Below the pieces are notes generated by a model. The model saw only the letters and a list, made by a program, of their open reading frames with translations, ran no database searches and was not told the origin of the DNA. Both the position numbers and the translations under genes were made by a program. From assembly GCA_023213195.1 (NCBI GenBank), contig CP096135.1, positions 1,196,616 to 1,260,615 of the forward strand: 64,000 nt of DNA. Direction: 5' to 3'. Below are positions 1-64,000 of this stretch, piece by piece (positions within the stretch are counted from its first letter, which is position 1; the number at the start of each line of letters is the position of its first letter). The stretch is from Sphingobacteriales bacterium JAD_PAG50586_3. GTDB lineage: Bacteria > Bacteroidota > Bacteroidia > CAMBQF01.

Positions 1-334
1 TCAAATCTTTTTTATGCTGTGGTGGTTAAACCTGTATATCAGAAATGATAAAACAAGCGGAAACGCTTTCTACATATAATATAAGTGCGCCTTAACTAAC
101 CTACTTGCCGAAATTATTTCCAGAATAAAGGATGGAATAGCGTAAATTGCTGTAATACAAAACATTATTAAATAACGCATTTACCAATTATCGACACTTT
201 GTTGCCAACTAACGACACTTTTATACCAACCATCTAAAAATTTCGCAATCCGTATTTTTCCGCTGTAAACTTGTAAAACAAAATTCAAGCAGAAATAAAA
301 TAGTACACAGTAAATATCTCGATTAAGCAAGTAG
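1..334. other. AT-rich non-coding stretch
   Basis: No ORF with protein-like composition was seen on either strand. The stretch is AT-rich and contains the nonamer CGACACTTT twice (near 190 and 213), about 23 nt apart. No tRNA-like fold or clear TAnnTTTG promoter was recognised. It may be the end of an intergenic region whose other gene lies outside the window. Confidence 0.5.
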
Positions 335-360
335 GAAAGCATCTCCCCGGAGATGCTTTC
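335..360 (-). terminator. Hairpin directly after the acetyltransferase gene
   Basis: GAAAGCATCT and AGATGCTTTC form a 10-bp perfect stem that can extend to 12 bp around a CC-rich loop. It abuts the stop codon at 361-363 of the minus-strand gene. T-rich sequence follows on both sides, so it may act as a terminator, but no long U-tract is present on the minus strand. Confidence 0.6.
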
Positions 361-1139
361 TTATTTTATGCTCTTTCCTAGCATAGGTACTATATGAAAA
401 ACAAAGTCAACCGTATCGTTCAGTATTTCGGCATTATCTAGTTTACCCTGCTTAATAAACACGTGTTGGCTTACTAAATTCTCGCTACGTATACCGGCTT
501 CTATTTCTTTAATGCCTTTTTGCCATGCAAAGTGGCGGCTGTAACGTAAAATATCAAAAAATATACCGCTGCTTTGTGCTTCGGGAATAACAGCGCCTAG
601 CGGGCAGCCCATAACGCCTTTATTAAACTGCAAGGCACATAAGCCAATATGCTTTCGCTCGCGCTTCATCAGCCATATATAATTATCAGGATGCAGCGTG
701 TTGTTAAAGTATTTAGCAAAATACCGGTACATGGCTTCGGCCTCAAACTCTTTAGTTATAATTTGGTTTACTCCCGGTGTTTTATAGTAGCCAAGGGGTT
801 AAACATATACGACGATTTAATAATATATTCAAGGCTTTCTGTTTGGGTGCCATCATACAGTTCAATTTCCAAGTCTTTGTTAGTGGGTTCAAAAACGTTG
901 GCACATTCGGGTGTTTTCCACGATAGCATACGTACTCCACCGGCAAAATAAAATGGAAAGCCAGTTTCTACCAAGCGCATATTTATCTCATCAAAATAAG
1001 CAGGTATTTTTATTCTTACAAGATCGTATTTCTCTGCCAATATTTCTTCGCGCAAGGCTGCTGCATTAAAATCACCAGCATTAAAACGCCCTGTTTTTAA
1101 GCCAAATACTTCACTCTCAATTTCTGAATACTGTATCAT
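361..1139 (-). CDS. WecD-like GNAT acetyltransferase (frameshifted)
   Basis: This is one gene read in two frames: the N-terminal part spans 1139-768 and the C-terminal part runs from about 800 to 361. A single-base change in the GGGG tract near 795-798 joins them as ...FNPLG-YYKTPG.... The N-terminus has a 'hydrolysis-to-acylation' layout like dTDP-4-amino-dideoxyhexose N-acetyltransferases (WecD/FdtC type). The C-terminal half shows GNAT features: a GVMGCPLGAVIP strand, a helix with an IKEIEAGI strand, and ENLVSQHVFIKQG, the acetyl-CoA-proximal region. The corrected length is about 259 aa. The start overlaps the stop of the upstream glycosyltransferase by 4 nt (ATGA), so the two are translationally coupled. 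The likely role is acylation of an amino sugar for a surface glycan, inferred from family and neighbour; the substrate is not visible. Confidence 0.7.
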
Positions 1140-2020
1140 ACCAATTCTTCGGTTATTACATATACCGGCTTGCCCTTTAGCAGCAGGTATATTTGTGCAA
1201 GATAAAAACCAACTACAACAAATGCTAAAATATACAGGTAAGGTATCAGCTTTTGCAGGTAAACCAGTGGTTGCCAGTAGTTATATAGTTTAATAAAATC
1301 AACACAGGCTATAACAGCAGTTAATGCTAATACCCACATAAGCGGCCTGACAAAATATTCGGGCCCAAAGCGGGCTACAAAAAGTAGTTTTTTTAATACT
1401 GAAAATCCCGACCGGCCCACTTGGCGCTGCTGGTAGCCTACATTTAAATAGCCAATATCTTTACGGTTTATGGCATGCTTAAAATACGCATCAATATAAA
1501 AACTGTTTATGGGCGCCTGGGGGTTGGGGTTGGTAACCAGGCTGCGCTTAAATATGCGGAAACTCTCGGTATTGCCCTGCCCGGCTATAGTGTTTTGTAA
1601 AAAGTTGCGCACGCCATAAAACAACTTATACGACAGGTTTTTCTTTCCCTTACCCATAGGCACCCCGTATACAAGGGCATAAGGGTTAGTTTCAAAAAAA
1701 TCAATCAGTTTCAAAATGTCGGTGCTGTTGTATTCGCGGTCATCGTCAATAGTAATAATAACATCACCCTGCGCTTTGTTAATGCCGCAGCTGGTGGCCA
1801 TCCATTGTCCGGCATTTTTTGCCAAGCGTATGGCATGCAGTTGTGGGTATTGTTGCTTCAGGTTGCTTAATACCTGCCAGCTGTTATCGGTACTATGGTC
1901 GTCAACAGCTATAATTTGATACTTATAGGCGCGGCTATCCATCAATCCTGTAATTTCAGGTATTAGCACCGGCAGTATAGCTGCGCTGTTATATATAGGT
2001 ATGACTATTGAAAACTTCAT
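1136..2020 (-). CDS. Family 2 glycosyltransferase with C-terminal membrane anchor
   Basis: The 294-aa protein starts with the GT-A fold (FSIVIPIYNSA, then VDDHSTD near residue 40) and has the metal-binding ITIDDDREYN segment near residue 92, where the DxD motif is expected. Two hydrophobic spans at about 232-250 and 263-283 make it a membrane-anchored, polyprenyl-phosphate-sugar-type GT2 (ArnC/DPM1-like layout). Such enzymes move sugars onto lipid carriers or glycans at the inner membrane. It is coupled by ATGA overlap to the acetyltransferase downstream, which supports a surface-glycan role. The start at 2020 lies 13 nt after a TATTTTTG -7 box on the minus strand. Acceptor and donor cannot be told from sequence. 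Confidence 0.88.
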   Translation of the reverse strand: MKFSIVIPIYNSAAILPVLIPEITGLMDSRAYKYQIIAVDDHSTDNSWQVLSNLKQQYPQLHAIRLAKNAGQWMATSCGINKAQGDVIITIDDDREYNSTDILKLIDFFETNPYALVYGVPMGKGKKNLSYKLFYGVRNFLQNTIAGQGNTESFRIFKRSLVTNPNPQAPINSFYIDAYFKHAINRKDIGYLNVGYQQRQVGRSGFSVLKKLLFVARFGPEYFVRPLMWVLALTAVIACVDFIKLYNYWQPLVYLQKLIPYLYILAFVVVGFYLAQIYLLLKGKPVYVITEELV

Positions 2021-2033
2021 TGTATTATTGTAG

Positions 2034-2041
2034 CAAAAATA
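2034..2041 (-). promoter_or_regulatory. -7 box of the glycosyltransferase gene
   Basis: Read on the minus strand this is TATTTTTG, an exact match to the Bacteroidota -7 consensus TAnnTTTG, 13 nt before the ATG at 2020. It lies in a 26-bp gap between two divergent start codons, so control of the glycosyltransferase and the PhyH gene must overlap. A weaker plus-strand match, TATTATTG, is at 2023-2030. Confidence 0.6.
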
Positions 2042-2046
2042 GCATT

Positions 2047-2823
2047 ATGGCTGGATTTGGAGCTATAGAAGAAATACGTGCGGAATTGGAAGGTGCAATT
2101 GCGATACAGGGCTACTATCTTGTTAAGAATTTATTTACCGCAGCTGAGGTTGCTGCACTTAAAGCCGATTCAGTAAAATACATAGAGCAGGAGGCTGATG
2201 TGTATGGCCGCGAAGACAGCCAGTATGGCCGTATTTTTAGCTGTACATATTATGGCGGTAGTTTTATTAAGGTGTTGGAGCATCCGCAGTTTAACGAGCC
2301 TTTCCGTTGGTATTTGGGCGATTATTTTATTGTGCATGTATACACAACATCAAGCGTTCAGCCCGATGGTAAAAGCTTTTTCGGTGGTATGCATATTGAT
2401 AACAAACGTTTTTTGCCGCAGTATACAGAGGGTCTTGGTTGCCTTGTACTGCTTGATGATTTTACCATAGAAAACGGTGCTACTTATTTATTGCCGGGAA
2501 GCCATTTAAGCCCGTTGCAACCTTCAGATGGAGAGTTCTATCGCGATTCGGTAAGGTTAGTAGGCAATGCAGGCGATGTGCTGTATTTTAACCCTCGTTT
2601 GTGGCATGCAGCAGGGCGCAACAACACCGGCCAGTGGAGGCATTCACTATCACTGGGTATGAGCAGACCGCACATTAAACAGTATACAGATATTCCGGCA
2701 TCGTTAAAAAATGTTGATTTAAGTAACTATAGCGATACCGTATTGCAGCGCCTTGGGGTTTATGCGCAGGCCGCACCCAGTGTTGAAGAGTATTATAAAG
2801 GCTTTGGAAGAAAATGGAACTAA
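2047..2823 (+). CDS. PhyH-family Fe(II)/2-oxoglutarate-type dioxygenase, copy A
   Basis: The 258-aa protein belongs to the phytanoyl-CoA dioxygenase superfamily. The expected 2-His-1-carboxylate pieces are visible: HID in GGMHIDNKRF (near 118-120) and the distal His in RLWHAAGRN (near 193), with a later Arg in WRHSLSL as the usual 2-oxoglutarate-binding residue. The first in-frame ATG, at 2008, would place 13 residues over the divergent gene's start, so ATG 2047 is preferred. It overlaps the next gene, a paralogue, by 10 nt. PhyH proteins hydroxylate or halogenate lipids and small molecules; the substrate here is unknown. Confidence 0.8.
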   Translation: MAGFGAIEEIRAELEGAIAIQGYYLVKNLFTAAEVAALKADSVKYIEQEADVYGREDSQYGRIFSCTYYGGSFIKVLEHPQFNEPFRWYLGDYFIVHVYTTSSVQPDGKSFFGGMHIDNKRFLPQYTEGLGCLVLLDDFTIENGATYLLPGSHLSPLQPSDGEFYRDSVRLVGNAGDVLYFNPRLWHAAGRNNTGQWRHSLSLGMSRPHIKQYTDIPASLKNVDLSNYSDTVLQRLGVYAQAAPSVEEYYKGFGRKWN

Positions 2824-3562
2824 GCGAAGCAGAGATAAAGCAGTTTGAGGCAGAGGGTTATATTATTCGCACCAATGCTATTGCCGGCGATTTAATAGAA
2901 AGCCTGAAAGCAGCGGTTGCTAAAGGGCTGGCAGAGGAAGAAAAATATGCCGCATCACCCTTATATAAAAAAGGCGTGGTATCGCTTTGCCCTGTTTACA
3001 GTAACCAATTTTTAAAGTGCTTGAAACACCCGTTATAATGGATGCGGTAGATGGATTGTTAGGGCGCGATTGTGTGTTGCACCTTTACATGTCATCGTGC
3101 ATGCCGCCGGGCGAGTCTAACTATTCTGAACGGATACATGTAGACAACCCACGCTTTATTCCCGGTTATTTAGAGGGCATAGGCTGCATTGTAGCACTAG
3201 ACGATTTTACCATAGAAAACGGGGCTACCTACCTATTGCCGGGCGGGCATTTATTGCCTAACGAACCCAATACAGAAACCTTTTACAACAATGCCATCCG
3301 CTTTACTGCAAAGGCAGGTACTGCCCTTATTTTTAACGCGCGCCTATGGCATGCAGGTGGTGTAAACAACACCCCAAATTGGCGCTATGCTTTAGCTTTT
3401 GGCTTTTACAAACCCCACATAAAACAACGCATCAATATGCCACTGGCATTAAAAGATGTTGATTTAACTGGTATATCAGACTATGTAAAATATAAGCTGG
3501 GCTTTTTAGCAACCCCCGCCACAATAGAAGAGTATCAGGAGATTAGGAAGAGGTTGGGTTAG
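2814..3562 (+). CDS. PhyH-family dioxygenase, copy B (frameshifted)
   Basis: This is a paralogue of the preceding gene. The shared block DDFTIENGATYLLPG is identical in both, and both end in a conserved HIKQ...VDL...Y region. Copy B has HVD (ERIHVDNPRF) and LWHAGG as the metal ligands. The reading frame breaks near 3031-3035. One extra C in the CCC run gives ...CLKHP-VIMDAVDG... and a protein of about 250 aa. The overlapping start (2814, before the copy A stop at 2823) suggests co-translation. Copies A and B may act on related substrates or as a pair. The 3' end overlaps the convergent gene by 4 nt. Confidence 0.75.
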
Positions 3563-4573
3563 TTTTTAACTACCCTGCTATGGTATGTTTTATTTGTAAC
3601 GATATCCGTTATAGACAATAAATAAATACCCGGTTCCAGTCCGCTTAAATCAAGCTGTTCATTATATGTAGTGCCAGATTGTACAATGCTGCCCAACACA
3701 TTAAATACGGTAAATAAAGACTCGTCATTTATACCCTTAACAGTTATAATGCCGTCGGTAGGGCTAGGGTATAATTTAATATCAGATTCATATTCATCAA
3801 CCCCAATTACAAATACAAATGGCGGTAATGTACAGTCAAGTTCGCCATACAATATGCTATCGTTAACAGAATAGCAGGCAATGGTAATACTGTTGCTTTG
3901 TCCTTCACCTCCGCAACTTGTATAGTAAGCCCATTCGTTATAAAAATAGGTGCGTACATCACCTATTCCCTCAATCCACATGGGGGCCTTACAAAATACC
4001 ATACCCAGTTTTCGGGGTCTTCAATAGTACTAAAAACATATTTGTTTCTCACGCTGCCATCAGCCAATACAATGGGCTTTATACTATCAACTAAAAACGA
4101 TTGAGTAAACTCAAGTGTATCCCCCATTCTACTTCATATTTACAATGAAACATGCGCGTAGTAAAAGTATCGCCAACTTGTAGTGTAAAGTCGTAAAGTA
4201 AAAACTCTGTAGTGTCTAAATAAATGTTTGATGAAAGCAGCTCCTGTGTATAGCGTGGTAGGAATACATAGGCCGGGTATTTCATATATACCTTACCTGA
4301 ATCTTCTCTTATAAAGGCATACTCGAAATTATTGTTCTTGTCTTTTATAAGAGTATAATTTTTGCCGCCAATTAGAGTGTCGTTAGAATTATCTATACTG
4401 AAATTGTAATAATCCCAACCGCTACATTCAACGGTCATTCCATTAAGGTAGCAACTCATAATTCCCTGCCTCCACACCGTACTATCATTCAGCATAGGTA
4501 CATATTGCCCTAAGCCTTTACTTATAAAAGAGATAAAGAATACCGCAAGTAAGCAAATTCGTTTCATATTCAT
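3559..4573 (-). CDS. Secreted protein with T9SS type A sorting domain (two frameshifts)
   Basis: The N-terminus (MNMKRICLLAVFFISF...GLGQ) is a typical Sec signal peptide. The C-terminal 75 or so residues (KLYPSPTDGIITVKG ... GLEPGIYLLSI ... KTYHSRVVKN) are a type IX secretion sorting domain. The frame is broken twice, both times in five-base G/C runs on the plus strand: CCCCC at 4121-4125 and GGGGG near 3980-3985. Restoring one base at each gives a continuous protein of about 338 aa through EWGDTLEFTQSF and ENWVWYF. The middle region has no domain I recognise. The likely fate is export and attachment to, or release from, the cell surface by T9SS. Confidence 0.72.
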
Positions 4574-4580
4574 ATTTTAA

Positions 4581-4613
4581 ACCCCTCTCCTTTGGAGAGG
4601 GGCAGGGGTGAGG
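4581..4613 (-). repeat. GC-rich palindromic repeat, solo left end (R1)
   Basis: CCCCTCTCC-TTT-GGAGAGGGG is followed by CAGGGGTGAGG. This is the reverse orientation of the left end found beside the DUF559 gene at 50454-50492. It sits between two minus-strand secreted-protein genes. Confidence 0.8.
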
Positions 4614-4616
4614 CTA

Positions 4617-7551
4617 TTATTTCCCATCCAATACCGTAACAGTGCCGTTAAAGTCTTGCAGCTTATCTTGGTATTTAGTTTTGGCAATGTAATAATACAC
4701 CCCATCGCTAACCAGTTTGCCGCCCAGGTTTTTACCATCCCAAACAAAAGCCTTATCGGTGGTTTTGTAAACCAAAGTGCCCCAGCGGTTGTATACCAGT
4801 ATTTCAAACTCATCAAAATTGCCAATTACAAAGGGTTGCCATCCATCGTTAATACCATCGCCATTAGGCGTAAACACGTTCGGCAACGATAGCGGCACGT
4901 AGCAGGTGTCAACAATTACATTAAAGTTTTGCGTGGTAAAGCAAATCTCATTAGGCATACTAATGTCAACGTAGTAGTCGCCCGCTTCGGTTTTGGTAAC
5001 GCTTTGGGTGGTTTCGCCACTGCTCCACAAGTAGCTGTAATTCTGCCCCGTATCTGCCACCAGCGTAGCTGTTTCATCCAAACAAATAGTAAGGGTATCG
5101 TAAGTTAAAATGGGGTATTCTACAAACACCGTAACGGTATCAAAACTGGTACACCCCGGCGATATGGTTACCCTAACGTAGTAAGATGTTGCTGTATCGG
5201 GCGTAACCTCTTTTGTTTGCCCACCGCCAATAACCTGCGCACCTACAACACCCCATTGGTAGGTGCCGTTTACCTGCGTGGTACTTAGCGTAACGCTGCT
5301 GCCCTGAGCATATTGTGGTGTCAAGCCCCGTATCAACCGGTGGCGGATTCTTAACTAATACGTTTTTAGTGCCATTATCTTGCCCGCAGGGGTTAACTAC
5401 CAATACCTGGAACTGGCTTACGCCCGATGTATCAAACACCAGCGTTATCACGTTGTTAGATGTGTCTACAATAGAGGTATTAGCATTAACCGCCCACTCG
5501 TAATAGGTGTTGTTGGTAAACTGTACCTTGGTAGGTAACGGTATCGCCAACACAGGCCTGTGCAGGCCCTTGTATGGCAACGTTGGGCGAGCCAAAAATA
5601 TCAGACGGCAAGGTGTCAGACACCGGCCCGGCGCAGCCAAAATTAAATTCGCGCACGGTAAACAATAGCGTTCCCGGTCCGCCAAAGTTGACGTATAGCG
5701 GGTTAAACTCCCAGTTAAACGGTGCCCCGTTGTTTATACCATTGCACCACCACTGGTACTGCGATTGGAAGTTGTAGGGGTTAATAGTGTAGTTGCCAAT
5801 TTGCCCCACACAGTAGTAAGGTGCGCCGGCTATTATACTAGGTGGGAATGCGCTTGGCGCACCAATAGTCATGCGGATAATAGTGCCATTTACATCCCAC
5901 GGCACATCACTATCGGTAGAAATTACGCGTATGTAATATAAGCCTGGTTGCATACCTATGCCAAACAAGCCTGCAAGGTTAGGTATGGTCACGGTTATAG
6001 TGCCCGATGTGTTGCTTACCGTGCCGCCAATTACCCCGGTGTTTATTACCGCCAGCGTTTGGCTGCTTAGCACCTGTACCAAAAACTGGTTGGTGCCGCT
6101 GTAGGTTGATACTGTATCGTAATTGTGGATAGTATAGGTTATGGTGGTATCAGCGCCTTCCAACTCGTTTATACAAAAGCGTATATCCTGCTTGTTGTTG
6201 GTTTCAACATCGCAATGCTTAATACAAAATGGCCCGTATAAAGTGCCTATAGCTACCGGGTTTACAGATACTACACGGATGTAATAGTTGCAACCTTCGC
6301 TAACCGTATCGGGTATTAAACCGGCTACTGTACCGGGCATAGAGCCTTGGGCAGGGTCGTAGGTGTCGGAGTTAGCAAAAGCCCCCAGTACAGTATATGG
6401 CGGGGTGTTGGGGAATGTACCATCGGGCCTTGATAGTTGCGCAACATAACTGTTAGAGTTAGGTATATACACCCCTGTTGAGTAAAAAGGTACATCAATA
6501 ACGCTACCTGCGCACACGGTGTCTGGGTCCATTGTTACTACAGGTTGCAAGGTGGTTATGGTGTTAGGGCAAAAGGCCACCTCAAAGCAAATGCTTATAA
6601 CCCCCGTTATAGACGGGGCGGGGGAGACCCTGTTTATCCTGACTTTATAACAAGTGCCCGGTGTTGTGTTGTTGGGTATGGTGGGGTAAATAGCCCCGGT
6701 AGTTTGGTTGTTGTTTATGTTGAACACCCCTAAACTGGTTGGGTTACCGCCAAAATTACCGTTTACGTCAGACAGTTCAATCTCATATACCCCATCGCAC
6801 AAGGGCTGCGATAGTTGCCAAAAAGCAACACCCCATTGCCTTGGCACACAGGCACAGGTGTAATATTGGTTATGTTTATTGATACAGGGTTATTGGTATC
6901 GTAAGTACCAACAACGTTTATATCATCAATAGAAAACGATTGGTTGAATGGGGGCGTGCCTGTGCCATTTATCCATCGGAAACCAAAGCGAATATTGGGT
7001 TGATTGTTAAAGGCAGGGTTAGAAATAATCTCGTATTTCCAAAGGTTTTGGTCTTTATACTGACCTAAACCCGTTTGCACCTAAGGCCCGCTGTTTAAAG
7101 AGTAATATACCTCTCCGTATGCTCCCGGCCCACCCTCGGCAAGCCAGAAGAAGGTAAAGTTAACATCAGTAAAGCCCAGTGTACAAAAGCCATTGGTGGT
7201 AAACGCAAACTGGTCTGACGATACAACGGGGTTCCAGTTGGCGTTGCCAATACCCTGCAAAGTTTGTGCTATGGTATCGCGTACGTGCAGGTAGCGGCTA
7301 TTGGGCGCAAAGCTAATGGTGCCACTAACGGTTTGGTCTTGCGGTGTGGTATTGGGGTATACCGGCGCGCCGCTATACAGGTTGTTTATAGTCCATTTGT
7401 TAGAGCCTGTGGCTGTGCCAACCTGCCCGCCCTGGTTAAGGGTAAATGGCACAATAACGTCTTCAAAGTCTTCGTTATAAAGCTGTACCGTCTGGCTTTT
7501 GGCCGATACAACAATAAACAATGCCAATACGTAAAGTAAAAGTCTTTTCAT
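4617..7551 (-). CDS. Large secreted CHU_C (gliding-motility-type C-terminal) protein, several breaks
   Basis: This is one gene of about 978 codons, seen as five pieces. It begins with a signal peptide (MKRLLLYVLALFIVVSAKSQ), followed by a jelly-roll-like N-terminal region, several Ig/PKD-like strands and a final CHU_C domain (NVFTPNGDGINDGW ... VYNRWGTLVYKT ... DGVYYYIAKT). This domain is used as a T9SS type B sorting signal. Breaks: an in-frame TAG at 7081-7083 (TGG expected), a shift in the T5 run near 6820, one near 5525 and one near 5325. Correcting them yields continuous sequence. Four shifts plus a stop would suit a pseudogene, but the same density is seen in essential genes here, so sequence error is more likely. 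It is probably a surface adhesin or secreted structural protein. Confidence 0.72.
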
Positions 7552-7656
7552 GCCAGCCTGATTGGTTAGACCTTAAAGATATAAAAACAGAACATCAAAA
7601 CAAAACCTATTACATAATACTGCTAACCAATTAGAAACATCAAGTAATGCAAGAGG

Positions 7657-8466
7657 TTACTTACTACATACCAACGAATACACCATAGGTAGCTTATTCC
7701 CCATTTTCTTCAGCCTGTATTGCTTTTCGCCTACTTGCTCCATATCCCTGAAAACATCGTAGGGCGAGTAGTCATATTCCTTAAACGATTCAATCTTCAA
7801 CCCTTTGCCAAGCAAGGCACCTATTACTTCGCCCAGGTCGTGGTTCCAACCAACGGTTTCGGTTTTTATGGGCGCGTTACGGTCGGCATAGGTGCCTTCG
7901 GTAGTTTCTATAATAGGTTCGGCATTAAAATAGTTGTAGGCCACATGGGTAAAATCATCGTCAAACATCCACACCGCCGGGTGAAACTCAACAAATACCA
8001 GCTTACCATCGGGCTTTAAAAAGTGACTTATTACCCCTGCCCATTTATCCATATCGGGCAGCCAACCAATGGTACCGTAGGTAGTAAAAACAATATCAAA
8101 CTGTTGGTTGATGTGGTTAGGCGAATCATACACATCGCAGCATATAAATTCAGCATCAAGCCCAAGCTCGGTGTTGAGGTTTTTAGCGGTTTCTATGGCT
8201 TTGTCTGATAAATCAACCCCCACCACTTTAGCCCCCATGCGGGCCAGCGAAAGGCTGTCCTGCCCAAAGTGGCATTGCAGGTGCAAAATACTTTTGCCGC
8301 TAACATCGCCCAATAAATCCAGTTCAATAGTGTTTAGCGATGTTGCCCCACTTTTAAACCCTTCCAAATCGTACAACTCCGATTGTAAGTGCGGTTCAAC
8401 CCGCTGGTTCCATAGCTTGGCGGTTGCTTTCTTTATAGTTATCAGGCGTTTCCATTTGTCAAACAT
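7657..8466 (-). CDS. Class I SAM-dependent methyltransferase
   Basis: The 269-aa protein has a Rossmann methyltransferase core. Motif I is ILHLQCHFGQDSLSLARMGA (residues about 60-79), where the glycine-rich loop reads HFGQDS. The acidic end of strand 2 is VVGVDLSD, motif II/III is AEFICCDVYD, and post-motif is DIVFTTYGTIGWL. The C-terminal part (WNHDLGEVIGALLGKGLKIESFKEYDYSPYDVF) is typical of small-molecule methyltransferases of the UbiE/Cfr-like broad family. It stands alone between two secreted-protein genes. The substrate is not predictable. Confidence 0.85.
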   Translation of the reverse strand: MFDKWKRLITIKKATAKLWNQRVEPHLQSELYDLEGFKSGATSLNTIELDLLGDVSGKSILHLQCHFGQDSLSLARMGAKVVGVDLSDKAIETAKNLNTELGLDAEFICCDVYDSPNHINQQFDIVFTTYGTIGWLPDMDKWAGVISHFLKPDGKLVFVEFHPAVWMFDDDFTHVAYNYFNAEPIIETTEGTYADRNAPIKTETVGWNHDLGEVIGALLGKGLKIESFKEYDYSPYDVFRDMEQVGEKQYRLKKMGNKLPMVYSLVCSK

Positions 8467-8507
8467 AAGAAATTAATCTCCCTGCTACTTGTTCAGCATT
8501 GTGCTAT

Positions 8508-9050
8508 TTAGTCTTCTTCGCTTTTAATAGTGCGGGTAATTGTTTTCTTTTGTGCGTCAATTAAAAAGTAGAAAAAATCAGTAAACTTATCGTGTTGTTT
8601 TCCTGAAACTGTTACATAATATATTGATCCTTGGTGCGATCGTGTATAACTGTATAATATACCTCCATTTTTTATCAAATCGTCTTTTACCAACTGTATA
8701 TAATCCAGCTTTTCTAAACTGTCTTTAAGCATATTCAGCGTTTTATATTCTGCATCCCCTTCTTTGTCCAAACGCTCTTGCCAATCCTTTCCATATCTGG
8801 CCCTAATCCACATATATACCCATGCATTGTGAATATCAATATTAAAAGCACGAAACCGTGAAATAATACAACCTCCGGCGTTTTTGTATTTTATTCCCCA
8901 TCGTGCTGAAACAGCGTTTCTAGTAAAAATATCATCAGCATCAAAATTCGGTGCCCCTGCTTTCCAAATAGAATACACTATGCGTGGATTTTGTGCATCT
9001 GCACCTAGCATACAAAGTAATATTATTAATGTAATAAGTACTTTTTTCAT
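8508..9050 (-). CDS. Small secreted protein of unknown function
   Basis: The 180-aa protein has a clear signal peptide (MKKVLITLIILLCMLGADAQ). The mature part is rich in aromatic and charged residues, with a helical middle section and a C-terminal strand region ending KSEED. No family was recognised. It has no sorting domain, so it is predicted periplasmic. It is separated from both neighbours by short intergenic gaps and has no visible break. Confidence 0.65.
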   Translation of the reverse strand: MKKVLITLIILLCMLGADAQNPRIVYSIWKAGAPNFDADDIFTRNAVSARWGIKYKNAGGCIISRFRAFNIDIHNAWVYMWIRARYGKDWQERLDKEGDAEYKTLNMLKDSLEKLDYIQLVKDDLIKNGGILYSYTRSHQGSIYYVTVSGKQHDKFTDFFYFLIDAQKKTITRTIKSEED

Positions 9051-9158
9051 CTAATCTAATATACGCAATTTCTAATCTTTTAATATCAAAAACAATAAAC
9101 AACTAAGCCCTCAGCATTAACCACTCGACACTAAAATTAAATTCATTAATTTTACAGC

Positions 9159-10355
9159 ATGTATCCAAAAGACTTTCAAGAAAAATTGCAAGGCGAATTA
9201 GCCGGCATCCGCGAAGCGGGTTTATATAAAGCAGAACGTGTTATTGTTACCCCACAGGGTGCCGACATTAAGCTGACTGATGGTAGCGAGGTGATAAACT
9301 TCTGCGCCAATAACTACCTGAGCCTATCTAGCCACCCAAAGGTTATAGAGGCAGCACATAAAACTTTAGATACCCACGGCTTTGGCATGTCATCAGTACG
9401 TTTTATCTGCGGTACGCAAGACATTCACAAAGCGTTAGAGAAGAAGATTTCAGAGTTTTTAGGTACAGAAGATACCATTCTTTACGCCGCTGCTTTTGAC
9501 GCCAATGGCGGTGTTTTTGAGCCGTTGTTTGGAGAAGAGGATGCCATTATATCTGACGAGCTAAACCATGCCTCTATTATAGATGGTGTGCGCCTTTGCA
9601 AGGCTGTGCGCTACCGTTACAAAAATGCTGATATGGCCGATTTGGAAGCCAAGCTTATAGAAAGCCAGGCGCAGCGCAGCCGCATTATTGTTACCGATGG
9701 TGTATTCTCTATGGATGGTACCATTGCGCCGCTAGATGAGATTGTGAAACTGGCTGAAAAATACAATGCCCTTATAATGATTGACGAGTGCCATGCGTCG
9801 GGTTTTTTAGGCAAAACAGGCCGTGGCACGCACGAGCATCATAACGTAGTGGGCAAAATAGATATTATTACCGGCACTTTGGGCAAAGCCCTGGGTGGCG
9901 CTATGGGCGGCTTTACATCAGGTAAAAAGGAAATTATCGAGATACTGCGTCAACGCTCGCGCCCGTACTTGTTTTCTAATTCACTTGCTCCCGCTATTGT
10001 AGGTTCAAGCATTGCTGTACTGGATTTATTACAGGAAACCACCGAGCTACGTGATAAGCTGATGGACAATGCCCTGTACTTCCGCAGTAAAATGACAGAG
10101 GCAGGCTTTGACATAAAAGAAGGCATACACCCTATTGTACCTGTAATGTTGTACGATGCCAAGCTGGCGCAAGAGTTTGCTGCTAAACTGCTTAACGAAG
10201 GCATTTACGTTATTGGTTTCTTCTTCCCTGTAGTAGCTAAAGATAAAGCACGTATTAGGGTGCAAATGTCTGCCGGCCACAACCGCGAGCATTTAGACAA
10301 AGCCATTGCCGCTTTTACCAAAGTTGGTAAAGAGTTGGGAGTGTTGAAAGGATAA
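9159..10355 (+). CDS. kbl: Glycine C-acetyltransferase (2-amino-3-ketobutyrate CoA ligase)
   Basis: The 398-aa length and full alignment by eye fit Kbl, the PLP enzyme that cleaves 2-amino-3-ketobutyrate with CoA to glycine and acetyl-CoA in threonine breakdown. Visible motifs are [16 protein letters not shown] near the N-terminus, [30 protein letters not shown] (PLP-interacting Asp/His) and [13 protein letters not shown] with the Schiff-base lysine at residue 243. The C-terminus ends with [16 protein letters not shown], typical of alpha-oxoamine synthases. The tdh partner is not adjacent. The start follows a TAATTTTA box by 4 nt. A strong terminator lies downstream. Confidence 0.95.
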
Positions 10356-10401
10356 CGGTGTAATTACTTATAATAACCCCGTAGGGGTTAAATGTCTGTA
10401 G

Positions 10402-10430
10402 CCCGGGGTGTAAGCCCCGGGTTTTTATTT
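10402..10430 (+). terminator. Rho-independent terminator after kbl
   Basis: CCCGGGG-TGTAAG-CCCCGGG is followed by TTTTTATTT. The stem is 7 bp, all G/C. A second small palindrome (AACCCC-GTA-GGGGTT) lies just upstream near 10375-10389; the two together look like a dispersed intergenic repeat unit that also serves as terminator. Confidence 0.85.
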
Positions 10431-10443
10431 GACGATAATAGTT

Positions 10444-10480
10444 CCCCCTCTCCCTTTAGGAGAGGGGGTTAGGGGTGAGG
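10444..10480 (-). repeat. GC-rich palindromic repeat, solo left end (R2)
   Basis: CCCCCTCTCC-CTTTA-GGAGAGGGGG is followed by TTAGGGGTGAGG. It belongs to the same family and orientation as 4581-4613 and 14674-14710. Confidence 0.85.
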
Positions 10481-10526
10481 TGAAAATCAACATTAAACAT
10501 TCTGAATTTTGCATTCTTCATTATTG

Positions 10527-10534
10527 TAATTTAG
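10527..10534 (+). promoter_or_regulatory. -7 box close to rnhA start
   Basis: TAATTTAG is one base off TAnnTTTG and is followed by 7 nt and then ATG at 10542. Transcription would start at or next to the start codon. Confidence 0.45.
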
Positions 10535-10541
10535 CGCCCTC

Positions 10542-11039
10542 ATGGAAATCAGTATCTATACAGATGGCGCAGCGCGTGGAAACCCCGGACCGGGAGGCTA
10601 CGGTATAGTTATGCTATCGGGCCACCATCGTAAAGAGTTGGCCGCCGGTTTCCGCTATACTACCAACAACCGTATGGAGTTGCTGAGTGTTATTGTGGCA
10701 CTGGAGCAGCTTAAAAGCCCGGGTATGAGCGTTACTGTTTATTCGGACTCTAAATATGTGGTTGATGCAGTTGAGAAAAAATGGCTGCTAGGCTGGGTGC
10801 GCAAAAGCTGGAAAGATGTAAAAAACCCCGACCTGTGGCAGCGCCTAATAGCTGTTATGTCTCAGCATAAAGTAAAGTTTATGTGGGTTAAAGGCCATGC
10901 TGAAAACGTAGAAAATAACCGCTGCGACCAGCTGGCAGTAAAAGCATCGTACGGGCCCGATTTATATACCGATGCCTACTACGAATCGCAAAACCCGCCC
11001 AAATTCGGCATTAAAGATTATAAGGGAAAGAAAGCTTAA
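10542..11039 (+). CDS. rnhA: Ribonuclease HI
   Basis: The 165-aa enzyme degrades the RNA strand of RNA:DNA hybrids, for example Okazaki primers and R-loops. The catalytic carboxylates are visible: D8 in IYTDGAARGNPG, the Glu in NNRMELLSVIVALE, the Asp in VYSDSKYVV, and the Asp in NNRCDQLAVKA near the C-terminus. KGHAENVENN supplies the conserved flexible-loop His. Length and motif spacing are normal for bacterial RNase HI, with a short C-terminal extension. It is monocistronic between intergenic repeat elements. Confidence 0.96.
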   Translation: MEISIYTDGAARGNPGPGGYGIVMLSGHHRKELAAGFRYTTNNRMELLSVIVALEQLKSPGMSVTVYSDSKYVVDAVEKKWLLGWVRKSWKDVKNPDLWQRLIAVMSQHKVKFMWVKGHAENVENNRCDQLAVKASYGPDLYTDAYYESQNPPKFGIKDYKGKKA

Positions 11040-11076
11040 TTGTAGTCAAATACCTAACTACAGTCACAGGAAACAA

Positions 11077-11125
11077 CTCTCCCTTTTAAAGGGAGTACCT
11101 CGCATAGCGAGGGGAGGGATTTTTT
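11077..11125. repeat. Compound palindromic repeat between convergent genes (R4)
   Basis: CTCCC-TTTTAAA-GGGAG is followed by a second stem, CCTCGC-ATA-GCGAGG, and then GGAGGGATTTTTT. This is a variant of the window's GC-rich palindrome family. With its T-tract it may terminate rnhA. Confidence 0.65.
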
Positions 11126-11140
11126 CGTTGGCGTTATAAG

Positions 11141-11800
11141 CTAAGGGCTTACGCTATAGCGGAGTAAGCGAAATTCTATATAATCAGGCGGAGTAGAATA
11201 AAACAATCTTCTCTTTATCAACCCCACATTTTTAGCGTAGGTATAATATGAATCTCTGCGAGGTCCCCAAGGGTAAGCTGGGTTATGAAATATAGCAGTT
11301 GTTAATAGTGTGCCGGTTTGATTAAAGGTACCAACCGGAACGGTAACACTAGAGTCTTTATAAGCCATGAATGTATAGCGACTTACATAGGATGTATCTA
11401 TTTGAGACCACAATGTATCGGTATAGTTATTTTCTGAATAATAGATATTGCCTGTTTCATCTACCAAATATCCTAACGAATCTCTTAAATATGCCTTTTG
11501 TGATTGCTGTTGATAGGGTGTAAAAAGAAAATAATTGCTTCCATCTACAACATAAAATGTATCGCCATGTATAACCTCTTTGCCCGAAATATATAAGCTG
11601 TCTGTTTGTCCATTAGTAGTTGCAACTCCATTGGTATCTACTGTAAATCTTTGGTACACCCAATAATTTCCCTCTTTCAATGGCATCATAGATACCTTCG
11701 GTTCGGGTATTGGCGTGCTGTCAATATTTTGGGTATTGTCTTTTTTACAGGCAAACAATACAATAGCAACCATAGTCGCTGATACAACTACATTCTTCAT
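11141..11800 (-). CDS. Lipoprotein, copy 1 of a tandem pair
   Basis: The 219-aa protein has a lipobox-type N-terminus: MKNVVVSATMVAIVLFACKKDN, with Cys18 as the lipidated residue. The mature domain starts with PLKEGNYWVYQRF and has alternating strands rich in Tyr/Thr. It is clearly paralogous to the next gene: GYLVDETGN, GTFNQTGTLL and VGLIKRRLFY match GYLVD, GTYNQTGTML and VGIIKRRYYF. No enzymatic motif is visible. It is probably an outer-membrane or periplasmic lipoprotein of unknown role. Confidence 0.75.
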   Translation of the reverse strand: MKNVVVSATMVAIVLFACKKDNTQNIDSTPIPEPKVSMMPLKEGNYWVYQRFTVDTNGVATTNGQTDSLYISGKEVIHGDTFYVVDGSNYFLFTPYQQQSQKAYLRDSLGYLVDETGNIYYSENNYTDTLWSQIDTSYVSRYTFMAYKDSSVTVPVGTFNQTGTLLTTAIFHNPAYPWGPRRDSYYTYAKNVGLIKRRLFYSTPPDYIEFRLLRYSVSP

Positions 11801-11818
11801 GGTAGGATTTTTTATTTT

Positions 11819-11849
11819 CTGACTACTGATTACTGACCCCTGACTACTT
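11819..11849. repeat. Heptanucleotide tandem repeat, copy 1
   Basis: The array reads CTGACTA CTGATTA CTGACCC CTGACTA, a 7-bp period with the core CTGAyyA. Related arrays occur at 16594-16625 and 41394-41427. This one lies between the two tandem lipoprotein genes. Confidence 0.8.
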
Positions 11850-11851
11850 GT

Positions 11852-12480
11852 TTACTGTTCCTGATGAAAATCAACCAACCGCAGCTCTACATAATTGGGC
11901 GTATTAAAGAAATAGTACCTCCGTTTTATAATGCCCACATCTTTAGCAAATACAGTGTAAGCATAGCGTGTTGTAGGCCACATGTAGCTAAGGCTCGTTT
12001 ATGGTAGAAGTTAGCAACATAGTACCCGTTTGGTTATATGTACCATAGGGAACAGTGTGCGTGGCATCTTTCCAATCCATTTTAGTGCTAATAGTAAAAT
12101 CAGGGTTGCTGTATGTTGCAGTATCAAATACCGTTTCGTAATCAGCTTCGGCATAGTATACATTGTTGCCCTTAGTCAACCAAATAACCCATAGAATCTC
12201 TTAGGTGGATAAGGTTTTGGTTATTTTGAAAGAGGGGGTAATTTTCAAAATTGAAATAGGTTTTACCGTTAATAGTTTGGGTGCCGGTAATGCGGCAGGT
12301 GTCAAAATCAGCAGTAGGCGTAGCAACATCATCACTGTCTACATTAAACACCTGGTACACCCAGTAGTTGCCTACAGCCAGCGGCATATTGTCTACATGC
12401 GGAACGGTTTTTTCATCATCTTTTTTACAGGCAAACAATCCAATGGCAGCAGCCATTACCAATACAACCAATTTTTTCAT
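11852..12480 (-). CDS. Lipoprotein, copy 2 of a tandem pair (two frameshifts)
   Basis: The N-terminus MKKLVVLVMAAAIGLFACKKDD has the same lipobox style as copy 1, with Cys18. The frame breaks near 12178 (after GYLVD) and near 11990 (after TINEP). Joining the three pieces gives about 209 aa that align end to end with copy 1, finishing ...YVELRLVDFHQEQ. Note that 12172-12480, 11988-12179 and the tail down to 11852 are all needed. The pair probably arose by local duplication; function unknown. Confidence 0.68.
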
Positions 12481-12593
12481 AGCGTTTAATCTTTGCGGTA
12501 TAAACGCTGGCTAAGAAAAATTATTTTATGAATCAGGCGAAAGCAAATCCGGCCTTAATTTCGAAACGGGTACCTGCAAGGAAAATGAGCGGC

Positions 12594-12609
12594 CTCGCCC
12601 TGGCGAGGT
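12594..12609. repeat. Small hairpin in intergenic repeat region
   Basis: CCTCGCC-CT-GGCGAGG is a 7-bp stem within 12481-12773. No gene is recognisable in that stretch, but it carries several structured GC-rich segments, including one at 12703-12730. Confidence 0.6.
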
Positions 12610-12702
12610 AAAGTGCGCTCTGTTTGAGTCCGTAGGACGAGTTTGCGCGGTTTAGCGAATAACCCGTAGCAGGTCGTTGAGAAATATAGCCGTGATTTTT
12701 TG

Positions 12703-12730
12703 ATTACTTTTTCATCTAGGAAAAAGTAAT
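12703..12730. repeat. ATTACTTTTTC hairpin
   Basis: ATTACTTTTTC-ATCTAG-GAAAAAGTAAT has perfect 11-bp arms. A related hairpin (TTACTTTT...AAAAGTAA) is at 14834-14858. It is followed by another small stem (CTGCC-GCATA-GGCAG). It may be a terminator for the AraC gene read on the minus strand or a dispersed repeat. Confidence 0.65.
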
Positions 12731-12773
12731 TGCTCTCCGCACAGGAGTGCCTGCCGCATAGGCAGGAATAGGA

Positions 12774-13625
12774 TTACTTGGATTTCTCTCTAAACTCTAA
12801 TGCGGTATACCCTGTTTTAATTTTGAAGAAACGGTTAAAGTATGATGGGTCGTTAAAGCCCAGATAAAAAGCAATTTCTTTAGCGTTTAAAGATGAGTTG
12901 CAAAGCAACCTTTTAGCTTCCAGTATAATGCGGTTATTCAGATAATCGCCCACTGTTAAACCCGTAGCTTTTTTGCAAACCTCATTCAGCTTACGCTCGC
13001 TTATTTTAAGCCGTTCAGCATAGTAAGCAGGCTGTTTTTGTTCAAGGAAGTTGGCTTCAGACAATGCCCTAAAATCGTTGTACAAACCTGTAGCGTTTTC
13101 TTGCCAGTTGGGGTGTTTTTTATCAAACAGGCGTATACATTTAATAAGCAAAATATGCAGGTAGGCTTTTAATATTTCAGCCTCGGGGTTGCTATTGTTA
13201 TACTCAGCTTTTAGCTGCTCTAAAACAGTGTTTAACCTAGCTCTGCTCTTCGGCAGTATTGGCAATATGTAAAAAGGTATTGCTGTTTAAAAATTGCACC
13301 AATGGCAACTGCCCCGCCTGTGTAGTAATATCATCATAAATCTCGCGCGAAAAATGAACTACAGCCCCATGCGTATCAAGTTCACGCGTTAGCACATGTA
13401 CCTTACCGGGGTACACAATGTGTACGCTGTTATCGGCAACGGGGTGCTGCACAAAATCGATATAATGGCTACCACCACCTTTGGTAAAAAGAACACCTCG
13501 TAGTAGTTATGGCGGTGGGGTGGGGCAATATCATATTCTGTAAGGGGGTTAAGCTGAATATACCGTACGGGCACATTCTTGGTGTCCTCCTCGTTAAAAT
13601 CATGTACGGGTATTGCTTTTTTCAT
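12774..13625 (-). CDS. AraC-family transcriptional regulator (two frameshifts)
   Basis: Three overlapping frames join into about 284 aa. The N-terminal part has a cupin-like sensor (YDIAPPHRHNYYEVFF ... HIVYPGKVHVLTRE), and the C-terminal part has two helix-turn-helix motifs (LKISERKLNEVCKKATGLTVGDYL and AKEIAFYLGFNDPSYFNRFFKIKTGYTALEFR), the standard AraC DNA-binding domain. Breaks lie near 13480 (TAAAAAG tract) and near 13250 (CTCTGCTC). The chosen start is MKKAIPVHDF at 13625; the upstream ATG adds 20 unlikely residues. The target is unknown because no catabolic operon is adjacent. Confidence 0.78.
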
Positions 13626-13715
13626 TGTGCTAAATAAAATAACCCTATAGCTGAAATTGCTCTCAAATATAGGGTTATAACTCAACTAAACTTTAGAACT
13701 AACAGGAGATTACTA

Positions 13716-14579
13716 TTACTGCTTTACTATTTTTAGAGTGCTTAGCATACCGTTGTTGTTAATGGTTAAAAAGTACATGCCGGCGGGCAATCCTTCTATG
13801 TCAATAGCATCGCCGGTAGTGTAAGGTGTTTGCTGCACAATGGTTTTTCCTACAGCATTGGTTAACGAGTAGCGCAGGGTTTTATTACCTGTTGTAGCTA
13901 TAAATACCTTATCGGCAGCAGGGTTTGGGTATAGCATAAATTGGTCTGCAGGGGCATTGCTAATGCCAGTGGTATTTTCTGTCAACGATAAATTATCTAC
14001 TGTAAAATAAGAGCACCAGCCCGAGGTTTTCATAGAGCATAAGCCCATATTGCCATTATCCCTTTCGGTAGGGGCAAGGCGAATGATTACACTGTCGGGC
14101 ATATCGCTGCTTGTATAGTATACAGGGCAGTTAAATTCAGTCCAAAAATCGGTACCGAACATTTTTAAATGGCCACTGCCCAGTGTGTCCCGTTGTTGGG
14201 TTTGGGTGTTCCATTTAGTAGCAAATACGTATACGTGTGCGGTGTCGCTATAAGGTTCGCCGCCTTGTTCAATCAAGTTATCGGTATACTTGTAGTAACC
14301 GCTTAGCGTGGCAGGCTTAAAGTTTACTGCCGATTGTTGCACCGCATCGTCAAACGTATAGTAGTACCAACGCGATAAAGTCATGGCATAATTTCCCTGT
14401 TGGGGTACCGAGTCGCGAAAGATACCAAACTGGCCCATACCGTTAGCTACAACCCAATTATCGGGTAGCGGTGTTTCCGGGTTGGTCTCATCCCAGCTTT
14501 CAAAATCCATATTAAGTTGCTGGGCATTGCTTACTATGCTTAGTAATGTAAAGGCTGCGAGTATTAATTTCTTTTTCAT
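13716..14579 (-). CDS. Secreted protein with T9SS type A sorting domain
   Basis: The 287-aa protein has a signal peptide (MKKKLILAAFTLLSIVSNAQ). Next comes a jelly-roll-like PCMD/carbohydrate-binding-type region (NMDFESWDETNPETPLPDNW, with FTVDNLSL at its end), and then a canonical T9SS C-terminal domain starting FMLYPNPAADKVFI and ending STLKIVKQ. The LPDNW opening resembles Bacteroidota surface proteins that bind glycans, but no catalytic residues are evident. The frame is intact. Confidence 0.85.
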   Translation of the reverse strand: MKKKLILAAFTLLSIVSNAQQLNMDFESWDETNPETPLPDNWVVANGMGQFGIFRDSVPQQGNYAMTLSRWYYYTFDDAVQQSAVNFKPATLSGYYKYTDNLIEQGGEPYSDTAHVYVFATKWNTQTQQRDTLGSGHLKMFGTDFWTEFNCPVYYTSSDMPDSVIIRLAPTERDNGNMGLCSMKTSGWCSYFTVDNLSLTENTTGISNAPADQFMLYPNPAADKVFIATTGNKTLRYSLTNAVGKTIVQQTPYTTGDAIDIEGLPAGMYFLTINNNGMLSTLKIVKQ

Positions 14580-14673
14580 AACCGTGTGTTTTAAGTACGA
14601 TACAAAGTTGCGTTAGAAAACCGGCAACATCAATGGACAAATTGTATCTATTATGGCACTTTTCTGCAAATGT

Positions 14674-14710
14674 TCCCCTCTCACTTCAGGAGAGGGGGCT
14701 AGGGGTGAGG
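14674..14710 (-). repeat. GC-rich palindromic repeat, solo left end (R3)
   Basis: CCCCTCTC-ACTTCAG-GAGAGGGG is followed by CTAGGGGTGAGG. It has the same family and orientation as R1 and R2. It sits in the 434-bp gap before purH, which has no credible ORF but holds this repeat, a hairpin and the purH promoter. Confidence 0.85.
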
Positions 14711-14833
14711 TTAATTCTCTTATTATCAAATTGGCTAATTGAGGATACTCCTCCTGCGGAAAATGTCCTACACCCGGCAATCGTAGCGTTTTTTATTGCT
14801 GAATTTCTGCTTAAACTTCTTAGAGTAATACGT

Positions 14834-14858
14834 TTACTTTTTTGACAAACAAAAGTAA
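14834..14858. repeat. TTACTTTT...AAAAGTAA hairpin
   Basis: 8-bp perfect arms surround a nine-base spacer. It shares its arm sequence with the hairpin at 12703-12730, which points to a second, AT-rich palindrome family in this genome. Confidence 0.6.
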
Positions 14859-14979
14859 TGCCGTTGGTAGATAAGGGGTTTACTTAGTAAGTGACCTGCG
14901 TAAAGGAGAAAAGTAAATTAAAGGTCCATTAACACCCAATTTTGTTTATAAGTACCAAATTTTGTGTGTTGTTATTTAC

Positions 14980-14987
14980 TAAGTTTG
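14980..14987 (+). promoter_or_regulatory. purH -7 box
   Basis: TAAGTTTG matches TAnnTTTG exactly and lies 26 nt before the purH ATG. Confidence 0.65.
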
Positions 14988-15013
14988 CACTTTAATTCCC
15001 ACCCATTACAATC

Positions 15014-16540
15014 ATGTCAAACCCGGTAAGCATTAAACGTGCGTTAGTATCTGTTTTTTATAAAGATGGCCTTGAGCCAATAATAAAAAAACTGCACCAA
15101 TTAGGTGTAGAATTCTACTCAACCGGTGGCACACAGCAGTTTATAGAGGATTTAGGGCTGCCTGTTACCGCGGTAGAAGACCTTACCGGCTACCCATCCA
15201 TTTTAGGCGGACGTGTTAAAACCCTGCATCCCAAAGTATTTGGTGGCATTTTAAACCGCCGTGGCAACAATAGCGATATTGCTGAAATTGCCGAATACGA
15301 AATACCCGGGATTGATTTGGTAATTGTTGATTTATACCCTTTTGAAGCTACTGTAGCATCTGGCGCTGCTGAGCCTGATATTATTGAGAAAATTGATATT
15401 GGTGGCATATCGCTGATACGCGCTGCGGCTAAGAATTTTAACGATGTAGTAATTGTTTCGTCTAAAGCCGACTATGCTCCCTTGTTGACTCTATTGGAGG
15501 ATAAAAATGGCCAGACTGATATTGCAGACCGCCGCTTGTTTGCTGCCCGTGCATTCAATGTAACATCGCATTACGACACGGCTATTTTTAACTACTTCAA
15601 TCGTGATAGTTCGGTTGATGCATTCAAAATAAGCCAAGGCACATCTACCCCTTTGCGTTATGGCGAAAACCCACACCAGCAAGCTGCTTTTTATGGTAAG
15701 CTTGACGATGTTTTCCAGCAAATGAATGGCAAGGAATTATCTTACAACAACTTGCTTGATGCTGATGCCGCCATGGCCCTAATCCGCGATTTTGAAGACA
15801 CTACGTTTGCCATTATTAAGCACAACAACGCTTGCGGCGTGGCAACCCGACCTACTGTTAAAGAGGCTTATTTAGCGGCCCTTGCCGCCGACCCTGTGTC
15901 GGCATTTGGGGGTATTTTAATTGCCAACCGCAAAATTGATGTTGCTACCGCTACAGAGATGAATAGCCTGTTTTTTGAAATACTGATTGCGCCTGAATTT
16001 GAGCTTGACGCGTTAGAAATTTTAAAAGGCAAAAAGAACCGCATTATATTGGCTACCGATGGTTTTACCATGCAGCCAAAACAGGTGCGCACTTTGCTAA
16101 ACGGCCTTTTGGTGCAAGATTTTGATACGTTTACAGAAACGGCTGCCGACCTTAAAACCGTTACTACTATTGCCCCGACAGCGCAAGAAGTAGAAGATTT
16201 ATTATTTGCCAATAAGCTTGTAAAACACACCAAGAGCAACGCCATTATACTGGTAAAAGGCGGTCAGCTGTTGGCATCGGGTACGGGGCAAACATCGCGT
16301 GTAGACGCGTTGCAACAAGCTATTGCTAAAGCAGCCAAGTTTGGCTTTGATTTAAACGGTGCCGTAATGGCATCAGACGCGTTCTTCCCTTTCCCCGATT
16401 GTGTGGAAATTGCTAAGGGCGCGGGCATACATGCTGTTATACAACCCGGTGGCAGCATAAAAGACCATGAAAGTATAGACTATTGCAACAATAATGGCAT
16501 GGCCATGGTTACCACTGGTCATAGGCACTTTAAACACTAA
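15014..16540 (+). CDS. purH: Bifunctional AICAR transformylase / IMP cyclohydrolase
   Basis: The 508-aa enzyme catalyses the last two steps of de novo IMP synthesis. The N-terminal MGS-like cyclohydrolase domain covers about residues 1-145 (RALVSVFYKDGLEPI, STGGTQQFIED, TGYPSILGGRVKTLHPKVFG). The transformylase domain follows, with LRYGENPHQQAAFYG, KELSYNNLLDADAAM and IIKHNNACGVA, in which the Lys-His pair is catalytic. The C-terminal VIQPGGSIKDHESI...MAMVTTGHRHFKH is the classic PurH end. It has no breaks and is transcribed alone from its own promoter. Confidence 0.97.
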   Translation: MSNPVSIKRALVSVFYKDGLEPIIKKLHQLGVEFYSTGGTQQFIEDLGLPVTAVEDLTGYPSILGGRVKTLHPKVFGGILNRRGNNSDIAEIAEYEIPGIDLVIVDLYPFEATVASGAAEPDIIEKIDIGGISLIRAAAKNFNDVVIVSSKADYAPLLTLLEDKNGQTDIADRRLFAARAFNVTSHYDTAIFNYFNRDSSVDAFKISQGTSTPLRYGENPHQQAAFYGKLDDVFQQMNGKELSYNNLLDADAAMALIRDFEDTTFAIIKHNNACGVATRPTVKEAYLAALAADPVSAFGGILIANRKIDVATATEMNSLFFEILIAPEFELDALEILKGKKNRIILATDGFTMQPKQVRTLLNGLLVQDFDTFTETAADLKTVTTIAPTAQEVEDLLFANKLVKHTKSNAIILVKGGQLLASGTGQTSRVDALQQAIAKAAKFGFDLNGAVMASDAFFPFPDCVEIAKGAGIHAVIQPGGSIKDHESIDYCNNNGMAMVTTGHRHFKH

Positions 16541-16593
16541 TAAGAGGAGAGAAAAGTGAGGATTGAGAAGAGGAAAATTCACATTGTTTTTTT

Positions 16594-16625
16594 CTGACTA
16601 CTGATTGCTGACCTCTGACTACTGA
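16594..16625. repeat. Heptanucleotide tandem repeat, copy 2
   Basis: CTGACTA CTGATTG CTGACCT CTGACTA CTGA is nearly the same array as at 11819-11849. It lies between purH and the mreB promoter. Confidence 0.8.
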
Positions 16626-16712
16626 AAAATAGTTCACATCTCGGTTAATAATTTTTACAAAAAGTTGAAAGGTTATTTTCAAATGCACATACAGGAGTGT
16701 AATTTAGCTACC

Positions 16713-16720
16713 TATATTTG
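16713..16720 (+). promoter_or_regulatory. mreB operon -7 box
   Basis: TATATTTG followed by CAC, 37 nt before the mreB ATG, is an exact TAnnTTTG. It is the only clear promoter before the rod-shape gene run, so the genes from mreB through at least rodA are likely one transcript. Confidence 0.65.
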
Positions 16721-16757
16721 CACGTTTAATATAATCGTTACACTATAGCTGTAGCAC

Positions 16758-17779
16758 ATGGGAATGTTTGATTTTTTAACGCAAGAAATTGCGATTGATC
16801 TTGGCACAGCCAATACGATCATTATACATAACGACAAGGTTGTAGTAGACGAGCCGTCTATTGTAGCCGTTGACCGAACAACGGGCAAAGTTATAGCCGT
16901 GGGCAAAAAAGCTATGCAAATGCACGGCAAAACCCACGAAAATATAAAGACAATCCGTCCGCTTAAGGATGGGGTAATTGCCGACTTTCACGCCGCCGAG
17001 CACATGATCCGCGGAATGATAAAAATGATTAACTCTGGCAAAAAGTGGTTTAGCCCTTCGCTTAAAATGGTTATTTGTATCCCATCGGGCATTACCGAAG
17101 TGGAGAAACGTGCCGTTCGCGACAGTGCCGAGCATGCTGGCGCTAAAGAGGTTTACCTTATCCACGAACCTATGGCAGCCGCTATTGGTATGGGTATAGA
17201 CGTAACCGAGCCTGTAGGTAACATGATTATTGACATTGGCGGTGGTACTTCTGAAATTGCCGTTATTGCCTTAGGGGGTATTGTGTGTGATAAGTCTATA
17301 CGCGTTGCGGGTGATGAGTTTACCGCTGATATTGAAGAATACATGCGCCGCCAGCACAACATCTTAATTGGTGAACGTTCTGCCGAGCAAATAAAAATAA
17401 ACGTGGGTGCGGCTATGACCGAGATTGACAACCCGCCACCTGATTACGCCGTTCACGGCCGCGACTTAATGACGGGCATCCCGAAAGAAATTTACGTTTC
17501 GTACTCAGGAAATTGCCCATGCCTTAGACAAGTCTATCTCTAAAATTGAAGCGGCTATTCTTTCAGCCCTTGAAATGACCCCCCGAACTTTCGGCAGATA
17601 TTTACCGCGTAGGTATTTACATGGCGGGCGGTGGCTCGTTGCTTCGCGGGTTAGACAAACGTATTTCTATGCGTACCAAACTGCCTGTACACGTGGCAGA
17701 AGACCCTCTTCGTGCTGTTGCACGCGGCACAGGCATCGCCCTTAAAAATATCGATAATTTCCAATTCCTTATTAAATAG
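16758..17779 (+). CDS. mreB: Rod-shape-determining actin MreB (two frameshifts)
   Basis: MreB is the bacterial actin that positions the cell-wall elongation machinery at the inner membrane. The N-terminal phosphate-1 loop is [10 protein letters not shown], the connect region is MAGGG..., and the phosphate-2 loop is [19 protein letters not shown]. The coding frame continues past the first stop: removing one base near 17505 (TCGTACTCAGG) and one C in the C6 run at 17579-17584 gives [29 protein letters not shown] and the normal C-terminus ...[10 protein letters not shown] at 17779, about 340 aa. Both breaks are very unlikely in life because the rest of the operon is intact in order. Confidence 0.93.
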
Positions 17780-17814
17780 TAAGGCGATAAGCCTGTTATA
17801 GCAAGGGAAAGAGA

Positions 17815-18669
17815 ATGAACAACCTCATTAATTTTTTAATACGCTCGTGGTTTTTTATTCTCTTTTTGTTTTTACAAATTGGTGCTCTTGTATTGCTGTT
17901 TAGCAACAATAGCTACCATAGTGCTTCGTATTTCAATTCGGCCAATGCTATATCGGGCAGGGTGTACGAAACCCAATCGGAGATTACAGATTACTTTACG
18001 CTGAAAAGTGCCAACGCTGATTTAGCCGAAGAAAACGCCCGTTTGCGCAGCAACCTTCCATCGGCCTTTGAAATTACAGACCGTAAGTTCTTTGTAAAGA
18101 ACGATACCATCTTCGCACAAAAGTATTCGTATACCAACGCCAAGATTATAAATAACTCTACCAACCGCCGCAACAACTACATTACGCTCAATAAAGGCAG
18201 CCTGCAGGGCATACAACCTAAAATGGGTGTTATATCCCCCAACGGCATTGTGGGTGTGGTAAAAGATGTATCGCCAAACTATGCAACGGTGCTATCATTC
18301 CTGCACAAAGCCGTTAAGGTAAGTGCCAAAATAAGGAAGAACGGTTACTTCGGCTCGTTGGTGTGGGAAGGTGGCAACCCCGATTTTGGCTATTTAAAAG
18401 ACATTCCATCGTACGTTAAGCTTGTTAAAGGTGACACTATTGTTACAACCAGCTATTCTGATATTTTTCCTGAGGATATTATGGTGGGTGTGGTAGAATC
18501 GCTGGATGAAAAGCCCAACGACTCTTTCCACAACATTAGGGTAAAGCTGTCTACCAACTTTACAACCTTATCATACGTATATGTGATAAAAGATGTAACC
18601 CGCTCTGAACGCGATAGCCTGGAAAATAAAACCATTAAAGCAGTAGAAAAAGACGACAATGGGAATTGA
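17815..18669 (+). CDS. mreC: Rod-shape-determining protein MreC
   Basis: The 284-aa protein has one N-terminal transmembrane helix (about residues 12-31), a short coiled coil (DYFTLKSANADLAEENARLR, about 61-80) and the periplasmic two-barrel domain with NYITLNKGSLQGIQPKMGVISPNGIVGVV and GDTIVTTSYSDIFPEDIMVG, both hallmarks of MreC. It links MreB to the periplasmic synthases. It lies 35 nt after mreB and overlaps mreD by 11 nt. Confidence 0.94.
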   Translation: MNNLINFLIRSWFFILFLFLQIGALVLLFSNNSYHSASYFNSANAISGRVYETQSEITDYFTLKSANADLAEENARLRSNLPSAFEITDRKFFVKNDTIFAQKYSYTNAKIINNSTNRRNNYITLNKGSLQGIQPKMGVISPNGIVGVVKDVSPNYATVLSFLHKAVKVSAKIRKNGYFGSLVWEGGNPDFGYLKDIPSYVKLVKGDTIVTTSYSDIFPEDIMVGVVESLDEKPNDSFHNIRVKLSTNFTTLSYVYVIKDVTRSERDSLENKTIKAVEKDDNGN

Positions 18670-19177
18670 GATAGTTTTAAATATCCTGCGTTTTGTCGTG
18701 CTGTTGGGCCTGCAAATTCTGGTGCTTAACCAGGTAGAAATTTCGGGCTTTTTAAATCCGTACCTGTATGTGCTGTTTATACTGGCGCTGCCAATAGAAA
18801 CGCCCCGCGCTATAGTACTAATACTAGCGTTTATTACAGGCTTAACAATGGATGTGTTTTCTGATACGCTGGGCATACATACAACGGCCTGTTTATGGGT
18901 AGCCTTGTTGCGCCCGGCTATGATAAAACTTATATCGCCCCGCGAGGGTTTTGAATTTTACTTTAAGCCCACCCTGGGCTATTTAGGCCTACCAAAGTAT
19001 TTGCTGTATGCGGGTATATTGGTTTTTGTGCACCATTTTGTGCTTTTCTTTTTAGAGTTTTTCCGCTTTGACGAACTTCCACGTATGCTGCTAAAAATTG
19101 TTGCCAGCAGTGTATTTACATTAATTTTGATATTTATAAGTCAGCAGTTCTTCTCTAAAGGAAAATCGGGTCAATGA
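18659..19177 (+). CDS. mreD: Rod-shape-determining protein MreD
   Basis: The 172-aa integral membrane protein has about five or six hydrophobic segments. It is small and lacks strong motifs, as is usual for MreD, and the position between mreC and mrdA makes the call. The region FITGLTMDVFSDTLGIHTTACLWVALLRP matches the conserved G-x-x-x-D-x-F pattern of the family. It overlaps mrdA by 4 nt (ATGA). Confidence 0.9.
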   Translation: MGIEIVLNILRFVVLLGLQILVLNQVEISGFLNPYLYVLFILALPIETPRAIVLILAFITGLTMDVFSDTLGIHTTACLWVALLRPAMIKLISPREGFEFYFKPTLGYLGLPKYLLYAGILVFVHHFVLFFLEFFRFDELPRMLLKIVASSVFTLILIFISQQFFSKGKSGQ

Positions 19178-21032
19178 AGCAGCTTTCATCACGTCAATAC
19201 CTAATTGCAGGTATAGTTGTGGCTATATGTTTTACATATATAGGCAGGCTTTTCTATATCCAGATTATTGATGAGAAGTACAAAATTATGGCGGTTAACA
19301 ACGCCATACGCCGTATTGTAGATTACCCGCCCCGCGGTGTTGTTTACGACCGTACCGGCAAGTTGCTGGTAGCCAACCAGGCCGCTTACGACCTTATGGT
19401 TATACCCAACCAGGTAAAAGATTGCGACACCATGGAGCTTTGCCGTTTGGTTAGTATCGATAAGCAGGGCTTTAAAGACAGGTTTGCCAAACTAAAAAAA
19501 CAAAAGCACCCGTGGTACCAACCTGCTGTTTTCGAAGGCCAACTATCGGGCAAGGCGTATGCTGCTTTGCAGGAAAAACTATACGACTTTCAGGGCTTTT
19601 ATGTACAATCGCGCACCATACGTAACTACCCTAAAAATGTAGGGGCCCACTTACTAGGTTATGTTGGCGAGGTAAATGAGAAAATCGTAGAAGACAGCTC
19701 GTACTACCAAATGGGCGACTATATCGGGTTAAGCGGTATAGAAAAATCGTACGAGGTGCCGCTGCGTGGTATACGCGGTGTTAGGCACGTAGAGAAAGAC
19801 GTATTTAACCGTGAGCGTGCCGCCTTTGCCGAAGGGCGCTACGATACGTTGGGCATTGCCGGGGTTGATTTAACATCAAGCATCGACCTTGATTTGCAAG
19901 AGTACGGCGAAAAGCTGATGAAGAATAAAATAGGTTCTATTGTGGCTATAGAACCGGGAACAGGAGAGATACTTGCCCTTGTTTCAAGCCCTACATACGA
20001 CCCTAACTTGCTGGTAGGCCACGAGCGTTCTAAGAATTATGTAGTGCTATTGCGCGATACCATGAAGCCGCTGTTTAATCGTGCACTTATGGCATCTTAC
20101 CCTCCTGGTTCTACATTTAAAATTGCCAACGCGCTGGTAGGGCAAGAGGTTGGCGTTGTTACTCCCGATACGCGCTATAGCTGTAACCGTGGCTTTAGCG
20201 CCGGTGGTGTACACGTAGGTTGCCACGCCCACGCAAGCCCTGTCGATTTAAAATTTTCTATAACTACATCGTGTAACGCCTATTATTGTAACGTATTCCG
20301 CAGCATTGTAGAGCATTACAAACCATCAGAAGCGGGCTACCGCACCTATGGCGCGATTATATTATGAGCTTTGGCTTTGGCGCTAAACTGCCATCGGACT
20401 TACCTAACGAACTTCGCGGCAACGTACCATCGGCAGAATATTATAATAAGCTATACGGCAAAAACCGTTGGAGGGCATTGTCGGTAATATCATTAGGTAT
20501 TGGCTAGGGCGAGATGGGTGTTACCCCGCTACAAATGGCTAATTACTGCGCCACATTGGCCAACCGTGGTTGGTATTATTTGCCGCACGCTATTAAAAAG
20601 GTAGGCGATAAACCTATTGGTACATACAACCCCAAGTTTGGCGAAAAGCATTATACCAAAGTGCGCAAGCAATATTTTGATGTAGTGGTAGATGCTATGG
20701 AGAATGTAATGGTTAATGGTACCGGTCGCATAGCGCGTATTGATAGCGTAAGGCTGGGTGGTAAAACCGGCACGGCGCAGAACCCCCACGGCAAAGACCA
20801 CTCTATTTTTATATGCTTTGGCCCGGTTGAAAACCCTAAGATTGCCATTGCCGTGTATGTAGAAAATGCAGGCTTTGGTGCTACATGGGCCGCGCCTATA
20901 GCATCGTTAATGATTGAAAAGTACCTGAAAGGAAAAACCAAACGCCCCGATTTGGAAAAGCGTATGATGGATGGTGTGGTTTTACCTGTGTATGAAAGAG
21001 TGAAAGTAAAAGCAACACCTGTAGAAGAATAA
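19174..21032 (+). CDS. mrdA: Penicillin-binding protein 2 (frameshift and in-frame TAG)
   Basis: This is the transpeptidase of the elongasome, partner of RodA. It has an N-terminal membrane helix ([19 protein letters not shown]), a dimerisation/pedestal domain ([12 protein letters not shown]), and a transpeptidase domain with SxxK at Ser313-Lys316 (PPGSTFK), SxN at Ser366-Cys-Asn (TTSCNAYY) and KTG near 20760 (GKTGTAQNP). The frame breaks near 20345-20350, where [15 protein letters not shown] continues in another frame. A TAG at 20505-20507 stands where [15 protein letters not shown] expects CAG (Gln). Corrected length is about 619 aa. The stop is 1 nt before the rodA GTG. Confidence 0.92.
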
Positions 21033-21033
21033 C

Positions 21034-22316
21034 GTGAGAGAGCAGCGGAGCATAGTACAAAATATAGACTGGCCTTTGTTGGTTATCTACATGGTGTTGG
21101 TAACCATGGGCTGGCTTAATATTTATGCCGCCGTTTACGACCCTGAAAACATCAGCATGTTCGATTTGGATGTGCAATATGGTAAGCAGGCCATGTTTAT
21201 TGGTGTGTGCGCCTTGGTAGGGTCTGTTATCCTGTTTACTGATGGCAAGCTCTTCCCCACCTTCTCGTTTTGGATATATGCCTTTATGATGGTGCTGCTG
21301 GTAGCCACCATTTTTCTTGGTAAAGAGGTAAAAGGCTCCCACTCATGGTTAAATATAGGCGGAGGCTTTTCGTTGCAACCCGCAGAGTTAGCCAAGTTTG
21401 CTACCTGCCTTGCTTTGGCGCGCTATCTGGGCGATATTAATGTGAAGATGGAAAAGCTGCAAACGCGGCTTGTATGTGCGGCGCTTATATTCTTGCCGGT
21501 GGTAATTATATTAATGCAGAATGAAACAGGCTTAGCCATTGTATACTTCTCTTTTGTTTTTGTTTTGTACCGCGAAGGCTTACCCGGATGGTTTTTGTTG
21601 TTGGGCTTTGGAGTAGCTGTGCTCTTTATCCTATCCCTATTAATAGAGCGTACCATACTTTTTTCTGTAATAGGTGCTATAGCTATTTTGGTATTTATGT
21701 TTATGGGTAAGCGTAGGTTCTCTCGCTTATTAAGGGTAGCGGCTGTTGCTGGCCTGGCTATTGCGTTTACGTTTAGCGTAAATTATATTTTTACCAAGGT
21801 GCTAAAACCCCACCAAAGTATACGCATTAACGCGTTGTTGGGTAAGATAGACGAGAGCAACCGCAAAATTGCCGAGAAGGGCATTTTATACAACGTAAAT
21901 CAATCTAAAATTGCCATAGGTTCCGGTGGTTTAGTAGGCAAAGGGTGGACTAAAGGCACCCAAACCAAATACGATTTTGTGCCCGAACAAGACACCGACT
22001 TTATTTTTTGTACGGTAGGTGAGGAGTGGGGCTTTTAGGCAGCACCACCGTTTTGCTCTTGTTTATGACACTCATACTCCGCATTATATACATAGGCGAG
22101 CGACAGAAAGCGCCCTTTACCCGTATTTATGCCTATGGTGTTGCATCAATATTAATGTTCCACTTAATGGTAAATGTGGGGATGACATTGGGGCTAATGC
22201 CGGTAATTGGTATACCGCTGCCGTTTTTTAGTTACGGTGGTTCGTCGCTGCTGGGCTTTACCATATTGCTGTTTATCTTAATAAGGTTAGACTCTTACCG
22301 TATGCAAATTTTATAA
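21034..22316 (+). CDS. rodA: Peptidoglycan glycosyltransferase RodA (frameshifted)
   Basis: This SEDS-family polymerase of lipid II works with PBP2. About ten membrane helices are visible. Family landmarks are [73 protein letters not shown] (read as [11 protein letters not shown]...) and the Asp/Glu-bearing loops. A G is missing in the GGGG run near 22028-22031: [19 protein letters not shown] continues in the other frame. The corrected length is about 428 aa. It starts with GTG. It ends 4 nt before the next gene, an SGNH protein, so the operon seems to continue. Confidence 0.93.
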
Positions 22317-22320
22317 GGCC

Positions 22321-23664
22321 GTGAAGAATTATATAGCACAATCATTCGGCTTGGTATTTATCATTTTTGCAGTGTTGGTGGGCTTATCATTCACCAATAC
22401 CGCTGTTACAGTTTTTGGCTACACACTAAAGCCTGTTGACTTGTTTTCTGATGTGCGCAAAGAGCAGGCCGACACAGCCTTGGTAAATATACCCAAAGTA
22501 AAACCCAAGTTTGTAGATACTTGCAAAACAGGGCTTACCTGCTTTGAAGATTATAGTCCAGATAAATCAGCATTAAAGATATTTTTTGATGCCTTGTGCG
22601 AACTGGATACCGCTAAAAAGCCCTTGCGCATTGCCTTCTTCGGCGACTCGTTTATTGAGGGTGATATATTAACCGCTACCCTGCGCGACTCGCTGCAAAC
22701 TAAGTTTGGTGGCAACGGTGTAGGCTTTGTTCCCATTACATCAGAAGTAAGCCAGTTTAGGCAAACCGTTACCCACACTTTTAACGATGGGTGGACAACT
22801 TACTCGGGCCTTAATGGTAAACCGTCAACAGCCAATCTTGGTTTTTCAGGTAATTCGTTTGTACCCGGAGCAGGAGCAACAGTAAACTACAGCGGTATAA
22901 AAAGTAATACACACCTGCGCAATTTTAATTCGGTAAACTTGTTTTATGGCAACTTAACTGCGGCATCAAACGTAAGTATTAATATAAACAGCAAAGGCGC
23001 GCAAAGCTATGCTATGCAGGCAGGTAAGGGAACAAAAAAGCTAACGGTAAAAGCAGATAGCATACGCTCTGCAGCATTTAGTTTTGGCGGCGGCGGAGAG
23101 GTGTATGGCGTTACGCTGGAAGACACTACGGGCATTAGTGTAGACAACCTTTCGCTACGCGGAAACTCTGGCACTGCGCTGTTAAATGTTAATGATAATA
23201 TACTGGCCGATTTTGATTCGTTGCGCGGATATAAATTGATAATACTGCAATACGGATTGAATGTTGCTACTGAAGAGGCTACTAAGTTTACGGCTTACGA
23301 AAACAACATGATTAAGGTAATTGAGAAGCTGAAAAAGAACTGCCCCGGTGCCAGTATTCTCCTTATCAGCGTTAGCGACCGCAGTACTAAAAAGAATGGC
23401 GAATATGTTACCATGAAGAGCATACCTATTTTGGTAGAGTCTCAACGCCGCGTAGCAAGCAAAACAGGCGTTGCTTTTTGGGATATGTTTACCGCCATGG
23501 GTGGCGAGGGTGCCATGGTAACCTTTGCCGATGCTAAACCACCGTTAGCCAATAAAGATTATACACACTTAAAATTTGCCGGAGGCCGCAAGCTGGCAGG
23601 CATTTTAATGCAAACCATAGTGTACGAAAAGTTTAAACATGAACAGAGGAAAAAGAGCTTGTAG
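22321..23664 (+). CDS. SGNH/GDSL-hydrolase-like membrane-anchored protein, first of two
   Basis: The 447-aa protein has one N-terminal transmembrane helix or uncleaved signal (about residues 8-28). The SGNH catalytic blocks are visible: FFGDSFIEGD with Ser110, ILQYGLN (block III Asn) and DYTHL with Asp413 and His416. The middle holds a beta-rich insert of about 170 residues, as in AlgX/PatB-like O-acetyl-transfer proteins. It starts with GTG 4 nt after rodA and overlaps the next SGNH gene by 26 nt. It likely moves or removes O-acetyl groups on a periplasmic glycan; this is inferred from the fold and the MBOAT two genes on. Confidence 0.8.
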   Translation: MKNYIAQSFGLVFIIFAVLVGLSFTNTAVTVFGYTLKPVDLFSDVRKEQADTALVNIPKVKPKFVDTCKTGLTCFEDYSPDKSALKIFFDALCELDTAKKPLRIAFFGDSFIEGDILTATLRDSLQTKFGGNGVGFVPITSEVSQFRQTVTHTFNDGWTTYSGLNGKPSTANLGFSGNSFVPGAGATVNYSGIKSNTHLRNFNSVNLFYGNLTAASNVSININSKGAQSYAMQAGKGTKKLTVKADSIRSAAFSFGGGGEVYGVTLEDTTGISVDNLSLRGNSGTALLNVNDNILADFDSLRGYKLIILQYGLNVATEEATKFTAYENNMIKVIEKLKKNCPGASILLISVSDRSTKKNGEYVTMKSIPILVESQRRVASKTGVAFWDMFTAMGGEGAMVTFADAKPPLANKDYTHLKFAGGRKLAGILMQTIVYEKFKHEQRKKSL

Positions 23665-24864
23665 CCTGTTTGTGGTTTTGCTTTTTGCAATGGTTGCAAA
23701 GGCGCAAAATGCAGCAGACCACCCCATGGTGGTTCACCCTAATGTGCTGTCGTATGCCGATAATTTACAGCCCTTTTTTCAGCTATTATATCTATTAGAA
23801 AAAAGCAGGTACACCAGGTTAATGTGTTACACATTGGCGACTCGCACATACAAGCCGATTTACTATCAAGGGAAGTGCGCAAGGGCTTGCAAAGCAAGTT
23901 TGGAAACTCGGGGCGTGGCTTGGTATTTCCATACAAACAGGCAGGTTCTAACGGGCCACCATCTACCCGCAGCACAAGCAATGCAACGTGGGAGGCAGGG
24001 CGCAACGTGCAGCCTGCATACCGCAGCCGCACAGGTATTGCAGGGTTTTACCTGAATACTACAAATCAATACGCAAGGCTAACTTTGCGCACTAATAACG
24101 CTGATAGTGTAGACTATACTTTTAACCGTTTGGGCATATTGTACAACAGTGGCCCCGATTCGTTTTCTATAAACGTTGGCGATACTGCTAAGCCCAGCAA
24201 TTATGTTGATGCTGCAACAGAGGAAATTGCCCCCGGCTATGTATCGTTAAAAATGCCTGCGTTAACTAACTATGTGGTGCTGGAGAATGATAAGAAAAGC
24301 CCGGGTGCCACACACATGCAGTACTACGGGTTTGTTATGGAGAATGATAATCCAGGCATATTGTACCATGTAGCCGGTGTTAATGGCGCGCAGTATGGTA
24401 ACTATGCACAGGCCCCTTTATTCGCGCCGCAAACCAAAGCATTAAGCCCCCAGCTTATTATCATTTCATTAGGCACTAACGAGGCATTTGGTGCTAAGTT
24501 CGACTCAATACAAATGGTAAAAGATATTGATAGCCTTATTAATCATTTACAGGATAATAATCCATGGGCAAGTTTTATTTTAACCACCCCGCCCGATGTT
24601 TACAAGCGCAGGAAATATTACAATGCCAACATTAAGAGAATGTCGGATATAATTGATGGCTATGCTAAAGCAAATGGCCTTGCGGTGTGGAATATGTTTG
24701 ATATAACCGGAGGATATACATCGGCCAAAGAATGGAAAAAATACAGGTTGCTGGCGGGCGACGGGGTGCATTTTCAGCATGCAGGCTATAAGCTACAGGG
24801 GCAGTTGCTGTTGGATGCCATTTTAAAAGCTTACGACGATTACAAAAAGACAATTAAAAAATAG
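23639..24864 (+). CDS. Second SGNH/GDSL-hydrolase-like secreted protein (frameshifted)
   Basis: It has a signal peptide (MNRGKRACSLFVVLLFAMVAKAQ). One missing T in the TTTTTT run near 23774-23779 joins ...NLQPFF to SAIISIRKKQVHQVNVLHIGDSHIQADL. Catalytic blocks are GDSH (Ser about 69), SLGTNEAFG (Gly/Asn) and DGVHF (Asp about 375, His about 378). Corrected length is about 408 aa. It is similar in layout to the previous gene but has no membrane anchor. It is followed within 3 nt by the MBOAT gene. Probable acetylesterase or acetyl acceptor in O-acetylation of cell-wall or surface polymer. Confidence 0.8.
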
Positions 24865-24866
24865 CG

Positions 24867-26402
24867 ATGTTTACGTTGCCCGACATAGATTATAGCAAAC
24901 TTACCGGCCTGTTTGAATACAATGCCAAAGAACCCCTGCTATTTAATACAGGCTACTTTGTGTGGATGTTTGCCGCCTTTATGTTGGTGTATGGCATAGT
25001 ATACCGCAACACATTTACCCGCACATTCTACCTTACGCTTTTTTCGCTTTTCTTCTACTACAAATCAAGCGGCACTATTGTGTTTATGCTAGTGGGTTCT
25101 ACTATTCTCGATTTTTTAATTGGGAATATGATAGATGCCGCGCCTACCAAAGGACGGAAAAGCTTTGGCTTGCAGCCAGTTTACTCGTCAACTTGGGGGC
25201 GTTGATTTACTTTAAATACGCGGGCTTTATTTTAAAAAATGTTGGGGTTGATACAGAACTTATATCTAACATACTAAACAACGGATTAGAAACAGTAAAC
25301 ATAACCGGTTGGGTGGGTTATTTTAATATCGATAACATGATATTGCCAGTGGGTATATCGTTCTTCACCTTTCAAAAATTAAGCTATACAATAGATATTT
25401 ACCGTGGGCAGTTAAAGCCTACCCACTCGTTTTTAGATTTTTCTTTCTTTGTAACATTCTTCCCGCATTTGGTTGCAGGGCCTATCGTTCGTGCTGCCGA
25501 TTTCCTTCCACAGATACGAATAAAGACCACCATAACGAAAGAGCAATTTGGGCGTGCGGTATTCTTAATTGCGACAGGCTTATTCAAAAAAGCCGTTATA
25601 TCAGACTATATAAGCACCAATTTTGTAGACCGTGTTTTTGACGACCCTACGCTGTATACAGGCTTTGAAAACCTGGCGGCGGTATATGCGTATGCATTAC
25701 AAATTTATTGCGATTTCTCCGGTTATTCTGATATGGCAATAGGCATTGCGCAGTTGGTAGGCTATACTTTAAAACCTAACTTTAATTCGCCTTATAAAAG
25801 TGCTGATATTACGGAGTTTTGGCGACGCTGGCACATGTCGCTGTCGTTTTGGTTGCGCGATTATGTTTATATATCGTTAGGCGGAAATCGCAGGGGTAAA
25901 GTAATGCAGTATGTAAACCAAATGATAACCATGCTTATTGGTGGCCTATGGCACGGCGCAGCTTGGCAGTTTATATTATGGGGGCTTTGCATGGGCTTGC
26001 ACTAGGCTTTGATAAAGCCATACGTACCGTGTTTGATGTGCGTAAAAACACCTTTACCAAACTAGTAGGCATCTTCTTTACTTTCCATTTTGTGTGCTTT
26101 TGCTGGATATACTTCCGCGCACCGAATATTGATGTGGCGCACTACAGGTTATGGGTCGCATAGTAAGTGCTTTCCACCCCGAAATATTTATGGGCTTTAT
26201 TAAGGGCTACCCCAATGTTATAGCATTGGTAATTATTGGCTATTTGATGCACTTTACCCCAACGCGTTTCAAAATAAACATACGCAATGTGGTAACTAAT
26301 ACTCCTCTTATAGGTAAGGCAGCATTAATATTGGTAATAGCGTATATAGTTATCCAGGTAAAATCGGCGGAGATACAGCCGTTTATTTATTTTCAGTTTT
26401 AA
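24867..26402 (+). CDS. MBOAT-family O-acyltransferase (three frameshifts)
   Basis: The polytopic membrane protein is of the AlgI/DltB/PatA type. The signature run is ITEFWRRWHMSLSFWLRDYVYISLGG and then GGLWHGAAWQF, with the catalytic His at about residue 360. PVGISFFTFQKLSYTIDIYRG is another strong family motif. The frame breaks near 25162 (GGAAAAGC), near 25980 (GGGGGC after FILWG) and near 26150; the pieces join as GRKKLWLAASLL, ILWGALHGLALG and VAHEVMGRIV. Corrected length is about 511 aa. MBOATs pass acyl groups across the membrane, and the two SGNH partners upstream complete a Pat/Alg-like module. Confidence 0.85.
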
Positions 26403-26674
26403 GCCAAATCTTTGCCAATAAGGTAGCCAAATGCAGCAGCCGATGCAGCCATGTGGATTATTAACCATGCCTTTTGCCAAAGTGGTCTTTCTGCCCACTT
26501 TTGGTTAATATCAAATGGGTCGAACACCAGGGCCAGGCTTAAGAATATTGCTGTGTTGCTTGTGTCTTTGTCAACAAACAAAAAGCTTATACCTGCAATA
26601 ACAAAAACAGCATATGCTATTTTGTTAAAGTTTTTGGGCTGTGTTGCTTTTTCAGAATCTTCCATACTAATCAT
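26399..26674 (-). CDS. Small two-helix membrane protein
   Basis: The 91-aa protein has hydrophobic segments at about 20-50 and 69-87, with a conserved-looking loop FDPFDINQKWAERPLWQKAWL. It resembles uncharacterised small Bacteroidota membrane proteins; no function can be assigned. It is convergent with the MBOAT gene (4-nt overlap at the ends). A later Met (residue 4) could be the real start. Confidence 0.6.
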   Translation of the reverse strand: MISMEDSEKATQPKNFNKIAYAVFVIAGISFLFVDKDTSNTAIFLSLALVFDPFDINQKWAERPLWQKAWLIIHMAASAAAFGYLIGKDLA

Positions 26675-26726
26675 TTTTACAGATTAGTAGGAATGATTAG
26701 CGAAGAAATTACAGGCTAATAATTAT

Positions 26727-27422
26727 TTAACATTCACCATCTACCTCGCAGCTTTCGCCATCGGTAGCAGGGGCAGGGTTTTGTTCGGCCCAAATGCCTT
26801 GCAGTGCTTTTAAAATTACCTGACCGCCTTGCGCACCCGATATTCCATACTGCTCATTCACCACAAAAAACGGCACCCCTTTTATACCCATTTGTTGTGC
26901 TTTGTATTGGTCTATGCGCACAGCATCGGCAAACTCATCGGTGGCTAAAACAGCGTCAACTTCAGTAGCATTTAAACCTATTTCGGTTGATAATTTTCGC
27001 AATGTATTATCATCGGCAATGTCTTGCCCCTCGGTAAAATAAGCAGAGAAAAAACGTTCTTCCGCTTTATCGGCCAAACCGGTTTTAGCTGATAAATGGA
27101 TAAGGCGGTGGGCATCAAACGTATTGCTTGGGCGGGTTTTATCCATATCGTAATGCAAGCCAACCAACGCGGCCATATCAACTACACCATGGCTCATTTC
27201 TTTGGCTTTTTCTAACGTTAAACCATACTTACTAGCCAGCATATCGTACGTGCTGCCAACAGAAGGTTTAGGTGTGTTAGGGTCTAGCTGAAAGCTGTGC
27301 CATGTTACTTCAACCTTATCTTTATGTTCAAACTGGTCTAATGCAATTTCAAACTGGCGCTTGCCAATGTAGCAAAACGGGCATACAACGTCCGACCAAA
27401 TATCTACTTTCATTTTATTCAT
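26727..27422 (-). CDS. DsbA-family (FrnE-like) thiol oxidoreductase
   Basis: The protein is about 231 aa from MNKMKVDIWSDVVCPFCYIGKR. The thioredoxin-fold CPFC active site is at residues 14-17 (CxxC), and the cis-Pro loop is GVPFFVVNEQYGISGAQ. The length and the helical insertion match cytoplasmic FrnE/2-hydroxychromene isomerase-like DsbA proteins. There is no signal peptide, so the protein is cytoplasmic. The ORF could start 14 codons earlier (27464), but the alternative N-terminus is not family-like. It shares the minus strand with doxX and sits opposite an HxlR regulator, a common redox/quinone-stress arrangement. Confidence 0.88.
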   Translation of the reverse strand: MNKMKVDIWSDVVCPFCYIGKRQFEIALDQFEHKDKVEVTWHSFQLDPNTPKPSVGSTYDMLASKYGLTLEKAKEMSHGVVDMAALVGLHYDMDKTRPSNTFDAHRLIHLSAKTGLADKAEERFFSAYFTEGQDIADDNTLRKLSTEIGLNATEVDAVLATDEFADAVRIDQYKAQQMGIKGVPFFVVNEQYGISGAQGGQVILKALQGIWAEQNPAPATDGESCEVDGEC

Positions 27423-27475
27423 AATTGTAATAAACAAGGCAGGTGCAACCTTGTTTAGCAGCACCTGCCGGTTAA

Positions 27476-27844
27476 TTATGCAAAGGTATTAAACCTGCCA
27501 ACAGCAACAAAAGCCATTAATCCCAGAAAAGCCACATTCATTGCTATGGCTTTGTATTCATTCTTTTTAAGGTGTACAAAAATGGCCAACAACATTATAG
27601 TTGCTAATCCGGCTGCCGCTATAGCAGTTAGTATGGGCATTATGCCGGTAGCCCAGGGTAGTATTAAGCCTATTCCGCCTAATAATTCTGATATACCTAT
27701 AAACCGTACAAGGGGTTCCGGCGATTTTTCCATGCCGGGTATTTTCTCGCCAAGCTTATCCATAGGGGTAAATGTTTTTGTAAAACCGGCCATAAGAAAT
27801 AGGGCTGCGCCTAGTGCTTGTGCTATCCAAAGTGCGATGTTCAT
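27476..27844 (-). CDS. DoxX-family membrane protein
   Basis: The 122-aa protein has four hydrophobic helices with the DoxX pattern: ALWIAQALGAALFLMAGFTK, FIGISELLGGIGLILPWATG, ITAIAAAGLATIMLLAIFVHL and AMNVAFLGLMAFVAVGRF. DoxX proteins occur with thiol/redox systems and are often under HxlR control. The gene is 53 nt before the DsbA-like gene on the same strand (probable operon) and divergent from the HxlR gene. Confidence 0.85.
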   Translation of the reverse strand: MNIALWIAQALGAALFLMAGFTKTFTPMDKLGEKIPGMEKSPEPLVRFIGISELLGGIGLILPWATGIMPILTAIAAAGLATIMLLAIFVHLKKNEYKAIAMNVAFLGLMAFVAVGRFNTFA

Positions 27845-27873
27845 TTTGTCTTTTTATGATTATTGTTTAAACA

Positions 27874-27903
27874 TTGATTATTGGACAAAAGTGGCTATAT
27901 TTG
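27874..27903 (+). promoter_or_regulatory. Promoter of the HxlR-type regulator gene
   Basis: TTG at 27874-27876, 19 nt, then TATATTTG at 27896-27903: both elements of the Bacteroidota promoter are exact. The predicted transcription start, near 27910, is just before the palindromes at 27922-27945. Confidence 0.75.
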
Positions 27904-27921
27904 CTATATAATAGTAACTAC

Positions 27922-27945
27922 TATACTAAAGTATACCGGTATACT
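27922..27945. promoter_or_regulatory. Nested palindromic operator in the HxlR gene leader
   Basis: TATACT-AA-AGTATA overlaps AGTATACC-GGTATACT, a perfect 16-bp palindrome at 27930-27945. This gives three half-sites, TATACT/AGTATA/TATACT. The site lies in the leader of the regulator gene, where a dimeric winged-helix protein could repress its own transcription and influence the divergent doxX gene. Confidence 0.7.
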
Positions 27946-27968
27946 AAAAGTAACCAACAGTAAAATCA

Positions 27969-28355
27969 ATGGCTACAGCAGCATTAGTTAAGGAACATAC
28001 GCACGAGAGGTGTAATCAATATACATTACCCATTCGCGACACGCTAGATATTTTAAGCGGTAAATGGAAGCTGCCTATTATTGGGGCGTTGTTTATGAGC
28101 GAGAGCCGCAGGTTTAAAGAATTGGAGCGCGATATACCAAAAATTACATCGCGTATGCTTTCTAAAGAGCTAAAAGAATTAGAGATAAACGGCTTGGTTA
28201 AGCGTACGGTTTATGATACCATACCGGTAACTGTAGAGTATGAAATTACAGAGTATGGGCGCTCTTTAGAAACGGTGATAAAAGCATTGGCCGATTGGGG
28301 TACTACCCACCGCAAACGTATAAAAGATGGTATGCGTAAAAAGGCTATTGCTTAA
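27969..28355 (+). CDS. HxlR-family winged-helix regulator
   Basis: The 128-aa protein has the typical HxlR order: Cys15 in HERCNQYTLPIRDTLDILSGKWKLPIIGAL, then RFKELERDIPKITSRMLSKELKELEINGLVKRTVYDTIPVTVEYEITEYGRSL. The N-terminal Cys is the position that senses electrophiles or oxidants in HypR/YodB/QorR-type members. The divergent doxX-dsbA pair and the palindromes in the leader support local control. The 3' end overlaps the convergent SpoU gene. Confidence 0.92.
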   Translation: MATAALVKEHTHERCNQYTLPIRDTLDILSGKWKLPIIGALFMSESRRFKELERDIPKITSRMLSKELKELEINGLVKRTVYDTIPVTVEYEITEYGRSLETVIKALADWGTTHRKRIKDGMRKKAIA

Positions 28356-28863
28356 TAACCTGCCAAACAACTATACCCACGCTAACTGATATATTAAGCG
28401 AGTGCTTGCTGCCATCTTGCGGAATTTCTATACAGCCTGCCGAGGCATTAATTACATCAGCATCTACACCATTTACTTCGTTGCCAAATACAAGGGAAAG
28501 GCCGGTATCAGGAGCAGTAAAATCATTTAGCATAATGCTGCCCTCGGCTTGTTCTACTGCATAAACACTATAGCCCTTTTGCTTACATGCTTCAACCGCA
28601 TCTAATGTGTTGGGGAAATGTTGCTATGACCATGCTTTCATCGGCACCCAAAGCGGTTTTATAAATCTCTTTATTGGGCGGGGTGCCTGTAATGCCACAT
28701 AGGTAAATAGCTTCTACCAAAAAGCATCAGCAGTGCGAAAAACCGAGCCTACATTATTTAAGCTGCGCACATTATCCAATATAATAATAAGCTTGCGCTT
28801 TTCCGCGTCTTTAAACTCTTCGTTGCTAAGGCGGTTAAGCTCTTCGTTTGCCAGTTTGCGCAT
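28345..28863 (-). CDS. SpoU/TrmH-family RNA 2'-O-methyltransferase (two frameshifts)
   Basis: The pieces join to about 173 aa: MRKLANEELNRLSNEEF, LIIILDNVRSLNNVGSVFRTADAF, LVEAIYLCGITGTPPN, then LVFGNEVNGVDADVINASAGCIEIPQDGSKHSLNISVSVG. These are the knotted SPOUT motifs 1-3 (NxxNVGSxxRTA; G-E-x-x-G; P-x-x-G-x-x-xSLNVSVA). Breaks are near 28722-28730 (CCAAAAAG) and 28618-28625. It starts at ATG 28863, which overlaps by one nt the TAA of the upstream gene. It methylates ribose in tRNA or rRNA; the specific target is not deducible. Confidence 0.85.
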
Positions 28864-29180
28864 TAGCTATTCTTTTTAAGTTTTAAGTTTTGTATTTCCA
28901 ATACCACCCCACTAGCAATAGGCACACGGCTTTCTGTAAGCTCAAAATTTTGGCCTAAGTAAAGGCTATCGGCTAAATCGGCCTTATGTAAAACTGTAAA
29001 TTCTGTTTCAATACTTTCGCTAGGAAAAACCTCCTCTTTGCCTACCATTACTTGGTCGGCAGCTACAGGCCCTGCTACGTTTTCAAATATAAGTACAGGG
29101 TTATACTCAGCACCAATGGGTGTTTTTCTGCCCCCTTGTTCTTGTGTATAATAGGTAACCAATGCTGTAAAATCTGCCAT
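28863..29180 (-). CDS. Small EF-Tu C-terminal-barrel-like protein
   Basis: About 105 aa from MADFTALVTYYTQEQGGRKTPIGAEYNPVLIF. The 'YYTQEQGGRKTPI...YNPVLIF' start and the V..LGQNFELTESRVPIASGVVLEI end resemble the third beta-barrel domain of elongation factor Tu as a free-standing protein. The first ATG in the frame (29237) would add 19 hydrophobic residues lacking conservation, so 29180 is preferred. It is coupled to the SpoU methyltransferase gene by a TAATG junction. Function unknown, but it may act in translation or RNA modification. Confidence 0.55.
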   Translation of the reverse strand: MADFTALVTYYTQEQGGRKTPIGAEYNPVLIFENVAGPVAADQVMVGKEEVFPSESIETEFTVLHKADLADSLYLGQNFELTESRVPIASGVVLEIQNLKLKKNS

Positions 29181-29298
29181 GCAACAAAGGTAGTTATAAA
29201 ACAGCCCGCTTAAAACACCCTTTAAAACCCTTGCCAATAAAGCAACACAGAGTTTGGCACGCCAATTGAATATGTAAGGGTAACTAGGTTATAGAACC

Positions 29299-29676
29299 AT
29301 GAAAACAAAAATTATTGCAGTTATAGTTGTACTAAGTATCAGCTTCTGCGCAAACAGTTACGGACAAATGGCAGGTAAGGGTGGTAATGCTTCAACCCCA
29401 ACACAGCCGGTAGATAATGGAGTAAACAATAATGGTAGTGCAACGCCAACACCGGCAGCATCGCCAAGCGTAATATCGGCCACAACTATTAATGGTGTTA
29501 TTAACGAGGTTAGAAAAACCAGCGAATATAAAGCCATTGAAAAAAGGGTGAAAGCAAAAGTAAACGCTACCAAAGTGGGTAAAGGAGCAAGTAAATTCAG
29601 GTTGTTTTTACAACGCATAGGCTTGGCTAAAAAACCCGCAACCCCTGTAAGAAAAGTGGGTGTACCTGTTAAGTAA
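29299..29676 (+). CDS. Small secreted basic protein, unknown
   Basis: The 125-aa protein has a signal peptide (MKTKIIAVIVVLSISFCANSYGQ). A Thr/Pro/Asn-rich linker follows, and then a Lys-rich C-terminal half (VRKTSEYKAIEKRVKAKVNATKVGKG ... LAKKPATPVRKVG). No family was recognised. The charge pattern suggests binding to an acidic polymer, but this is only inference. A strong terminator follows, so it is monocistronic. Confidence 0.65.
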   Translation: MKTKIIAVIVVLSISFCANSYGQMAGKGGNASTPTQPVDNGVNNNGSATPTPAASPSVISATTINGVINEVRKTSEYKAIEKRVKAKVNATKVGKGASKFRLFLQRIGLAKKPATPVRKVGVPVK

Positions 29677-29710
29677 AAACAAGCAACAACTTAATACCAA
29701 GAAAGCTAAT

Positions 29711-29745
29711 AAAGCCTCTGTGTTAAACCACAGGGGCTTTTTAGT
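29711..29745 (+). terminator. Rho-independent terminator
   Basis: AAGCCTCTGTG-TTAAAC-CACAGGGGCTT is followed by TTTAGTTTT. The stem is 11 bp with one G-T pair. It follows the small secreted protein gene. Confidence 0.85.
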
Positions 29746-29819
29746 TTTAGTTAGCAAACGGTGTTATCCACAAATATAATGGCTAATAAGTTAAGCGCTG
29801 AACTGTAGCATGAATTAAC

Positions 29820-29827
29820 TATTTTCG
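29820..29827 (+). promoter_or_regulatory. -7 box abutting mutS
   Basis: TATTTTCG is one base off TAnnTTTG and ends 4 nt before the ATG at 29832. If used, the transcript would begin at or inside the start codon. Confidence 0.45.
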
Positions 29828-29831
29828 CAAC

Positions 29832-32434
29832 ATGGCAAAAGGCAGTAGCGAAACACCTTTGATGAAACAGTTTAACGAGATTAAGGGAAAATACCCCGAT
29901 GCTTTGCTGTTGTTCCGCGTTGGTGATTTTTATGAAACTTTTGGCGAAGATGCTGTTAAGGCATCTAAAGTATTAGGCATTGTATTAACCAAGCGTGCCA
30001 ATGGTTCGGCATCGCATATAGAGCTGGCCGGTTTTCCGCATCACTCGTTAGATACGTATTTACCTAAACTGGTACGCGCCGGTATGCGTGTTGCAGTGTG
30101 CGACCAACTGGAAGACCCCAAGGCAACCAAGATGATTGTTAAGCGCGGAGTAACAGATTTGGTTACACCGGGTATTGCTTACAACGATAAAATACTCGAC
30201 CATAAAAACAACAATTTTTTAGCCTGCATACATTTTGATGGAAAGAATGCTGGCATAGCTTTTATTGACGTTTCAACGGGTGAGTATTTAGTTGCACAAG
30301 GCAGCTATGCTTATATAGATAAGTTGCTGCAAAGCTTTAGGCCAACGGAAGTTATTTTTGAAAAGAGCAACCGTAAACTTTTTATAGAAAATTTCAGCGA
30401 TAAGTTTTATACCTATACGCTGGACGATTGGGTTTTTAAAACCGACTTTGCACGCGATTTATTATTAAAGCATTTTGGTACAGCATCGTTAAAAGGGTTT
30501 GGTGTAGACGAATTGAATTTGGGTATTGTTGCTGCAGGTGCAGTGCTGCATTACCTGAATGAAAACATGCAGGACAAGACCGCACACATTGCAGGCATTG
30601 CCCGTATTGATGAAGACCGTTATGTGTGGTTAGACAGGTTTACTATCCGTAACCTAGAGCTATCATTTTCGCTAAACGAGAATGCTGTTACGCTGATTGA
30701 TATTATAGATAAATCGGTAACGCCGATGGGCTCGCGTTTAATGAAACGTTGGGTGGCGCTTCCGCTGAAAGACCGTCAGCCTATTGAAGACAGGTTGGAA
30801 GTGGTTGACTATTTTTTAAAACATAAAGACCTTAGCATAGAGATAACAAACCTGCTAAAACAGGTGGGCGATTTAGAACGCATTATATCACGCGTATCGG
30901 TGTTACGTATTTCTCCACGAGAGTTGGTGCAACTTAAAAAGGCATTGCAATTTTCTGCTGAAATAAAAAAGATATGTGATGCCTCTAAAAACTCTGCGCT
31001 TAAAACTATTGGCGAACAGCTTAACAATTGCACTACACTTGTTGAGCGAATTGAAAAAGAATTGAATGCCGAAGCACCTGTATTGGTTAACAAAGGCAAC
31101 GTTATAAATGAGGGTGTAAATGCTGACCTTGACGACCTGCGCAAAATAGCATACTCAGGCAAAGATTATTTATTGCAGATACAAAAACGCGAGGTTGAAC
31201 GAACAGGTATAACATCGTTAAAAGTGGCGTTTAACAATGTGTTTGGTTACTATTTAGAAGTAACGCATGCACATAAAGATAAAGTGCCTACAGACTGGAT
31301 ACGGAAGCAAACACTGGTTAATGCAGAGCGCTATATAACACCTGAATTAAAAGAGTACGAAGAAAAAATATTAGGTGCTGAAGATAAAATATTAGCGCTT
31401 GAAACAAAGTTGTTTAATGACCTTGTATTAGCAGCAGGCGAGTATATAAAACCCGTGCAGCTTAATGCATCGTTACTTGCAAGGTTAGATTGTTTACTAT
31501 CGTTTGCTACACTGGCCGAAGAAAATAATTATACCAAGCCCTCAATAGAAGAAGACTTTATAATTGATATACGCAACGGCCGCCACCCTGTTATAGAAAA
31601 GCAATTACCTGTTGGCGAGGCATACATTGCAAACGATATTTATTTAGATAATACCAACCAACAGATAATAGTAATTACCGGCCCTAACATGAGTGGTAAG
31701 AGCGCGCTGTTAAGGCAAACCGCGTTGATAGTTTTGCTAGCGCAAATGGGCAGCTTTGTTCCGGCATCATCAGCACGCATAGGGTTGGTAGATAAATTAT
31801 TTACACGCGTTGGTGCATCAGATAACATATCATCGGGCGAGTCTACTTTTATGGTAGAGATGAATGAGACGGCAAGCATATTAAATAATTTAACCGACCG
31901 TAGTTTAGTATTGCTTGATGAGATTGGACGTGGCACCAGCACCTACGATGGTATATCTATAGCATGGGCTATTGCAGAGTTTATACACGAGCACCCAATA
32001 GCAAAAGCAAAAACATTATTTGCAACACACTACCATGAATTAAATGACATGGCTGATGAGTTTGGGCGCATAAAAAATTACAACGTTTCTGTTAAAGAAG
32101 CCAACGGTAAAGTTCATTTTCTGCGGAAGTTGACGCCCGGTGGCAGCGAACATAGTTTTGGAATACACGTTGCAAAAATGGCGGGCATGCCTGCAAAAGT
32201 ATTAGCACGCGCTAACGAAATTTTAAAACAACTGGAACAAACACACGCGGGTGGTGCAAGCGGAAAGCCCGATGTACAGGCCGCTGCAGCAGGTATGCAG
32301 CTAAGCTTTTTCAGTTGAATGATCCGGTGCTGGAACAAATTCATAGTGAATTGCAAGGCATAGACATTAACACCTTAACACCTGTTGAAGCATTGATGAA
32401 GCTTAACGAAATAAAAAAACTTATAGGTAAGTAA
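29832..32434 (+). CDS. mutS: DNA mismatch repair protein MutS (3' frameshift)
   Basis: About 868 aa when corrected. Domain I carries the mismatch-wedge motif [11 protein letters not shown] (Phe-x-Glu, near residue 35). The connector and lever domains follow. ATPase domain V has Walker A GPNMSGKS at residues 617-624, GESTFMVEM, the Walker [15 protein letters not shown], and ATHYHEL. The ORF stops at 32318 in SFFS, but one T in the TTTTT run (32308-32312) restores [21 protein letters not shown]...KKLIGK to 32434, the usual C-terminal helix of MutS. MutS starts methyl-independent or -directed mismatch repair; mutL is not in this window. Confidence 0.96.
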
Positions 32435-32793
32435 ATTTTATTCTTCTTATCATCAATCAAATAGTAATCTTCTGAAAGTATTGTGAATAAAGGCGTGTAG
32501 AGCGCTGTGTTTTGTGCTGCTTTTATTTTTCGCAACAATTATTTTTTATTTTTTTGTGTAAGGATGAAAAATATTTTTGCTGAAACATTATTGCAACAAC
32601 TTTCGTATCGGCTCTGAACATATACTGAAATCAATACGTTCAGCGTTTTTTGTTTATTTTTAGGTTTAATTAATTTGAGTAATTAACAAAAACGTGCATA
32701 ATGGTTGTTAATAAATCCCTGTGTCAGGGTATAGCATTTGTGCGTGTTTGGTAGTAACTATGTAGAATATTTCAATCAAACTAAAAAAGAAAT
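32435..32793. other. AT-rich leader region before the H1-like gene
   Basis: There is no credible ORF here. The region is strongly AT-rich, with several T- and A-tracts. It has a small stem CCCTG-TGT-CAGGG near 32718-32730 and TTTG-bearing sequences upstream of the histone-like gene, but no exact TAnnTTTG box is placed near it. Some of it is likely a long leader or upstream binding region for a nucleoid protein gene. Confidence 0.4.
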
Positions 32794-33171
32794 ATGGCAA
32801 CAAAAACTTCAACAGCAAAAAAGGCCGCTCCTGCGAAAAAAGCGGCTGCAAAGCCAGCAGCAAAAAAAGCTGCCCCAGCCAAAAAAGCAGCAGCTAAGCC
32901 TGCCGCTAAGAAGGCCGCTCCTAAAAAAGCCGTAGCTAAAAAAGCAGCTCCAGCTAAAAAAGCAGCTCCTAAAAAAGCAGCAGCTAAAAAAGTAGCTCCT
33001 AAAAAAGCCGTAGCTAAAAAAGCAGCTCCAGCAAAAAAGGCAGCTCCTAAAAAAGCAGTAGCTAAAAAGGCAGCTCCTAAAAAAGCAGCTAAGCCAGCAG
33101 TAAAAAAATCTCCAGCTAAAGTTACAGCTAAGCCTGTAGCTAAAAAAGCTGCTCCGAAAAAGAAAAAGTAA
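32794..33171 (+). CDS. Histone H1-like Lys/Ala/Pro-repeat protein
   Basis: The 125-aa protein is built almost wholly of Lys, Ala and Pro. The repeat is AAPKKA/AAPAKKA, about 7-10 residues long, with K-P-A pairs as in histone H1 C-terminal tails and Chlamydia Hc2-like proteins. There is no globular domain. Such proteins compact DNA and are common as a single gene in Bacteroidota. The repeated codons (GCTCCTAAAAAAGCA units) make it prone to slippage. A terminator follows directly. The extended ORF in the +1 frame at 32738-32935 is a shadow of this repeat. Confidence 0.75.
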   Translation: MATKTSTAKKAAPAKKAAAKPAAKKAAPAKKAAAKPAAKKAAPKKAVAKKAAPAKKAAPKKAAAKKVAPKKAVAKKAAPAKKAAPKKAVAKKAAPKKAAKPAVKKSPAKVTAKPVAKKAAPKKKK

Positions 33172-33206
33172 TTTTTCTGTAAAGGAATTTTTCGATTAAT
33201 TCTGCT

Positions 33207-33240
33207 AAATCCCCGTTTCGAAAGAAGCGGGGATTTTTTT
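33207..33240 (+). terminator. Rho-independent terminator after H1-like gene
   Basis: AAATCCCCGTTTC-GAAA-GAAGCGGGGATT with TTTTTTT after it. The stem pairs AATCCCCG(TTTC) with (GAAG)CGGGGATT, a typical strong terminator. Confidence 0.88.
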
Positions 33241-33516
33241 GCGCATTAAAATTTTGAAAGATGAAAAACGAAAAGCGAATTGCGTTTTTCATTTTTATAA
33301 AATCGCAAATAAGCATGCTCAATAAATTATCGGCAGTTGAAATATGTATTTATACCTAAATGTGTTTTTCAATTTGCTATGCGCTTGCTAAATGTTTTTA
33401 AGAAGCTAAAAAGTAAAATGCATAACCGGTGTTTTTAAAACATCGCACATAATTAAAATAGAGAGGCGGGTTTCACTATATATATAATAGGTATGTAATG
33501 CTATACTCCAACATTG

Positions 33517-33524
33517 TACCTTTG
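33517..33524 (+). promoter_or_regulatory. -7 box close to fmt start
   Basis: TACCTTTG is an exact match to TAnnTTTG. It ends 8 nt before the ATG of fmt at 33533, so the message would be leaderless or nearly so. Confidence 0.65.
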
Positions 33525-33532
33525 CCCTGTTT

Positions 33533-34488
33533 ATGTCGTTACGCATTATATATTTAGGCACACCCGATTTTGCAGTAGCATCGTTAGATGCATTGGTTAA
33601 AAACGGATATAATATTGTAGGTGTTATAACCGCCCCCGATAAACCATCGGGCCGTGGTTTGCAGTTAACCCAATCTGCCGTTAAGCAATACGCGGTAGAA
33701 AATAACCTGCATGTGTTGCAACCCACCAATTTAAAAGACCCTGCTTTTTTAGATGAGGTACGTGCCTTAAAAGCCGACCTGCAAATTGTAGTGGCTTTTA
33801 GAATGATGCCCGAGGTGCTTTGGGATATGCCGCCTATGGGTACATTTAATTTACATGCATCGTTACTACCCCAATACCGTGGTGCAGCCCCAATAAACCA
33901 TGCTATTATTAATGGAGAAAAGGAAACAGGCGTTACCACCTTTTTTTAAAGCATGTTATAGACACGGGCGATATTATATTTAAGGAACATGTTGCTATAG
34001 GCCCAGATGAAAACGCGGGCGAGTTGCATGATAAATTAATGGTGGTAGGTGCAGGCCTTGTGTTAAAAACGGTGCAGGCTATAGAGGCAGATAATGTAAA
34101 ACCAATACCGCAAGACCAGGTTGATGAAAAGGATATAAAGCATGCTCCTAAAATATTCAGGGAGACTTGTAAAATAGACTGGACCAAAACCGCCGCTGAA
34201 ATACATAACCATGTTAGGGGCCTTAGTCCGTACCCGGCAGCCTATACTATATATATAGGTGCAGATGGTAAGGAAACCAATATTAAGGTATTTGCTACCA
34301 AATTAACCTTGGGCGATACTAATAAACAGCCGGGCACTATAGATACAGACAACAAAACCTACCTAAAGGTATATGCTAAAGGGGGTGTTTTAGAGATAAT
34401 TGAGCTTCAATCGCCGGGAAAACGGCGCATGAAATTGCACGAATATTTAGCGGGAAATAAGATAGAAGAGGGTTCGCAGTTTATATAG
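33533..34488 (+). CDS. fmt: Methionyl-tRNA formyltransferase (frameshifted)
   Basis: This enzyme formylates initiator Met-tRNA using 10-formyl-THF. The N-terminal formyltransferase domain has IIYLGTPDFAVASL, the substrate loop VITAPDKPSGRGLQL and the signature NLHASLLPQYRGAAPINHAI (catalytic Asn/His). The C-terminal OB-like domain ends with ...KRRMKLHEYLAGN. The frame breaks in the TTTTTTT run at 33940-33947: one more T gives TTFFLKHVIDTGDIIF. Corrected length is about 318 aa, normal for Fmt. Confidence 0.95.
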
Positions 34489-34649
34489 TACCAAAGGCGT
34501 GTGTATGTACAACAGGCTGTAATGCCTGTAAAATCAACGAAACCCGAGAGTTACGGTTGTGTTAAGCCTGCTATGGTTACGTTGCAGAAGCACGATATTA
34601 ACAAGCCCCCATTTTTATTAACATACAGCAAATTTCCCTCTCAAAACAC

Positions 34650-34679
34650 TTGACAATACCGAAATAGCTTTTACATTTG
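34650..34679 (+). promoter_or_regulatory. Promoter of the HU gene
   Basis: TTG at 34650-34652, 19 nt, TACATTTG at 34672-34679: both elements are exact. The 48-nt gap to ATG gives a longer leader than most genes here. Confidence 0.75.
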
Positions 34680-34727
34680 TTTCACATTAGTTAAACAAAT
34701 TGTACAACTAAAACCTTTTCAAACACT

Positions 34728-35000
34728 ATGAACAAAGCAGAATTAATCGACGCTATTGCTGCCGAGTCAAAACTTTCAAAAGCTGACTCTAAAAAAGCTC
34801 TTGACGCTTTCGTAAGCGCAACCACTAAAGCTCTTAAAAAAGGTGACCGTGTAGCCCTAGTAGGCTTCGGCTCTTTCTCTGTAGCTAAACGTGCTGCCCG
34901 CAAAGGCCGTAACCCACAAACTGGCAAAGAAATTAAAATTGCCGCTAAAAAAGTGGTTAAGTTTAAAGCCGGTACTGAGCTATCTGACAAAGTAAAGTAG
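34728..35000 (+). CDS. HU-family DNA-binding protein
   Basis: The 90-aa protein has the full HU/IHF fold: [40 protein letters not shown], then [44 protein letters not shown]. The arm carries the RNPQTG motif with the intercalating Pro. It is a nucleoid-structuring protein. It sits about 1.5 kb from the H1-like gene, with fmt between, and has its own promoter and terminator. Confidence 0.95.
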
Positions 35001-35020
35001 TTAATACTTAACTTAAGCAT

Positions 35021-35055
35021 AAAGCCCTATAACTACACAGTTATAGGGCTTTTTG
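35021..35055 (+). terminator. Rho-independent terminator after the HU gene
   Basis: AAAGCCCTATAACT-ACAC-AGTTATAGGGCTTT is followed by TTTG. The stem is about 14 bp and perfect. Confidence 0.9.
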
Positions 35056-35098
35056 TTTTATATCGCCAACACAAAAAGGCCCTTTACCATATTCTTGT

Positions 35099-35106
35099 TA
35101 CCTTTG
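35099..35106 (+). promoter_or_regulatory. -7 box before the ureohydrolase gene
   Basis: TACCTTTG, an exact match, ends 17 nt before the ATG at 35124. Confidence 0.6.
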
Positions 35107-35123
35107 TAGGCAAATAAAAAGCC

Positions 35124-36183
35124 ATGACCAAGAAAGACAAAATAAAAAACTTTGACCCCAATGCACCGGGTAATATAAATAACAACCTGTTTGGTTTGCC
35201 TTTTAATACAGACGATGCCGAGGTGGTAATTGTACCTGTACCTTGGGATGGAACAGCATCTTACAGCGGCGGAACGGCGCATGGCCCGGAGGCTATTTTT
35301 GATGCATCGATGCAGGTTGACTTGTATTTTGAAGGTGTGCAAGATGCTTGAAACTGGGTGTGGCCATGGAAGATATATCTGACAAATGGACCAAAAAAGC
35401 GTTGAAACCCGCGAACATACAGAGAAATACTTTGACTTTTTAGCTGATGGCGGTGACCCTGACACCAGCAAAGGCGCTAAAAAACTTATAGCCGATGTTA
35501 ATAAAACCGGCAAAGAACTTACTAAGTGGGTAAAAACCCGCAGCCTTAAATACCTTGACCAAGGTAAAATTGTAGGCATATTAGGCGGCGAGCATAGCAC
35601 CCCGCTTGGCCTTATGGAAGCCCTTGGCGAGAAGTTTGGCAAGTTTGGTATACTGCAAATTGATGCCCATGCCGATTTACGCGAAGCTTACGAAGGCTTT
35701 GAATACTCGCACGCATCAATCATGTTTAACGCGTTAAAAATAAAAGAGGTAGAGAAAATTGTACAGGTGGGGGTACGCGATATTTGTCAGGAAGAGGTTG
35801 ATATTATCAACTTTAACCCTAAGCGTATAAAAACGTTTTACTGGGCTAATATTGCCGAGCAAATGTATGAGGGAACACCCTTTGCCAAAATTTGCGACGA
35901 GATAGTAAAATCGTTACCACAAAACGTTTATATATCTTTTGATATTGATGGCCTTGACCCTAAACTATGCCCTAACACAGGCACACCTGTGGCCGGTGGC
36001 TTAGAGTTTCACCAGGCTGTGTACCTAATTAAAAAGGTAGTTGATGCCAAAAAGAAAATTATTGGTTTTGACCTTAACGAAGTTGCACCGGGTAACGACG
36101 AGTGGGATGCCAATGTTGGGGCACGCCTTTTGTATAACCTGGCTAACTACACTGCACTATCGCAGGGTAAGTTTAAAAAATAG
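35124..36183 (+). CDS. Arginase/agmatinase-family ureohydrolase (two frameshifts)
   Basis: The frames join as VQDA-WKLGVAMEDIS (a G restored near 35350) and DKWTKK-SVETREHTEK (an A restored near 35392-35397), giving about 353 aa. The binuclear-Mn motifs are present: GGEHSTPLG, IDAHADLREAYEGFEYSHAS, and SFDIDGLDPKLCPNTGTPVAGG. The N-terminal extension WDGTASYSGGTAHGPEAI is normal for the agmatinase/formiminoglutamase group. The enzyme removes urea or a guanidino-type group (arginine, agmatine, formimidoylglutamate); which one cannot be settled here. Confidence 0.85.
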
Positions 36184-36186
36184 CAT

Positions 36187-36889
36187 TTGCCCAAATACGG
36201 TAATTACATAAAATATCAAGTCCTGGCCCTGTTAATGGGGCTGGGGCTTGCTGTTAATGGGCAGTCGGCGTGGCTGGATTCTATAGGCTCATCATTCAAT
36301 AAAAAGCCTAAACTTGTTTTCCGTTGGGATTCTCACGGGTCGTTTATTACCAACACCCCCGCACGGATGACTGCCTTGGGCATAGGCTTACGCTTTGGCG
36401 ACTATTCAAGAGCGGGTGTAGCTGTAGAGTGGCTAAATTCTGATATTTTCCGTACTAAAATAGTCCCGACAGATTCCGGTGGGGTAGATACCGTGGCAGC
36501 AAAACTCAACTACGGAATGTTCTCTGTCTACTCAAAGTTTGTAATTGCCCGCATAAAAAATGGGAGTTTACGGTACCGCTAGAGGTGGGTTTTGGCAGTT
36601 CTTCTTATATTTATAATGATGATGGACAAACTAAAGAATTTGCCAAGGGGGTATTGTTACCTTAGAGCCTATGTTTACGGCAGAATATAAACTCTTCCGC
36701 TGGTTGGGGCTGGGGGCAGGGTTGGGCCTGCGGTTTGCACCGGTTGGCAATAAGCTTATGAAGGAGAATTTTAACTCATTACTGTGGGATGCCAATATGA
36801 GCATTTATTTTGGCGAAATTTACAAGATGATAAGAGGGAGCATAAAAAAGAAGCAGGACAATAACAAACGCAGTAAATTTGAAGGGTGA
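36187..36889 (+). CDS. Predicted outer-membrane/surface beta-barrel protein (two frameshifts)
   Basis: The start is a TTG (NYIKYQVLALLMGLGLAVNGQ is a signal peptide). Frames join as RIKKWEFTVPLEVGFG (one A in the A6 run near 36555-36560) and KGGIVTLEPMFTAEYK (one G near 36649-36652), giving about 234 aa. Alternating strands and a G-x-G-LR-F end (GLGAGLGLRFAP) suggest a small beta-barrel. The family is not recognised. The 3' end overlaps the purN start by 4 nt. Confidence 0.55.
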
Positions 36890-37461
36890 AAAAGCGTATA
36901 GCCATATTTGCCAGCGGCAGCGACAGCAATGCCCAAAAAATAGCCGAGTATTTTAAAAACCACCCGAGTATAGAGGTAGCTTTGATAGTATCTAACAAGG
37001 CTGATGCAGGCGTGCTTGCCATTGCCCAAAACATGGGGATTGATACATACGTTATCCCATCTAAAAAGGAGTTTACAGAAACAGAAAGCCTGTTGCAGGA
37101 ACTTTACATTAACCAGATAGACTTTATTGTATTGGCCGGTTTTTTATGGCTGGTACCTGAATATCTTGTTGATGCTTACCCCGGCCGTATTGTAAATATA
37201 CACCCCGCGCTGCTGCCAAAATACGGTGGCAAGGGTATGCACGGTATGCATGTGCACGAAGCCGTAGTGGCTGCCGGAGAAAAAGAATCGGGTATTACAA
37301 TCCATTTGGTAGATAAGGTGTACGATAATGGCGAACATCTTTTCCAGGCAACTGTGCCTATAGAAGTTACTGATAGCCCTGCTATTGTGCAACAAAAAGT
37401 GTTGGCGCTGGAACATGCTAATTTTGCCCAAGTAATTGAAAAAGTGGTAAATAGCCTTTAA
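36886..37461 (+). CDS. purN: Phosphoribosylglycinamide formyltransferase
   Basis: The 191-aa enzyme is PurN (GAR transformylase, step 3 of purine synthesis). Motifs: IAIFASGSDSNAQKIAEYF (phosphate loop), FIVLAGFLWLVPEYLV, then GRIVNIHPALLPKYGGKGMHG, where Asn/His of NIHP are catalytic, and GITIHLVDKVYDNG with the Asp. It starts with GTG, overlapping the previous stop (GTGA). The upstream gene is not a purine gene, so the overlap is only a positional coupling. Confidence 0.95.
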   Translation: MKKRIAIFASGSDSNAQKIAEYFKNHPSIEVALIVSNKADAGVLAIAQNMGIDTYVIPSKKEFTETESLLQELYINQIDFIVLAGFLWLVPEYLVDAYPGRIVNIHPALLPKYGGKGMHGMHVHEAVVAAGEKESGITIHLVDKVYDNGEHLFQATVPIEVTDSPAIVQQKVLALEHANFAQVIEKVVNSL

Positions 37462-37531
37462 TTAGCATACCTCCAACATCGTAAAATCATTAAGAAATGA
37501 TTAAGTGAGGGTATTTGTCGGCAATTAGTTA

Positions 37532-37539
37532 TATTTTTG
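37532..37539 (+). promoter_or_regulatory. -7 box before the lamin-tail protein gene
   Basis: TATTTTTG matches TAnnTTTG and ends 21 nt before ATG 37561. The box shows that the upstream in-frame ATG (37537) is not the start, since it would overlap the box. Confidence 0.6.
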
Positions 37540-37560
37540 CACCACCAAATAATCAATTAT

Positions 37561-38562
37561 ATGAAGAAAATATTTTACACCTGTTTAATGGTATTAGCCG
37601 GCTTAGCCGCAAATGCACAAAATTGTAGCGACCTATTTATATCTGAATATGTAGAGGGTTCTTTTAACAACAAAGCCCTGGAAATTTATAATCCAACAGG
37701 CGCTGCTATAAATTTATCTGATTACCGCCTTATCCGTTGGTCTAACGGCACTACTGTTGCTGCCGCTAACGAGATTTTACCATTGCCAAACGCTACGGTA
37801 GCTTCTAAAGATGTGTATGTAATTGTAATTAACACTACCGATTTAGGTACAGATACATTGCCTTTTGCTGACCTTGCTGTAAAAGCAGACGTACAACTTT
37901 GTACCAGCTGCGACCCTAACAGCGGTAGCCTTCGTACCATGTGTTTTAATGGCGACGATGCTATATCATTAGAGAAAAACGTAAATGGAACTTGGGAATA
38001 TGTAGATATTTTTGGTTTGATTGGCGAGCAACCAACAGGTAGCACCGGTGGCACTGCGGGTTGGACAAATATTCCTCCTTACTCATCGTACGATGCTGGT
38101 AGTGGTATTCCTTCAAACGTATACTTTTTACGTTACTGGACTCAAAACCAAACAATGATTCGTAAATCGGGTGTTGTAAACGGTCAAAAAGTAAATCCGG
38201 GTGCGCCTTACGCGGGCCTATGGAACCCTGCCACACAATGGGACACATTGCCTAACAACACTTTTACAGAGCTTGGTGCACACGTTTGCGATTGTAATAC
38301 TGTAGGTGTAGGCGAAAACAACCAAACCCTTACTGCAACAGTTTACCCTAACCCTGCAACCAATGTGGTAAATGTGCGCATGTCTGATGACATTAAAAAC
38401 ATTACCGTATTCAACATGTCGGGCCAATTGGTTCTTGATATTACCCCTGAAAATGGTATTAAAACTACTAAGTTTGATACCAATGGTTTAGGCGCAGGCT
38501 TATACCTTGTAAGGATAGAAACTGCTAAAGGCACTGCCATTAGAAAAGTAACAATAAACTAA
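37561..38562 (+). CDS. Secreted lamin-tail-domain protein with T9SS sorting domain
   Basis: 333 aa. The signal peptide is MKKIFYTCLMVLAGLAANAQ. Next comes a lamin-tail (LTD) domain: DLFISEYVEGSFNNKALEIYNPTGAAINLSDYRLIRW ... DAISLEKNVNGTWEYVDIFGLIG. The C-terminus is a canonical T9SS type A domain (VYPNPATNVVNVRM ... GLGAGLYLVRIETAKGTAIRKVTIN). LTD proteins of this phylum are cell-surface or extracellular, often near nucleases or phosphatases, but no enzyme domain is visible in this one. It is monocistronic. Confidence 0.9.
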   Translation: MKKIFYTCLMVLAGLAANAQNCSDLFISEYVEGSFNNKALEIYNPTGAAINLSDYRLIRWSNGTTVAAANEILPLPNATVASKDVYVIVINTTDLGTDTLPFADLAVKADVQLCTSCDPNSGSLRTMCFNGDDAISLEKNVNGTWEYVDIFGLIGEQPTGSTGGTAGWTNIPPYSSYDAGSGIPSNVYFLRYWTQNQTMIRKSGVVNGQKVNPGAPYAGLWNPATQWDTLPNNTFTELGAHVCDCNTVGVGENNQTLTATVYPNPATNVVNVRMSDDIKNITVFNMSGQLVLDITPENGIKTTKFDTNGLGAGLYLVRIETAKGTAIRKVTIN

Positions 38563-38584
38563 GTTTATAAAGAGTTTAAATGCT

Positions 38585-38617
38585 AAAAGGCTAATGCAAA
38601 AACATTAGCCTTTTTTT
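38585..38617 (+). terminator. Rho-independent terminator
   Basis: AAAAGGCTAATG-CAAAAA-CATTAGCCTTTT, extending into a T-run. The stem is 12 bp and perfect. Confidence 0.9.
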
Positions 38618-38635
38618 ATCAAACAGAAAAACTGC

Positions 38636-41292
38636 ATGAAAAAGCTGCTTACACTGTTAGCAATACTATTTATTGCAACCACAACTACCCTTGCCCAAGG
38701 CTCTATTAAGGGCACAATAAAAGATGCCACCACCGGCGAAACCATTGTTGGTGCTACAATAACTTACGCGCCGGGTAAAGGTGGAGTAAGCGATATTGAC
38801 GGCAACTTTAATATTGAAGTGCCTAATGGTACCTACAACTTAGCAGTGCAAGGCACCGGCTTTAAAATAGAAAACAAGGTGGTAGTAGTTGATGGTAGCC
38901 CTGTATACCTAAGTATACAATTGCAGCCAAACGTTATTAAAGAGGTAGAGGTATTTGCCGATATGGCAATTAGCCGCACTACACCGGTAGCTTTTTCTAA
39001 CATACCTGCCGAAAAAATTAAAGAGCAATTGGGTTCTCAAGACCTGCCCATGATATTGAATACCACACCCGGCGTATACGCTACACAAGGTGGCGGTGGC
39101 GATGGTGATGCCCGTATAACTATTAGGGGTTTTAACCAACGCAACGTAGCCGTTATGGTTGATGGTATACCTATGAATGATATGGAAAACGGTTCTGTAT
39201 TTTGGTCTAACTGGTTTGGGCTAGATAATATTACCCGCACTATGCAGGTGCAACGTGGTCTTGGCGCTTCTAAGCTTGCAGTGCCATCTGTAGGCGGTAC
39301 CATAAATATTATTACCAATGGTTTTGATTCTAAGCGGGCGCTTACCTTTAAGCAAGAGTATGGCAACAACCTGGCGCTGCGCAGCATACTAAGCTACACC
39401 AGTGGCCAGTTAAAAGGCGGGTGGGCAGTTACTGCGGCAGGCTCTTTTAAACGTAATGATGGTTGGGTTGATGGAACATGGTCTCGCATGTTTTTCTACT
39501 ACCTTAAAGTGGATAAAAAAATTGGCAACCACATGTTTAGCCTATCGGGTTTTGGTGCACCACAAATGCACGGGCAGCGCTCTTTTCGCCAGTCTATAGC
39601 AACCTACAGCCACGATATGGCTAAAGACCTTGGCTGGAACGACCAGCAACTTTCGTTGTTTAAAGAACGTGGCCCCCGTTTTAACCAAAACTGGGGTACT
39701 GTAAACCAAAGCAGGGAAAATGTTTATGGCGATGTGTTGAGCGAGCGTATAAACTTCTTCCACAAGCCGGTTGTATCATTACGCCACTCTTGGCAGGCCA
39801 ACGATAAATTTTATCTGTCTACCATAGTATATGCATCGTTTGGACAAGGTGGCGGCACAGCATTGGCCCCATCATCAACATCGGTACAAGCCGATACGGC
39901 TACAGGCACTTATGCTTTTGAAGCGGCTATAAATAACAACCAAACTAACCCACTTAACCAAACAACAGTTAATGGGCAAAACGTGCAGTTTTCTTCGGCC
40001 TATTTAAGGGCATCTATAAATAACCATAGCTGGTACGGTGTATTATCTACCTTTAACTATAAGCCAACCAGCGGGTGGACTATTTCCGGCGGTTTAGATT
40101 TGCGTACATACAAGAGTTCGAAATACCGCACCGTTTACGACTTTATGGGTGGCGATGTTGTTTTTGCGCTTAATACAAACCAAAACTCTACCGGAACCCA
40201 AATTATTGATGATACCCAAGACCGTTTTAGTTACAACTTTGGTGGCCGTGTAAACTGGCTGGGTGCTTTTGGCCTTGCCGAATATAAAGGTGGTAACTGG
40301 AGTGCATTTGTTAACGCATCGGGGGCGCTTAACACCTACCAACGTGTTGATTACTTCCTGAAGAAAGATACGGTAACCGGAGAGTATCAAAAAAGCCCTG
40401 TGAAATACTACCCCGGCTACACATTTAAAGGTGGCGCCAACTACAATCTAACCGAGCGCATGAATATTTATGTTAACGGAGGTGTTTTTAGCCGTGCCCC
40501 CGTTTTTCTAACGTATTTACCCGCACAACAGGTGTTGGTAATGATGTTGCTTTAAATGGCGCTAATGAAAACGTATTTGCTGGTGAGCTGGGCTACTCTT
40601 ATGGTTCTAGTAAATTCTCGGGTAACATTAATACATACTATACGGTATGGCGCAACCGCCCGCTGGATTTTGCCCAAACCATTAACTTCAATGGCGAAGA
40701 CTACTCATACAACATTAATGGCATGAATGCGCGCCACATGGGTATTGAGTTTGATGCAGCCTATAAAATTAACAAAACACTTACGGTTGAAGGCATGCTA
40801 TCCTTAGGCGATTGGATTTGGACATCGAGAGATACTGCCCGTGTGTTAGATGACCAGGCCAACGTAATTGCGAAGAAATATTTTGATGCAAAGGGTGTTA
40901 AGGTGGGTGATGCTGCACAGATTACCGCGGCGGCAAGCGTGCGTTACGAGCCTATTAAGCGCCTGTATTTTAAACCGCAGTTTAACTACTTTGGTAAAAA
41001 CTATGCCGACTTTGACCCTACATTATTAGACGGTGCAAATGCCGGCCGCCAAAGCTGGCAAATGCCTGACTATTGGTTGTTAGACTTCCATGCCGGATAT
41101 GGTTTTATGGTAGGCAAAAAGGTTAAATTTGATGTAAGGGCCAGTGTGTTTAATGTGTTTGATGCAATGTATATAACAGATGCTACCAACAATGGCATAA
41201 CTACTTTTGGGTCTAATTTTGATGCTACATCGGCATCGGTATATGTTGGTATGGGCCGCAGGTTTACCACATCGTTAACAATAACATACTAG
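38636..41292 (+). CDS. TonB-dependent outer-membrane receptor with carboxypeptidase-like domain (frameshifted)
   Basis: About 886 aa. The signal peptide is MKKLLTLLAILFIATTTTLAQ. Residues 23-100 form the carboxypeptidase-D-regulatory-like domain (GSIKGTIKDATTGETIVGATI ... DGNFNIEVPNGTYNL). The plug follows (DLPMILNTTPGVYATQGGGGDGDARITIRGFNQRNVAVMVDGIPMNDMENG) and then a 22-strand-type barrel. The frame breaks near 40505-40511: one T in the GTTTTTCT run links SRAPVF to SNVFTRTTGVGNDVALNG. The terminal residue (TSLTITY) is the usual aromatic end. There is no SusD partner downstream, so it is a stand-alone receptor; its ligand is unknown. Confidence 0.9.
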
Positions 41293-41321
41293 CTTTTAGC
41301 TGATAGCTTATAGAGTGTAGG

Positions 41322-41349
41322 AAAGTCCCGCCTTGGCGGGACTTTTTTG
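41322..41349 (+). terminator. Rho-independent terminator
   Basis: AAAGTCCCGCC-TT-GGCGGGACTTT, followed by more T. It closes the TonB receptor gene. Confidence 0.9.
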
Positions 41350-41352
41350 TGC

Positions 41353-41382
41353 TTTGGATTAGCCTTGTATGAATTACATTTG
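41353..41382 (+). promoter_or_regulatory. Promoter of the helicase-aroA operon
   Basis: TTTG at 41353-41356, 18 nt, TACATTTG at 41375-41382. It matches both elements. The heptamer repeat array that follows lies in the leader. Confidence 0.7.
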
Positions 41383-41393
41383 TAGTATTGGTA

Positions 41394-41427
41394 TCTGACA
41401 ACTGACCCCTGATACCTAAACCCTGAT
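41394..41427. repeat. Heptanucleotide tandem repeat, copy 3
   Basis: CTGACAA CTGACCC CTGATAC CTAAACC CTGATA is a 7-bp array of the same type as at 11819-11849 and 16594-16625. It ends directly at the ATG of the helicase gene and falls in its transcribed leader. Confidence 0.75.
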
Positions 41428-42848
41428 ATGCAGCCCTGGCAAAAGCCCTTTTACAATCGTTGCCCTACGCACCTACCAGCCAGCAAGCACTGTTGGCCGA
41501 TAAGCTGGCAACGTATATTGCAAGTTCGGGCGAGAGTGAGGTGTTTATTTTGCGTGGCTATGCCGGTACAGGTAAAACTACTATGATAGGTGCGCTATCG
41601 CGAATACTGCCGCAGTTTAAATTCAGGGTAGTGTTGTTAGCGCCCACAGGCCGTGCCGCAAAGGTGTTGGCAAACTATTCAGACCAACCAGCATTAACCG
41701 TACACAAAAAAATATATAAGCCCAAAAGCACACAAGGCGGTGGCATTAGATTTAGCCTGTCGCCCAACATGCATAGCAACACGGTGTTTATTGTTGATGA
41801 GGCATCTATGATAGGGCACAAGGGGGTTGATAACGGTTTTTTTGAAAGCAGCAGTTTGATAGAAGACCTTACCGAATATGTTTTTACCGGCAACAACTGC
41901 CGCCTTATTTTTAGTGGCGATACTGCACAGCTTCCGCCGGTAGGCATGGAAGAAAGCCCCGCCTTAAGCGCCAAGTTTTTAAACCAGCTGTTTGGTATGC
42001 GCGCTACTGAATTTGAACTTACCGAAGTGGTAAGGCAGCAAAAAGAATCGGGTATATTATTTAATGCTACGCAACTGCGCAGCACCATGTACCAAGAGGT
42101 GCCTGCCATACCACATATAGAACTTACAGGCTTTAAAGATGTGGTACGTGTAGAGGGATATGAGTTGCAAGAACATTTAGAAAGTTCGTATAACAAGTTT
42201 GGGGTAGAGGGTACCGTGCTTATTACCCGCTCTAACAAACGGGCCGTTGCCTATAACGGGCGTATACGCGCTGCCATTATGCAGCAATTTGAAGAGATTT
42301 GCACGGGCGATTACCTGATGGTGGTAAAGAACAACTACTACTGGTTAGATGAATCGTCTAAGGCGGGTTTTATTGCCAATGGCGATATACTGGCCATAGA
42401 AAAGGTAAGGGGTATTGAAGAGAAATATGGTTTCCGTTTTGTTGATGCTACAGTAACCATGATTGACTACCCCGGCGAGCCGGCCATGGAAGTAAAGCTG
42501 CTACTTAGTGCTTTGTATAGCGATGCGCCTGCGTTAAGTTGGGAAGATTCGGGTATGTTGTACGAGGCGCTTATGCAGGAATATGAACACCTGCCAAAGA
42601 AACACCAGCGCATGGCCGAGTTAAAAAAGAACCCCTATTACAACGCGTTACAGGTTAAGTTTGCCTACGCCGTTACCTGCCATAAAAGCCAGGGCGGCCA
42701 ATGGAACCATGTGTATGTAGAGCAAAGCTTTGCGCCTAAAGATATAACAGGCATAGAGTTTAAACGCTGGCTATATACCGCGGTAACGCGGGCAACAGAG
42801 CGCTTATACCTTATTAATTTTACTGATGATTTTTTTGGTGGATCATGA
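41428..42848 (+). CDS. RecD-like ATP-dependent DNA helicase (5' frameshift)
   Basis: An SF1B helicase of about 473 aa. The start is taken as ATG 41428: one T restored in the TTTT run near 41449-41452 gives MQPWQKPFLQSLPYAPTSQQ and enters the main frame. Motifs: Walker A LRGYAGTGKTT, motif Ia LLAPTGRAAKVL, Walker B VFIVDEASM, motif III LIFSGDTAQLPPVG, and C-terminal UvrD_C_2 (FAYAVTCHKSQGGQWNHVYVEQ and LYTAVTRATERLYLI). It overlaps aroA by 4 nt. It probably acts in replication-repair; the exact substrate is unknown. Confidence 0.9.
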
Positions 42849-44080
42849 TTAGGATAACGCACCCAACAAAAGTTGTAAAGGGTAGTATAACGCTACCTAC
42901 ATCTAAAAGCATAAGCAACCGTGCGTTGATAATACAGGCTTTGTGCGAAGAGCCTTTTACCATTAAAAACCTATCAGAGGCAGAAGATACACAGGTGCTG
43001 AAGCACATACTGGATAGCAAACCCGCCATTGCCGATGTTGGCGATGCAGGAACTGCCATGCGTTTTCTGTTGGCATACTATGCTACCCAACCCAACGGCG
43101 TTACTTTAACAGGAAGTGCGCGTATGAAAGAGCGCCCCATCGGTCCTTTGGTTGATGCGTTGCGCAGCATGGGTGCAGAGATTACCTACCTGGAGAAGGA
43201 AGGCTACCCGCCTGTAATGGTTAAAGGCAGCCGTAATTTAAACAACAGGGTAACCATACGTAGTAATATCAGCAGCCAGTTTATATCGGCATTAATGCTT
43301 ATTGGCCCTGCAATTAAAGGTGGATTGCGGATTGTACTAGATGGCCCTGTAACATCATCAAGCTATATAGATTTAACATACAATGTAATGTACTTTATGG
43401 ATGCCGATATTGAAATGTCGGAAGATGGGAAGGAGATTATTATTGAAGCTGTAGAGTATGAAGCGAATTACTTTGTAGTAGAACCCGACTGGAGTGCCGC
43501 ATCGTACTTTTTTGAGATTGCAGCACTTGCTAAAAGTACCGATATAGTTTTAGAAAACCTGCCTATTTTGTCTAACCAGGGCGATAGTGGAATAGTTGAT
43601 TTGTATGAAGCCGTGTTTGATTTACAATGCAGCGCAGAGGGCAAATCAATCAGGATAAAAAAGCAAGCAAGGCCGTTGGGTATTGCCGATGCTGAATTTG
43701 ACTTTACAGAAATGCCAGATATGGCACAAACCATTGCTGCTACCGCTGCAGCTGTTGGTGTAGAGTTTATGCTAACAGGCCTAAAAACACTGCGTATAAA
43801 AGAAACCGACCGTATAAATGCTTTGAAAAATGAATTGGAAAAACTGGGAGTAGGAGTAGAGGTTGGCGATGATTGGATAAAAATAAATCCCCCATTGAAA
43901 GCAACAGGGGATTTGCAATTTAATACTTATAACGACCACCGAATGGCTATGGCATTAGCACCGTTGGCGTTGGTGGCAGATAGCGTTACCATAGATAACG
44001 CGGCGGTGGTAAATAAATCGTTTCCCGGTTATTGGAATGAGTTGAGGAAATTAGGTTTTATTATTAACCCAGGTTCTTAA
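42845..44080 (+). CDS. aroA: 3-phosphoshikimate 1-carboxyvinyltransferase
   Basis: The 411-aa EPSP synthase transfers enolpyruvate from PEP to shikimate-3-phosphate in the shikimate pathway. Visible motifs: LPTSKSISNRALI (Lys and Ser of the S3P site), GDAGTAMRFLLAYYA (PEP-loop), MKERPIGPLVDALR, SSQFISALMLIGP, FTEMPDMAQTIA (catalytic Asp), LRIKETDRI and NDHRMAMALAPLAL, and the C-terminal VVNKSFPGYWNELRKLG. It is shorter than enterobacterial AroA but typical for Bacteroidota. It is co-transcribed with the RecD-like gene. Confidence 0.96.
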   Translation: MIRITHPTKVVKGSITLPTSKSISNRALIIQALCEEPFTIKNLSEAEDTQVLKHILDSKPAIADVGDAGTAMRFLLAYYATQPNGVTLTGSARMKERPIGPLVDALRSMGAEITYLEKEGYPPVMVKGSRNLNNRVTIRSNISSQFISALMLIGPAIKGGLRIVLDGPVTSSSYIDLTYNVMYFMDADIEMSEDGKEIIIEAVEYEANYFVVEPDWSAASYFFEIAALAKSTDIVLENLPILSNQGDSGIVDLYEAVFDLQCSAEGKSIRIKKQARPLGIADAEFDFTEMPDMAQTIAATAAAVGVEFMLTGLKTLRIKETDRINALKNELEKLGVGVEVGDDWIKINPPLKATGDLQFNTYNDHRMAMALAPLALVADSVTIDNAAVVNKSFPGYWNELRKLGFIINPGS

Positions 44081-44553
44081 ATTTCTTTAACGCCTTGTTT
44101 GGCAATGGCGCGGTTTAACCATTCGGCGGCGTTAACATAACCACTGTTTTTTGTTTTTACCTGTACACCTGTGGCATTAGCCCTGAACTCACACAACTCA
44201 TCGTTATCGCAGCCTGCCCACTTGTTTATAACACCGTGAAAGTAACCGTCTTTGGCTGCTACATCATAATCTTCAAAACTAGCATGTATACCGCTTGGGC
44301 AACGGCTAAACTCGCGGCCCGATGGCTTGTCTGAACCATAGTGCTTTTTACGTAGCGGAGTTACCAACTCTTTGGTTACCAAGTCTCGGACGCTTTGCGG
44401 CAAGTCTACAGTAGTAGTATGTTGAGTAGTGTTTTTAATAGAAGCGGAAGAATTTTCAGCAGGGTTGGCTAACTGAGAGCCGGGAGCAACAAGTGCCACA
44501 AGGGCAATTACGGCAACTAATGCCGCAAAAAATGCAAAATGTTTGGTTTTCAT
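44077..44553 (-). CDS. Membrane-anchored protein of unknown function
   Basis: The 158-aa protein has one N-terminal hydrophobic helix (about residues 8-27), then a Ser/Thr linker and a compact Cys-containing domain (FSRCPSGIHASFEDYDV ... WAGCDNDELCEFRANATGVQV). It has three conserved-looking Cys residues. No family was recognised. It is coupled to the upstream DUF2306 gene by ATGA and its end overlaps aroA's end by 4 nt. It may be periplasmic or exported. Confidence 0.6.
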   Translation of the reverse strand: MKTKHFAFFAALVAVIALVALVAPGSQLANPAENSSASIKNTTQHTTTVDLPQSVRDLVTKELVTPLRKKHYGSDKPSGREFSRCPSGIHASFEDYDVAAKDGYFHGVINKWAGCDNDELCEFRANATGVQVKTKNSGYVNAAEWLNRAIAKQGVKEI

Positions 44554-45242
44554 GCTGACTGGTTTTTATGGGTAGTTGAATTCTTTATTGCAAAAACGGT
44601 GCTAAACAATTTCCTTCGGTATATAATTAGTTCGGCAACCAATATATTGGGCACCCAGCTAAGCCAAGCGGTAATAATAATAGTATCATCGTACGATACG
44701 TTAAAACCCCTGGATAGTATAGGCACCCACAAGCGCAGGGTTACGGCGGCAAAGGTTAGTGCAAAGCTGCGCACCATCCACCGGCGGTGTTCTGTTATTT
44801 GCCTGTTGCGTGCGTGCATTACTGCTTTGTAAGTTGTTATTACCCACAACATACACAGTATGGCAAAGCCAAGGCCCGCAACCGGGCCGCCATTGGCAAA
44901 AAATGCCATGTATAATCCGGCAGGTGCGCCAACAAATAAAATACCTATAACATATATACGCCCAAGCAAACGGTGTAGCAAAATGTTGCGCCTGCGTAGC
45001 GATGCTATAAACTGGAAAGGTCCTGTGGCCAATGCCATTACACCGCCCGTAATGTGGATGTAGAAAGATAAACGCCATGCAAAACTGCGCACCACATTGG
45101 GCTGCATCATTAGTTTTGCTTTAAGAAAATTGATGTTTTCGCCGGAATAATAAAGCAGGGTAATGTATACCAAAAACATACTAAAGCCCGCCATTAACGA
45201 CCATAAAAGATACAAGGGTATTTGGCGGATTTTTGCCTGCAT
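44550..45242 (-). CDS. DUF2306-type polytopic membrane protein
   Basis: The 230-aa protein has about six hydrophobic helices. His residues occur in HITGGVMALATGPFQF, LHRLLGRIYV and TEHRRWMVRSFALTFAAVTLRL, which is the pattern of DUF2306/heme-binding-like membrane proteins. It forms a two-gene unit with the small membrane-anchored protein. The function is unknown; haem or quinone interaction is a guess from the histidines. Confidence 0.75.
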   Translation of the reverse strand: MQAKIRQIPLYLLWSLMAGFSMFLVYITLLYYSGENINFLKAKLMMQPNVVRSFAWRLSFYIHITGGVMALATGPFQFIASLRRRNILLHRLLGRIYVIGILFVGAPAGLYMAFFANGGPVAGLGFAILCMLWVITTYKAVMHARNRQITEHRRWMVRSFALTFAAVTLRLWVPILSRGFNVSYDDTIIITAWLSWVPNILVAELIIYRRKLFSTVFAIKNSTTHKNQSA

Positions 45243-45331
45243 TGTTTAGCGTTATATACTAACGTATAACAGATGCAAATAGATACATAATTCCACAGAA
45301 ATAAATGTGTGTATATACAAGTGTGTACGGC

Positions 45332-46285
45332 TTAGAATACCTCGCGTAAAATGCGGCTAACCGCCTGCGATTTACCCATGGTATAGTAATGCAACGATGG
45401 GATGCCGTAATTAAGTAACTCTTTAGCCTGTTTAATGCCCCATGCAATGCCTACCTCTTTAACATCGGTATCGGTTTTGCAACGGTCAAGCAATTCCTTT
45501 AATTCGGTAGGAAAGTTGATAAAGAACACCTTGGGTAGCAGCTCTATTTGCTTTAGCGTAGTAATGGGTTTTAAGCCCGGAATAATAGGTATGTTAACAC
45601 CCATTGCACGGCACGCCTCTACATATTCAAAATACTTTTGGTTGTCGTAAAAAAGCTGTGTAACCACAAAGTCGGCGCCGGTATCAACCTTTTGTTTTAA
45701 AAAAGCAATGTCGGTTTGTAAATCGGGGGCTTCAAAATGCTTCTCAGGGTAGCCCGATACACCAATACAAAAATCTGTAGCGGCAGGGCCTTCCATTTCT
45801 TCGTGCAGGTATTTGGCGCTATTTAGGTTTTGTATTTGGCTAATTAACTCCAGCGAGCTACGGTTACCGCCCGGTGTAGGAGAAAAGCCTGTTTCGCCTT
45901 TAATAGGGTCGCCACGCAGGGCCAATACATTATTTATGCCCAGGTAATGGCAATCCATAAGGGCATATTCTGTTTCTTCTTTTGTAAAGCCACCGCAAAT
46001 AAGGTGCGGCACAGCCTCTACATTGTATTTATGTTTTAATGCCGCGCAAATAGCTACAGTGCCGGGGCGTTTGCGGGTAGATACTTTTTCTACGTGCCCA
46101 TCAGGATACTCGCGGGTAACATACTCCTCGCGGTGGTAGGTAACGTTTATAAAGCGTGGTTCAAACTCTATTAAAGGGTCAATACCTTCGTACAAGGCAT
46201 CAATACTCTTACCACGCAGGGGTGGCAATATTTCGAAAGAGAAAAAGGTTTTACCCTCTTTATTTATCAGGTCGGTAATTTTCAA
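45332..46285 (-). CDS. metF: 5,10-methylenetetrahydrofolate reductase
   Basis: The protein is about 317 aa from LKITDLINKEGKTFFSFEILPP (TTG start). It is a (beta/alpha)8 FAD enzyme that makes 5-methyl-THF for methionine synthesis. Motifs: FFSFEILPP, FINVTYHREEY, VPHLICGGFTKEE, NVLALRGDPIKGE, IGVSGYPEKHFEAPD, ADFVVTQLFYDNQKY and IIPGLKPITTLKQ, all standard MetF. The ORF could begin at 46321, but the TATATTTG promoter box lies between that ATG and the TTG, so TTG 46285 fits better. It is monocistronic on the minus strand. Confidence 0.94.
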   Translation of the reverse strand: MKITDLINKEGKTFFSFEILPPLRGKSIDALYEGIDPLIEFEPRFINVTYHREEYVTREYPDGHVEKVSTRKRPGTVAICAALKHKYNVEAVPHLICGGFTKEETEYALMDCHYLGINNVLALRGDPIKGETGFSPTPGGNRSSLELISQIQNLNSAKYLHEEMEGPAATDFCIGVSGYPEKHFEAPDLQTDIAFLKQKVDTGADFVVTQLFYDNQKYFEYVEACRAMGVNIPIIPGLKPITTLKQIELLPKVFFINFPTELKELLDRCKTDTDVKEVGIAWGIKQAKELLNYGIPSLHYYTMGKSQAVSRILREVF

Positions 46286-46291
46286 TGTAAA

Positions 46292-46309
46292 ATATTTGCG
46301 GCAAATATA
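46292..46309 (-). promoter_or_regulatory. metF promoter with overlapping palindrome
   Basis: On the minus strand TATATTTG (46309-46302) matches TAnnTTTG. It is part of ATATTTGC-C-GCAAATAT (46308-46292), a perfect palindrome with a 1-nt centre. The palindrome overlaps the -7 box and the predicted start, an ideal spot for a repressor. Confidence 0.6.
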
Positions 46310-46315
46310 GTGCAT

Positions 46316-46351
46316 AAACAAAAGAGGCTCACCTATTAAGGAGAGCCTCTT
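46316..46351 (-). terminator. Terminator after the CHU_C protein gene
   Basis: On the minus strand AAGAGGCTC-TCCTTAATAGGT-GAGCCTCTT is followed by TTGTTT. The stem is 9 bp and perfect. It separates the large secreted protein gene from metF. Confidence 0.7.
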
Positions 46352-46373
46352 GAATATTATTATTGTGTTTTAA

Positions 46374-48515
46374 CTACTTACCACGCAAAATGGTAACGGT
46401 GCCGCTGGCACCTTTGCCATCAGGTTCGGTAAACACAAAGTAGTAAACTCCATCGCTGTGCTTTTCACCATCCCAATCGTTTTTATAATTGTCGGTACGG
46501 TATACAACTTTGCCCCAACGGTTCCAAACTATAAGCTTACAGTTTTCAATAACAAGGGCTTTAGGTATAACAAAAGTTTCGTTAATTCCATCGCCATTAG
46601 GGGTAAATACGTTAGGTATATTAGCCGGTATGGCTTCAAATATAAGTGTTAGGGTATCGGTACAGCCCGAAGAGTTTGTAACAATAAGCGTAATAGTAGA
46701 ATCAGAAATATCGCCATACAATACCAGTGGGTTTTGGTCGGTAGAGGTAGAAGGTAAACCATTAGGTATGTTCCAATCCCAAGCGGTTAAAGTGCTGCCT
46801 TGTGGGGTTGTAGACTGGTCTGTAATTTGCACCGGCTGGCCAATAAAGCCCGGGGTAGGCGGGTTGGTAACAAATGCGGCTACCGGTTTAGGCAAAGAAA
46901 ATGCCTGCGCCGATGTAGTGTCGGTACAGCCGTATTGGTCTGTTACAATTAAGGTAAGCGCGGTAGTATCGCAAATGGTAACCGTTTGGCTAGAATCGGC
47001 CACGCCATTAACTGTCCAGTCGTAGTTTGTAAAGCCTGTACCAGCATCAAGGGTTATACACTCACCATCGCAAAAAGGAGCATTGTTTTGTATGTTGGCA
47101 ATAGGGTTGCCCTGGGCTACGGTAAATGTAGTATCAAGGGTACAGCCCTGTATGGTAACAGTGGCAGTATAAGTGCCCGGTTGGGTAACAATGTAAGTAT
47201 TTGTAGTGTCGGCAATACCGCCCGGTGTCCATGTAAATGTATCATATAAAGAGTCTACACTTAGCGTATCGGCAGAGCCTGTACAGAAATAGCCAGTACC
47301 GCTAATAACAGGCTGTGGCACATCTATTACATTAATAACAATAGTAACGGTGGTGCTTGCGTTAGGTGTGCCATCATCAGTACCTACAAAAGTTATGGTG
47401 TTATATCCTACGTTTTGTAAACTGGCTGTAAAGTTTGCTGTTATTACGCTGGTTGTACCCGATGTAGCAGTGCCTGTAAAACCCGGCACACCGTTAGAGT
47501 TAATAGTAGTGGTTATGTTTTGACCTATCTCGGGTGTTAAGAAAGAGAAGTTAAGTGGAAGAGATTCGCCAATACATAGGGTAAGCGTATCGCAAACATT
47601 TATACCGCTAACAATAGGGGCAATGTTGTTATTATTTGTACATACGTTAAAGAAAAAGCTTTGGTTGTCTAGCCAGCTTACACCATCGTTAGTTCCACCG
47701 GGGCCATCGTAAGCAATACCGGCAACATCAAAACGACCAAATTGCAGAAAATTAGTACCGTCGCCTTTATTAGCGCCTACAGTAGCAGGGGTACCTCCAA
47801 AACCATTTAATCCGCCCGATGCAGAACCGGTGGTCCACTGCATATCGCCATAGCAAAAAGAAACGTTAGAGCCTAGGGGGATAATAGGGTCTGTTCCATC
47901 GGTAATGATTAATTGAAAGTCGTTGATTTTGTCGGCTTGTGAGTTAAAATAACCCACATTTTGCCAACGCACAATCATAGCAGTTGGGGTAATTTTATAG
48001 TAAACCAAGCCGCTGGCAAGGTTGCGGGTATCAACATCGGCCCAAAAAGGGGCAACCATAACATAGCTTGATGATGGGAAACCGCTTGATGAGAATGTTG
48101 TGTAAGCAGCATCAAAAGAAATGTTGCCGTTGTTGTTTATCCAGCAAGAATTATAGTTTGTGCCGTATAAGCAAAAGTTGAACGGAAGCGGAATGTTTGC
48201 TGTTGAGGCATCATCGTTACGGTAATCGGGGGCGGAATAGCCCTGGAATTGCGCAACAGAATATGTGTTGTCTATTGTTTGTAGGCAGTTGCATGATGTT
48301 GCTGCCTGCACCGAGTTACCGGGCTGTATTATTGGCTGTATTTTATTCAGCATGTTTTGGCCGCCGGGGTTACCCATAAATGGCTGGGGCAGGGTACCTG
48401 CCTCTTTCATAGATTGGTACTGGGGCGAATTTACTGCCGGAAAAACCTGCTGGGCTATAATTGGCAGGGCTGCCAAGGATAATAATACAGTACTTAGTAA
48501 ATGTTTTACTTTCAT
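46374..48515 (-). CDS. Large secreted CHU_C-domain protein
   Basis: About 713 aa from MKVKHLLSTVLLSLAALPIIAQ (signal peptide). Residues about 90-300 hold a nidogen-like (NIDO) region: NFCLYGTNYNSCWINNNGNISF ... ASGLVYYKITPTAMIVRWQNVGYF. Cys-bearing Ig/PKD-like repeats follow (VTQPGTYTATVTIQGC, FCDGECITLDAGTGFTNYDW, GCTDTTSA), and it ends in CHU_C (IPNVFTPNGDGINETF ... VWNRWGKVVYRTDNY ... DGVYYFVFTE). This is a T9SS type B substrate and probable surface adhesin. The frame is intact. The minus-strand promoter is at 48583-48554. Confidence 0.88.
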   Translation of the reverse strand: MKVKHLLSTVLLSLAALPIIAQQVFPAVNSPQYQSMKEAGTLPQPFMGNPGGQNMLNKIQPIIQPGNSVQAATSCNCLQTIDNTYSVAQFQGYSAPDYRNDDASTANIPLPFNFCLYGTNYNSCWINNNGNISFDAAYTTFSSSGFPSSSYVMVAPFWADVDTRNLASGLVYYKITPTAMIVRWQNVGYFNSQADKINDFQLIITDGTDPIIPLGSNVSFCYGDMQWTTGSASGGLNGFGGTPATVGANKGDGTNFLQFGRFDVAGIAYDGPGGTNDGVSWLDNQSFFFNVCTNNNNIAPIVSGINVCDTLTLCIGESLPLNFSFLTPEIGQNITTTINSNGVPGFTGTATSGTTSVITANFTASLQNVGYNTITFVGTDDGTPNASTTVTIVINVIDVPQPVISGTGYFCTGSADTLSVDSLYDTFTWTPGGIADTTNTYIVTQPGTYTATVTIQGCTLDTTFTVAQGNPIANIQNNAPFCDGECITLDAGTGFTNYDWTVNGVADSSQTVTICDTTALTLIVTDQYGCTDTTSAQAFSLPKPVAAFVTNPPTPGFIGQPVQITDQSTTPQGSTLTAWDWNIPNGLPSTSTDQNPLVLYGDISDSTITLIVTNSSGCTDTLTLIFEAIPANIPNVFTPNGDGINETFVIPKALVIENCKLIVWNRWGKVVYRTDNYKNDWDGEKHSDGVYYFVFTEPDGKGASGTVTILRGK

Positions 48516-48553
48516 AATCTTAACCAAAGATTGTTGTTAGAATGCGCAATTCG

Positions 48554-48583
48554 CAAATATACTTAAACATTTTATTAACCCAA
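48554..48583 (-). promoter_or_regulatory. Promoter of the CHU_C protein gene
   Basis: Read on the minus strand: TTG (48583-48581), 19 nt, TATATTTG (48561-48554). Both elements are exact. Confidence 0.75.
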
Positions 48584-48646
48584 ACTTTACATTGATTTTT
48601 AAGCATTGCAGGTAAGATAAATAGCCGAAAATTGGCTAAAATGTAC

Positions 48647-48654
48647 TATTTTTG
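48647..48654 (+). promoter_or_regulatory. -7 box close to lepA start
   Basis: TATTTTTG is an exact TAnnTTTG. It ends 7 nt before ATG 48662. It also excludes the longer ORF start at 48632. Confidence 0.7.
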
Positions 48655-48661
48655 CGCCCGC

Positions 48662-50451
48662 ATGAAGAATATACGCAATTTTTGCATTATAGCCCATATT
48701 GACCACGGTAAGAGCACCCTGGCCGACCGTTTATTGGAGTATACCAACACCGTATCTAAACGAGATTTGCAAGCCCAAGTGCTTGATGATATGGACTTGG
48801 AGCGCGAACGCGGCATTACCATTAAAAGTAAGGCTATACAAATGGATTATGAGTTTGAGGGCGAAAAATACACCTTAAACCTTATTGATACCCCAGGCCA
48901 CGTAGACTTTTCTTATGAAGTATCAAGGTCTATTGCCGCCTGCGATGGTGCTTTGCTTATTGTAGATGCATCGCAGGGTATACAGGCCCAAACCATATCT
49001 AACCTTTACCTTGCCTTGGGTAACGATTTGGAGATTATCCCCATTCTTAACAAAATGGACCTGCCCAGCGCTAATCCAGAGGAGGTTAAAGACCAGATTA
49101 TTGAACTTATTGGTGGCGACCGTGATGCTATTATACCTGCTAGTGGTAAAACCGGCATGGGTGTTTACGATATTTTAGAGGCCGTAATTAAGCGTGTGCC
49201 ACCCCAAAGGGTAACCCCGATGCTCCGCTGCAAGCCTTGATTTTCGATTCGGTATTTAACTCATTTCGTGGTATTATAGCCTACTTCCGTGTAATGAACG
49301 GCAGCATTAAAAAGGGCGATAAAGTAAAGTTTGTAAATACAGAGAAGGAATATATTGCTGATGAGGTTGGCATTTTGCGCTTAAAGCAAGAGCCCCGTAA
49401 CCAGGTTTTTTGTGGCGATGTGGGCTACATTATATCGGGTATTAAAGAAGCCCGCGAGGTTAAAGTGGGCGATACCATTATCCGCATGGGCGATGCTGAA
49501 GTAGAGCCTATACAAGGTTTTGAAGATGTTAAGCCGATGGTATTTGCGGGTATTTACCCGGTTGATACGGACGATTTTGAGGAGTTACGCTCTGCGATGG
49601 GCAAACTTCAGTTAAATGATGCATCGCTAACGTTTGAACTGGAAACATCGGCCGCTTTAGGTTTTGGCTTCCGTTGTGGGTTCTTAGGTATGCTCCACAT
49701 GGAGATTATACAGGAACGTTTGGAACGTGAGTTTGATATGACGGTAATTACTACCGTGCCCAACGTATCGTACCACGTTACCGATACCAAAGGGGTTGAA
49801 ACGGTGGTAAACAACCCATCAGAACTACCTGACGATGCCAGTAAAATTGAAAAGATTGAAGAGCCATACATCAAGGCTTCTATTATAAGTAAAGGCGAGT
49901 TTGTGGGTTCTATTATGACGCTATGTATTGATAAACGCGGCATAATAACAAATCAGGTTTACCTTACGGCAGACCGTGTAGAGCTTACTTTTGAAATGCC
50001 TTTGGCCGAGATTGTATTCGACTTTTACGATAGACTGAAAACCATTTCTAAAGGCTACGCATCATTTGATTATCACCCGATAGGTTACCGCGAATCGAAA
50101 CTCGTAAAGCTGGACTTAATGCTTAATGGCGAGCCGGTTGACGCGCTTTCTGCACTTATACATAAAGACAATGCCTACGATTTAGGCAAGCGCATTTGCG
50201 AAAAGCTGCGCGAACTTATTCCGCGCCAGCAGTTTGAAATTGCTATACAGGCTGCTATTGGTTCTAAAGTTATTGCCCGCGAAACAGTAAAAGCCCTGCG
50301 TAAAGACGTAACGGCTAAGTGTTACGGTGGCGACATTTCGCGTAAACGTAAGCTGCTTGAAAAGCAGAAAAAAGGTAAAAAGCGTATGCGCCAAGTTGGT
50401 AACGTAGAAATACCACAACAGGCGTTTATGGCGGTGTTGAAATTAGATTAA
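48662..50451 (+). CDS. lepA: Elongation factor 4 (LepA), frameshifted
   Basis: This translational GTPase back-translocates ribosomes and helps in assembly and stress. It starts [23 protein letters not shown] (G1). The G3 motif is [12 protein letters not shown] and the G4 is NKMDLP. The frame breaks near 49216-49219: one G in the GGG run gives [21 protein letters not shown]. LepA-specific CTD motifs follow: [22 protein letters not shown] and [20 protein letters not shown] (KKRMRQVG). Corrected length is about 597 aa, normal. The stop is only 2 nt before the DUF559 element. Confidence 0.96.
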
Positions 50452-50453
50452 AG

Positions 50454-50915
50454 ACCCCTCACCCTAACCCTCTCCCCTTAAAGGGAGAGGGGATAAAAAT
50501 GGACTACGCTAATAATCTATATAAAAATGCTACACCTAATATTCTTGAGAACGCAAGATTATTAAGGAATAACATGACACTAGCTGAGAGGGTATTGTGG
50601 GAAAGAATTAGAAGAAAGCAGATAAAAAGTGCTAGATTTAGAAATCAACACGCAATTGATGTATTTATTATTGACTTCTATTGCCATGAATTATTACTGG
50701 GTATTGAAGTAGATGGCAGCATACATAATTCAATAGAAGCTAAAGAGCGTGATGAGGGCCGATCGGCTGAACTATTAAAATACGGAATAAAAGTTATACG
50801 CTTCACGAATGAAGAAGTGCTTTATGACATCGATTCTGTAATAAAAGAAGTAGAAAAAATTATCGACGAATTGAAAGTCCTTCCCCTTCAAGGGGGAAGG
50901 ATTTAGGATAGGGGT
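50454..50915 (+). mobile_element. DUF559-carrying palindromic element, complete copy
   Basis: Left end: ACCCCTCACCCTAACCC, then a palindrome (CCCTCTCCC-CTTAAA-GGGAGAGGG, 50468-50491). The DUF559 gene lies in the middle. Right end: palindrome TCCTTCCCC-TTCAAG-GGGGAAGGA (50878-50901), then GGATTTAGGATAGGGGT. The left outer end read in reverse (GGGTTAGGGTGAGGGGT) matches the right end at 12 of 17 positions, so the ends are imperfect terminal inverted repeats. The element starts 2 nt after the lepA stop and ends 3 nt before the pyrF ATG. Solo or partial copies occur at 4581, 10444, 14674, 55257 and 55882. The mobility claim is inference; no target-site duplication was confirmed. Confidence 0.5.
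50499..50906 (+). CDS. DUF559 (Vsr-like) endonuclease-domain protein, copy 1
   Basis: The protein is 135 aa. DUF559 is a PD-(D/E)XK-like, Vsr-related domain. Visible residues: LWERIRRKQ (34-41), ARFRNQH (45-51), IIDFYCHELLLGIEVDGSIH (57-76, with Asp59, Glu70, Asp72, His76) and a second helix-bearing half EAKERDEGRSAELLKYGIKVIRFTN. The last about 10 residues (LPLQGGRI) are translated from the right-hand palindrome of the surrounding element, so the repeat and the gene are physically one unit. Activity is unproved for most members. It is about 60% identical by eye to copy 2 at 55350. Confidence 0.85.
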   Translation: MDYANNLYKNATPNILENARLLRNNMTLAERVLWERIRRKQIKSARFRNQHAIDVFIIDFYCHELLLGIEVDGSIHNSIEAKERDEGRSAELLKYGIKVIRFTNEEVLYDIDSVIKEVEKIIDELKVLPLQGGRI

Positions 50916-50918
50916 AAC

Positions 50919-51743
50919 ATGACCAGACAACAACTCATTTCTCAAATACGCGCCAAGCAATCGTTTTTGTGCGTTGGTTTAGATAGCGATATTACTAAGC
51001 TACCGGCGGTGGTGCGTACCGCGGCCGACCCTGTTTTTGAATTCAACAAGGCCATTATAGAAGCTACGCACGATTTGTGCGTGGCCTATAAACCCAACCT
51101 TGCGTTTTACGAATCGCTAGGGCCTAAGGGGTGGGATACGCTGCAAAAAACCTTGGAGGTAATACCACAAGATGTGTTTACCATTGCCGATGCAAAGCGT
51201 GGCGATATTGGCAACACTGGCGAGCAATACGCCAAGGCGTTTTTTAATGAGTTGTGCTTTGACAGCATAACCCTATCGCCCTATATGGGCAAAGACAGTA
51301 TTGTGCCTTTTCTTAAACAGGATGGTAAATGGGCTATTGTGCTGGCCTTAACATCTAACGAGGGGGCAATGGATTTTCAAACCCTATCGCTGGAAACATT
51401 TGATGGGCCTGAAAAGGTGTATGAGCGTGTGTTGAAGTCAGTAGCTAACTGGGGTACCGACGCTAATACCATGTTTGTAGTAGGCGCTACCCGCCCCGAG
51501 ATGTTGGGCGAGGTGCGTAAGCTGGTACCTAACCATTTCTTTTTAGTCCCCGGTGTAGGGGCACAAGGCGGCTCTTTACAAGATGTTTGCAAGTATGGCT
51601 TGAATGAGGATGTGGGTTTGTTAGTGAATGCTTCGCGCTCTATCATATTCGCATCAGATGGGCCTGACTTTGCAGAAAAAGCAAGGGTCGAGGCTTTGAA
51701 AATGCAGCAGGAAATGGCTGTCATTCTGAGTGAAAAACTGTAA
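50919..51743 (+). CDS. pyrF: Orotidine 5'-phosphate decarboxylase
   Basis: The 274-aa enzyme makes UMP. It belongs to the larger OMPDC group (type 2): FLCVGLDSDITKLP, CVAYKPNLAFYESLGPKGW, FTIADAKRGDIGNTGEQYAKAF (catalytic DxKxxD), TLSPYMGKDSIVPFL, VGATRPEMLGEVRKLVPNHFFLVPGVGAQGG and LLVNASRSIIFAS. Its start codon is 3 nt past the DUF559 element, so any promoter must be inside the element or upstream of lepA. This placement suggests the insert sits in an older lepA-pyrF intergenic gap. Confidence 0.95.
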   Translation: MTRQQLISQIRAKQSFLCVGLDSDITKLPAVVRTAADPVFEFNKAIIEATHDLCVAYKPNLAFYESLGPKGWDTLQKTLEVIPQDVFTIADAKRGDIGNTGEQYAKAFFNELCFDSITLSPYMGKDSIVPFLKQDGKWAIVLALTSNEGAMDFQTLSLETFDGPEKVYERVLKSVANWGTDANTMFVVGATRPEMLGEVRKLVPNHFFLVPGVGAQGGSLQDVCKYGLNEDVGLLVNASRSIIFASDGPDFAEKARVEALKMQQEMAVILSEKL

Positions 51744-51808
51744 GTGAAAAGCTAAAAATTTCGTCAACCGCACCCAATTTTCTATTCACAATTACAACAG
51801 CCAAGTAA

Positions 51809-52408
51809 ATGGGCTTATTTGACGATAGCACCCTTAACCTTTTACCCCACGGCGGCACAGTAAATTATTATGGGGTGGTGCTTAGTACTGCCGATGCTAA
51901 CCGCTACCTCCAAGCCCTGCTGCACACTATTGAATGGAAAAACGACGAGGCTATAATTATGGGTAAACACATTGTTACCGCCCGCAAAGTAGCCTGGTAT
52001 GGCACTAAGCCTTTTCAATACACCTATTCTAAAACCACCAAAACGGCCCTGCCCTGGACACCCGAATTGCTGGAACTAAAAAAGCTGACGGAAGCACTTA
52101 CAGGGGCAACCTACAACTCTTGCCTGCTAAACCTATACCACAATGGCAATGAGGGTATGGCTTGGCACAGCGACGATGAAAAATCGTTAGGCGAGGGTGC
52201 CACCATAGCTTCGCTAAGTTTGGGGGCTGTGCGCAAGTTTTCTTTCAAACACAAAACAACCAAAGAAACGGTTTCTGTAATACTGGAACATGGTAGTTTA
52301 TTGGTGATGAAAGATGCTACACAAACCAACTGGCTACACCGGTTGCCGCCCACCACCAAAGTAGCAACCCCGCGGGTAAACCTTACCTTCCGTACCATGT
52401 TAGAATAG
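51809..52408 (+). CDS. AlkB-like 2-oxoglutarate/Fe(II) dioxygenase
   Basis: The 199-aa protein belongs to the ALKBH2/3-like DNA repair group. Fe ligands: His in GMAWHSDDEKSL (HxD) and His in TNWLHRLPPT. The 2-oxoglutarate-binding end is TPRVNLTFRTM (RxNxTxR). It also has YNSCLLNLYHNG, typical of the AlkB nucleotide-recognition lid. It would remove alkyl groups from N1-methyladenine or N3-methylcytosine in DNA, and maybe RNA. It is separate from pyrF by 65 nt. Confidence 0.93.
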   Translation: MGLFDDSTLNLLPHGGTVNYYGVVLSTADANRYLQALLHTIEWKNDEAIIMGKHIVTARKVAWYGTKPFQYTYSKTTKTALPWTPELLELKKLTEALTGATYNSCLLNLYHNGNEGMAWHSDDEKSLGEGATIASLSLGAVRKFSFKHKTTKETVSVILEHGSLLVMKDATQTNWLHRLPPTTKVATPRVNLTFRTMLE

Positions 52409-52440
52409 CCTAACGCATGGTAGTTTTACTAATAGCATGG

Positions 52441-54826
52441 CTATTTTACAATTTCAATTTTCTTTGTTGTGTAGCTATGGTTAGTTTGCAGGGTTAAAAA
52501 GTATAATCCGTTAGTTAAATCTAACGCAAGGGTTTTTCTAAATAAACCACTTTGTACTTTATCGTTAGAAGAGTAAACAATTTGCCCCAGGATATTACGC
52601 AATTCTAATCCAATATTTCCGGCTGATAGCATTGTGGTTTCTATAGTTAAACTTCCGGCAGATGGGTTAGGGTAAACCTTTACAGCAATAGTATTATGCT
52701 CTTCAATGCCTGTCAAATCAGCGGTAAGTGTATTTGAAGTAACTGTTTGCACTGTTACGCAAGGTATGCTGGATGTCATGGTAAAGGAAACCACATCGCC
52801 GTTTCCCAAATCGCATGTACTAAAAATCTGGAAATTCGCATTCGGTATATCAACACCATTAATATACCATTGTAAAACCGGAAAGAGGCCACTGTTTTCA
52901 TAGTCAGCAAAAAAATCAACACATTGCCCTGAGTAAAATAGGATTGTTAAGATTTGGTGAAGATGAAATAGTAGCGCTTGGCGTATAGCTGGCAAATAAT
53001 TCAATTTCATCAGATTCATCGGTAATTATGCTTAAACAGGCTTTGTTAGATGTTACTTCAACAATAATAGAAGAGCCCGATGCTATATTACAGGCCGTGT
53101 AAACAGAATCTACACCTTGTTGTACTATTGTATTGCTATTATACCATTTAAATGTTGGTGCAGAGCCACCATTTGCAGTGTGTGCATAAAAGGTATTGCA
53201 AGCTCCTGAACATAATGGCCCCAATGGATTTGTGGTGACGAATACTGTAGGTTCTACTAATGGAGTTATAGTGAAAATTATAGGTGGAGAAGTGTCTTTG
53301 CAAGTAATGTTGGTAGCAACCAACTGCACTATATGTTGCCCTCCGCCAATAAACTCATAAGAAACTGTAGAGTCTGAATTGGAAAACTCAATACCAGTAT
53401 CCAACCAAACATATCCCGGTGCGTTGCCGGTACTGGTGTTGGTTAATATTATTGGGGTATCTTCGCATAAGGAATAGGAGGGCGAAGTGAAAGAAGCATT
53501 AATTGCACAAATAATATTAGGACTATAGCATTGTGTGTCAGGTATAAAATTACCTCTTAGAACAGTAGCTGAAAAGCTAGATTCTGCTAGACCTGCCTGC
53601 ATATTAAGAAAAGTGTAAGTAGTGAGGTTTATATCATTAATGCTAGGATATATCATCAATTCATTACAAGCGACAGCCCCGTTAAGGTCAGTTTTAATAA
53701 CATAAACATTTTGCAAAGTCGAATTAAAACTGGTTGTATAACCAGCCATAACAAAACCCCCGTCAGCTGTTCTTGTAATATCATTAATTACATCGGCATT
53801 AGAGTCGCCATACATTTTTGTCCAAATCAAATCTCCTTCAGGATTTACTTTGGTAAGAAAGACACTTGTTGAAAGAGAGCCCGCCATTGCGTAACTGTTA
53901 GAGGTGCCTGCGATGTAAAAATTGCCATTTGCATCTATTTCCATAGAGTGGGCAATATCTGCATTGCTGGTTCCATTTATTACTTTTCGCCAAACTGGGG
54001 CGCCATTAACATCTACTTTTATTAAATAAATTTTCCCCCATCATTTTCTGAATAGCCGGCCAATAAATAACCACCACCTGGTATAGCAACTACTGCTCTC
54101 CCATTAAGATCTACATTAGCTTGTCGGTAATTGCGTTTCCACACAATAGCTCCATCGCTATCAAGTTTAAAATTGATTATACCTGTTTCATCTATATCGC
54201 TATAGTTGCCAACGGCTACAATGCTTCCATCGTTTTCTACAATAAGGTCTGACAAAGAATTACCCGAGGTGTTTGGCCCTATATAAGAACTAGACCACTC
54301 TACACTTCCTGTTGATGAAAGTTTGATAACAACATAAGAGGTATATGAATTTATATAAGAAGTGCCACCTACTATAAAACCACCATCGGGCGTTGTTTTA
54401 ACAACAGAAGCATAGTCTGATATTGCAAGGGTTCCAAATGCTTTTTGCCAAATAATATTACCGTTAGCATCTGTTTTTACAATGTATATATCATTATAGC
54501 CATTGGGTTGACTGGCATAACCCACCATAACAAAGCCGCCACTGGGCACAACAACTACCGAATTAAAAACATCATTACGTGTAGAGCCATAAAGTTTTGT
54601 CCATAATGTATCACCATTTGCATTTAACCGTATTGCAAATGCATCAGACTGACCTGAACCAAAACTCCTTGTAGAGCCACACATTATATATCCGCCTCCA
54701 AGGCACTTCAACTATAGATTTAGCGTACTCATCTTGATTGCCTCCATAAGTTTTACTGAAATTTATTTGGCCTTTTGAGTATATTGTGGACATTATAAGC
54801 AAAAGAATGGCAATGGTTCTATACAT
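52441..54826 (-). CDS. Secreted repeat-propeller-like protein with T9SS sorting domain (three or more breaks)
   Basis: About 795 aa. Signal peptide: MYRTIAILLLIMSTIYSKGQ. The N-terminal half consists of at least six repeats with GG(F/Y)(I/V)(M/V)xG plus KLxxxGxxxWxKxYG (e.g., GGYIMCGSTRSF, GGFVMVGYASQ, GGFIVGGTSY, GGYLLAGYSEN, GGFVMAGYTTS), like delta-60/beta-propeller repeats. The C-terminal half has PKD-like strands and ends in a T9SS type A domain (VYPNPSAGSLTIET ... GLYFLTLQTNHSYTTKKIEIVK). Frames change near 54697, near 54028 and near 52930. It is likely exported and surface-bound. Confidence 0.75.
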
Positions 54827-54875
54827 GGATAGTTAATTTATTGGCTAAATTATTGAATTAGTTTAAAATATACTT

Positions 54876-55256
54876 ATGTCAACACTAAAAATACCCGCAG
54901 GCTACAACGCTGTAATGCCTTACCTGATTGTGAACGATGCTGCAACGCTTATGCAGTTTTTAACTACTGTGTTTGATGCAAAGCTGAAAATGCACCACCC
55001 CAACCCCGATGGTAGTTATGGCCATGCCGAGGTAACTGTAGGTGATAGCTGCATTATGTTTTCTGAAACCATGAAGGGCTTTGAAGCTAATACCGCAGGC
55101 CTTTTTATTTATGTAGACAATGCCGATGAACGCTACAAGCTGGCATTGGAAAATGGGGCCACATCTATTATGCCGCCCGCCGACCAGGATTATGGCCGAA
55201 GTTGCGGTGTTAAAGACATTAACGGCAATACGTGGTGGATAACATCGGCTAAGTAA
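54876..55256 (+). CDS. VOC-family (PhnB/glyoxalase-like) protein
   Basis: The 126-aa protein has the paired beta-alpha-beta-beta-beta repeats of the vicinal oxygen chelate fold: YNAVMPYLIVNDAATLMQFLTTVFDAKLKMHHPNPDGSYGHAEV, then FEANTAGLFIYVDNADERYKLALENGATSIMPPADQDYGRSCGVKDINGNTWWIT. The 'PhnB' type often acts on unknown small molecules. It has a standard length. It stops directly before a gene-less copy of the palindromic element. Confidence 0.88.
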   Translation: MSTLKIPAGYNAVMPYLIVNDAATLMQFLTTVFDAKLKMHHPNPDGSYGHAEVTVGDSCIMFSETMKGFEANTAGLFIYVDNADERYKLALENGATSIMPPADQDYGRSCGVKDINGNTWWITSAK

Positions 55257-55334
55257 CCCCCACCCCAACCCTCCCCTTAAAGGGGAGGGAGCAAAGTCCT
55301 TTCCCCATGTGGGGAAAGGATTTAGGATAGGGGT
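55257..55334 (+). repeat. Gene-less (MITE-like) copy of the palindromic element (R7)
   Basis: Left end CCCCCACCCCAACCC with palindrome CCCTCCCCTT-A-AAGGGGAGGG (55269-55289), an 7-nt joint AGCAAAG, then the right palindrome TCCTTTCCCC-ATGT-GGGGAAAGGA (55297-55320) and the same right end GGATTTAGGATAGGGGT as in copy 1. It has both ends of the 50454-50915 element but no gene in between. It begins right after the VOC stop codon. Confidence 0.8.
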
Positions 55335-55349
55335 AAATTTAAAAAAGAC

Positions 55350-55742
55350 ATGGATTATTTAGAAAGCCTACATAGAAATGCCACGCCAAAAATTATTGAT
55401 AATGCTAATAATTTGAGGCAAAATATGACGGGTGCGGAGAAGCACTTATGGTCGAGGATAAGACGTAAACAGGTTTATGGGGCCAGATTTAGAAAACAAC
55501 ATCCTATTGATTTTTTTATACTTGATTTTTATTGCCACGAATTACTCCTGGGAATAGAAGTTGATGGTGTTATACATGCATCTGTTGAAGCGAAAGAATA
55601 TGATGAAGGTCGGACTTTTGAGTTGGAAAGGTATGGTATTAGGATAATAAGATTTACAAATGATGATGTGTTAAATAAAATTGACGACGTAATTAAGCAG
55701 ATAGAAAATACCATTGCAGAAATTAAAAGAAGCACCGTTTAA
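55350..55742 (+). CDS. DUF559 (Vsr-like) endonuclease-domain protein, copy 2
   Basis: The 130-aa protein aligns end to end with copy 1: LWSRIRRKQ, ARFRKQH, ILDFYCHELLLGIEVDGVIH (the same Asp/Glu/Asp/His), EAKEYDEGRTFELERYGIRIIRFTN. It differs in that it sits 15 nt after a complete gene-less element instead of inside one, and its C-terminus (AEIKRSTV) is not repeat-derived. A left-end-type repeat (55882) lies about 140 nt downstream. It may be an older, decayed insertion. Confidence 0.85.
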   Translation: MDYLESLHRNATPKIIDNANNLRQNMTGAEKHLWSRIRRKQVYGARFRKQHPIDFFILDFYCHELLLGIEVDGVIHASVEAKEYDEGRTFELERYGIRIIRFTNDDVLNKIDDVIKQIENTIAEIKRSTV

Positions 55743-55795
55743 ATAATTAATACAGGCATGTCTTGTAATATTTATTAACATTTATTATTTTTAAC

Positions 55796-55827
55796 TTGAC
55801 ATTTGGTGTCGAGTTGTTGTATCTTTG
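55796..55827 (+). promoter_or_regulatory. Orphan consensus promoter
   Basis: TTG at 55796-55798, 21 nt, TATCTTTG at 55820-55827. Both elements are exact, yet no ORF follows in the next 600 bp. Possible product: an untranslated RNA, or the promoter of a deleted gene. Confidence 0.55.
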
Positions 55828-55881
55828 TGGTGTTATTGCAATGACAGATTATTAGTACAAACTAAAAACAATTGCCGCGGC

Positions 55882-55916
55882 ACCCCTCCCCAACCCCTCC
55901 CCCAAAGGGAGAGGGG
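55882..55916 (+). repeat. GC-rich palindromic repeat, solo left end (R8)
   Basis: ACCCCTCCCCAACCCC, then CTCCC-CCAAA-GGGAG and AGGGG. This is the left-end type in the same orientation as at 50454. Confidence 0.75.
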
Positions 55917-56229
55917 CTTTAAAAAGAGGATAATACCTACAATGCTTATTACGATTCGGGATTAATGGTTTAAGAAAGAATTTAAGATAAATAGTTTAGC
56001 AAGAGGATAACGCTTAAACAACTAGCCATTTAGTTGGTCAGTAGCTAAATTGTTATGATAAGTTTTGTCACCCACAGGCAATTCGTGCAAACGGGTTGCC
56101 TTGAGGTGTTTTTTCTAATTAATAATTATGAATTAGTAATTATTAGAAGGATATGGACTTGAAAAGGAAGGGAGTTTAAAAAATGTGAGCAGAAATGATA
56201 TGGTTTGCAGGGGAGAGTCTGAAATATGG

Positions 56230-56278
56230 GGCGCGAAAGCGTGTTTATTAGCTGCTGCCTGTAGGGGTTTGGTGAGGT
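56230..56278 (+). repeat. Direct repeat A (GGCGCGAAA...CTGCCTGTAG type)
   Basis: Starts GGCGCGAAAGCG, includes TTTATTAGCTGCTGCCTGTAG and ends GGGGTTTGGTGAG. Copies B and C share the two cores and their order. Confidence 0.75.
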
Positions 56279-56283
56279 AGGAG

Positions 56284-56304
56284 ATCCCGCATCAAGTGCG
56301 GGAT
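56284..56304. repeat. ATCCCGCA...TGCGGGAT hairpin
   Basis: ATCCCGCA-TCAAG-TGCGGGAT has an 8-bp perfect stem. It is placed between direct repeats A and B. This kind of intergenic hairpin (GAGATCCCGCA...GATGAC) is seen scattered in many bacterial genomes. Confidence 0.7.
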
Positions 56305-56322
56305 GACAAACACAGATATTGA

Positions 56323-56365
56323 GGCGCGAAAATGCATTTATTAACTACTGCCTGTAGTGTTTCGT
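56323..56365 (+). repeat. Direct repeat B, interrupted
   Basis: GGCGCGAAAATGC, TTTATTAACTACTGCCTGTAG, then GTGTTT, where it is cut by the 81-bp segment 56360-56440. The GGTGAG end found in copies A and C is missing. Confidence 0.7.
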
Positions 56366-56440
56366 ACCCCCACCGTCTCCCCGCTAAAGCGTGTCGACAC
56401 CTCCCCTACTTGTAGAGCGAGGTTTGGAGGGGGTACGAAA
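56360..56440. mobile_element. 81-bp MITE-like segment with 12-bp inverted ends
   Basis: TTTCGTACCCCC (56360-56371) and GGGGGTACGAAA (56429-56440) are perfect inverted repeats. Inside lies GTGTCGACAC (56391-56400), a 10-bp palindrome. It interrupts direct repeat B. No ORF. Confidence 0.6.
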
Positions 56441-56441
56441 A

Positions 56442-56490
56442 GGCGCGAAAACGAGTTAATTAGTTACTGCCTGTAGCGGTTTAGTGAGGT
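56442..56490 (+). repeat. Direct repeat C
   Basis: GGCGCGAAAACGA, GTTAATTAGTTACTGCCTGTAG and CGGTTTAGTGAG. It aligns with copy A over its full length. Confidence 0.75.
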
Positions 56491-56503
56491 TGATTTTTGT
56501 GGT

Positions 56504-56511
56504 TATATTTG
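56504..56511 (+). promoter_or_regulatory. -7 box close to YdeI-family gene start
   Basis: TATATTTG is an exact TAnnTTTG and ends 7 nt before ATG 56519. Confidence 0.6.
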
Positions 56512-56518
56512 TAAGATT

Positions 56519-57109
56519 ATGGAGCCGAAGTTTTTTACGCCGAAAGAATTCCGCCAGTGGTTAGATAAAAACCATGCGAAGGAAACGGAAGTGCTTATTG
56601 GGTACTATAAAAAAGGTACGGGTAAGGAGAATATGACCTGGACCCAATCGGTGGAACAGGCCTTGTGCTTTGGTTGGATTGACGGGGTGCGCCGCAGTAT
56701 TGACGATGAAGCGTATAGCATACGTTTTACCCAACGCAAGCCTAACAGCATTTGGAGCAACGTGAACATTGCCCATGTAGAAAGGCTTACCAAAGAGGGC
56801 CTTATGCAGCCAGCAGGAATTAAAGCCTACGAAGCCCGCAAGCCCGAAAAAAGCGGCATATACTCGTTTGAGAAGGCTGATAATAAAGGACTATCGGAAG
56901 AGAGCCTAATCATCCTTAAAAAGAATAAAAAGGCGTGGGAATGGTACAGCAAACAAGCTCCGTACTTTCAGCGCACTACAGGGCATTGGGTAGAGAGCGC
57001 CAAGCAGCAGGTAACCCGCGAAAAGCGCTTAGCCGAGCTGATTACCAATGCCGCTATGGGAGAGCCGCCATCGCCGTATAAATATTCAACTGCAAAAACT
57101 AAGAAATAG
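56519..57109 (+). CDS. YdeI/OmpD-associated-family protein
   Basis: The 196-aa protein fits the YdeI family: FFTPKEFRQWLDKNHAKETEVLIGYYKKGTG, then VEQALCFGWIDGVRRSIDDEAYSIRFTQRKPNSIWSNVNIAHVERL, which are its conserved cores, and a C-terminal WVESAKQQVTREKRLAELITNAAMG helix. The family is widespread and poorly understood, with proposed links to antimicrobial-peptide resistance. It is co-transcribed with a GNAT gene (1-nt overlap). Confidence 0.88.
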   Translation: MEPKFFTPKEFRQWLDKNHAKETEVLIGYYKKGTGKENMTWTQSVEQALCFGWIDGVRRSIDDEAYSIRFTQRKPNSIWSNVNIAHVERLTKEGLMQPAGIKAYEARKPEKSGIYSFEKADNKGLSEESLIILKKNKKAWEWYSKQAPYFQRTTGHWVESAKQQVTREKRLAELITNAAMGEPPSPYKYSTAKTKK

Positions 57110-57627
57110 TGAATATTGAAACGCAAAGGCTGCTGTTAATTGCCTGCACCAAAGAAATTACCGAAGCCGTATTGGCAGGCGATAATGCCATTAAGGAATT
57201 GCTAAACGTTAATATTCCGACTAAATGGACCGAGTTTGGGGAGCCTGCATTTCGCTTTACATTAGCACGTTTAAGTGAGCAACCCGATGAATTTATGTGG
57301 TGGGCTTACTTGCCAATTTACAAGGCTGATAATATGCTGGTAGGTAGTTGCGGGTTTAAAGGCGTACCTACTGATACAGGTATGGTAGAAATTGGCTACG
57401 AGGTGGCAGAGAGTTACCGGAATAAAGGATTGGCAACCGAGTTTGCAACAGCGTTAATAGATTTTGCATTTAGCCACCCACAGGTTACTATGGTGCAGGC
57501 ACATACATTGGCTGTAGAAAATGCATCGTGCGCGGTGTTGCAACGTTGCGGCATGCAAAAAATGGAAACGCTTGAAGACCCTGATGATGGGCTTATTTGG
57601 CGTTGGGAGTTAAAGAGAAATAGCTAG
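57109..57627 (+). CDS. RimJ/RimL-type GNAT N-acetyltransferase
   Basis: The 172-aa protein opens with MNIETQRLLLIACTKEI (GTG start, TAGTG overlap with the previous stop). GNAT motif A is EIGYEVAESYRNKGLATEFATALIDFAF (acetyl-CoA loop YRNKGLA). The end, TLAVENASCAVLQRCGMQKMETLEDPDDG-LIWRWEL, is typical of RimJ/RimL-like enzymes that acetylate N-termini or small amines. The target is unknown. Confidence 0.92.
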   Translation: MNIETQRLLLIACTKEITEAVLAGDNAIKELLNVNIPTKWTEFGEPAFRFTLARLSEQPDEFMWWAYLPIYKADNMLVGSCGFKGVPTDTGMVEIGYEVAESYRNKGLATEFATALIDFAFSHPQVTMVQAHTLAVENASCAVLQRCGMQKMETLEDPDDGLIWRWELKRNS

Positions 57628-58391
57628 CCTTTTTCGCTACGGTTGATGTAGATAAAGTAGTTTATACCCGTTACAACAGCAAAGAAGATGATGGCGGTTA
57701 CATAAAAGTTGCCCGGCACGTTGGCTTGTGCTGGCGTTATAATATTCATAATGCTGTATGAATAGGGGATAAGGTAAGCATGCTCCCACACCGGGGTTGC
57801 AATAAGCGCGCCTATTAAGCCTAACAACCCAATGCCAACCGATACCAGAAAGTTTTTAAACCGTAGGCTTATCAGGTATTGTATGGCTATAATGGGCAGT
57901 ATGGTAATAAATATTTTGGTGTTGCTTTTAATAACTTCCCACACAGGCAGCGACTCGTTAGGTAAGCCTCCTTCCAGCACCAGGGTTGGAATGTAGGCCG
58001 ATAACAATATGCCGATATTGAAGAACACGAAGAACTGCAATGTTAAAAGCAGTATGGCCGATAGCTTAGCAAAGTAAACGGTAGCAAAGCTTTGCGGGGT
58101 GGTATGTACCTGTTTCCACGTGTTGTTTTTATACTCCAGTTGAGTTATTAAACTGCTTGAAAGTATTACGCCCATGGGCAACAGAAACGATACCATATTT
58201 TGCCATAGCGAGTTGTAGTGGATAGTCCACATACCGGGAATAGGGGGATAATCGTTAATGGTTTCGCCTTTGTAAAAGAAGATGATAAGCCATATAAGCG
58301 GGATAAAAAAGCCGCCTATTATTGCTAACCAAAACGATGTGCTGCGTTTGGTCTTTAGCCATTCGCTTTGTAAACTGTTAATGAATATCAT
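57624..58391 (-). CDS. ABC-2-type transporter permease
   Basis: The 255-aa protein has six hydrophobic helices (about 20-40, 60-80, 105-128, 153-175, 178-200, 230-248). It opens with INSLQSEWLKTKRSTSFWLAIIGG, a classic ABC-2/lantibiotic-immunity permease start. It is the partner of the ATPase gene, whose stop lies 6 nt away. It likely exports a peptide or lipid-like compound, or works in antibiotic resistance (BcrAB type). The 3' end overlaps the GNAT gene by 4 nt. Confidence 0.88.
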   Translation of the reverse strand: MIFINSLQSEWLKTKRSTSFWLAIIGGFFIPLIWLIIFFYKGETINDYPPIPGMWTIHYNSLWQNMVSFLLPMGVILSSSLITQLEYKNNTWKQVHTTPQSFATVYFAKLSAILLLTLQFFVFFNIGILLSAYIPTLVLEGGLPNESLPVWEVIKSNTKIFITILPIIAIQYLISLRFKNFLVSVGIGLLGLIGALIATPVWEHAYLIPYSYSIMNIITPAQANVPGNFYVTAIIFFAVVTGINYFIYINRSEKG

Positions 58392-58397
58392 AACGGG

Positions 58398-59303
58398 TTA
58401 GTTATTTACAAGGTCCATAAATATTGATTCCAAATCGTTTTTAACGGTGCTGATTTGGTACACCTGCACGCCGTTGTTTACAAGGGCTGCGTTTATTTTG
58501 GCAACGGTTTGCTTATCTACAACAGGTATGGTTACAACGCCATTGCTGTGTATGGGCGATAGGCCGTGGGTGGCAATAATATCTTTGGTTTTACCGGCAT
58601 CATCAGTAGTAAAACTAATAACTGATGATTGGCTTTGCTTAAGGTGCAAATCGTTCAGCGTACCTTGAAATAGAATAGAACCCTTGTGTATAATGCCTAC
58701 GTGGCTTACCATCTTTTCAATCTCGGCCAGCAGGTGGCTAGATATTACAATGGTAGTACCCAGTTCTGCATTTAGCTTTTTAAGTAGCTCGCGTATCTCT
58801 ATAATGCCATTAGGGTCTAAGCCGTTGGTAGGTTCATCAAGCACTAGCAGTTTAGGGTTGTGCAGCAAGGCAACAGCAATGCTAAGGCGCTGTTTCATAC
58901 CCAAAGAAAATTTGCCCGCCCGCTTTTTGCCGGTATTGGCAAGGCCTACAATCTCCAGCACTTCGGCTATCCGTTCTTTAGGGCATTGATATATTTTTTG
59001 CCAAATGGTAAGGTTCTCTTTAGCGGTAAGGTGCGCGTAAAGCGATGGGGCTTCTATCAGCGAACCCAGGTTTTTCAGTATCTCTACACGGTTGGCTTCA
59101 AACTCCTGCCCAAAGATAGAAATGCTGCCTGTTTGTTTTTTAAGCAGGCCAAGGATAAGGCGTAGCGATGTGGTTTTGCCTGCGCCATTAGGGCCTAAAA
59201 AGCCGTATATAGAGCCATTGGGTACCTGCAGGTTAATGTCGTTTAAAACGGTATCGCCGCCTGAAAATTTATAGGTTAGGTTGTGTGTTTCTATACAATA
59301 CAA
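58398..59303 (-). CDS. ABC transporter ATP-binding protein
   Basis: The 301-aa protein starts with TTG. Walker A is GFLGPNGAGKTTSLRLIL (near 37-44), the Q-loop is NLGSLIEAPSLYAHLT, the signature is FSLGMKQRLSIAVALL, Walker B is LLVLDEPTNGLDPNG, and the switch His is VISSHLLAEIEKM. The additional C-terminal part of about 80 aa is found in BcrA/CcmA-like ATPases. It pairs with the permease gene downstream. The upstream 30 nt separate it from the divergent DUF2851 gene. Confidence 0.93.
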   Translation of the reverse strand: MYCIETHNLTYKFSGGDTVLNDINLQVPNGSIYGFLGPNGAGKTTSLRLILGLLKKQTGSISIFGQEFEANRVEILKNLGSLIEAPSLYAHLTAKENLTIWQKIYQCPKERIAEVLEIVGLANTGKKRAGKFSLGMKQRLSIAVALLHNPKLLVLDEPTNGLDPNGIIEIRELLKKLNAELGTTIVISSHLLAEIEKMVSHVGIIHKGSILFQGTLNDLHLKQSQSSVISFTTDDAGKTKDIIATHGLSPIHSNGVVTIPVVDKQTVAKINAALVNNGVQVYQISTVKNDLESIFMDLVNN

Positions 59304-59363
59304 AGCGTGTGGATTTGATGATGCTTAATAAGTGTGCAAGTTGCAATAATAATTACAGAGTGC

Positions 59364-59392
59364 TTGAGATATTGGTATAAACTTTATACTTG
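59364..59392 (+). promoter_or_regulatory. Promoter of DUF2851 gene
   Basis: TTG at 59364-59366, 18 nt, TATACTTG at 59385-59392 (one base off TAnnTTTG). It ends 7 nt before GTG 59400, which supports this start over the upstream ATG-like codons. Confidence 0.55.
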
Positions 59393-59399
59393 CAATGCT

Positions 59400-60662
59400 G
59401 TGAACGAAGACTTCCTACACTATATATGGAAATTTGGGCTGTTTGATATAACCGGCCTAAAAACCACTACGGGCGATGATGTTACCGTGCTACACCGTGG
59501 TACGCATAACCGCAATGCTGGGCCAGACTTTTTTAATTCAAGGGTAAAAATTGGCGATACTACCTGGGCTGGTAATGTTGAGATACACACCCGCGCATCT
59601 GACTGGGGGCGGCATAACCATAGTACAGACCCGGCGTATAGCAACATAACTCTGCATGTGGTTTTTGATGATGATAAACCCCTTGCCGATGCGCAGAATA
59701 ACCCCGTAGCTACTATAGAATTGAAAGGCCGCATAGACCTTAAATTCTATAACTCGTACAAAACCTTTACCGAGAGTAAGGGCTGGATACCTTGCGAAAA
59801 CTCCATTGGCCGCGTTGACCCTTTTATAGTAGAGAACTGGTTGGAGCGTATGGCGGTAGAGCGCTTGGAACGGAAATCTAAAACGGTGCTTGATACTTTA
59901 GAACTTAACAAAGGCAGTTGGCAGGAAACCTTTTACCAGATAGTAGCCGCCAACTTTGGGTTTAAAGTCAATACTGAGCCTTTTGGTTTACTGGCAAGGA
60001 GTATACCGGAGAATTACTTTGCACGGCAAAAGGCCAGCGATATTCAGATAGAAGCCATGCTGTTTGGTGTTGCAGGATTACTGGAGGCAGAGTTTGTAGA
60101 TGAGTACCCCAACAAGCTGAAGCAGGAGTTTAAATTCCTGAAAACCAAGTATACCCTGCCTGTGCTACCGGGGCATATATGGAAGTTCTCTCGCTTGCGG
60201 CCCGATAACTTCCCCACGGTAAGGCTGGCGCAGTTTGCGGCGCTCATAATAAAATCGAACGGGCTGTTTGCAAAGGTTTTAGAAACTAAGCGTACCGAAG
60301 AACTTCGGGAGTTGTTTGATGTTAAAGCATCGGCCTATTGGGATACGCACTATGTGTTTGATAAAGAATCAGCAGAAAAAGAAAAGCACTTAGGCGCGGC
60401 ATCGGTAGAGAATATCTTTATCAACTCACTTGTGCCAACGCTTTTTGCTTATGGTGTGGTGCATGCCGATGAATATTACCGCAACAGGGCGCTAAAGTTA
60501 CTAACCAAAACAAACCCCGAGAGCAACACAATAGTTAAGGGCTGGCAGGCGTTACAAGTGACTATGAAGAATGCCCATAATACCCAAGGCGGTATTGAGT
60601 TAAAAAATATGTACTGTGATGAAAAAAATGTTTACTTTGTAGTATCGGAACACACCTGTTAA
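59400..60662 (+). CDS. DUF2851-family protein
   Basis: About 420 aa from GTG (MNEDFLHYIWKFGLFD). DUF2851 is common in Bacteroidota and of unknown function. Conserved blocks are GDDVTVLHRGTHNRNAGPDFFNSRVKIGDTTWAGNVEIHTRASDWGRHNHSTDPAYSNITLHVVFDDD (a nuclease-like Asp/Glu/His-rich beta-fold) and the C-terminal helical KLRPDNFPTVRLAQFA region. It is followed by PspC (3 nt) and RmlD-like (1 nt) genes, so it is an operon lead gene. Confidence 0.9.
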   Translation: MNEDFLHYIWKFGLFDITGLKTTTGDDVTVLHRGTHNRNAGPDFFNSRVKIGDTTWAGNVEIHTRASDWGRHNHSTDPAYSNITLHVVFDDDKPLADAQNNPVATIELKGRIDLKFYNSYKTFTESKGWIPCENSIGRVDPFIVENWLERMAVERLERKSKTVLDTLELNKGSWQETFYQIVAANFGFKVNTEPFGLLARSIPENYFARQKASDIQIEAMLFGVAGLLEAEFVDEYPNKLKQEFKFLKTKYTLPVLPGHIWKFSRLRPDNFPTVRLAQFAALIIKSNGLFAKVLETKRTEELRELFDVKASAYWDTHYVFDKESAEKEKHLGAASVENIFINSLVPTLFAYGVVHADEYYRNRALKLLTKTNPESNTIVKGWQALQVTMKNAHNTQGGIELKNMYCDEKNVYFVVSEHTC

Positions 60663-60665
60663 AAA

Positions 60666-60887
60666 ATGGTAAGTAAGATTAAGCAATACTTTGAGTTGAA
60701 GGCCTTTGGCGTTTGCACCTATTTGGGCGAAAAGCTTGATATGGAGCCGGCACCCATACGCTTGTTCTTTATCTATACCTCGTTTTTAACTATAGGGTCG
60801 CCGGTAATTATCTACATGATACTGGCCTTTTGGGTTAGGATGAAAAATTACATCCGCCCAAACCGCACACGCGTTTGGGATTTGTAG
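60666..60887 (+). CDS. PspC-domain membrane protein
   Basis: The 73-aa protein has a PspC core: FGVCTYLGEKLDMEPAPIRLFFIYTSFLTIGSPVIIYMILAFWV, with one or two membrane helices. In other bacteria PspC senses envelope stress. It is in one unit with the DUF2851 gene. Confidence 0.88.
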   Translation: MVSKIKQYFELKAFGVCTYLGEKLDMEPAPIRLFFIYTSFLTIGSPVIIYMILAFWVRMKNYIRPNRTRVWDL

Positions 60888-60888
60888 C

Positions 60889-61788
60889 ATGCCAACCATT
60901 CTTATTACCGGTTCTAATGGCCTTGTGGGCCGCGAATTGATAAGGGCTTTTGATAAGCTGCCGCAATACACGGTTATAGCTACTTCTTTATCGCCCGATA
61001 AAATAATGCAGCCCGATGTGGCTTTTCATCAGCTTGATGTTACCAATAGGAAAGAGGTTGCTGAATTGTTTGGCGATTTGCTGCCGCAGGTAGTTATCCA
61101 CTCTGCCGCTATTAGCGCGCCTGATACCTGCGAAACTGACAAGGCTTTGTGTAACAAGGTTAATATAGAAGGCACGAAAAACGTAGCCGACGCCTGCAAA
61201 GCCATAGGGGCCAAGATGCTCTTTATCTCTACCGACTTTGTGTTTGATGGCGATGCAGGGCCTTACAAAGAAGAAGATGCCCCCAGCCCTATTAGCTACT
61301 ATGGATGGAGCAAGTTAGAAGGCGAGAAAATTACACAGACCCTGGATAATTGGAGTATTGTCCGCACTGTTTTAGTGTATGGCGATACGGTAGGCTTAAA
61401 CCGCAGCAACTTTGTTACCTGGGTTAAAGGTGCTTTGGAAAAAGGCGAGAAAATAAAGGTGGTTAACGACCAGCAACGTACACCTACCTATGCACCCGAT
61501 TTAGCCTACGGCATTGTAAAAGCTACCGAATGGTTAGTAGCCGGAAAGGCCAATGAAATATGGCACATTAGCGGCCCAGAACCGTTAATTAGTGTGTACG
61601 ATATGGCCTTGCAAATAGCAGCCTATTATAACCTGGATTCTACACTAATTGAGCCCATAGCATCGGCCAGTTTAAACCAACCTGCAAAAAGACCCCCGGT
61701 TACAGGGTTTATTTTAAGCAAGGCCGAGAAGCACCTCAATTACAAGCCCATAGAATTTATTAACGGGCTTGAAAAATTAGCTTTGTAG
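60889..61788 (+). CDS. RmlD-like NAD(P)-dependent reductase
   Basis: The 299-aa protein is of the extended-SDR type: ILITGSNGLVGRELI (GxxGxxG), VVIHSAAISAPDTCETD, FISTDFVFDGDAGPYKEED, and YYGWSKLEGEK with the YxxxK catalytic pair near residue 143. The C-terminal part matches dTDP-4-dehydrorhamnose reductase (RmlD/RfbD-like): QQRTPTYAPDLAYGIVKA and PPVTGFILSKAEKHLNYKP. No other rhamnose genes are near, so the substrate is uncertain. Confidence 0.9.
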   Translation: MPTILITGSNGLVGRELIRAFDKLPQYTVIATSLSPDKIMQPDVAFHQLDVTNRKEVAELFGDLLPQVVIHSAAISAPDTCETDKALCNKVNIEGTKNVADACKAIGAKMLFISTDFVFDGDAGPYKEEDAPSPISYYGWSKLEGEKITQTLDNWSIVRTVLVYGDTVGLNRSNFVTWVKGALEKGEKIKVVNDQQRTPTYAPDLAYGIVKATEWLVAGKANEIWHISGPEPLISVYDMALQIAAYYNLDSTLIEPIASASLNQPAKRPPVTGFILSKAEKHLNYKPIEFINGLEKLAL

Positions 61789-61869
61789 TTGTATATTTAA
61801 AGTACCGAAAATCTTATTGGTTGGAGATAGGCCGCAGGCGCATGTTGCGCTTGCATATACGGTTATGTT

Positions 61870-62951
61870 ATGGATTATTTAGAGAACGAAGAATACATAC
61901 AAGGGCGGGGTGCACAATTGGTGTATCAAAACAGGTTTTTAAAGCAAACCTATGTGCAAGAGCATATAGAGGGTATTGATGAGCCGTGGGAACTAAACCG
62001 CAAAACCCAGATATTTGAAGAGCACCCCAAGAAGATTATCAATAAAGTTGATAGTCCGGATATTGGTGCTGCTTATTCTATGAACCCGTATCAGGGCTGC
62101 GAGCATGGCTGTATATATTGCTATGCCCGTAATACACACGAGTATTGGGGCTTTAGTGCAGGGTTAGATTTTGAGCAGAAGATTATCGTTAAGCCCGATG
62201 CTGCTAAGTTGCTTGAAAGAGATTTGCGCCGCAAGAACCACCAGCCACTACCTATTATGTTCTCTGGGAATACAGATTGTTACCAGCCCATAGAGCGGAA
62301 AATGAAGCTGACCAGGCAAATGCTGGAGGTGTTGCTAAAGTTTCGCCACCCGGCAGGTATGATAACCAAGAATGCTTTAATACTGCGCGATATTGATATT
62401 TTGCAGGAGATGGCTAAGCTAAGATTGGTGCATGTTATGGTATCAATTACATCGTTAAAAGAAGACCTGCGCCAGCAAATGGAACCCCGCACGGCAACGG
62501 CCAAGCGTAGGCTGCAGGTAATAGAGCAGCTAAGCAAAGCGGGTATACAAACAGGTATAATGACAGCCCCTATTATTCCGGGGTTGAATAGCGAAGAAAT
62601 ACCCGCTTTGATTAAAGCCGCAGGCGACCATGGTGCAAGCATGGCAGGCTATACCATTGTAAGGCTTAACGGGGCTATTGGGCCCATCTTTACCGATTGG
62701 GTACACAAGAACTACCCCGATAGGGCAGAGAAGGTGTTAAACCAGATAAAAGAAGCCCACGGAGGACAGTTGAACGATAGCCGCTTTGGTACCCGCATGC
62801 GTGGCGAGGGTAAGATTGTAGAATCTATAAGGCAAATGTTTACCACATCGGTAGCTAAGCATATAAAAGTAAAAACCGCCAGGTCTATGAGTTAGACCTG
62901 ACGGCTTTTAGGGTACCCGATGAACACGGGCAATTAAATTTGTTCGACTAG
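61870..62951 (+). CDS. PA0069-family radical SAM protein (3' frameshift)
   Basis: The radical SAM CxxxCxxC motif is GCEHGCIYCYARNTHEYWGF (near residue 77, Cys ligands at 77, 81 and 84). Also present: NPYQGCEHG, IMFSGNTDCYQPIERKMKLTRQML and ITSLKEDLRQQMEPRTATAKRRL. The ORF ends at 62895 (KTARSMS), but one G restored near 62881-62883 gives KTARVYELDLTAFRVPDEHGQLNLFD to a stop at 62949-62951; the QLNLFD end is typical of this family. Corrected length is about 360 aa. Function unproved; often near splB-like DNA repair genes. Confidence 0.85.
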
Positions 62952-62952
62952 G

Positions 62953-63984
62953 TTAGTCAATCTCTCCGGTAGTGTAGTTCATACGGTCTGACAGGCTTGT
63001 AGAAGCGCCAAACATATAACCTACTTTACCATTGAAAGAACCATCGCCGTTATCTTCAAGAATTTTGATTTTTACACAGTATAGGCCGCTTGCATCTTTA
63101 GCCATTTCCCTGTTTAGCAATTCAAAAGTAGCACCTTCGTTTACGCGGGTCACATCGCTCCAGCTGTATTGCTTAAAGCCAGCTGTTGGAGAGAAGGTAA
63201 CTGTACCGTAAATATCAGGGTAGTTGCTAGATACCTGGTCTTTGAAAGAGCCACCGCTGCTGCTTTTGCTAGATGAGCCGCTGCTGCAAGCAGAGCCACC
63301 GTCAATGCGCTCTGCGGTATAATCCATATTGTCAGACAGGCTTGTAGATGCACCAAACACGTAACCTATTTTACCATTAAATTTACCGGTGCCGTTATCG
63401 TCTTTAATTTTGATTTTAACACATAAAAGGCCGCTGGCATCCGCTACTAATGTGCGGGTCAACAGTTCAAAAGTTGCACCTTCGTTTACACGGGTAACAT
63501 CGTCCCAGCTGTATTGCTTAAAACCGGCGGTAGGAGAGAATGTGATAGTACCACAAACACCGGGGTAGGTAGATTTTGCTTTGTCTAAAAAGCCGCCGCT
63601 TGATGAAGATGACGAACTGCCGCCTTTAATACGGCCGGTGGTATAGTCCATATCGTCTGACAGGCTGGTAGAGGCGCCAAACATAAAGCCCACTTTACCA
63701 TTAAATTTACCGGTACCGTTATCATCAATAATTTTAATTTTTACACAGTAAAGGCCACTGTTATCCTTTACCATTTCGCGGGTCATAAGTTCAAATGTAG
63801 CGCCTGAGTTTACACGCGTAACATCATCCCAGCTGTATTGCTTAAAGCCCGCTGTTGGAGAGTAAGTAACTTTGCCCTTAACACCCGGATAGGTGCTTGA
63901 TGCCTTATTTAAAAAGGTTGTTTGTGCATTTACACCTGCTATGCCAATGGCCAACAGGAATAATAAAATAGTGAATTTTTTCAT
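62953..63984 (-). CDS. Secreted protein with three tandem copies of an unknown domain
   Basis: The 343-aa protein has a signal peptide (MKKFTILLFLLAIGIAGVNAQ). Three copies of one about 98-residue domain follow (about 24-122, 132-230, 247-343), joined by Ser/Gly linkers (e.g., GGSSSSSSSGG). Shared cores: YPG(V/D)xGxVTxSPTAGFKQYSW(D/S)DVTRVNxGATFEL, SGLYCVKIKI, DDNG-GKFNGKVG, FGASTSLSDxMDYT. Copy identity is very high, so the array may be recent. No known family was recognised. It has a stop 1 nt from the radical SAM stop (convergent) and is expected in the periplasm or outside. Confidence 0.85.
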   Translation of the reverse strand: MKKFTILLFLLAIGIAGVNAQTTFLNKASSTYPGVKGKVTYSPTAGFKQYSWDDVTRVNSGATFELMTREMVKDNSGLYCVKIKIIDDNGTGKFNGKVGFMFGASTSLSDDMDYTTGRIKGGSSSSSSSGGFLDKAKSTYPGVCGTITFSPTAGFKQYSWDDVTRVNEGATFELLTRTLVADASGLLCVKIKIKDDNGTGKFNGKIGYVFGASTSLSDNMDYTAERIDGGSACSSGSSSKSSSGGSFKDQVSSNYPDIYGTVTFSPTAGFKQYSWSDVTRVNEGATFELLNREMAKDASGLYCVKIKILEDNGDGSFNGKVGYMFGASTSLSDRMNYTTGEID

Positions 63985-64000
63985 TAGTAGTAGCAATTAT

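What the first reader, a model, noticed from the sequence alone, without database searches (positions are those of the whole stretch)
50454..50915. DUF559 nuclease gene carried inside a palindrome-ended element between lepA and pyrF
The gene is enclosed by a left palindrome and a different right palindrome. The outer 17 nt are imperfect inverted repeats (12 of 17 match). The unit fits tightly between the lepA stop (2 nt) and the pyrF start (3 nt). Known parallel: REP/RAYT systems pair a small nuclease-like gene (a transposase) with palindromic repeats. Here the gene is a Vsr-like DUF559 protein, and I know of no described mobile element of that kind. If real, this is a new kind of repeat-coupled nuclease element.
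Basis: partly seen in the sequence, partly recalled or inferred. Interest (0 to 1): 0.75.

Follow-up and report, generated by a model that had tools for sequence, protein, structure and literature searches.

The report
Palindrome-ended nuclease element invading genes
Between two housekeeping genes lies a small DNA insert, absent from that place in a same-genus genome, that carries a gene for a predicted DNA-cutting enzyme between two hairpin-forming ends; relatives of it sit inside essential genes such as leucyl-tRNA synthetase without breaking the reading frame, so it is likely a mobile element spread by its own enzyme.

Summary
In detail: a DUF559 gene (50499-50906) lies between two different hairpins in a 462-nt unit that fills the lepA-pyrF gap. 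A same-genus genome has a 12-nt gap there. The unit belongs to a family. Its right end has 22 sites in the genome, many without the gene. In 295 genomes that right end occurs mostly with DUF559 (39 of 42; without it 99 of 253), while the genome's three Y1 transposase genes carry other palindromes. In many relatives DUF559 with such ends sits in frame, with no intron or intein found, in proteins of at least 20 families (LeuRS, MetH, RecG, MutS), repeatedly at the same positions. Catalytic-type residues are invariant. The fold matches the homing endonuclease I-Bth0305I and Vsr; that DUF559 belongs with such homing endonucleases is in print (PMC9403480). Best reading: a homing-like, non-splicing, palindrome-ended mobile element driven by its nuclease. 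That the nuclease moves it is inferred. My searches found no description of such an element.

The parts
50454..50492 (+). Left end: terminal stretch ACCCCTCACCCTAA followed by hairpin 50468-50491
50499..50906 (+). DUF559 (PF04480) gene, 135 aa, predicted Vsr/I-Bth0305I-like endonuclease; its stop codon lies inside the right end
50874..50915 (+). Right end: AAAGTCC-hairpin-GGATTTAGGATAGGGGT; its core recurs in other genomes of the class
55256..55334 (+). Complete gene-less doublet of the same two end types; a stretch around it (55257-55338) folds as a three-way junction closed by the terminal repeats (z -3.8, 0 of 200 shuffles as good)
55350..55742 (+). Second DUF559 gene, 130 aa, 64% identical to the first
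55882..55917 (+). Third palindrome, left-end type, downstream of the second DUF559 gene
4581..4614 (-). Single left-type end without a gene (hairpin 4582-4602 plus GGGGTGAGGC)
10444..10481 (-). Single left-type end without a gene (hairpin 10444-10468 plus TTAGGGGTGAGGT)

Best explanation
The lepA-pyrF insert is one copy of a family of DNA elements with hairpin-forming ends that carry a DUF559 gene, and it is likely spread by that gene's predicted Vsr-like endonuclease in a homing-like way. Shown by sequence: paired hairpin ends, copies with and without the gene, empty sites in same-genus genomes, in-frame copies inside conserved proteins at recurrent sites, invariant catalytic-type residues. 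Inferred: the nuclease cuts or nicks an unoccupied target (an empty allele, or a hairpin end already in the genome), repair copies the element in, and gene-less hairpin pairs are non-autonomous copies moved in trans. No splicing signature is found: inside genes only copies would survive that keep the frame and land in a tolerant loop, so the host protein would carry the nuclease as an extra domain.
Against: No activity, excision or insertion is shown, and gain cannot be told from loss. No target duplication was found. Most genomes used are unnamed drafts, and the association test is not corrected for kinship. 3 of 42 pattern-bearing genomes lack DUF559 (G008 with 4 sites, G119, G241), and 99 of 138 DUF559 genomes lack this right-end type. 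The set was sought with a LeuRS site-A domain and holds near-copies, so its host numbers are biased. The tree is short and weakly resolved (143 columns, 58 of 168 branches open). In 291 of 380 like-far pairs the host is still at least as alike as DUF559, and in 695 of 703 like pairs. In 32 of 70 scorable named loci neither flank hairpin passed the control level. Kept catalytic residues are partly a result of finding domains by similarity. Recurrent sites could reflect structural tolerance alone. The copy in leuS of the window's genome has broken frames. A DUF559 protein of Caulobacter (VsrA) is described in print as a Vsr-like host protein, not as a mobile element (PMC12907096, passages).
Confidence: 0.62

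Rival explanations
1. The palindromes are mobilised by HUH/Y1 (RAYT-like) transposases of the same genomes; DUF559 is only a passenger gene.
For: Hairpin doublets resemble REPINs; pattern-bearing genomes also carry Y1_Tnp more often (38 of 42 against 164 of 253); the window's genome has three Y1 genes.
Against: The three Y1 genes are flanked by other palindromes, by eye not these. The Y1 link is weaker (odds ratio 5 against 20); genomes with DUF559 but no Y1 carry the pattern in 4 of 21, those with Y1 but no DUF559 in 3 of 85. Catalytic-type residues of DUF559 are fully kept.
Confidence: 0.12
2. DUF559 is a plain homing endonuclease gene that targets palindromes which some other agent spread; the hairpins are its target, not its ends.
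For: At one locus G001 has a solo hairpin where G000 and G002 have two hairpins with the gene between them; the ten further copies read are gene-less; a homing endonuclease is among the nearest solved relatives.
Against: Hairpin families co-vary with DUF559 lineages, and the right end is found mostly in DUF559 genomes, which is unexpected if another agent spreads it. The solo hairpin could equally be a deletion product.
Confidence: 0.17
3. DUF559 is a host-useful domain (repair or defence) that became fused to many proteins; flanking hairpins are incidental.
For: Strong purifying selection; several hosts are restriction or repair proteins; a Caulobacter DUF559 protein is described as Vsr-like and as causing the SOS response in cells without a methylase (PMC12907096, passages).
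Against: Many hosts are unrelated housekeeping enzymes, presence differs within one genus, flanks encode translated palindromes, and the same loop is hit in far hosts.
Confidence: 0.06
4. An ordinary intergenic gene between transcription terminators.
For: GC-rich hairpins in gaps between genes often are terminators (recalled).
Against: One hairpin lies before the gene and the pair is inverted; the same kind of ends lie inside open reading frames; the site is empty in a relative.
Confidence: 0.02

Closest known systems
REP/REPIN elements with RAYT (REPtrons)
   Same: Short hairpins, single and in inverted pairs, gene-less copies, linked to a small nuclease-like gene whose lineage co-varies with the hairpins.
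   Different: The gene is DUF559, a Vsr-like nuclease, not a Y1 tyrosine transposase; no GTAG tag at the window's ends; in-frame insertion into conserved genes together with the nuclease gene. REP features taken from passages of PMC3733652, which also reports REPs inside genes.
Rickettsia palindromic elements (RPE)
   Same: Palindromic elements inserted in frame in unrelated protein genes (PMC10969869, passages).
   Different: The passages describe RPEs of about 150 bp with an ORF for a conserved peptide and mention no nuclease. PMC3733652 (passages) says that CGTC-tagged repeats, to which it assigns R. conorii RPE ends, apparently lack a dedicated transposase.
Homing endonucleases of the EDxHD family (I-Bth0305I)
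   Same: Same fold and detectable profile similarity; recurrent occupation of sites in conserved genes. PMC9403480 (one section read) already assigns a DUF559 gene of Thermosynechococcus to the EDxHD family, in a section on inteins.
   Different: In the passages read, homing endonucleases ride in self-splicing introns or inteins or are free-standing (PMC3943268); here no intron or intein is found and the nuclease is read as part of the host protein.
Vsr very-short-patch repair endonuclease, and Caulobacter VsrA
   Different: Vsr is a mismatch-repair nickase (recalled); this one is an embedded or palindrome-flanked gene.

Membership tests
DUF559 (PF04480) | Pfam match over the curated cut-off | tested here: met
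   101.8 bits against 20.6, and 107.4 for the second copy
Vsr / EDxHD-like PD-(D/E)XK nuclease fold | Shared fold over most of the domain | tested here: met
REP/RAYT system | Y1 (HUH) tyrosine transposase as the linked gene | tested here: not met
   The linked gene is DUF559; the genome's three Y1 genes carry other palindromes
REP/RAYT system | Hairpins as singles and inverted pairs with gene-less copies | tested here: met
REP/RAYT system | GTAG-type tetranucleotide beside the hairpin | tested here: inconclusive
   Ends read TAGGATAGGGGT and AGGGTGAGGGGT in the window, no GTAG there; not surveyed over all copies
Intein | Hint/splicing domain around the nuclease | tested here: not met
   No intein domain among the Pfam matches of the 26 proteins scanned
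Group I/II intron | Rfam intron model at the insert | tested here: not met
   0 matches in 8 loci at gathering cut-off; frames run through in the embedded copies read
Homing endonuclease element | Recurrent insertion at the same site of a conserved gene, not simply following host descent | tested here: met
   sampling bias stated in the report
Homing endonuclease element | Cleavage of the empty allele and copying by repair | not testable with these tools
   needs the bench
RPE-like in-frame palindromic element | Palindrome translated in frame within unrelated proteins | tested here: met
   pyrF of G021; L193
MITE/IS-type transposon | Target site duplication | tested here: inconclusive
   None seen at lepA-pyrF, LeuRS or L009 when set beside empty sites; three sites, diverged flanks

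The most novel reading that the evidence does not exclude
A new class of mobile element: a Vsr-like (DUF559) nuclease framed by REPIN-like hairpin ends that spreads across phyla by homing, inserts in frame into essential proteins and stays there unspliced as an active embedded nuclease domain, while its gene-less hairpin pairs multiply as non-autonomous copies. It would name a mover for a large group of orphan palindromic repeats in Bacteroidota, Cyanobacteria and other phyla.
Probability: 0.55. Interest if true: 0.92.

Novelty: categorically new. Interest (0 to 1): 0.85.

Why it matters
If true, three things follow. A family that Pfam still calls a protein of unknown function becomes the engine of a widespread mobile element. 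In-frame palindromic insertions, known from the Rickettsia palindromic elements, get a candidate kind of driver that can be tested at the bench. And a mobile nuclease can live inside leucyl-tRNA synthetase and other essential enzymes without any splicing, which bears on how proteins gain domains and on how enzyme sequences in databases are read.

Tried and rejected
Splicing: no Rfam match in 8 filled loci, no intein domain in 26 scanned proteins. Y1 transposases as movers: weaker association and other flanking palindromes. CGTC-type repeat motifs near DUF559: 3 of 102 rows. Target duplications: none evident at three sites. Right-end pattern in G032: one hit without a hairpin, a likely chance match that stays in the count of 42. 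The read-backwards control pattern gave scattered single hits. Foldseek also ranks mitochondrial-ribosome chains, taken as a shared fold only.

Literature: 8 searches. Of what they listed I read passages of PMC3943268, PMC10969869, PMC3733652, PMC12907096, PMC11079077 and PMC6712171 and one section of PMC9403480; the rest I saw as listings. PMC9403480 puts a DUF559 gene in the EDxHD homing endonuclease family and PMC12907096 calls a DUF559 protein Vsr-like, so the enzyme side is partly in print. Nothing I saw links DUF559 to palindromic ends or to unspliced in-frame insertion; 10 of the 14 papers that hold the word DUF559 I saw only as listings, and most subscription journals are not held.

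Dropped or doubled rows: L061 and L065 left out of the tree; L080 under its score limit; 5 of 102 rows out of the hairpin test; 10 of 80 named loci not scorable; for, 48 LeuRS rows were picked by hand; near-identical proteins were thinned for the tree. L026 and L055 are one gene, and L073 and P0001 have one domain sequence, so the 102 and 132 rows hold duplicates. Listings were capped: places, 120 of 122 proteins, 120 of 144, 80 of 572 loci.

Full report
What is there. The unit 50454-50915 lies between the lepA stop (50451) and the pyrF start (50919). It holds one gene, DUF559 (50499-50906), between a left hairpin (50468-50491) and a right hairpin (50875-50904); the outer 17 bases are inverted repeats at 12 of 17. 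Both hairpins beat shuffles (z -2.6 and -3.3). The stop codon of the gene lies inside the right end. A second DUF559 gene (55350-55742) follows a complete gene-less pair of the same end types (55256-55334) that folds into a three-way junction closed by its terminal repeats, and a further palindrome lies at 55882-55917. Two single ends lie at 4581-4614 and 10444-10481.

A family in the genome. The 4.16-Mb genome has 11 DUF559 genes. The right-end core AAGTCCT...AGGATTTAGG occurs 22 times. Ten of these sites that I read further are far from all 11 genes, no frame over 125 aa runs through them, and in about seven of the ten a left-type hairpin lies within 110 bases. Some copies are back-to-back pairs with only a few bases between the hairpins (L020, L021). 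Different DUF559 lineages carry different hairpins: shared 8-mers in the flanks rise with protein identity (Mantel r 0.60 for 41 stand-alone and 0.42 for 59 embedded copies, 0 of 999 permutations as high; 0.31 and 0.23 without pairs over 60% identity). Some of this is shared descent of whole loci.

Presence and absence. Of the two same-genus genomes held, G001 has a 12-base lepA-pyrF joint and G002 another gene there. LeuRS site A is filled in the window's genome and in G001 and empty in G002. At the L009 locus the window's genome and G002 are filled, and G001 has one solo hairpin. I cannot tell gain from loss in any of the three. At leuS the ends read AGCC and GGCT, and part of the host loop seems replaced. 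No target duplication is evident.

Coupling to the gene. Over 295 genomes of the class, the window's included, 42 have the right-end pattern; 39 of these have DUF559, against 99 of 253 without the pattern (odds ratio 20, Fisher p 2e-11). For Y1_Tnp the figures are 38 of 42 and 164 of 253 (odds ratio 5). Genomes with DUF559 and no Y1: 4 of 21 have the pattern; with Y1 and no DUF559: 3 of 85; with neither: 0 of 72; with both: 35 of 117. This is not corrected for kinship. The three Y1 genes of the window's genome are each flanked by palindromes of other sequence.

Inside genes. In 60 genomes, the window's included, 37 have DUF559 and many hits lie in long open frames. Reading 26 of the long frames shows DUF559 inserted in frame, mostly between translated palindromes, in LeuRS, MetH, RecG, RecJ, HsdR, SpoIIE-type phosphatases, Eco57I-type enzymes and others; a few (L061, L065, L080) are not such inserts. 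A database search with an embedded domain found 122 long proteins and listed 120. Host clustering of these with my loci gives LeuRS 102 rows, MetH 16, IleRS 9, methylmalonyl/isobutyryl-CoA mutase 9, RecG 8, MetRS 4, acetyl-CoA synthetase 4 and many smaller groups (near-copies included, L026 and L055 are one gene). MnmE, a type ISP enzyme and riboflavin synthase were added by the named loci. That makes at least 20 families, four of them related tRNA synthetases; in the RluD-type and PurL cases the domain is a terminal extension. Isolates are among them: Aggregatimonas sangjinii LeuRS, Flavobacterium indicum RecG, Dysgonomonas sp. ZJ709 ValRS, and Runella zeae MnmE, Flavobacterium difficile RecG and Marinilabilia rubra IleRS. 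So errors in draft metagenomes do not explain it.

Recurrent sites. All 102 LeuRS rows map to two places: 94 near reference residues 291-298 (90 with both edges within 285-300; 14 of the 94 from class genomes) and 8 at about 534-538, all from class genomes. The database part is biased by the site-A query. In unfilled relatives site A is a loop of constant length, 18 residues between the motifs in 17 of 20 (25 loci matched, 5 of them filled). They have the same loop filled. DUF559 identity is nearly the same in like pairs (49.6%, 703 pairs) and like-far pairs (47.8%, at most 61%, 380 pairs) while host identity drops from 70.6% to 51.1%; DUF559 is more alike than the host in 89 of the 380 and in 8 of the 703. 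Within the far hosts it is 59.8% against 66.7% (45 pairs). On a tree of 172 domains the host-site label needs 45 changes, shuffled mean 107; stand-alone and embedded copies separate (7 changes against 36). The tree is short and weakly resolved. Gene-less palindromes also sit in frame, by eye, in pyrF of G021 and at LeuRS site B in L193.

Reach. In Phormidium tenue (L318) the right end AAAGTCC-hairpin-GGATTTAGG is the same type as in the window. In 32 of 70 scorable named loci neither flank hairpin passed the control level, so not every DUF559 gene is shown to carry such ends.

Mechanism. Shown: paired hairpin ends, gene-bearing and gene-less copies, empty sites, in-frame copies at recurrent sites, a maintained nuclease. 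Inferred: the nuclease opens the target and repair copies the element, as in homing; gene-less copies borrow the enzyme; within genes selection keeps only in-frame copies in tolerant loops. The main rival among mechanisms is that the hairpins are the nuclease's target rather than its ends; the solo hairpin in G001 fits both.

Compared with what is known. It works like REP/RAYT in layout, like RPEs in its in-frame habit and like homing endonucleases in its enzyme, but it fails a defining feature of the first (Y1 transposase), lacks the splicing partner of the intron and intein kinds, and has a nuclease gene that the RPE passages do not mention. In print already: a DUF559 gene assigned to the EDxHD homing endonucleases (PMC9403480, one section) and a DUF559 protein of Caulobacter described as Vsr-like (PMC12907096, passages). 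Eight searches showed me no description of the palindrome-ended, unspliced element.

Noticed in passing
window 55256-55917: A second DUF559 gene with a complete gene-less hairpin doublet directly upstream.
   Followed up: yes
window 48632-50451: lepA is read as two overlapping frames (202 and 404 aa), so the frame is shifted near 49240; together with two shifts in leuS (L155) this suggests small assembly errors in this genome.
   Followed up: partly
L155 (G000:C1:371500-379500), about 2451-5890: leuS of the window's genome carries DUF559 at the recurrent LeuRS site A, with two frame shifts.
   Followed up: partly
L023, L024, L025: Three Y1_Tnp genes flanked by palindromes unlike the DUF559 ones: RAYT-like systems beside the DUF559 system in one genome.
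   Followed up: partly
L151 (G021 pyrF): pyrF holds a tandem in-frame run of palindromic repeats (NSPLEKGIDVNSPLEKGARG) without DUF559.
   Followed up: no
L161 (around L011): DUF559 gene amid repeated copies of another palindrome family (CTCCCTTTATAAGGGAGAG and CCCCCTTATAAAGGGGTGG).
   Followed up: no
L162 (G000:C1:2784500-2793000): Two DUF559 genes 95% identical in protein, 561 bp apart start to start, each between copies of similar palindromes: likely a recent tandem duplication.
   Followed up: no
L318, both flanks: Phormidium tenue carries the repeat AAAGTCCCCCAGAATTGGGGGATTTAGGGGG on both sides of its DUF559 gene.
   Followed up: partly
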